25,150 nt of DNA from IMG/VR virus record IMGVR_UViG_3300042691_032078, positions 1 to 25,150 of that record; one strand, 5' to 3'. Below are positions 1 to 25,150 of this stretch, in pieces (the first letter of the stretch is position 1; each line of letters starts with the position of its first letter). The notes beneath the pieces are model-generated. The model saw only the letters and a program-made list of their open reading frames with translations, was not told the origin of the DNA and ran no database searches. A program made the translations under genes and the position numbers. This DNA comes from a virus.

Positions 1-3000
1 ACTTCAGGATGCGGTCGTCGCCGAACACCCCGGCGTCTTCCACCGGCGCCACCGGCACCTTCTTCTTGAACCCGAAGAGGATCGCGGTGCGGTTGGGGAT
101 GCCGGCAACCGCGTCGTAGAGGATTCCGTCGAAGCCGGCATCCGCCACCTCTTCCTCAAGTGCGTCGGCGTTAGGGTAAGTGTCTGCGACGATCCCTCGC
201 GGGTCAGCGGCGTAGTCGTAGAGGTTCGTCAGGCGAACGGAATAGCCGTTCTTGGCCGAGGCCAGCGCCTGCTCTTTGCCGGGCTGGGGGCCGCCGTCTT
301 CCTGCACGTAGAAGTTGAGGCGCGGGCTCTCAAGCCCGAAGCGACCGGGGCCAAAGCGCCGACGCTCGCCCCCCGCGAATGCGGTGCCGGCGAAGGTCGG
401 GTCCAACGCGTTCAACCCTCCCACCGGCGAGTAGTGGACCGCGAGCGCGGCCACTGCATCCTTCTGCGGCTTGCGGGCCGAGAAGGACGGCGGTGTTACG
501 CCTCCTTCCGGAAGCGCTTGTCCGAGTCGATTGCCAGCTGCGTCAGGTCCGCCGACATCACCTCGGCGACCCCCAGAACGGCTGAACTTGACTTCTCCGC
601 CTTGGTACTTCCGCTCGACTTCGCGGAAGACGTCCTCGATAGCGGGACCGAGTTCAGCCTCAAGCCGCCCAAGCTGATCCCCGAATCCGGCCTCAAGAAT
701 CCGCCGTCGATACCCTTCGCCATTGGTGTCCTCCTTCCAGTCATTCCCCACCAGCTCGCCGTCGGAGCGGAAACGAAGCGCCGTGAAAGTCAGTCCTTCC
801 GGCAAAGCCTTCGATGCGGCAGCAAACGCAACCTTGAACAGGTCGTCGTTCTTCTCCAACTGGCCGAAGTTGAGGAACCGAACGCCCGTCTCGTGGGGGA
901 TCGGGGCGACCTCCCGGGCGGTATCTTCCGACACCCCCTTGGCCATGATAGCACTGGTAACAGCGTCGTAGAGTTTTTGGGTCTCGTCCGGCGTCAACGG
1001 GCGCCCGAAATCAAGGTGAACGCCGTTGCTGGCCTTGTTCGTGTCCGAGTAGAACGGACGATGCCACGCCACCCCGTCCTGCTTGAGCAGCAGCCCGTAA
1101 ACTGCAGCAGCTGCGCCGAGTCGCGCTTTCGCAATCTCGGTCGCTGCCGGCTTCTCGGTCTTCAGCCCTTCGACCGGAACGTACTCGGCGGCGACCGCCA
1201 CGCGCTCCTGATTCGAGGGCGACACCGCACCCTGCCAGCCGCCGTAGCCGAACACCGAGGGCTCGGCGAGGATGTCGAACTCGCGCAGGATTCGGTCGCC
1301 GATTGCGTCAGCCATCCGCGCCTGAAGCTCGTTCTTCGCCTCCATGTTCTCGTGGATCCACGAGAGCAACGAGACGCTTTTGCTGGGAGTGGCTTCCCAC
1401 GCCAGCTGGCCACCGTTGGCGCGCAGCCCATTGCCGAAATGGAAGCCGGCGGTCTGCGCATCCTCGGCCGTCGGCGTGTGCGCCAGTGCGTTCTGCGCCC
1501 AGCGCAGTGCGTGCCGCGTTTCCGCAGCGTCGTCGGTGAATACGCGGTTGCGCTTTTCGTAGCGCATGTCCCCTGCCGCAATCGAATCCGCCTCGGTCTT
1601 CGCTTTGACCGTCGGGTTCTCCGACCGCGCCTTCATCGCCACCCAGATGGCCGCCTGCACCTGCTGGGGCTCCCAGCCCAGCTCCTTGGCGAGTCGGTTT
1701 GTCTCGATCTCGGCGAAGCGATACTGGGTAGCGGTGGGTGCGTCCGAGGGGTACTCGAATGCGCGCATCATCCACATGTCGATGGTCGCGCCCTGTAGGT
1801 CTTTCACGCGCGCCGGGTCGATGCGGGTCATCAGGTTGAGGTAGAAGTTGTTGGTCTTCTCCCCCATCCACTGGCGGACCGGAGCACCGTCGAACGCTGC
1901 CTGCGCTTTGCGGTCCTGCACCGCGGTCTTGACCGACACCGGCACCCCAGCCTTGAGCTGGTAGTAGGCCCGGATTGCGAGGGTTGTGTTGGAATCGACG
2001 CGGGCCTGCGGCGAATAGATCGCCAGCAGTTTGGCCATCAGGTCGGCGTCTTCGACGTTCCCGCCGACGAAGTCGAGAATGGCTTCGCTCGATTCTTCGT
2101 ACCAGAAGCGCCCGCTCTCCCCTTCCAGCGCCAATGCCTTCAACTGCTCGCGGAGTTTGCCGATCCGACGAACCGTGTTGTATTTCGGCGGGGCGCCGAT
2201 GTACTCCCCGTCCGCGTTCTTCGGGTGGTTGTACACCGCCCCGGCGCGGGACGCCGTACTCTCGCGCCCGGTGAGAGCCGCGCGAACTGCGTCGGAGAAG
2301 GTCGGCGAGATGTCCAGATACTCACCGCGGGCGTCGCGGCGGATCGCTCCGCGGGCGGGGATGTTCGCCTCGGCGATGAGCGCCCGGGCGCGTTCGAGGT
2401 CGCCTGAGACGCGCATACGCCCATCGCGTGCGGTCTGGAACGTGAACCCCTCCGCCGTGCCGGACCGACTGAACGCCAGCGCCTCGTCCACGGCCGCGCG
2501 CTCTCGACCCTCGGCGCTGTCGGGCCGGGCCGCGTAGGCTTCACGGTACTGGCCGCGGGAAGCGCGATCAGCCGCGCCGCGCGCCAAGGCGAGCAGCTGC
2601 TCGGGGGTGAACTGGCGGTCAAGGCCGAACCGGCGAAGGAAGCGATTGATCGCCGCCATGATGCGGTCGATCAGATCGATCTTCTGGTCGTAGTTCTGCT
2701 GGATGAAGTAGGCCAGCGCCTCTTCGGCGACGTCCTTGGGGTCGGTGTCCGGCGGCACCCGGTCGAACGCGTCCTTGACTCGGGCGTCGATCTTGGCCAG
2801 CGCCTTGAAGTCGGCGAGGACGTTGGCGAAGTCGCCGCCCAGCATTCCGCGCAGGCCATAGTGGACGCCGACCTCGTGGAGCGCGATGGCGGTCGCCGGC
2901 ACGTCCACCCACGAGCCGTCGTCCTGCTGCTCGCGCATCTCGTCGGCGATCAGGTACACGTCACCGTTGGGGGCGTAGAAGCCGCCGACCATCTCGCTGG

Positions 3001-6000
3001 GGGTCAGCTGACGGCGCCAGCGCTCCTCGACCTCTGCCCGGGTGTTGACCACCTTCAGCCACGGCTGGGCGCGCAGGCGCCGCGCCATGCGGGCGCCGAG
3101 ACCTTCGGTCAGCTCCCCCCAGACGCTGCTTTCAGTCCGCGAACGATTGCGAGGTGAAGCGGCACCGGCTCGATCCAAAGGACGCGCTGCGACTCCAGCT
3201 CGTCCAGCCAGATCGCCGCCGGCACGCTCTGCGCCCGCAAAAGCGCGCACGCTTCCGCGATCCGCGCCTCGGGGATCTCCGACTTGCCCCGGCGACTGCC
3301 CCCGAACAGAACTCTGGCCATCGGCTACACCTCCGCGGCTGCGGGAGTAGAGGAGGGCGTCGAGAGCAGACTTTGCCACGCCCCCAAGTGACTCTGCGCC
3401 AGCCTGTCCCAGTAGACGTCCGGATCCGGGAACGCCGCTGCGTGCTTTGCGTACGACGGCTGCTGCGAATACAGCTCTTTTAGCCGTGCTCGGACCAACG
3501 CCAACTTCTCTTGCTGCGTCGGTTCCTGCGATGTCGAGAAAGTCTTCATCGGTGGCCACCTCCCCGTTGGTCCACTCGAACTGTCGAGTGTTCTCATTAT
3601 ATGTGAGGTTGTGGAGGATGGGCAGCGCCTCGAACGCGTTCGACGCGCCCTTGAGGAACAGCAGGCCGGTGTTGCGGCGGTCGTCGCCCTCGAACTGAAA
3701 GCCTTCGACCCCCTGCGTGCGGTGCGGCACGAGGTGTTGGGTCGTACCCGTGCGCGCGGCCGATGCCGCCTGCTGCTCGGTCCGGCGGGTCTTGTTGATC
3801 TCGGTCAGGACGGTGTCAGGCAGCGCCTTCAGCCCGTTCCGCTGGGCGAACGTGTTGACGATGGCGTAGAGATGGCTGCCGTAGCCGCTGCCCTCGTCGA
3901 GTGCGCTTGCGTCCAGCCGCGTGCCGCCGTTGCCGAACACCTCCAGCGAGGCCTTGGTTCCATCCGGCATCGTGAAGTTGTAGACGTCGGACGCATTCGG
4001 TGAATACCCCTCCGGCATGCGCTCGACTTTGACCTTCGGCGCGACGGCCGCAGCGATGCCATCCATCGTCTGGACGCCTTCCGGCACCGGCGGCAGCTTG
4101 AACGCGCGTTCGCCGGCCCCGGCCACCTCGCGGAATGCGTCGGCGACCTCGTCGGCCATCGCGTCCCGGCTGCGAGGATCCACGAAGAACCAGTCCGGCT
4201 CGGAGTCCTCCGGCGCCGTCCCGTGGAGGCGACCCTCGGGGGTGTAGGTCGGCGTGCGCGGCTGCACGCGGCTGGACGACTTGCGGACGCGGTCTCCGCC
4301 GGCCGGCGCGTCGTCCTCGCGGTAGAAGTCCACCATCGGCGGCAGACCTTCCTCCGCCGCGTCCTGCTCTGCGCGCTGGCTGATGCCGCGCTCGGTGCGG
4401 AACTGAGCCAGTCGCTGGTCCAGCTCGGCCCGGCGCTCGTCCATCGAGCGCTGCGGCGCCTCCTGCTGCGGGGCCGGCATCGCTGCCGGCTGCAGGGCGG
4501 GTGGGGTGACGGCTGTCGTCACGTCTTCCTGTTTGCGCGAGCCCCAAACAGGGATCTCTTGCCGCATGCGACCGGCGCTGCGAAGCTGAGTGCCCGCAGG
4601 CAGCGTCGGCGCAATCGCAGCGCCTGCGGTCGGCAGCGGCTGCCGCACCTCGGCTCGGCGCGCGCTGCGCGCGCGGTCGAACGCGCCTGCGGCCAGATCC
4701 ACGCCTTCGACGGCAGCCGGCGTCGGCGCGGCCTCGACGATGCGCGTGGCGGTTTCGTTGGAACGCCGGGCGCGGTCGAACTCGCCCAGCGTCGGCAAGC
4801 CTTCGTTCGTGCTCCCCCAGATGTCGATCTGGCCCGCGCGGCGCGCTTGGTCTTCCGCGAGGCTAGGGTCGATCTCGGGATCGGTGAGCGCGCGGCGAAC
4901 GCGATACCCCTCGACGACTTCAGGTGCGGCGAACGCACCTGCGATGGGCGCCGTGGTCAGGGCGGCCTGCGCCACAGCGCTGCCGAGCCCCTCGGTTACG
5001 TCGCGGTCGCTGCCGGTGGACCGGGCGACCACGTTGCCTGTGAGTACATCGGCGGGCTCTTCGATCAGAGACTCGGTCGCGATCTCGCCGGCAACCTTCT
5101 TGCCGACCGACCCGGCGGCCATCTTGCCCGCCAGCAGGTCGTCAACGAAGTTGCCGCCGAGCTTGCTGGACAGGCCCGCGGTGGCCGCGCCGACGCCGCC
5201 CTGCGCGAGCACCGACCGCTGGATCCGCTCGCCTTTCAGCCGCAGATACGCCTGATCCGGGCCGATCTCCTCGGCCAGCTTCTGGAACGCGGGAGACTTC
5301 TGGATCACCCCAGCACGCCACTCGGCGTCGAAGTCGTCCGCCGCACCCGCACCGCCTTGGCCGCCGGTGACCAGTGCTGCGCCGCCCAGTACGCCGAGCG
5401 CTCGAGCTGCCGGGCCGAACTGCCCGAGCTGGTAGGCCGCCTCTTGCAGGGCACCGACAGGCTCGTCGAGGATCGCGCCGACCGTCCCCATGAACGAGGG
5501 GTTGTCCGCGATCCGAGACTGCATGCGCTGGCGCGCAGCAGGCATCGGGTAGCGCTCGTCTACGTGCTCCTGCAGCGCCTGCGCATAGTCGGCCCCCATA
5601 CGGCTGTATTGGGTTTGGTCCGCTACGGGCGCTGCAACCCCTCGGGATGACGCGGGCGCCGTGTTGGGGCCGAACAGCAAAGCCTCCTCATCGTAAAGCG
5701 GCTGATTGAGCACGTCGGCCGCAGTTCCTGCCGTGACGGCGCCCGCGCGCAGCACGCCGGCCGCCGCCTGCGGTGCGAGGTTGACCAGCGGGCCAGCGGC
5801 ATCCTCGATGTTGAGATCGCGGTCAAACCGGCTGGCTTTCCTGCTTTCGCGGAGCTTGCCATCAGTGCCCCAAACGCCGATCTGGCCCTCTTCGGACATC
5901 TGGACTTTCAGCTCTTCGAGCTGGCGCGCTTCTTCCCGGCGGGCAAACGCTTCTTCTGCCGTCTCCCGCTTGCGGCGGTTTCCGCGCCGGTTCATCCCGC

Positions 6001-6136
6001 GCGTGGGGACGCGGGAGTCGGCCGGTGGCTCTGAAACCACCGTCCACTCAGACGCCGGAGCCTTGGACGCCGGCGCCTCAGGCTCCGAGACCACGCGCCA
6101 TGCAGGCGCGGGCTCTGAAACGACCCGCCAGCTCAT
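1..6136 (-). CDS. Giant polyvalent virion protein (zincin + ADP-ribosyltransferase-like), C-terminus outside window
   Basis: One open frame of 2045 codons without a stop starts at ATG 6136 (ATGA overlap with the upstream gene) and leaves the window at base 1. Residues 3-37 hold three WxVVSEP copies. Gly/Ala-rich hydrophobic stretches near 243-265, 309-325 and 384-403 could touch membrane. Residues about 730-900 (GSGYGSHLYAI, TRRTEQ, GVGPSTAKRA) resemble a domain seen in phage polyvalent proteins. About 1015-1200 is a zincin-like metallopeptidase with HEVGVH at 1087-1092. About 1315-1510 (IDMWMMRA at 1452) and 1620-1800 (GVHLDFGRPLT, GNDWKED) resemble other polyvalent-associated domains. About 1895-2040 (VHYS at 1900, FAGTAF, AGFDGILYD) resembles phage ADP-ribosyltransferases. 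Linkers carry FSRS-type motifs. Polyvalent proteins are known to be delivered with phage or plasmid DNA and to counter host defences. That role here is inferred from domains and from its place after the ejection-protein cluster. Domain calls come from remembered family patterns. Confidence 0.82.
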   Translation of the reverse strand, partial: MSWRVVSEPAPAWRVVSEPEAPASKAPASEWTVVSEPPADSRVPTRGMNRRGNRRKRETAEEAFARREEARQLEELKVQMSEEGQIGVWGTDGKLRESRKASRFDRDLNIEDAAGPLVNLAPQAAAGVLRAGAVTAGTAADVLNQPLYDEEALLFGPNTAPASSRGVAAPVADQTQYSRMGADYAQALQEHVDERYPMPAARQRMQSRIADNPSFMGTVGAILDEPVGALQEAAYQLGQFGPAARALGVLGGAALVTGGQGGAGAADDFDAEWRAGVIQKSPAFQKLAEEIGPDQAYLRLKGERIQRSVLAQGGVGAATAGLSSKLGGNFVDDLLAGKMAAGSVGKKVAGEIATESLIEEPADVLTGNVVARSTGSDRDVTEGLGSAVAQAALTTAPIAGAFAAPEVVEGYRVRRALTDPEIDPSLAEDQARRAGQIDIWGSTNEGLPTLGEFDRARRSNETATRIVEAAPTPAAVEGVDLAAGAFDRARSARRAEVRQPLPTAGAAIAPTLPAGTQLRSAGRMRQEIPVWGSRKQEDVTTAVTPPALQPAAMPAPQQEAPQRSMDERRAELDQRLAQFRTERGISQRAEQDAAEEGLPPMVDFYREDDAPAGGDRVRKSSSRVQPRTPTYTPEGRLHGTAPEDSEPDWFFVDPRSRDAMADEVADAFREVAGAGERAFKLPPVPEGVQTMDGIAAAVAPKVKVERMPEGYSPNASDVYNFTMPDGTKASLEVFGNGGTRLDASALDEGSGYGSHLYAIVNTFAQRNGLKALPDTVLTEINKTRRTEQQAASAARTGTTQHLVPHRTQGVEGFQFEGDDRRNTGLLFLKGASNAFEALPILHNLTYNENTRQFEWTNGEVATDEDFLDIAGTDAAREVGVGPSTAKRAVFAAAVVRKARSGVPGSGRLLGQAGAESLGGVAKSALDALLYSRSRGGVADGQSSVRGQSPGQVGDPRGADRGSVRAFAGAERAGGDLAGRAGVAARPLDRAGAASPRNRSRTESSVWGELTEGLGARMARRLRAQPWLKVVNTRAEVEERWRRQLTPSEMVGGFYAPNGDVYLIADEMREQQDDGSWVDVPATAIALHEVGVHYGLRGMLGGDFANVLADFKALAKIDARVKDAFDRVPPDTDPKDVAEEALAYFIQQNYDQKIDLIDRIMAAINRFLRRFGLDRQFTPEQLLALARGAADRASRGQYREAYAARPDSAEGRERAAVDEALAFSRSGTAEGFTFQTARDGRMRVSGDLERARALIAEANIPARGAIRRDARGEYLDISPTFSDAVRAALTGRESTASRAGAVYNHPKNADGEYIGAPPKYNTVRRIGKLREQLKALALEGESGRFWYEESSEAILDFVGGNVEDADLMAKLLAIYSPQARVDSNTTLAIRAYYQLKAGVPVSVKTAVQDRKAQAAFDGAPVRQWMGEKTNNFYLNLMTRIDPARVKDLQGATIDMWMMRAFEYPSDAPTATQYRFAEIETNRLAKELGWEPQQVQAAIWVAMKARSENPTVKAKTEADSIAAGDMRYEKRNRVFTDDAAETRHALRWAQNALAHTPTAEDAQTAGFHFGNGLRANGGQLAWEATPSKSVSLLSWIHENMEAKNELQARMADAIGDRILREFDILAEPSVFGYGGWQGAVSPSNQERVAVAAEYVPVEGLKTEKPAATEIAKARLGAAAAVYGLLLKQDGVAWHRPFYSDTNKASNGVHLDFGRPLTPDETQKLYDAVTSAIMAKGVSEDTAREVAPIPHETGVRFLNFGQLEKNDDLFKVAFAAASKALPEGLTFTALRFRSDGELVGNDWKEDTNGEGYRRRILEAGFGDQLGRLEAELGPAIEDVFREVERKYQGGEVKFSRSGGRRGDVGGPDAAGNRLGQALPEGGVTPPSFSARKPQKDAVAALAVHYSPVGGLNALDPTFAGTAFAGGERRRFGPGRFGLESPRLNFYVQEDGGPQPGKEQALASAKNGYSVRLTNLYDYAADPRGIVADTYPNADALEEEVADAGFDGILYDAVAGIPNRTAILFGFKKKVPVAPVEDAGVFGDDRILK
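496..723 (-). CDS. Nested small protein (75 aa) in the +1 frame of the giant gene
   Basis: I do not recognise this protein. ATG 723 follows a perfect AAGGAGG with a 6-base spacer, and the frame ends with TAA. It lies wholly inside the giant ORF, shifted by +1, opposite giant residues about 1805-1881. By hand count 63 of 75 codons end in G or C (84%), against 40 of 77 (52%) in the giant frame over the same DNA. The C-terminal third (GVAEVMSADLTQLAIDSD) reads like an ordinary helical protein. The first half is Ser/Gly-rich and less convincing. In the giant frame the same DNA gives a plausible helix (LEAELGPAIEDVFREVE), so both frames may be translated. It has no membrane segment or signal peptide. 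It could instead be a chance ORF with a lucky ribosome site. Confidence 0.45.
   Translation of the reverse strand: MAKGIDGGFLRPDSGISLGGLRLNSVPLSRTSSAKSSGSTKAEKSSSAVLGVAEVMSADLTQLAIDSDKRFRKEA
730..736 (-). promoter_or_regulatory. Strong Shine-Dalgarno inside the giant gene
   Basis: The minus strand reads AAGGAGG-ACACCA-ATG. This is a full-length anti-16S match with a 6-base spacer to the ATG at 723. It lies in the middle of giant-frame codons (DWKEDTN), where no ribosome site is expected, and is the main argument for the nested gene at 496-723. Confidence 0.55.
3109..3321 (-). CDS. Nested small protein (70 aa), second of a tandem pair
   Basis: Function is not recognised. ATG 3321 follows GGAGG with an 8-base spacer. 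The upstream small gene ends at 3325, so the two are nearly contiguous and probably coupled. Of 70 codons, 57 end in G or C (81% by hand count), while the giant frame over the same bases reaches only 37 of 70 (53%). The composition is that of a normal soluble protein: an Arg/Lys-rich start (FGGSRRGKSEIPEARIAEA), then a segment with AAIWLDELESQ and LWIEPVPLHLAIV. There is no clear membrane helix. It lies opposite a low-complexity Gly/Ala/Arg/Ser linker of the giant protein (residues about 939-1009), just before the zincin domain. Either the linker was overprinted by this gene or the small gene was absorbed into the giant frame. Confidence 0.62.
   Translation of the reverse strand: MARVLFGGSRRGKSEIPEARIAEACALLRAQSVPAAIWLDELESQRVLWIEPVPLHLAIVRGLKAASGGS
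3325..3549 (-). CDS. Nested small protein (74 aa), first of a tandem pair
   Basis: Function is not recognised. I start it at ATG 3549 rather than at an earlier in-frame codon (3597), because only 3549 has a ribosome site (GGAGG, 9-base spacer). It stops with TAG. The protein is hydrophilic and mostly helical in appearance: QEKLALVRARLKELYSQQ near residues 13-30, then DPDVYWDRLAQSHLGAW and a Ser/Pro/Ala tail. By hand count 56 of 74 codons end in G or C (76%), against 37 of 75 (49%) in the giant frame over the same bases. The 5' third overlaps what looks like the end of a polyvalent-associated domain (GVGPSTAKRA, giant residues 879-888), so here both frames seem constrained. The surrounding DNA is also less GC-rich than its neighbours. 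Confidence 0.62.
   Translation of the reverse strand: MKTFSTSQEPTQQEKLALVRARLKELYSQQPSYAKHAAAFPDPDVYWDRLAQSHLGAWQSLLSTPSSTPAAAEV
3330..3334 (-). promoter_or_regulatory. Shine-Dalgarno for the 70-aa nested gene
   Basis: GGAGG followed by TGTAGCCG and ATG 3321. It is embedded in the last codons of the preceding 74-aa gene, as expected for coupled small genes. It fixes the start at 3321. Confidence 0.55.
3559..3563 (-). promoter_or_regulatory. Shine-Dalgarno for the 74-aa nested gene
   Basis: GGAGG followed by TGGCCACCG and ATG 3549. It lies within giant-frame codons (NGEVAT). It selects 3549 as the start over the in-frame codon at 3597, which has no comparable site. Confidence 0.55.
3596..3601 (-). 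promoter_or_regulatory. Possible -10 box (TATAAT) upstream of nested gene pair
   Basis: A perfect TATAAT on the minus strand lies 46 bases before the ATG at 3549, in a short dip of GC content (32 of 60 bases G or C in 3541-3600). No good -35 is present at 16-18 bases; the best is TGCCCA. The bases also encode part of TYNE in the giant frame, so the match may be coincidence. Confidence 0.22.
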
Positions 6137-7158
6137 CGCTTCGGTTCCATCTGCCCGTTGGGCAGGATCACCCATTCGTTACCCTGAGCGTCGGCCACGA
6201 CGGTCCCGGGTGCCTTGCCTTTGAGTTCTTCCGGTACAGGCTGCGTGCCGCCACTCTTAGCGCCGCCCTTATCGCCGCCCTTATCGCTCGGCGTGTCCAC
6301 GTCGAACAGCGGCGCCACGCGCTCGCGAACGAGCTTGCGCGCGGTGTTTTCGTCGAGCGGCTTGCCGTTGTACATCGGGCCTTGCCGCTCGTTCGGGCTG
6401 AACTCTCCGAAGATCTTGCCCGGCTCGGTCCACTTGCCCATCTCCACCCCAGCGACAGGGGCGCCGTAGGACTCCGCCAGTGCGAGGATGTTCTCCACCC
6501 CTTGCGTCTTGGTCAGCTCGGTGCTGAACTCCTTCAACCCCTTGACCGCCGTCAGCCGCTCGGTGGGGGTCGGCTTGCGGCTCGGGGCGTCGTTGTTGGC
6601 GTCGTCAGTTTTCCAGCGAGGCCCGCGCCCCACCTCAACCCAGTTACCGTTGGTCCATTCCTGCTGAACCGCTTCCCCAGTCTCCCGGTCGTAGACGGTG
6701 CGGGTCTTCGGCGCCGCTCCGCTCCCGCCACTGCCGCTCGGGCGGCTGCGGTACATTTCGGTGCGCTCGCGGTAGTTCTCCGCGTCCATCTCCGCCTTGT
6801 CGCGGCGGAACTCCATCATCGCCGCATCCTTCGGATCCAGCGCGTACGGGTCGGGCACGGTGTACTCCGGCCCGTCCTGCATCAGCGAGGGCTGGATGAT
6901 GCGGTTCTCTTCGTCGAACTGGGCACGCGTGGGCACCTTGGTCTGCTGGACCCAGTTGCCCGGGCCGCGCTGCACCGGCGCGCCGAACGGGGTCGGCGCC
7001 TGCGGTTCGAGGTCGTACTTGGCCTCGTACTGCATGCGGATGCGGCGGCGCTCCAGCGCCTCCTGCAGCTTGAGCTGGCGGGCCTCGTCAGACCGGCGCA
7101 TGCCCTCGTTGCCGGCCGCGGTCAGGAAACTGCCAGCGAAGTCTCCGAGGAAGCTCAC
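6133..7158 (-). CDS. Putative internal virion (ejection) protein, 341 aa
   Basis: No family is recognised with certainty. The start is GTG 7158, overlapping the previous stop (GTGA) and preceded by AGGAGGG with a 6-base spacer inside that gene. The N-terminus (MSFLGDFAGSFLTAAG) is a short amphipathic Gly/Ala/Phe helix followed by an Arg-rich helix, the same plan as the 117-aa protein at 7654-8007. The middle is hydrophilic with a Ser/Gly linker near residues 140-150, then a possible small beta motif (TVYDRETGEAVQQEWTNG). Lys/Gly repeats (DKGGDKGG) precede the C-terminal segment, which ends NEWVILPNGQMEPKR. Its position between nozzle and giant protein matches the T7 internal core genes. It could be a chaperone or connector rather than an ejected protein. 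Confidence 0.72.
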   Translation of the reverse strand: MSFLGDFAGSFLTAAGNEGMRRSDEARQLKLQEALERRRIRMQYEAKYDLEPQAPTPFGAPVQRGPGNWVQQTKVPTRAQFDEENRIIQPSLMQDGPEYTVPDPYALDPKDAAMMEFRRDKAEMDAENYRERTEMYRSRPSGSGGSGAAPKTRTVYDRETGEAVQQEWTNGNWVEVGRGPRWKTDDANNDAPSRKPTPTERLTAVKGLKEFSTELTKTQGVENILALAESYGAPVAGVEMGKWTEPGKIFGEFSPNERQGPMYNGKPLDENTARKLVRERVAPLFDVDTPSDKGGDKGGAKSGGTQPVPEELKGKAPGTVVADAQGNEWVILPNGQMEPKR

Positions 7159-7652
7159 AGCATGCCCTCCTGCATCAATCCACCCGGCTGGGGCGGCGCA
7201 GGTTGCGGTGCGGCCCCGGGCGCCGGGGCGCCGGGCTGCATCGGCATGCTACCCATCGCGCCCCCTGCCTGATTGAGCAGCTCGCCCAGCTTGGCAACGG
7301 TGGCCTCGCCGAGCTGGCGGCCCATCTCTTCGTCCCCTTCTTCCGGCAGGTAGCCCGCCTCGCCGGCGATGTCGATCAACTCCTGCACCAGATAGATGGC
7401 GATGCCGTCACCTTCGTCGGTGCCGAACAGCTCGTCGTCCGGCAGATCCAGCTCCTGCTGCATCCGCATGATGATCGGGAACACCAGCAACGCGACCGCG
7501 GTGGGGATGTCACTCGACCCCTCGAACGCAGCGCTGATTGCCGGCGCGAAGTCTTCGGACACGATCATTTCGAGGGCCGAACTGAGTGCGTCCTCGGGCG
7601 TCATCGGCGCCGCGGCAGGCGCGGCTTCGGGCGGCATCATCTGAGGCGTCAT
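7155..7652 (-). CDS. Acidic Pro/Ala-flanked phage protein, 165 aa
   Basis: Unknown function. ATG 7652 follows the upstream stop by one base (TGAGATG). The N-terminus (residues 1-18) is Met/Pro/Ala-rich. The core (about 19-130) is acidic and helical, with one hydrophobic stretch (AVALLVFPIIM, about 52-62) too short and polar-flanked for a sure membrane helix, and acidic patches such as LPDDELFGTDEGD. The tail from about 130 is Gly/Met/Pro/Ala-rich and low in complexity. Pro-rich ends around a small helical core are common in phage internal or assembly-factor proteins. The gene sits in the predicted ejection-protein cluster. Packaging into the virion is inference from order only. Confidence 0.72.
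   Translation of the reverse strand: MTPQMMPPEAAPAAAPMTPEDALSSALEMIVSEDFAPAISAAFEGSSDIPTAVALLVFPIIMRMQQELDLPDDELFGTDEGDGIAIYLVQELIDIAGEAGYLPEEGDEEMGRQLGEATVAKLGELLNQAGGAMGSMPMQPGAPAPGAAPQPAPPQPGGLMQEGML
7165..7171 (-). promoter_or_regulatory. Shine-Dalgarno that fixes a GTG start
   Basis: AGGAGGG followed by CATGCT and GTG 7158. It is encoded inside the C-terminal codons of the preceding 165-aa gene. It supports the GTG as the start of the 341-aa protein. Confidence 0.6.
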
Positions 7653-7653
7653 C

Positions 7654-8007
7654 TCACCCTCCCATCTGCATCAGCCCGCTCTTGCGGCGGGAGTTGCTTG
7701 TCGGCTTGTCTTCAGGGACGACTGGCACCTCGATCCGCGAGGGGTTGGTGTCGGTGTACTCGGGGGAGAAGTAGTCGCCGCGAGACCGGGAGCGGAACCC
7801 GCCGATGGCCTCCTCTTTGTAGCGCCGATCCTCCAGATCCCAGCGCCGCCCGGCCTCCAGCTCGGCCCGGCGGTTGGCCGCCTGCAGCCGCTCCAGCCGC
7901 TCCAAAAAGGCGCGCTCTTCCTTGCTATTGCGGTCGTTTTCCTTGCGCGAGCTGCGATTGTTCAACGCGCTCCCAAGCGCCTGCGCCGCCATTGCCCACC
8001 AAGACAT
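7654..8007 (-). CDS. Small basic coiled-coil phage protein, 117 aa
   Basis: Unknown function. ATG 8007 lies two bases after the previous stop (TAACCATG). Residues 1-15 (MSWWAMAAQALGSAL) form a short hydrophobic Trp/Ala/Gly segment. Residues about 18-70 are a highly charged helix (KEERAFLERLERLQAANRR), likely a coiled coil. The remainder is polar, with basic Ser/Arg patches at the end. A small membrane-touching N-terminus followed by a charged helix is typical of the short internal proteins between nozzle and large ejection proteins in podoviruses. A role in ejection is inferred from place and composition. It could also be a DNA- or core-binding factor. Confidence 0.7.
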   Translation of the reverse strand: MSWWAMAAQALGSALNNRSSRKENDRNSKEERAFLERLERLQAANRRAELEAGRRWDLEDRRYKEEAIGGFRSRSRGDYFSPEYTDTNPSRIEVPVVPEDKPTSNSRRKSGLMQMGG

Positions 8008-8009
8008 GG

Positions 8010-8894
8010 TTAACCTCCGCCCCCGCGATTACGGCCGAAGAATCGGTCAAAAACACTCCCGAACTCCGAAGTGAAAAAGTCGATGAACCCACTCGCGCCG
8101 TTCTGATCACGCCAGTACGACGGGTCGGAAAAGAGCGTGGTGCCCATCATCTGCATCATGTCGCGGAACATCGAGAACCGCTGCTCACTGTTCATGTTCT
8201 CGCGCTCCCAAGCGCGAGTTTCGCGTCCGAAGTCGCGGTCCAGCGCAGACTCGCCGCTGCGCCACCCGCGGTCGCGGTCGGCTTCGGCGCTGCGGGCGGC
8301 CCACTCTTCGCGGCTCAGTCCGCGGTCGAGCCCGGATTCGCGGCTGCGCCACTCGCGCTCGCCCAGCGTCATCTCGCGGTCGAAAATGCGACCGGCCTCG
8401 GCCTCGCTGATGTTCAACTCCGACTGGAGTCGCATGAGCTGCTGCTGGCGCTCGAACTCGATGTCGGCGTCCAGCTGGTTGGGTCCGATCTGGACACCCC
8501 CGCCCTGCGCGCTGGCCGTCTGGCGGTTCATCTCGGCGATGGCCGCAGCGTTCAGCGCCTCCGCATTCTGCGCGCTGGCTTGCGCGTGGATCTGGGCGTC
8601 CGCCTGTGCGATAGGCATCGCCGCCTGCAACGCCGCCTGCTGGCTGGCTTGCGCCGCCATCGACGAGTTCTGCAAGCCCCGGCGTGCAGCGAAAGCCTCG
8701 CCCTGCTTGCCCGCCAGTCGCATCAGCGGATTGCCAGATGACTGCAGCTGGGCCATGTTGCCAGCGACAGTTTCGTTGGCGCCGGGCTTGCGCAGGTACA
8801 TCGACCCGGAACGCATCAGGCCGCCGGTGACCGGCCCCTCATGCGCAGGTCGCTGCGTCCACTGCCCAGTGTTCTGGTCGTAAACAGCCGTCAT
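8010..8894 (-). CDS. Putative internal virion protein with Ala/Gln helix and Arg/Glu repeats, 294 aa
   Basis: ATG 8894 overlaps the nozzle stop (ATGA). Residues 66-128 are an Ala/Gln/Met-rich helical stretch starting AARRGLQNSSMAAQA. I associate that pattern with internal virion proteins of podoviruses. Residues 145-235 are charged helix with a duplicated motif, WRSxESxLDRxxxRE, at 182-197 and 211-226. The C-terminus (about 270-288, FIDFFTSEFGSVFDRFF) is an aromatic amphipathic helix, followed by an Arg/Gly tail. The gene is first after the nozzle, the place held by the T7 internal core genes. The likely role is part of the ejectosome that crosses the envelope. The amphipathic C-terminus would suit membrane contact. 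No enzymatic motif is visible. Confidence 0.75.
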   Translation of the reverse strand: MTAVYDQNTGQWTQRPAHEGPVTGGLMRSGSMYLRKPGANETVAGNMAQLQSSGNPLMRLAGKQGEAFAARRGLQNSSMAAQASQQAALQAAMPIAQADAQIHAQASAQNAEALNAAAIAEMNRQTASAQGGGVQIGPNQLDADIEFERQQQLMRLQSELNISEAEAGRIFDREMTLGEREWRSRESGLDRGLSREEWAARSAEADRDRGWRSGESALDRDFGRETRAWERENMNSEQRFSMFRDMMQMMGTTLFSDPSYWRDQNGASGFIDFFTSEFGSVFDRFFGRNRGGGG

Positions 8895-11800
8895 GACTTC
8901 GGATCCTCCGGCTCAAACCGGACAACGATGTTTTGGATCGTATGCGGCAGCATGCTGGCGCTGATCGACTCGATCAGGATCGTTACATCCTCGCCTTCGC
9001 CGCGCAACGTGTGAATGGCCCTGTAGCAGCCCTCGGTGATCGACGCCCCGGTGGAGACCCCGAAGTCGTACAGCGTGCCCGTGGTCGACGTGCCGGTGGT
9101 CTCGTCGCTGACCGGGGTGGTGTAGTCGAACCCCTTGAACACCTTAAATTGTGCGTACCCGTAGGCCCGCCCGTGGAATCCGACTTGGTCAAGGTGCTTG
9201 CGGTAGAACGGCGGCCCCATCTGCAGCGGCTGGGTGGTCCATTGGGCGATAATCTCCTCACCGTCAAACGAACGCCCCGCGTCGATCTGGAACACGTACC
9301 GATACCGCGAGTGCTCGGGGTCACGGGCAAACGTCATGAATGCCACATCCTGCCCCGTGGACGTGGTGCCGTGGCACGCGGTCAGCACGGTGATCGCCGA
9401 CCCGTCCCGGTCCTGCCAGTCGCCGTAGAAGCGCTGGGTGGTAACCGCCACCCCGTCCCTCGGGGTGAACGTGAGGGTCGCCTGCCAGCCGTCGGCGAAG
9501 ACGTAGCGGCACTGACGTTTGTTGCGCATCACGTAGGCCGCGCGGAAGGTCTTGTCGGTCGTCTGGTTGCGTGTCGGCAGCTGCAGGCGTTCGAGGAACC
9601 ACGGCGTGGCTCCCTCCGCCAGCCGCCCGGAGCTGAAGTCGCCGTACTGATCGGTCGTCGCCAGCGTCGCAGGCCCGCCGAAGTCGAGGAAGACCGGCTG
9701 TCCGATGTCCAACACGCTGTACTCGATGGCCCCGGAATTGGGCGTGATCTCCACGCGCTCCAGCCCGGTCGACGGGTCGGTTCCTTGGATCGCGGAGATT
9801 GAGCTTTCGGTGAACACGCCGAGGCTGTTGCCCTTCATCTTGACGAGCCCGGTGACCGCATCACCTGCGCCGATCTCCGCGGCCAATGACGCGGCGTCGA
9901 GGTAGGTCAATGGGTCTCCTACGTCGGACACCGAGACCGAGCCGGTCTTGTAGCCCATCGCAAGGTAGGTGCCCGCCCAGACGACGTGCCGCGGCTTCTC
10001 GAATTGCGTCAGCAGGCCGGTCTGGATCGGCAGCAGGTGCTCCCCGTCGAACATGTGCCCGTGCTCGGCACCGTTGACGATGAAGGTGACGTCGTATTGA
10101 TCGCTGGCGTAGGGGTTCGCGGAGTGAAAGACGTACTGGGCGTCCTCTGCGTCTACGGCGTAGCTCGACGCCATCGTGATTGGCTCGTCGGTGCTGGCGC
10201 AGTACGCCAGCAGCGCGCCGCCACGGTCGTCTTCAGTGTAGATGCCCATATCCGGGCCGAACAGCCACGGGCGCGAATACGCCGTGCCGATGCTGGAGTT
10301 GACCACCAGCAGGCCGCGGCGGTCGCCGTTGGGCGGCGTCGTGGTCGCGCTGCCTTCGGCGACCGTGTAGTGGATCACTTCGATCTCTTGATCCCAAGGG
10401 CTCCCGCCAGAGTTGTTGACGAACGCCTTGCGGGTCTGCTCTTGGTAGTAGACCTTGACCTGCACCGCGTCCACGTAGACGCTGGACAGCGCTCCGCCCT
10501 GCAGGCGGAACGCAAGCTGGACGTTGAACCCACCGTCATTGATGTCGGACGGCTTCAGCTCGGTCAGCCCGTTACCCCAGACGTCGTTTGCGCCGCCGTA
10601 GGTCTGCTCGCGCCCCGCGCCGCCGGCGGCGACCACCGGCAGATTGCGCGTGGTGTCGGCCTTGTTGCTGCGTGTCGGCGTGCTGGTGCAGCCGATGGTG
10701 ACCAGCTCCTCCTTGGCGCCGGTCTGTGCGCGCCGATACACGCGCACCTCGATCCCGCGAACCAGCGCACCCCCGGGGATCTGCAGCGCATCGGCGCTGA
10801 AGGTTGCCTTGAGCGTGTTGGTGCGTAGTGCCAGTGAGCTGCCACTATCGCCGGCCTCGGACAGGTCATCGGCTTGCAGGTTGCCGGCGTCCAGCCCGCT
10901 CCATGAGGTACTGCCGCCGCCAATGTCTTCAGCTAGCGTGTCGGAGCCGACCCAGCCAGTGTCCAACACTTCATCGGCGTCGAGCTGGGAGATGTAGCCG
11001 CGGCGAACGTAGGGCAGGAAAAATGCGTCCAAAGCGGTCGCGGCGGTCTCGACGTACTCCAGCTGACGGCCGAGGTCGAGTCGCGTCCACCCGCCCTCGC
11101 TGTCCCAGTATGCGCAGTAGAGCGTCGCGCGCAGCGGCGCGACGTGGTCAACCAAGTCGCCGACCTTGTCCACCAGCACGAGGCTGACGTTGTCGATGGC
11201 GCCGGTGAACCCGGTGCCTGTGAAGATCAGCTGCCCTGCACCCGACGCCGTGATGTACTCCGCATAGGTGCCTGCGGCCGAACGCGAGAAGCCGGTGACG
11301 CCCCCGAAGGTCGGCTGGACCGTTCCGGCGCTGTAACTGGTGATGGTGTACTGCAGACGGTAGGTCAGCCCATTGACTGCGGCGCGGCTGTTCGTCAGCG
11401 TGCTGTTGGTCGCGGTGGCCACGCCAGCCGTGGTCCAGCCGGCCCCTGCGGTCCATTCGGTGATCGGTGCGGTGAACGAGCCGTTGTTGGCAAGGTCGCG
11501 CGCCACAATGCGGACCGAGACGTCATCCACCGTGCCCGTAAACGCAGCGTCGGGGGTGATCGTCAGCACGCCCGCGCCGGTGGCGGTCAGGGTGTCGGTG
11601 TAGGTGCCGCTGGCAGTGCGCGGCGTCGTACTGGTGGCCCCGCCGATACCGACCGAGGTGATCTGCCCAGCGGTGACCGTGATCGTGTAGGTGATCTCGT
11701 AGCTATAGCCCGCAACGCCCGCCAGCGCGTGGGTGAGAGGGCTCGCACCTGCAACCGCGACCGTAGCGACGCCGGCGGCACCGGAAGTAAACCCCCACCC

Positions 11801-12652
11801 GGCTGTCGGGTTGGTCCAGTCGGTTGCGGTCGCCGCGGCGGTGAAGAAGTTGCCGTTGCGGACGAGGTTGGCTGACGCACAAGGGGTGTACAGCTCGGTG
11901 GCTGCCGCCATGTCCTGCCCGACGTTGTAGTCGAACAGCTCCCAGATGACGTCCGCCGGGGTGCCGTCCACCGTGCGCGCCAGCGCCAGCGTACCGATGG
12001 CGCTCGTGCGCGTGCCGCCGTAGATCGGCGCGCCTTCCAGCGGCATTGGCGCAGCCGTCGGGGTCAGCTGAATCGCAACGAGGTCGTTGATGGCGAACAG
12101 CTTGTCGTTGAAGAAGTGCAGCCCCGGCACCCGGGTCATCGAGTCGCCGGGGAGTGCGGTGACCAGTGCGGCGTACCCAGCGTAGCTCCCGGGCTGCCAC
12201 TCGGTAGACGCAGACTCGGCAGTGCCGAGGGTCAAGTTGAAGCCCGCAAGGCTGCCGGGGGTCGAGAGGTTGATCGGTTCAAGCAGCGTGGCGAACCCGG
12301 TGTGCCGATATAGCGGATCCTCGGCGACCAGCACCGGCGTATCCACCCGATCCACGACCGCGCGCGTTGTCGTGACGGTCTCGCCGGTGAGGTCGTCGAT
12401 GTAGATCAAAGTCCCGATTTCCCCGACGGTGAACCCCGGGCTCGCGGAGGGTAGGAGAAGCTCAAACTCGAAGCCGTACGAGGTGATCGGGTTCCCGTCC
12501 CATCGGCTGAAGCCGTCGATGCGCCGGATCCCGCGGTTGATGCCGACCTCGTAGTTCAGGCACGCCTGCGCGGTGCCCGGATCTACGGAGAGTTTGTCGG
12601 TTGCGAGATCGAGGCCGCCGGTGATTGGGATTACCTGCTGTTTTGCGGCCAC
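8891..12652 (-). CDS. Tail nozzle-like structural protein with inserted beta modules, 1253 aa
   Basis: GTG 12652 lies one base after the adaptor stop. The N-terminus (IPITGGLDLATDK, PGTAQACLNYE, GINRGIRRIDGFSRWDG, residues 8-52) resembles proteins that podoviruses place after the head-tail adaptor, comparable in role to T7 gp12 or P22 gp10. The protein is beta-rich and has no membrane segments. At 1253 residues it is far longer than those relatives. The excess is explained by inserts: two tandem jelly-roll-like modules (residues 260-383 and 385-494) and another beta-sandwich-like module (about 570-736). The core resumes near 740 with Tyr/Gly/Asp-rich strands and ends in a beta-rich domain. 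It probably forms the tail tube tip, with inserts displayed outward to bind host glycans. The exact homology is uncertain; the structural role is firmer. Confidence 0.78.
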   Translation of the reverse strand: MAAKQQVIPITGGLDLATDKLSVDPGTAQACLNYEVGINRGIRRIDGFSRWDGNPITSYGFEFELLLPSASPGFTVGEIGTLIYIDDLTGETVTTTRAVVDRVDTPVLVAEDPLYRHTGFATLLEPINLSTPGSLAGFNLTLGTAESASTEWQPGSYAGYAALVTALPGDSMTRVPGLHFFNDKLFAINDLVAIQLTPTAAPMPLEGAPIYGGTRTSAIGTLALARTVDGTPADVIWELFDYNVGQDMAAATELYTPCASANLVRNGNFFTAAATATDWTNPTAGWGFTSGAAGVATVAVAGASPLTHALAGVAGYSYEITYTITVTAGQITSVGIGGATSTTPRTASGTYTDTLTATGAGVLTITPDAAFTGTVDDVSVRIVARDLANNGSFTAPITEWTAGAGWTTAGVATATNSTLTNSRAAVNGLTYRLQYTITSYSAGTVQPTFGGVTGFSRSAAGTYAEYITASGAGQLIFTGTGFTGAIDNVSLVLVDKVGDLVDHVAPLRATLYCAYWDSEGGWTRLDLGRQLEYVETAATALDAFFLPYVRRGYISQLDADEVLDTGWVGSDTLAEDIGGGSTSWSGLDAGNLQADDLSEAGDSGSSLALRTNTLKATFSADALQIPGGALVRGIEVRVYRRAQTGAKEELVTIGCTSTPTRSNKADTTRNLPVVAAGGAGREQTYGGANDVWGNGLTELKPSDINDGGFNVQLAFRLQGGALSSVYVDAVQVKVYYQEQTRKAFVNNSGGSPWDQEIEVIHYTVAEGSATTTPPNGDRRGLLVVNSSIGTAYSRPWLFGPDMGIYTEDDRGGALLAYCASTDEPITMASSYAVDAEDAQYVFHSANPYASDQYDVTFIVNGAEHGHMFDGEHLLPIQTGLLTQFEKPRHVVWAGTYLAMGYKTGSVSVSDVGDPLTYLDAASLAAEIGAGDAVTGLVKMKGNSLGVFTESSISAIQGTDPSTGLERVEITPNSGAIEYSVLDIGQPVFLDFGGPATLATTDQYGDFSSGRLAEGATPWFLERLQLPTRNQTTDKTFRAAYVMRNKRQCRYVFADGWQATLTFTPRDGVAVTTQRFYGDWQDRDGSAITVLTACHGTTSTGQDVAFMTFARDPEHSRYRYVFQIDAGRSFDGEEIIAQWTTQPLQMGPPFYRKHLDQVGFHGRAYGYAQFKVFKGFDYTTPVSDETTGTSTTGTLYDFGVSTGASITEGCYRAIHTLRGEGEDVTILIESISASMLPHTIQNIVVRFEPEDPKS
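10445..10945 (-). other. Additional beta-sandwich-like module in the nozzle protein
   Basis: Residues about 570-736 of the 1253-aa protein. They show alternating hydrophobic strands (GALVRGIEVRVYRRA), a YGGANDVWGNGLT turn, a DINDGGFNVQLAF strand and an ending VDAVQVKVYY. I associate this pattern with a module that recurs in phage tail proteins. It follows the two jelly-roll modules, so inserts occupy about 480 consecutive residues. Confidence 0.5.
11171..11500 (-). repeat. Jelly-roll-like module B (nozzle residues 385-494)
   Basis: It shares WTAGAGW, YRLQYTIT, SRSAAGTY and FTGTGFTGAIDNVSL with the module in the adjacent adaptor gene (13053-13394), and a weaker match with module A just upstream. 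The module is about 110 residues and resembles carbohydrate-binding jelly rolls. The copies arose by duplication within and between neighbouring genes. Confidence 0.75.
11504..11875 (-). repeat. Jelly-roll-like module A (nozzle residues 260-383)
   Basis: Starts ANLVRNGNF and contains YEITYTITVTAGQI, RTASGTYTDTLTATGAG and FTGTVDDVSV, matching modules B and C motif by motif. It is in tandem with module B and separated from it by one or two residues. Confidence 0.72.
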
Positions 12653-12653
12653 G

Positions 12654-13703
12654 TCAGATCCTTGCGGCGGGGAGATACCTTGCCTTGATCGGTCGAATCA
12701 GCTCTTCAAACCGCCGGTCCGCGATCTGGAACATGTCCAGCTTCGCGCGCGTTTCGGCCCAGTAGCGAACCGCGTACCAGACGACGGCGTCGTGGAACTC
12801 GGTCGGGAGACCGCGGCCGGTGGAGGGCCAGTCCTCGAAGTTCGTGCTGTCGTCGGAGGTCGTGTAGATCTTCGGCTTGCAGAGGTAATCGAGCTTCAGT
12901 GCGTAGTTGGCGTCGGGGGTCGGGTAAACCTCCCACGTTTGGTCTGGGCGGATCGTGAAGTACATTGGCGCACCGCTGGCGACCGGGGAGCGGTCGCGCA
13001 GGCCGCGGAAGTCGGCGTACTCCATGAAGTAGACCGGCAGCTCTGCCACGCCACTGGCGGCAGTCAGGATGACGTCGTCCACCGTCCCGGTGAAGCTGGT
13101 GCCGGTGAAGACCAAGGTCGAAGCCCCGGACGTCGCCACGGTGATGTCGTCGGTGTAGGTGCCCGATGCCGAGCGCGACGTTCCGTTAACCCCTGCGAGC
13201 GAAGGTTGGATGCTGCCAGCCGTGCGGGTGATCGTGTACTGGACCCGGTAGGTCGTTCCGGAGGTCACTGAAGCCGCGGCGGCCAGCGTGGAGCTGGCCG
13301 TAGTGCCTGTGGCGATGCTGTTGGCTACGGCCCAGCCGGCGCCCGCCGTCCACGCGCTGGCGCTGCTGAAATCGCCGGAAGTCAGGAGATTCGAGCCTCG
13401 CAGCACGTATCGCCGCCCGCCCTGCTTGAACGGAATCCAGTCCCGATAGTTGGTCAGCCCGGCCGTCGGAACGACCGTCGAGACACCAGACGTGAAGGCC
13501 AGCATGCCCTGCTGGATCAGCCAGCCCCACTTGTACATCGTCTGGAAGTTGGTCAGCGCCATCAGCACCCACTCGACCAGCTCTGCAAGCTCGTCGGTCT
13601 GGCCGGCCAGCGTCGTCGGCACCGTGCCGGGCTTCGCGGTGTTGCCGCGAGAGCCCAGTCCGGTCAGCAGGTGGACGCGCTTGGCGATGGCGAGGATGTT
13701 CAC
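12654..13703 (-). CDS. Head-tail adaptor-like protein with inserted jelly-roll module, 349 aa
   Basis: GTG 13703 overlaps the previous stop (GTGA). Residues 1-100 (ILAIAKRVHLLTGLG, DELAELVEWVLMALTNFQ) are helical and resemble podovirus adaptor or tail-tubular-A proteins. Residues about 218-349 (VYFMEYADFRGLRDR, PMYFTIRPDQTWEVYPTPD, ALKLDYLCKPKIY) continue the same adaptor pattern. Between them, residues 104-217 form an independent jelly-roll-like module. Removing that insert leaves a core of about 235 residues, close to the usual adaptor size (T7 gp11 is about 200). The protein should bind the portal ring and carry the nozzle encoded next. An external domain on an adaptor is unusual and would project from the neck. 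The start and frame are secure. Confidence 0.8.
   Translation of the reverse strand: MNILAIAKRVHLLTGLGSRGNTAKPGTVPTTLAGQTDELAELVEWVLMALTNFQTMYKWGWLIQQGMLAFTSGVSTVVPTAGLTNYRDWIPFKQGGRRYVLRGSNLLTSGDFSSASAWTAGAGWAVANSIATGTTASSTLAAAASVTSGTTYRVQYTITRTAGSIQPSLAGVNGTSRSASGTYTDDITVATSGASTLVFTGTSFTGTVDDVILTAASGVAELPVYFMEYADFRGLRDRSPVASGAPMYFTIRPDQTWEVYPTPDANYALKLDYLCKPKIYTTSDDSTNFEDWPSTGRGLPTEFHDAVVWYAVRYWAETRAKLDMFQIADRRFEELIRPIKARYLPAARI
13053..13394 (-). repeat. Jelly-roll-like module C (adaptor residues 104-217)
   Basis: It begins SNLLTSGDF and ends FTGTSFTGTVDDVIL. It shares WTAGAGW, YRVQYTIT, SRSASGTYTDDIT and the closing FTG motif with module B of the next gene. It interrupts the adaptor fold between a GGRRYVLRG strand and the VYFMEY segment. 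Confidence 0.78.
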
Positions 13704-14551
13704 GCGGCTTCTTCCTGCGGCTCCAGCTGCTCGGGCGTCAACCCCAGAAGCTGCAGGATTTCGCGGCGCCAGTAGCCGATCTCGCGGTCGCGGTCGCGGT
13801 CATTCGGCCGGGCGCCGTCGGTCAACATGCCCCAGACGCGCTCCAGCGTGTCGCGGCCTTCGTTGGCGTAGAGGTCGTGCGCCTGCGCGTCGCGCTGCAG
13901 CCATTCGCTCAGGCTCGCCGGCAGGTGCTCGGTGCCCGGGGTCGGACCCATGAACTGGATCGGGAAACGGGCATAAACGTGCCAATTCCGGTCCATCTCC
14001 TTGGTCTGGCTGTTCCACTCCATGATCAGCTGACGGGCCTGCGAGTCGGCGACGTTGTAGAAGATCGGTGCCGGAACGTCCTGATACGGCAGCTTCGGGT
14101 CGAGCATGAAGACCTCGCCCTCCCAGCCGACCGGGATGCGACGGGCGCCGCCGCGCTGCTGGTCCTGCGGCAGGACGCGGATGCGGAAGCGCTGGCCTTC
14201 CCATTTGCTCAGGCTGGTGAGGCGCGGCGGCCGGCGGTTGCCGGAGCCGAACGGGACCGGGCCGGTCGAAGCGGCGGCAGGCTTGACCTTCGTCGCACGC
14301 TTCACCCCGGCGGAAATGCGGGCTTCCAGATCCACCAGCGCGCTGGCGCGAGCCGGCGTGGATCCATCGACGCCGGTGTCCCAGCGGTCGTAGTGCTGCA
14401 GCAGCTTGCGCGTCATGGAGTCGATGGAGTCCGACGGGGACACTCCAATCTCCAAGTGCTGGCAAACCATGCGCAGCTCGGGCTTGCTGCGGCCGGCGAA
14501 GTTGGCTGCGAGCCATTCCGGCAGCTTGGCGCTGATCTCTTCGGGCGTCAT
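13700..14551 (-). CDS. Phage protein of unknown function in head-tail region, 283 aa
   Basis: Not recognised. ATG 14551 has GAGGA with a 6-base spacer and is the first gene after a 79-base gap that holds a hairpin. Residues 1-60 look like a small helical domain (EEISAKLPEWLAANF, KPELRMVCQHLEI, TRKLLQHYDRW), similar in feel to a SAP- or LEM-like DNA-binding fold. Residues about 85-105 are a Pro/Ala/Gly linker. The rest is a mixed fold (FRIRVLPQDQ, VGWEGEVFMLDPKLPY, NWHVYARFPIQF), and the end is helical with ERVWGMLTDGARPND and LLGLTPEQLEP. It lies between the probable head protein and the adaptor, so a minor head or DNA-end-binding virion role is possible. That is inference. Confidence 0.72.
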   Translation of the reverse strand: MTPEEISAKLPEWLAANFAGRSKPELRMVCQHLEIGVSPSDSIDSMTRKLLQHYDRWDTGVDGSTPARASALVDLEARISAGVKRATKVKPAAASTGPVPFGSGNRRPPRLTSLSKWEGQRFRIRVLPQDQQRGGARRIPVGWEGEVFMLDPKLPYQDVPAPIFYNVADSQARQLIMEWNSQTKEMDRNWHVYARFPIQFMGPTPGTEHLPASLSEWLQRDAQAHDLYANEGRDTLERVWGMLTDGARPNDRDRDREIGYWRREILQLLGLTPEQLEPQEEAA

Positions 14552-14577
14552 CTTGAATCCTCGGTGGTTTGGAAGAT

Positions 14578-14607
14578 GGGGCTGGCGGCCTCGCGGCCGG
14601 CAGCCCC
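14578..14607 (-). terminator. GC-rich hairpin between head gene and 283-aa gene
   Basis: Thirteen-base arms with one mismatch around a four-base loop: GGGGCTGCCGGCC, loop GCGA, GGCCGCCAGCCCC on the minus strand. No U-tract follows. It may be a weak terminator, a transcript-processing site or an mRNA 3' stabiliser after the capsid genes. A simple rho-independent terminator is not supported. Confidence 0.4.
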
Positions 14608-14630
14608 GGTTGTCACTTCACAGCAGGGTG

Positions 14631-15191
14631 TTACTGGTTGCCGGTGACGGCAGCCGGGCCGTCGTTGTCATCCAGCACGGTGACCGGGACGCCGTACCAC
14701 ACGCGGATGTAGGTCGTACCCGTGGAGCTGGTGGTGGCCGCGGCCGTCGGGACCATCAGCAGGTTGTAATCCGACGACGGGGCTGCGGTGGTACGCAACG
14801 CCTTGGCGGACGTGGTGTTGCCATAGGCTTCACCGCCAGCCGTATTGGTCGGGAACTCGTAGTGCCGATCCCCGTTGCCGATGACGGCTGCCGCGACAAC
14901 GAGGTCATCGTCCGCCGTGGTGCCAATCTTGACGGCCAGCGTGTTGGCGCTGGTATCGAGATCCCCGTCCAGATCCAGCTCGACCTTCAACGGGATATGC
15001 CCGGCCGGCATGCGCGCGAGGTAGCAGGTATCGGTGGTCGCCAGCACCGCCGACGGCGCGGCCAGCACCGCGTCAAAGAAGCCCAGCTGCCCCGGCTGAA
15101 GACGCGGAATGGTGCCGTAGTAGTCGGTCGGCGCCGCGGTAGCAGTGCCGTTCGACTGGAACCCCGAGGCGTAGTAGTGAGCATTTGCCAT
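14631..15191 (-). CDS. Probable head decoration or head-associated protein, 186 aa
   Basis: ATG 15191 is preceded by GAGGAG with an 8-base spacer, a strong site suited to an abundant product. The protein follows the major capsid gene, the usual place for decoration proteins. The sequence is beta-rich with no membrane segment: ARMPAGHIPLKVELDLDGD, TLAVKIGTTADDD, YLLM-type strands and TYIRVWYGVPVTVLDD near the end. The LDLDGDLDT segment is Asp-rich. No family is recognised with certainty. It is isolated by hairpins on both sides (15210-15234 and 14578-14607), so its message level may be set independently of its neighbours. A decoration role is inferred. Confidence 0.72.
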   Translation of the reverse strand: MANAHYYASGFQSNGTATAAPTDYYGTIPRLQPGQLGFFDAVLAAPSAVLATTDTCYLARMPAGHIPLKVELDLDGDLDTSANTLAVKIGTTADDDLVVAAAVIGNGDRHYEFPTNTAGGEAYGNTTSAKALRTTAAPSSDYNLLMVPTAAATTSSTGTTYIRVWYGVPVTVLDDNDGPAAVTGNQ

Positions 15192-15209
15192 TTGAATCTC
15201 TCCTCAGTT

Positions 15210-15234
15210 AGAGGGGCGGGAGGCCCGCCCCTCT
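15210..15234 (-). other. Perfect 11-bp hairpin after the major capsid gene
   Basis: AGAGGGGCGGG, loop of three, CCCGCCCCTCT. It begins 15 bases past the capsid stop and ends 5 bases before the ribosome site of the next gene. No U-run follows on either strand. It is likely an RNA stability or attenuation element that tunes capsid versus downstream expression. Confidence 0.5.
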
Positions 15235-15248
15235 ATGGGTTGGTTGGA

Positions 15249-16286
15249 TTACTGGTAGGCCGCGGTGCAGGCGACTTCGACGCGAATCATCCACAGCTCG
15301 TGGGCGATGAAGTTCGCGTCGTACCAGTGAGCGCTCCAGTACCGGGTGAGGTTCGCCGGATCCACGCGGTCCGGGCCATTGATCGTGTACGTGTCGAGGT
15401 TGCCCGACCCGCGAGTGCCGCTGCCGCGGAGCGACAGGGACTTCAGGGCGTACTTGCCGACGATCACGATGGGGTACACGTCCACGCTCGTGCCGCTGGT
15501 CGAACGCAGGTTCGCGGAGCCCTTCGAGGCGCCCGCGTCAGCGACCGGCTCCAGCTCCGGCGACAGGATCACGCGCAGGCGGCCCGACGCCAGCGAGCCC
15601 GCCTCGTAGGCGTTCAGGCGGATGTCGGACGGGTACTGCGACGCCGGCTGCCAGCCCGGGATCTTCTCGAAGTCCGGACGCAGGTGCTCGTGGGCGAACG
15701 CGAGGAACGACGGCATCAAGCCGGTCGTGCCGATGCGGTTGCTGCCCAGCTTGAGGTCGCTGTAGGGCTTCGCCTTGGCGCTGCGCAGGATCGTGATCGC
15801 CTGATCCAGACGGCCGCCGGTGATGACGCCGTTGACCTGCGTGCGCAGGGTGTGCGCGGACGAGTTGTAGATGCGCTGGGTGCCCGCGATCATCGTGGCC
15901 CAGCGGATCGCGGTGCGGTCCAGCTTGACCAGATCGTAGCCGACCTCGGCGACGCCCTTGGCGTAGTCCAGCGGATCGAGGTCCGCAGCCTGCGACGAGT
16001 AGGCGAAGGTCTCGGAGTATTCGTCGATGGTGACGAAGACGTCTTCCGGCACCAGCGAGCGCGCGGCGTTGTTGATGCCTTCGGCGACCGGGTTGGTGTT
16101 GGTGGACGGGATCGCCCAGCGCGAGAAGCGGACCGAACGGCCCTTCTTCTTGGCGTGGGTGACCTCGCTGAACGCGATGTCGAGGACGTTGTCGGCCTCG
16201 GCGCGCTCCAGCATTTCCAGCATCACCGCATACTGCTCGGTGCTGTTCGACGGGTTGTAGCCATTGTGATACAGAGTCATGCTCAT
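15249..16286 (-). CDS. Major capsid protein, N4-gp56-like, 345 aa
   Basis: ATG 16286 has GGAG with an 8-base spacer; a second ATG two codons later is possible. The gene follows the scaffold, as is normal. The sequence fits the N4-gp56 family of HK97-fold capsid proteins: NVLDIAF, KKKGRSVRFSRW near residues 46-57, then TIDEYSETFAYSSQAADLD. Later come SFLAFAHEHLRPDFEKIPGW, VDVYPIVIVGKYALKSLSL and the ending HELWMIRVEVACTAAY. Length is typical and no large insertion is visible. The 27-base gap before it is one of the few intergenic spaces in the head module, and the hairpin after it fits special expression of this most abundant product. Family assignment is from remembered patterns; the capsid role is well supported by order. 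Confidence 0.88.
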   Translation of the reverse strand: MSMTLYHNGYNPSNSTEQYAVMLEMLERAEADNVLDIAFSEVTHAKKKGRSVRFSRWAIPSTNTNPVAEGINNAARSLVPEDVFVTIDEYSETFAYSSQAADLDPLDYAKGVAEVGYDLVKLDRTAIRWATMIAGTQRIYNSSAHTLRTQVNGVITGGRLDQAITILRSAKAKPYSDLKLGSNRIGTTGLMPSFLAFAHEHLRPDFEKIPGWQPASQYPSDIRLNAYEAGSLASGRLRVILSPELEPVADAGASKGSANLRSTSGTSVDVYPIVIVGKYALKSLSLRGSGTRGSGNLDTYTINGPDRVDPANLTRYWSAHWYDANFIAHELWMIRVEVACTAAYQ

Positions 16287-16313
16287 AGCATTCGCTCCAT
16301 GTGCGATTGAGGG

Positions 16314-17495
16314 TTATCCCCGATGCCCGCGGCTTTTCAGTCGCTGGAAGACGTCCTCAATCGCGGCATCCTCGTCGAACGTCCCTGCGGCGGTCGAAGC
16401 CGGCGCTGGCGTTCCCCGGGGTGATGGCGCGATGCGTTCCGCCTGTCGCTCGCGGCGAGCCGCGAGTTGCTGGGCTGCAGTCGCCTCGGGGGTCGGCGGC
16501 GCAGCTCCGCGATTTGCCTCTTCGTAGTCCCGCCAGAAGTACGAAAGTACGGTGAGGCGCTCGTCAAGATTGGGGGAGTAGACCATCTCGGTCAAGCGGG
16601 GCGGCATGGCTGCGGCCCAGCGCTGGAACGGCTCCATCTGGAGCGTGGTGTGGAAGGCCGGGTTGTCCTTCTCCCACTTGTAGAGGGTGAGGGCGTCGGC
16701 GTTCTCGGCCGCCGTCTGCCCCATAGCCAGCGCTTGGATCGACTCCGGCTGGCGAGAGACCCAGCCCCAGTAGTCCTGCGCCTGCGGCGTGGGGTTGACC
16801 CACTGGCCGGTGCGCGGATCCTGCCGCTGGACGTACTGATGGAAGTCGGGGTGGCGCGCCGCGAGCTGCTGGCGTTCGTTCTCCACGCGCATGCGGGAGA
16901 AGCGCTCCTCGGTCTCGTTGCGCAGGTGGGCGGCGACACTTTCGACCGCGGCGCGCGCGGCCTCGAAGGCCGCATCGCGGTCCTCGGGGTACTGGGAGTA
17001 GAACTCCTGCGTCGCCTTCGGCAGGCGTTTGAACCACGCCTCCATTGACAGCGTCGGGGCCGGCGGCTCGGCGCTCTGCGGGCGGGCCTGCACCTGCCGA
17101 CGCAGCTGGTCCAGCTCGCGCTGGGTCGGCGCCAGCCGGTTGTACAAGGAGCCGTAGTTGGCCTGCAGCTGCTGAAGCTCGGTCCGGATCCGCTGCGCCT
17201 CGGCGCTGTCGTTGCGCAGGCGCTGGAACTGCTCCTGCGCCTCGGGCGGCAGGCTGGCAAGCCACGCGGGTTCGCCCGGCTCGGCTGACGGCGGCGACCC
17301 GCCATCGGCGGCCGGTGCGGGCTCGACGGGCGGCTCGCTCGTCGCCTGCGGCGCCGCGGGCTCGGCGGGCGGCTCGCCGGTGCCCGTCACATGCGGGTCC
17401 GTTTCCGGCGGGCGGGAAGACGCCAGTTCGCCGCCCTTGCGGGCTTCGAGTTGGCGGGCTACTTGTTCCAGCAGGTCGTCGTCTTGGTCAGCCAT
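16314..17495 (-). CDS. Scaffolding protein, 393 aa
   Basis: I place the start at ATG 17495 (MADQDDDLLEQVARQLE), which overlaps the previous gene by 8 bases (ATGGCTGA); an upstream in-frame codon at 17516 is less likely. The protein lies directly before the major capsid gene and is charged and helical with low-complexity ends, as scaffolds are. Residues about 24-80 are Pro/Ala/Glu-rich. Residues about 85-150 form a coiled coil (EAQEQFQRLRNDSAEAQ, RIRTELQQLQANYG). The middle contains RLPKATQEFYSQYPEDRDAA and a Tyr/Trp-containing helical part (QAQDYWGWVSRQ). The C-terminal 90 residues are Ala/Arg/Glu-rich. No protease motif is seen. It should assemble with portal and capsid subunits and be removed before DNA packaging is complete. 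Confidence 0.83.
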   Translation of the reverse strand: MADQDDDLLEQVARQLEARKGGELASSRPPETDPHVTGTGEPPAEPAAPQATSEPPVEPAPAADGGSPPSAEPGEPAWLASLPPEAQEQFQRLRNDSAEAQRIRTELQQLQANYGSLYNRLAPTQRELDQLRRQVQARPQSAEPPAPTLSMEAWFKRLPKATQEFYSQYPEDRDAAFEAARAAVESVAAHLRNETEERFSRMRVENERQQLAARHPDFHQYVQRQDPRTGQWVNPTPQAQDYWGWVSRQPESIQALAMGQTAAENADALTLYKWEKDNPAFHTTLQMEPFQRWAAAMPPRLTEMVYSPNLDERLTVLSYFWRDYEEANRGAAPPTPEATAAQQLAARRERQAERIAPSPRGTPAPASTAAGTFDEDAAIEDVFQRLKSRGHRG

Positions 17496-17712
17496 TGTGG
17501 TTGCTCTCAAAACCAAGCGGCGCCACCGGCGCCGGTCGGCTCATGTGGGGGAGGTCCAGCAGGGTCCGCAGCAAGGCAATGCGGGCCTGCAGGGTGATGA
17601 CGCTCTTGTCCTGCGCCGTTTCCAACGCCTTGCGGTCTTTCTCCAGCAGCTGCTGCATGTGCTCCGCAGCCAGCTGCCAGTCTTGCGACAGGGGGTCGAT
17701 TCGGGTCTTCAT
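17488..17712 (-). CDS. Small helical protein between portal and scaffold, 74 aa
   Basis: Unknown function. ATG 17712 overlaps the portal stop (ATGA), and the end overlaps the scaffold start by 8 bases, so it is coupled on both sides. Residues about 10-58 form a charged amphipathic helix (DWQLAAEHMQQLLEKDRKAL, VITLQARIALLRTLLDL), probably a coiled coil or helical hairpin. The tail is Pro/Gly-rich. Small genes at this place are common in podoviruses and may assist portal or scaffold assembly. This is inference from position. Confidence 0.72.
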   Translation of the reverse strand: MKTRIDPLSQDWQLAAEHMQQLLEKDRKALETAQDKSVITLQARIALLRTLLDLPHMSRPAPVAPLGFESNHNG

Positions 17713-20126
17713 GCCATTCGCGGATTCGGGGCTTCGACCTGCACTTCGAGTCGGTTCTCGGCGTCACGCTGCGCCAGCTCTTCAGCCTTGATGCGGGCCT
17801 TGACGCCCAGCTCACGATCCTTGGCCGCGGCGCCGGCCGCGATCTGGGCGCGCTTGGTGCCTTCGCGCTCCATCTCCAGCCCGAGGCGCTGCTGCATCTC
17901 GGCGACCGTGATCTCGTGGCTGTCGGCCAGCTCGGCCACCTTGGCCTGCAACGACATCATGGCGACGCGGTCGCGGGATTCCGCTTCGCGCTCGCGAATG
18001 TCCAGCTCGCGCATGCGCTCTTGATGGTCGAGCTGGCGATCCATCTGCCGCCACTGCATCTCCATCTCGAACTGCCTCTGCTGCGCCTCGATGGCCAGAA
18101 CCTTCGGATCCGGCGGAGGCGGCGGCATGTTGGCCTGCTTCTCCTGCAGCTGCGTCTCGGTCAGGAACAGATCCGCATCCTGCTCCAGCGCCGTGGTCAG
18201 ACGAGGGTAGAAGGTATCGGGGTTGATCCGGGCGTTGAGGTCCGGATCGTCCTTGCGCATGTTGGCCAGCACCAGCAGGTTCTGGGCCTTGATCTCGCGC
18301 ATCACGCTGTCGCTGACGAGCTTCGAGATGCAATCGAAGTCACCCTTGATGCTCGGGTCCGGGTGGTGGACCATGTTGTGGTGGTAGGCCGACTCGAAGA
18401 GCGGGGTGACCCAGCCGTCTTCGCAGTTCTGCCCCACGTTGAGGATGGCCACCGACGCCGCGCGCATCTGCATCGTGAGCCCGCTGGACGTCGGCGTGGC
18501 CGCGTCCGGCTGGCCCTGCGCGATCAGCGGCAGGTTGATCTCCTCGTCAAACATCTGCATGCGCAGCTGCAGCAGCTGGATGTACTGCTCGGCGTTGTTG
18601 CCGAGGACCAGCTGCGACAGGACGTCGTCGATCTTCTTGTCCGCCGCCAGAATGCGCCACGTCTTCGGCCCGCGGATGCGGTAGTCGCCGTCGGTCGGCT
18701 CGGCGACGCCGTCCTGATAGCCGATCTGCGGGCCGGCGGTGACGACAGCGTTGTGCTGCGCCGCGCGCCACAGGGCGTTGATCGACGCCTGCGCGTCGCG
18801 CCCGGCGTACGGGATGCCGCCGCCGAACATGGTGTCGTCCACCGGGAACAGCGAGGTGACGTAGTACGGCAGCCGCGCCGTGCCCTCGGGGATCATCGTG
18901 TCCGCGCGCAGCATCTCGCCGTCGCAGAACCACAGCTCGACCAGCGGGGGCGGGGTATCCGGCAGGGCGTCGTAGCCTTCGAGGTCGCAGCCGCAGACCT
19001 CCATATCCTTCTTGTCGAGGTAGCCGAAGAAGCGCCAGACCGCGAGGCGGTTCTCGGTCGCTTCCTTGCAGGGGCTGGTGCTGTTCCATTGGGTCAGGCT
19101 GGACGCGATCTCGCCGCGCACCGCCGGCTGGTACTCCTTAGCCAGCAGCTTGTCGAACCCTTCGCGGTAGGCCTCGAACCCGGGCGTGTCGCGCAGGTCG
19201 GCCAGCTCGCGCTGGGTCAGCAGCATCAACTCGAACGCGTAGGAGGCGTCGGCGATGTCCGACACCATCTCAGGGAAGAAATGCCGCGGGTTGACGTGGC
19301 GCCAGATCGGCTTGACCTGCGTCGCCATCACCGGCGCGTAAATCGGCTCGCCATCCGGGCCGGTCAGCGGGCGGAAGCGCACGCGCTTCGGCCGCATCTG
19401 GAACGGGCCGGCGAGTACGCCGACACCCCAGCGACACAGGAACGCCGCAGCCTTGCGGACCTCGCGCGGGAGCTTGCACTCGGCGAACTGGTCCTTGATG
19501 ACGCGATTCATGCGGAACGCGGCATCGGCCGCGCGCCGCTCAACGGAGCTCTCGACCGGCGGCGCAGTCTGCCCGGGCATCGGAGGGGGTGAACCGAACT
19601 CACCCCCTTGGACGGGCATCGGCGGAGCCATTGGCGCCGGTGCGTTGGCCATCGTCGGGTCGGGGGTCGGGACCACCTCGCCCGGCAGCACGGCGCCGGG
19701 GCACGTCATGTTGACGATGCGCGCGGTCCATGTGTTGGTGCGCGGCGCCGTCAGGTTGAGCGCCGGCGGGACCGCCTCTTCGTCGCTGCCGGACTCGGCC
19801 GGCACGCCTTGGCGGTCGGCCCTCTTCTCCGGCCTGCGGTCGAAGCCGTAATACTGCCGGTCATCCTCGGCCCAGCGGGCCTCGATGGGGCGCTTGGCCC
19901 GGATGATCGGCGCGAGCTTCTCGTCTTCAAGCCGCTTGACCAAGTCGCGCAGTGCCTGCGCGCGCTTGGCCTTCAGCTCGTCGCGAAGCTCCATCGCCAT
20001 CTGGAGCAGCTCCGGGGAGAGCATGGGGGCAAGCGCCTCCAGCTCTTCTCCCGGAAGCATGGCGATCCGGCGGATCTCCTCCGCCGGATCGATCTCTTCG
20101 ACTTCCGCGATGACGATGGAGTCCAC
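17709..20126 (-). CDS. Portal protein with long C-terminal coiled coil, 805 aa
   Basis: GTG 20126 comes three bases after the upstream stop (TAACCCGTG). The core (residues about 60-640) matches podovirus portals: ARWAEDDRQYYGFD, RTNTWTARIVNMTCPG, then KPIWRHVNPRHFFPEMVSDI, ENRLAVWRFFGYLD, LPYYVTSLFPVDDTMFGGG, ASINALWRAAQHN and FDEEINLPLIAQGQ. Order after the terminase agrees. Residues 150-192 are a Pro/Met/Gly-rich insertion. From about 650 to the end the protein is a highly charged coiled coil, preceded by a proline run, which may form the barrel projecting into the capsid, as in P22. At 805 residues it is in the P22 size range. It forms the dodecameric DNA channel, receives the terminase during packaging and then the adaptor encoded at 12654-13703. 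Confidence 0.88.
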   Translation of the reverse strand: MDSIVIAEVEEIDPAEEIRRIAMLPGEELEALAPMLSPELLQMAMELRDELKAKRAQALRDLVKRLEDEKLAPIIRAKRPIEARWAEDDRQYYGFDRRPEKRADRQGVPAESGSDEEAVPPALNLTAPRTNTWTARIVNMTCPGAVLPGEVVPTPDPTMANAPAPMAPPMPVQGGEFGSPPPMPGQTAPPVESSVERRAADAAFRMNRVIKDQFAECKLPREVRKAAAFLCRWGVGVLAGPFQMRPKRVRFRPLTGPDGEPIYAPVMATQVKPIWRHVNPRHFFPEMVSDIADASYAFELMLLTQRELADLRDTPGFEAYREGFDKLLAKEYQPAVRGEIASSLTQWNSTSPCKEATENRLAVWRFFGYLDKKDMEVCGCDLEGYDALPDTPPPLVELWFCDGEMLRADTMIPEGTARLPYYVTSLFPVDDTMFGGGIPYAGRDAQASINALWRAAQHNAVVTAGPQIGYQDGVAEPTDGDYRIRGPKTWRILAADKKIDDVLSQLVLGNNAEQYIQLLQLRMQMFDEEINLPLIAQGQPDAATPTSSGLTMQMRAASVAILNVGQNCEDGWVTPLFESAYHHNMVHHPDPSIKGDFDCISKLVSDSVMREIKAQNLLVLANMRKDDPDLNARINPDTFYPRLTTALEQDADLFLTETQLQEKQANMPPPPPDPKVLAIEAQQRQFEMEMQWRQMDRQLDHQERMRELDIREREAESRDRVAMMSLQAKVAELADSHEITVAEMQQRLGLEMEREGTKRAQIAAGAAAKDRELGVKARIKAEELAQRDAENRLEVQVEAPNPRMA

Positions 20127-20129
20127 GGG

Positions 20130-20741
20130 TTACTCAGCCCAGAGGTTGGCCGCCAGCACCGTCATGTCGAAGTCCGCCCCGGCGGCAGATCCGAGGTCTA
20201 CCGTCAGCGTGATCCGGTGATCGGCCGCGATCTGGCCGGACGAAGAAGTGCTGACGAACGGGCCGGACAGCATCGCGGTCGTCTCGAACTGCCCCGTGCC
20301 GGTGTCCGCTTCGGTCTGGTCGAACGCACCAATCAGCAGGCGCCCAGACACCACGACCGAGGTCGGGGTTGCGTACATGATCCGCGCCTCGTAGAGGAAC
20401 GGAACGGACTCGGTGCCGGCCGCGTCCGGAACGTCAGCTGCGGGGACCGTGTCGTTGTGCAGGTCGAGCCCGTTGTCTTCGAGCAAGAACCCGATGGTTG
20501 CGTTGGTCGTAGCCCCCGTGTTGTTGCGGATGGTGCCCGCAACCTGCAAGTGCAGCACGGTCCCGATGCCAACCTCCGCCGCCGGCGCGACGAGCGTCGC
20601 CACAGCCGTGGCAGTGCCGGAACTGAGCGTGGTGGACGTCAGGCTCTGGTCAACGCGACGACGGCAGAGCTTGAGGGCCGCGGCCAGTTCACGCTTCTGG
20701 CCGGGGGGAAAGGAAGTGAGGAAACTGATCGGCGATCCCAT
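20130..20741 (-). CDS. Beta-rich protein of unknown function between terminase and portal, 203 aa
   Basis: I start it at ATG 20741 (MGSPISFLTSFPPGQKRE), one base after the terminase stop (TGAGATG); the longer in-frame reading to 20792 runs into the terminase gene and is Arg-rich, so it is rejected. After a helical lead, residues about 45-203 are a Thr/Ala/Gly-rich beta protein (GIGTVLHLQVAGTIRNNTGA, TNATIGFLLEDNGL, RIMYATPTSVVVSGRLLIGA, HRITLTVDLGSAAGADFDM, VLAANLWAE). It has the look of a virion surface or neck beta-sandwich. No family is recognised. Coupling to both neighbours suggests a structural gene. Confidence 0.72.
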   Translation of the reverse strand: MGSPISFLTSFPPGQKRELAAALKLCRRRVDQSLTSTTLSSGTATAVATLVAPAAEVGIGTVLHLQVAGTIRNNTGATTNATIGFLLEDNGLDLHNDTVPAADVPDAAGTESVPFLYEARIMYATPTSVVVSGRLLIGAFDQTEADTGTGQFETTAMLSGPFVSTSSSGQIAADHRITLTVDLGSAAGADFDMTVLAANLWAE

Positions 20742-20742
20742 C

Positions 20743-22275
20743 TCATGTAGTCCTTCTGTAGAGTCCGAAGGTCTCCGGCGAAGTCTTCGCACGGCCCCTC
20801 GGAATGGGGCGGGTGGTGGCCCGATGGCGGTCGGCCATCAGGAGGTAGCGCGTGGCGTCCATCAGGTGGTCGCGTTGCTTGATGACTTCTTGGCGTTCGT
20901 TGAACGAATAGAGCCTGTATTCCTCCAGCCACTTCTGGCAAGTGGAGAACACGCGCAGGCGGCCTTCGTTGAGCATCTGGGTCATCAGCTGCAAGCCGGC
21001 GTAGACCGACTTGTCGGCGTTGACGATCTTCAAACCAAGCTGCCGATAGAGGTCGATGGTCTTTTGACCCTCCATCGTCTTGCCGGAGTAGTCGCCGACG
21101 CCCTGAATCCACTCCCCTTTGGCCTTGATAGCCGCTGCGTGGACCGCCGGTGGCGCCTGATGGCGGAAATACTCGTCGGTGATGTAGCAGGTGTCCGAAG
21201 ACTGATCCCACGCACCCCAAACGACCGCCGTTCCGGTCGTTTCGTCGCCCTCCGCGCCGAAACCGAAGTCCGCGCCGTAGATAAGTGGCCAGCTTGGCGG
21301 GATTTGGAACGGGCGAACGACGAAAAACTCCTCTTCCACGGTGAAAATCCTCCCTCGACCGACTGACGGGATGCCTCGCATGCGCGCTTCGCGCTCGTAG
21401 GGCATCGTGTTGGCCAATTTGATGCGTTTTTCCGCCTCGGTGAGGTGGGGAACGTCCTCCCAGCCGCACAGAACGTAGGCTCGACTCGCTTCGCCGCTGT
21501 CGGAGCGCGATGCAGAGCCTGAAAATTGAGGCACGAACAGCTTTACGACGTCGGTGACGCCCTTCAGGGGCGTAAATGTGAGAATCAGGCGGCCTTCGTT
21601 GGCCGATCCGCGGAATCGATGGACGCATTCGAGGTAGATGTCCATCGGGCACTCTTCGTCGAGCCAGATGAAGTGCGGCTCGGCGCCCTGAAACGTCTTC
21701 CGACCTTGGTCGTACGACTTAAAAACGATTTTCGACAGCCCGCCGGTCTTGTGCCGGATCAAAATCCAGTCCAAACCGCCGTTGGTGTTCTGCCGGTAGA
21801 CCACCTTGAAGATGCTCTTGGCCGGAAACAGCCCCGTGCCCTGCAGGCCATCCTCGCCCATCAGCTTCGGCTGGATGATGTCGCGCACCGTGTTGATGGT
21901 GTCGCCTGCCACCCACGCCCGGATGGGGTGCTTGAAACGGTGCCCGGTCCACCAGTGGGGGTACTCCCCCGTCGCGTGGTAGACCAGCTCCACGCCGCCG
22001 CAGACGGTCTTGCCTGCGCCGTTGCCGCCCAGCAGCGCGCGGAACTGGTAGGTCGCCCCCAGCTCGTAGAACTCCAGCTGCTTGAGGTACTTGTCGCGCG
22101 AGTACGGCCCGGAGTCGGGGTACATCCGCTGGATCAGGGTGCGGTCGTAGGTGTAGCTGATCGCGTCCAGCGCAAAGAGAAGCTCGGCCCGTTCCTCGTC
22201 GTCCAGCTGCCCGAGGGCGGCGGCGCGGATGTCGGCCGGAAGTGAGCGAAACCGCTCGACCGCCTGCATGCTCAC
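20743..22275 (-). CDS. terL: Terminase large subunit, 510 aa
   Basis: This is the ATP-driven packaging motor and headful or end-cutting nuclease. GTG 22275 overlaps the small-subunit stop (GTGA); an ATG two codons later (22269) is an alternative. The ATPase shows Walker A GGNGAGKT at 83-90, Walker B FIWLDEE at 202-208 and a coupling motif LTFTPL at 232-237. The RNase H-like nuclease shows candidate acidic residues D336 (GADFG), D395 (GVGDYSG) and D472 (HLMDATRYL). Length is typical and all key motifs are present. The overall pattern (ALLGGNGAGKT, EECPMDIYLECVHR, YERDARMR-like helices) fits the P22 gp2 or related group. It acts at the portal vertex with the small subunit encoded just upstream. 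Confidence 0.95.
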   Translation of the reverse strand: MSMQAVERFRSLPADIRAAALGQLDDEERAELLFALDAISYTYDRTLIQRMYPDSGPYSRDKYLKQLEFYELGATYQFRALLGGNGAGKTVCGGVELVYHATGEYPHWWTGHRFKHPIRAWVAGDTINTVRDIIQPKLMGEDGLQGTGLFPAKSIFKVVYRQNTNGGLDWILIRHKTGGLSKIVFKSYDQGRKTFQGAEPHFIWLDEECPMDIYLECVHRFRGSANEGRLILTFTPLKGVTDVVKLFVPQFSGSASRSDSGEASRAYVLCGWEDVPHLTEAEKRIKLANTMPYEREARMRGIPSVGRGRIFTVEEEFFVVRPFQIPPSWPLIYGADFGFGAEGDETTGTAVVWGAWDQSSDTCYITDEYFRHQAPPAVHAAAIKAKGEWIQGVGDYSGKTMEGQKTIDLYRQLGLKIVNADKSVYAGLQLMTQMLNEGRLRVFSTCQKWLEEYRLYSFNERQEVIKQRDHLMDATRYLLMADRHRATTRPIPRGRAKTSPETFGLYRRTT

Positions 22276-22937
22276 CAGCGGTCCTCCGCGTCCTCCGCTG
22301 GTGACGTCTGCGGTTCATCCAGTGCTGCCTGCACCGCGGCCTTGACTGCCTTCGCGCGCCCCTTGGGGGCGGCCTTGCCGCCGGGCACCGGCGGCGTCCG
22401 CGCGAGCACCTCGCGCTTGTGGTCGGTGAGGAAGTCGGCCTCGGGCGGCAGCTTGGCCGTCGGCTTCGCCGGCATCGGCGACTCCATGTGCGAGGCTTTG
22501 GACGGCGGCGCGCCGGCGAGCGCCTGCAGCGCCTTGTCCAGCAGCATGCCCACGCGTGCGCCCAGCTCGCCGACGTCCATGTTGCCGAGGCTCTGCTCGT
22601 TCTCGATGCGGGCGCCGTAGCGCTTCGGCGCCCACGCGGCCAGCAGCTTCAGCTCGGTCTCGGCGATCAGGCGGTCCCGCTTCCAGTCCTGCGACGACCC
22701 GGTGCCGCCGCGCACGGTCGTGCGCAGGCGCTCCGCCATCGAGTCGAACCCGATGTCGCGCGCTTGGGCGAAGCGCTTGGCGAAGATGTCGTTCTCGAAC
22801 CGCCACTTGCTGATCTGCCCCAGCGAAGGCTTGCCCGGCGTCGAACAGTACTCGGCCAACGGCTGGCCCGAGATCAGCCACTCGCAGATCTCGGTCGTCA
22901 GCGCATCGGACAGCTGGATGTTGTCGAGAAGTGCCAT
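22272..22937 (-). CDS. terS: Terminase small subunit, 221 aa
   Basis: I start it at ATG 22937 (MALLDNIQLSDALTTEICEW). The open frame extends to 23066, but that extension overlaps the previous gene and is not protein-like. Residues about 10-50 form a helix-turn-helix (TTEICEWLISGQPLAEYC, LGQISKWRFEN), the DNA-recognition part. Residues 50-110 (FAKRFAQARDIGFDSMAERL, DRLIAETELKLLAAWAPKRYG) are the central oligomerisation helices of the Sf6- or phage-type small subunits. The last 70 residues are Pro/Lys/Ala-rich and disordered. The gene is fused in the usual way to the large subunit (GTGA overlap). It should bind the packaging site and start packaging. Confidence 0.88.
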   Translation of the reverse strand: MALLDNIQLSDALTTEICEWLISGQPLAEYCSTPGKPSLGQISKWRFENDIFAKRFAQARDIGFDSMAERLRTTVRGGTGSSQDWKRDRLIAETELKLLAAWAPKRYGARIENEQSLGNMDVGELGARVGMLLDKALQALAGAPPSKASHMESPMPAKPTAKLPPEADFLTDHKREVLARTPPVPGGKAAPKGRAKAVKAAVQAALDEPQTSPAEDAEDRW

Positions 22938-22941
22938 CAGG

Positions 22942-23250
22942 TCACGAGTTGATCCCGGGGCCGGTGTCCATGTAGATACCGCAAAAGCCCGTGGTTTCCG
23001 GCTTGTCAAGCAGGTAGACCGCCCCGCCGGCCAGCTGCACTGCAGGGAGGCTGGGGGTAAGCGCAATCGCGGTGCCCGTTGCCGGGTCCGCCACCGTGAT
23101 GCCGACGCCGCCTGCGATCATCTGGATAGGGATTGACTCCCCGGTTCCGAGATCGTCAGCGCTAACGGTGACGAACTTGTAGCGGGTCGCGTCCGCGATG
23201 ACGGCAGCGCTATCGGCCGTCGTCGGGGAGAGCAGGGTGATCTGGCCCAT
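22942..23250 (-). CDS. Small beta-rich phage protein, 102 aa
   Basis: I start it at ATG 23250 (MGQITLLSPTTADSAAV), which has AGGAG seven bases upstream. The longer in-frame reading to 23442 is an Arg/Ser-rich shadow of the neighbouring gene. The sequence alternates polar and hydrophobic residues (KFVTVSADDLGTGESIPIQM, GGVGITVADPATGTAIAL, AVQLAGGAVYLLDKPETTG) and looks like a small beta-sandwich. It ends GIYMDTGPGINS, four bases before the terminase small subunit. Function is unknown. Its place between tail fibre and terminase suggests a virion or tail accessory protein; this is inference. Confidence 0.75.
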   Translation of the reverse strand: MGQITLLSPTTADSAAVIADATRYKFVTVSADDLGTGESIPIQMIAGGVGITVADPATGTAIALTPSLPAVQLAGGAVYLLDKPETTGFCGIYMDTGPGINS

Positions 23251-23269
23251 GGTCTTACTCCTGATCGGG

Positions 23270-23578
23270 TTAGGGGGTGACCCGGACCGGCTCGATGGCC
23301 GGCGGGAGTGACGCGCGGGCGGCGGCCTCGGCGCTCTCGCGCTCCCAGCGATGCACGTTCGCCAGTGTGCCCGAGAGGAAGCCCTCGGCGATGCCGTCCA
23401 CGACCTCCTGCGGCGTGCGGGCGCGCTGGGTCGGGACGCCATTGACGTCCTCAGTCACCGGGCCTTGGGTTGCGCCACCCCATGAGAGGATCCGGGCAGC
23501 CTGCGCGTCCGGCAGCTCGACGGTGAAGTTGTAGTTGCCGACGTTGGGGCCGGCGATGACGAGGGAGAGGGTAGCCAT
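23270..23578 (-). CDS. Small phage protein downstream of tail fibre, 102 aa
   Basis: ATG 23578 has AGGAG with a 6-base spacer. Residues 1-30 are beta-like (TLSLVIAGPNVGNYNFTVEL). The rest is helical and polar, with a segment reading RTPQEVVDGIAEGFLSGTLA and then HRWERESAEAAARASLPP. The family is not recognised. It could be a tail-fibre assembly or accessory protein, given its place directly after the fibre gene, but no known chaperone motif is visible. Confidence 0.72.
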   Translation of the reverse strand: MATLSLVIAGPNVGNYNFTVELPDAQAARILSWGGATQGPVTEDVNGVPTQRARTPQEVVDGIAEGFLSGTLANVHRWERESAEAAARASLPPAIEPVRVTP

Positions 23579-23601
23579 GTCGAACTCCTATGGAAGGTGG
23601 G

Positions 23602-25150
23602 TCAGAGCACCTGCACGCACTTCAGCTCGCCCGCCCAGTAGATGGTGGTTGCCGCCTTGCCGGTGACTTCGATCTCGGCGGATTCGAGGGTGTTATTGGC
23701 TACCAGCGACACGTTGAGCGCCAGCGCATTGGTCCCGTGGATGACGTTGATCGGCGTGCTCAGAAGCGCTGTGGTCGTGCCGCTGCGGTAGAAACTCGCT
23801 TCAGACGTCGCTCCGATGCCGTCGGTGATCGAAGCTGACGGCTTCGCCGCCACCGTTGCCTTGCAATGCATGACCGCGCCGTCGGGGATGACCATCGCGG
23901 TCCCGGCCGCAGGCGCGCTGCCGTTGGTGGACAGACTGACCGGCGTCGCATCGGTCGTTGTGCGCCGCACCGGCTGCCCTATGACCTGTGCGTCACCCTG
24001 CGCGGACCGCTGCCCGGCGGAATACGCGTAAGCACCGGAGAGCCCGCGGGTGGTTGCTTGGTAGCCGCCGGGGATCCACGAATAGGTGCCGCCGGCGGTG
24101 TTGGTGTGCCCCCCGCCGACCGCCGAGTGCGCGCCGCTGGACGTGTTCGACTCACCCCCAAGCACGCCGGAGTGCGCGCCGCTCGCCGTGTTGGTGTAGC
24201 CGCCGCCGACCGTGGAGCGCGTCGCACTGGCGGTGTTGGTCGCGCCGCCAAGGACGGCCGATTGCATTACCGACGCGATGTTGCCCTCGCCGCCAGCAAT
24301 GGTCGTACCCTGCGCGGACGCCGTGTTGCCATAGCCGCCGCCGACCGTGGCCTGCGTGCCGGATGCGATGCCCTGATAGCCGCCGGCGATCACCGCGCGC
24401 TCCCCGGAAGCGGTGTTGAAGTAGCCGCCTCCGACCGTCGCGTCGTCGTTGGACGCAGTGTTCTGCGTACCGCCCGCGATGGTCGAACGCGCTCCGCTGG
24501 CGACACGAGTCGCGAGGCCGCGCGTCAACTGCCAGTCAACCGCATACGCGCCGCGCGCGTTGCCGCCGCCCGTGCCGCTATCGGGTACATGCGCAGACAA
24601 GGCGCCTGTACCTGTGGGGCCGACCGCCAAACCGATGTTGTCGGCGCCCGTGCCTGCCGTCTCCGGCCCGACCCGCATCCAGCCAGACGCAGCCCCCGGA
24701 GAGAGCGTCAGGCGCTCGTAGTTCGAGGAGTCGGTGTAGGTGTTGTAGACGCGGGTGGTTTGGGCGTTGGTGCTGTTGCGTTGGGCTAGGGCGTTGGCGG
24801 CGTCGCGGTACAAGTTGACATCTGGGGTTCCAGTCGATGATGCTGTTGAAGACCAAGAAACCGCTTTTCCACTGTCCACGACAACACCTGAATTGCCGAT
24901 AAGAACAGCATCGCTATCGCCATCCAATCCGAACTGCCACTGGCCGTCGCCGGGGTTGGTAATCTTGGCGTTTGCATTTCCATTGATCGTAAATCCGCCA
25001 GACGCAAGTAGTAGCCCGCCGCGCGTTGCGTTTACGACGCTTGACCCTCCAACTTGAAAGTCAAAAACCTTTGACGCTGCTGCACTCGCCGTATCGGTGA
25101 CGTTGAGCTTCAGCCCGGTGAACGTCACCGCGCCGTTATTCCACGTCTGC
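23602..25150 (-). CDS. Tail fibre or spike protein with YadA-like beta-roll, 5' end outside window
   Basis: The frame is open to the right edge (QTWNNGAVTF precedes the first possible GTG start at 25128), so the true start is upstream of the window. Numbering from 25128: residues 1-130 are fibre-like (LKLNVTDTASAAASKVFDF, SGGFTINGNANAKI). Residues about 120-205 form a linker domain. Residues 213-362 are ten 15-residue repeats with a central GG, like the head of YadA adhesins. Residues 385-508 are a C-terminal domain (RRTTTDATPVSLS, IPDGAVMHCKATVAA, ALNVSLVANNTLESAEIEV, TIYWAGELKCVQVL) of the type that ends many phage fibres. It probably binds host surface sugars or protein. The part beyond about 24830 is clearly less GC-rich than the rest, a sign of recombination. 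Confidence 0.88.
   Translation of the reverse strand, partial: QTWNNGAVTFTGLKLNVTDTASAAASKVFDFQVGGSSVVNATRGGLLLASGGFTINGNANAKITNPGDGQWQFGLDGDSDAVLIGNSGVVVDSGKAVSWSSTASSTGTPDVNLYRDAANALAQRNSTNAQTTRVYNTYTDSSNYERLTLSPGAASGWMRVGPETAGTGADNIGLAVGPTGTGALSAHVPDSGTGGGNARGAYAVDWQLTRGLATRVASGARSTIAGGTQNTASNDDATVGGGYFNTASGERAVIAGGYQGIASGTQATVGGGYGNTASAQGTTIAGGEGNIASVMQSAVLGGATNTASATRSTVGGGYTNTASGAHSGVLGGESNTSSGAHSAVGGGHTNTAGGTYSWIPGGYQATTRGLSGAYAYSAGQRSAQGDAQVIGQPVRRTTTDATPVSLSTNGSAPAAGTAMVIPDGAVMHCKATVAAKPSASITDGIGATSEASFYRSGTTTALLSTPINVIHGTNALALNVSLVANNTLESAEIEVTGKAATTIYWAGELKCVQVL
24043..24492 (-). repeat. Ten tandem 45-bp (15-residue) repeats in the tail fibre
   Basis: The 450 bp divide exactly into ten 45-base units. 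Each encodes four variable residues, a hydrophobic residue, x-GG, then a variable pair and usually NTAS-x. Units alternate between IAGG or VLGG and VGGG forms, suggesting growth by duplication of two-unit blocks. Confidence 0.85.

Follow-up and report, generated by a model that had tools for sequence, protein, structure and literature searches.

Genes nested within other genes, such as Rz1, are of a known kind, and most overlapping genes recorded in phages are isolated examples; annotation programs suppress such genes. The locus described here raises the question of whether two small open reading frames (ORF1 and ORF2), which lie one after the other in the +1 frame of a giant polyvalent-type phage gene, are genes overprinted upon it or separate genes that were merged with it. 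The original prediction allowed for both of these possibilities.

The giant gene and its nested reading frames

The stretch of DNA that was analysed (the window) is a virus record of 25,150 bases, which contains a terminase gene and portal-like and major head genes, all of them on the minus strand. The features of interest are summarized in Table 1. The giant gene is identified by its LPD37 domain, for which the window protein scored 87.5 bits against a profile cut-off of 27 and the giant protein of a related IMG/VR contig (L003) scored 121.8 bits. DUF7178 was also detected in the window protein by Pfam, and no methylase or helicase domain was found by Pfam in this protein, which is incomplete at the contig end. 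Elsewhere in the window (8891..12652, minus strand), a protein of 1253 aa matched nothing in PHROG, and its one Pfam match, to the PATR repeat, was below threshold.

Table 1. Positions in the window of the giant gene, its nested reading frames and associated features.
Feature	Coordinates	Strand	Description
Giant polyvalent-type gene	2..6175	-	2058 open codons, runs off the contig end; LPD37, zincin-like HEVGVH stretch, DUF7178
LPD37 domain (PF18853)	3446..4129	-	Giant residues 683-910; Pfam E=1.3e-24; last helices overlap ORF1
YSRS of the LLYSRS linker motif	3338..3349	-	Giant frame; present in relatives too
ORF1	3549..3325	-	Nested +1 gene (very probable), 74 aa, conserved; core RARLKELYSQQPSYAKHAA...YW
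ORF1 ribosome-binding site GGAGG	3559..3563	-	9 nt before ATG
ORF2	3321..3109	-	Nested +1 ORF, 70 aa, only in the window phage
ORF2 ribosome-binding site GGAGG	3330..3334	-	8 nt before ATG; adjoins ORF1 stop
ORF3	723..496	-	Third nested +1 gene (candidate), 75 aa, MAKGIDGGFLRP..., spans the giant FSRS linker; 90% identical in L003
ORF3 ribosome-binding site GGAGG (AAGGAGG)	730..734	-	6 nt before ATG

Both ORF1 and ORF2 begin at position 2 of a codon in the giant frame, and hence both are in the +1 frame. Their coordinates and sizes, the absence of stops from the giant frame across them (6175..2 is open throughout) and the spacing of their GGAGG sites are all as originally predicted; no strand had been given, and the whole arrangement lies on the minus strand. 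The duplex energy of the ORF1 ribosome site is -12.3 kcal/mol, compared with a background 5th percentile of -7.0. The G+C content of third codon positions (GC3), earlier counted by hand, was reproduced to within 1% upon recomputation: it is 0.76 and 0.81 in the frames of ORF1 and ORF2, and the same stretches read in the giant frame give 0.49 and 0.54. Along the giant frame, GC3 is near 0.9 but drops to 0.42-0.62 over the region of these two ORFs, with a shallower dip at 700-470. The stop-free length of ORF1 and ORF2 is by itself not unusual, as the +1 frame is free of stops in 21% of the 74-codon windows in ordinary genes of the window phage. What exceeds chance is the inversion of composition (giant GC3 of 0.51 against a null of 0.83+/-0.04, reached in 0 of 20,000 resamplings) and the conservation across relatives.

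In the AlphaFold model, the confident part of LPD37 reaches approximately giant residue 912, so that the last helix of LPD37 and the first helix of ORF1 are encoded by the same DNA; confidence is low beyond this residue, where the giant chain is probably disordered. This arrangement fits overprinting at a domain end or linker, where the giant protein would be expected to tolerate change.

ORF1 in relatives and selection upon its two frames

When the ORF1 and ORF2 proteins were each used alone to scan IMG/VR, nothing was found, and a scan with the flanks of the giant gene identified one relative, L003, whose giant gene (6135-14273) is open for 2713 codons to the record end. Its ORF1 homologue occupies the same place, is 75 aa long and 55% identical, aligns without gaps at the DNA level and has its own ribosome site. 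GenBank phages searched by tblastn, with LPD37 and the pieces that follow it as queries, gave no match, nor did GTDB genomes searched with alignment A2, and the giant gene is absent from the phage genomes nearest by terminase (TerL), viz. EBPR podovirus 1, CV-1-33 and ct2G2228. An alignment of TerL led to prophages in sequenced genomes, LPD37 being present in three of the 30 searched (Gilvimarinus chinensis, Acidovorax and Hydrogenophaga); in all three a +1 homologue of ORF1 is present at the LPD37 end. Eight more LPD37 loci were found in genomes of Burkholderiales and Gammaproteobacteria; seven, including four decayed remnants, have the homologue, and the eighth (L102) stops short of the ORF1 core. 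By tblastn, the nested protein alone gave weak matches (E=0.3) to the Erwinia phages PEp14 and Stean, located within a DarB-like gene of 4914 codons and in its +1 frame; the LPD37 giant is annotated as DarB-like in the PEp14 GenBank record. In Pavtok the +1 frame is likewise open, with 43/65 identity to the nested protein of PEp14. Additionally, a profile built solely from the small protein detected 13 loci in IMG/VR, including that on the L003 contig, all in the +1 frame of a giant ORF. An ORF1 homologue is present, always in the +1 frame at the end of LPD37, wherever the LPD37 C-end of another phage or prophage could be read (about 17 further loci, PEp14, Stean and Pavtok among them). The C-ends read are those of prophages L091-L101 and L104, of PEp14 and Stean (L105/L106) and of IMG/VR loci L107-L118.

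When the nested profile was compared with 399 Burkholderiales genomes, the eight that matched represented six LPD37 loci, one decayed remnant and L127 (G254:C3:2771-2908), and no clearly intact stand-alone copy of ORF1 was seen. At L127 an ORF1-family ORF of 68 aa is open and the giant frame is full of stops; either this is a remnant whose nested frame has survived longer than its giant frame, or the ORF is a stand-alone copy. In the decayed prophage remnants L099, L100, L101 and L104, only the LPD37 C-end and the nested ORF are left, and downstream of the L101 remnant there is a short repeat in many copies, which reads SGQSSYPDRVE in one frame.

Selection upon both frames was examined using 16 distinct sequences and 2000 codon resamplings over the 21 ungapped codons of the core, a test that ignores shared ancestry and in which most pairs are distant. 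The identity of the nested proteins was 0.41, compared with 0.18+/-0.01 expected if the giant protein alone were selected, and that of the giant proteins was 0.36, compared with 0.20+/-0.01 if the nested protein alone were selected; both values lie beyond all 2000 resamplings. Neither frame of the core contains a stop, where 13 and 7.8 were expected. For the window and L003, with the giant proteins held fixed, 37 positions are identical in the +1 frame against a null of 27.2+/-3.5 (P=0.004; P=0.0005 by similarity score), and with the ORF1 proteins held fixed the giant identity also exceeds expectation (P=0.0009).

The synonymous sites of the giant gene provide further information. Within the nested gene they are identical at 59/59 sites between PEp14 and Stean (2459/2979 outside it, P=1.4e-5), at 49/51 between L110 and L116 (756/1161, P=2e-7), at 45/48 between L113 and L116 (785/1179, P=1.1e-5) and at 42/49 between L107 and L109 (972/1412, P=0.006). 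Synonymous constraint, which the original prediction proposed to measure, is hence present in most close pairs but not in all, since there is no synonymous excess for window/L003 (27/43 in ORF1, 851/1306 outside, P=0.69) or for PEp14/Pavtok (31/44 in the nested gene, P=0.89). In several pairs, the differences inside the nested gene move from the third position of the giant codon, which is the second of the nested one, to the first, which is the nested third. Giant codons 1026-1176 show high synonymous identity despite normal GC3 and stops in the +1 frame; synonymous identity alone is therefore insufficient and was used only together with other signals. The GC3 dip of the giant frame at ORF1 is seen in nearly all relatives, the AT-rich giants L107 and L109 having none. 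Given two intact frames, each under selection, in distant phages and prophages, ORF1 is very probably a real gene that has been overprinted, in the +1 frame, upon the C-terminal end of LPD37.

ORF2 presents a different case. Its codon signal is the strongest among the three nested ORFs of the window, and it has a good ribosome site; however, no homologue was detected in any relative, and in L003 about 44 codons are missing at this place and the remainder has no start codon. A pair of tandem genes that are both conserved is thus not supported; ORF2, judging from one sequence, is probably a real, recently gained and phage-specific gene. Between the window and L003 there is also a mosaic boundary inside ORF2, at 3172, with an identity of 84% below this position and 67% at 3324-4810; a step this sharp likely represents a recombination junction.

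Further +1 genes in giant polyvalent genes

A scan for synonymous constraint and +1 codon usage revealed ORF3, which the original prediction had missed, as it had the +1 nesting in several giant genes. Between the window and L003, 64/70 synonymous sites of ORF3 are identical, selection upon both frames being supported by this one pair, and ORF3 appears to be a second nested gene of the same kind as ORF1. A profile match of ORF3 to CTX-M (E=0.0021; 17.5 bits against a cut-off of 570) was taken as chance.

A contest between frames was carried out on 16 giant polyvalent or DarB-like genes (50,161 codons), with 18 other large phage genes (13,365 codons) as controls. In the giants, 26 segments favour the +1 frame and one the +2 frame; since some of the giants are closely related, not every one of these 26 counts independently, and a few may not be genes. 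No segment was found in the 18 control genes or in P1 darB, and none arose in five replicates in which the giants were shuffled synonymously with their proteins and codon counts kept.

Further nested +1 genes were observed in PEp14, Parlo, BcepIL02, L107/L109, L110/L113, L111 and L131-L134. The ORFs of this set in L128 (PEp14 giant codons 794-897 and 1565-1672), L136 (Parlo) and L130 (BcepIL02) lie in giants of the DarB-like type, from phages of Erwinia, Serratia and Burkholderia. Among their slots, one seems to be conserved in both PEp14 and Parlo, and another holds sequences that differ by phage. A second slot in PEp14, Stean and Pavtok (MNLNNW...) and a slot in BcepIL02, DC1 and JC1 (MTETQLLELL... 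or MTATQLLDVL...) are each conserved within their group and preceded by a ribosome-like site. The second nested sequence of PEp14 (L105:1-246) matches positions 2109-2173 of the 2185-position phrog_938 (endolysin) with E=2e-9, and in other phages it may share the frame of a large protein.

Based upon these observations, the balance leans towards regarding the giant virion polyvalent genes of podoviruses as a standing site of overprinting, most of them having one to three small +1 genes at domain ends or linkers. Some slots, such as the LPD37 end, would keep one gene over distant phages and others would differ, and together these genes would form a hidden accessory set tied to the giant protein.

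Alternative readings, function and related systems

Two alternatives would deny that both frames are coding. According to one, the small ORFs are true genes and the giant read-through is a recent non-functional fusion, due to loss of a stop, or an assembly error. Features of the giant frame over ORF2 agree with this, as it is there a low-complexity G/A/R-rich linker (75% G/A/R/S/P/D) with poor codon usage, in a stretch that is missing from L003. However, across ORF1 the giant frame is intact in all relatives except the decayed remnants, its conservation exceeds what ORF1 imposes, and both the LPD37 homology and the confident fold reach into ORF1. The +1 frame, whose disruption in relatives with an intact giant frame had been proposed as a check, has no stops in the homologous core of the intact relatives, and L003, an independent assembly, has the same intact giant frame. 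A fusion or an assembly error is ruled out for ORF1 by the intact and selected giant frames of the relatives and by L003, and the alternative as a whole is highly improbable; of the two possibilities originally raised, overprinting is retained for ORF1 and merger is not, the same +1 gene being found in the intact giants of many relatives with both frames selected. According to the other, only the giant frame is real, and the linkers of a GC-rich genome would, through their amino-acid composition, give rise to the +1 ORFs and the GC3 dips as a side effect. The frequency of chance +1 ORFs of this length is in its favour, but the 26 observed segments against none upon shuffling, the conservation of the nested amino-acid sequence across phages and the frozen synonymous sites of most close pairs leave it hardly credible.

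Two other readings accept the coding of both frames. The nested sequence might be expressed by programmed ribosomal frameshifting, as the C-terminal tail of a shorter giant protein. This agrees with the variable position of the ORF1 start, with the ribosome sites that are weak or absent in L093, L098, L107, L110, L113 and L116, and with the match of the second PEp14 sequence to the tail of phrog_938. It is nevertheless quite unlikely, given the strong and well-spaced ribosome sites of ORF1 in the window, L003, L091, L096 and L101, of ORF3 and of the BcepIL02 and DC1 nested genes; furthermore, a search for a slippery site, which was not systematic, identified none. Independent starts are likely, if less firmly so in the relatives with weak sites. 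A narrower reading of the same dual-coding gene holds that the nested protein provides immunity, as an antitoxin against an enzymatic domain of the giant. The nested gene is always encoded with the giant and presumably made in the same cell, and polyvalent proteins carry effector enzymes (PMC5512222). However, the nested gene stays constant at LPD37 while the sequence after LPD37 varies among phages, and no match to an immunity family was found, making this role rather unlikely.

If, as we favour, the nested frames are overprinted genes, ribosomes on the late mRNA of the giant gene would initiate separately at the internal GGAGG...ATG, so that the giant protein would be accompanied by a small one, soluble and helical. 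Neither ORF1 nor ORF2 matched Pfam, PHROG or NCBIfam at E<=0.001, nor did 11 members of the ORF1 family match Pfam or PHROGs at this threshold, and a fold search with the ORF1 model (pLDDT 71) returned nothing better than E>=4.6. The giant protein is probably of the DarB-like kind that is carried in virions. Such a protein is present in the JC1 virion (PMC9144972), and in P1 the head contains DarB, a giant protein acting against restriction, together with small proteins of the phage that assist it, e.g. Ulx (PMC9024508). The nested proteins could then be dedicated partners of the giant, acting as a chaperone or packaging helper or as a silencer of its enzymatic domains in the producing cell; that they are assembly- or packaging-type partners of a giant virion protein is a tentative suggestion, drawn from the small same-phage helpers of P1 DarB (Ulx, DdrA and Hdf). 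The P1 helpers differ in being encoded by separate genes, with ulx directly 3' of darB, and P1 darB has no nested +1 segment.

The closest parallel in arrangement is that of the Rz/Rz1 spanins, where a small phage gene is also wholly nested in another frame of a larger one and both are functional. Embedded Rz/Rz1 genes have been described in JC1 (PMC9144972) and are annotated in the PEp14 record. Unlike Rz1, the ORF1 protein lacks cysteine and is hydrophilic (GRAVY -0.55), and thus has no lipobox; its host is a virion-type gene of more than 2000 codons, and such hosts hold several nested genes each. The host shares LPD37 with the large polyvalent proteins (Iyer et al., 2017; PMC5512222), but the nested protein itself gave no match to any Pfam family, and the text of that study, as searched for LPD37, overlapping, nested and frame, makes no mention of a gene inside polyvalent genes. 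As with other overprinted genes of viruses (reviewed in PMC8227390), the alternative-frame gene is recognisable by its codon usage, whereas ORF1 is distinguished by its retention over distant phages and prophages and by the recurrence of nesting within a single class of giant genes, where it is found at domain ends and in linkers. The nested genes are unannotated in the GenBank records of the related phages examined. We found no prior report of a family nested in LPD37 and conserved across phages, or of recurrent +1 nesting in giant polyvalent genes, in a literature of which that on Bcep22 and P1 Dar was only partly covered.

These results indicate that one unannotated nested family spans phages and prophages of several bacterial groups, within genes whose products presumably reach the host cell first. 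A deletion or a domain swap in one of the giants can affect two proteins together, and, because the C-end of the Pfam LPD37 domain overlaps a second protein, conservation there has two causes. Nested +1 genes are available for study in the isolated phages PEp14, Pavtok, Stean, Parlo, BcepIL02, DC1 and JC1, and the accessory partners of DarB-like proteins may sit within the giant gene itself.
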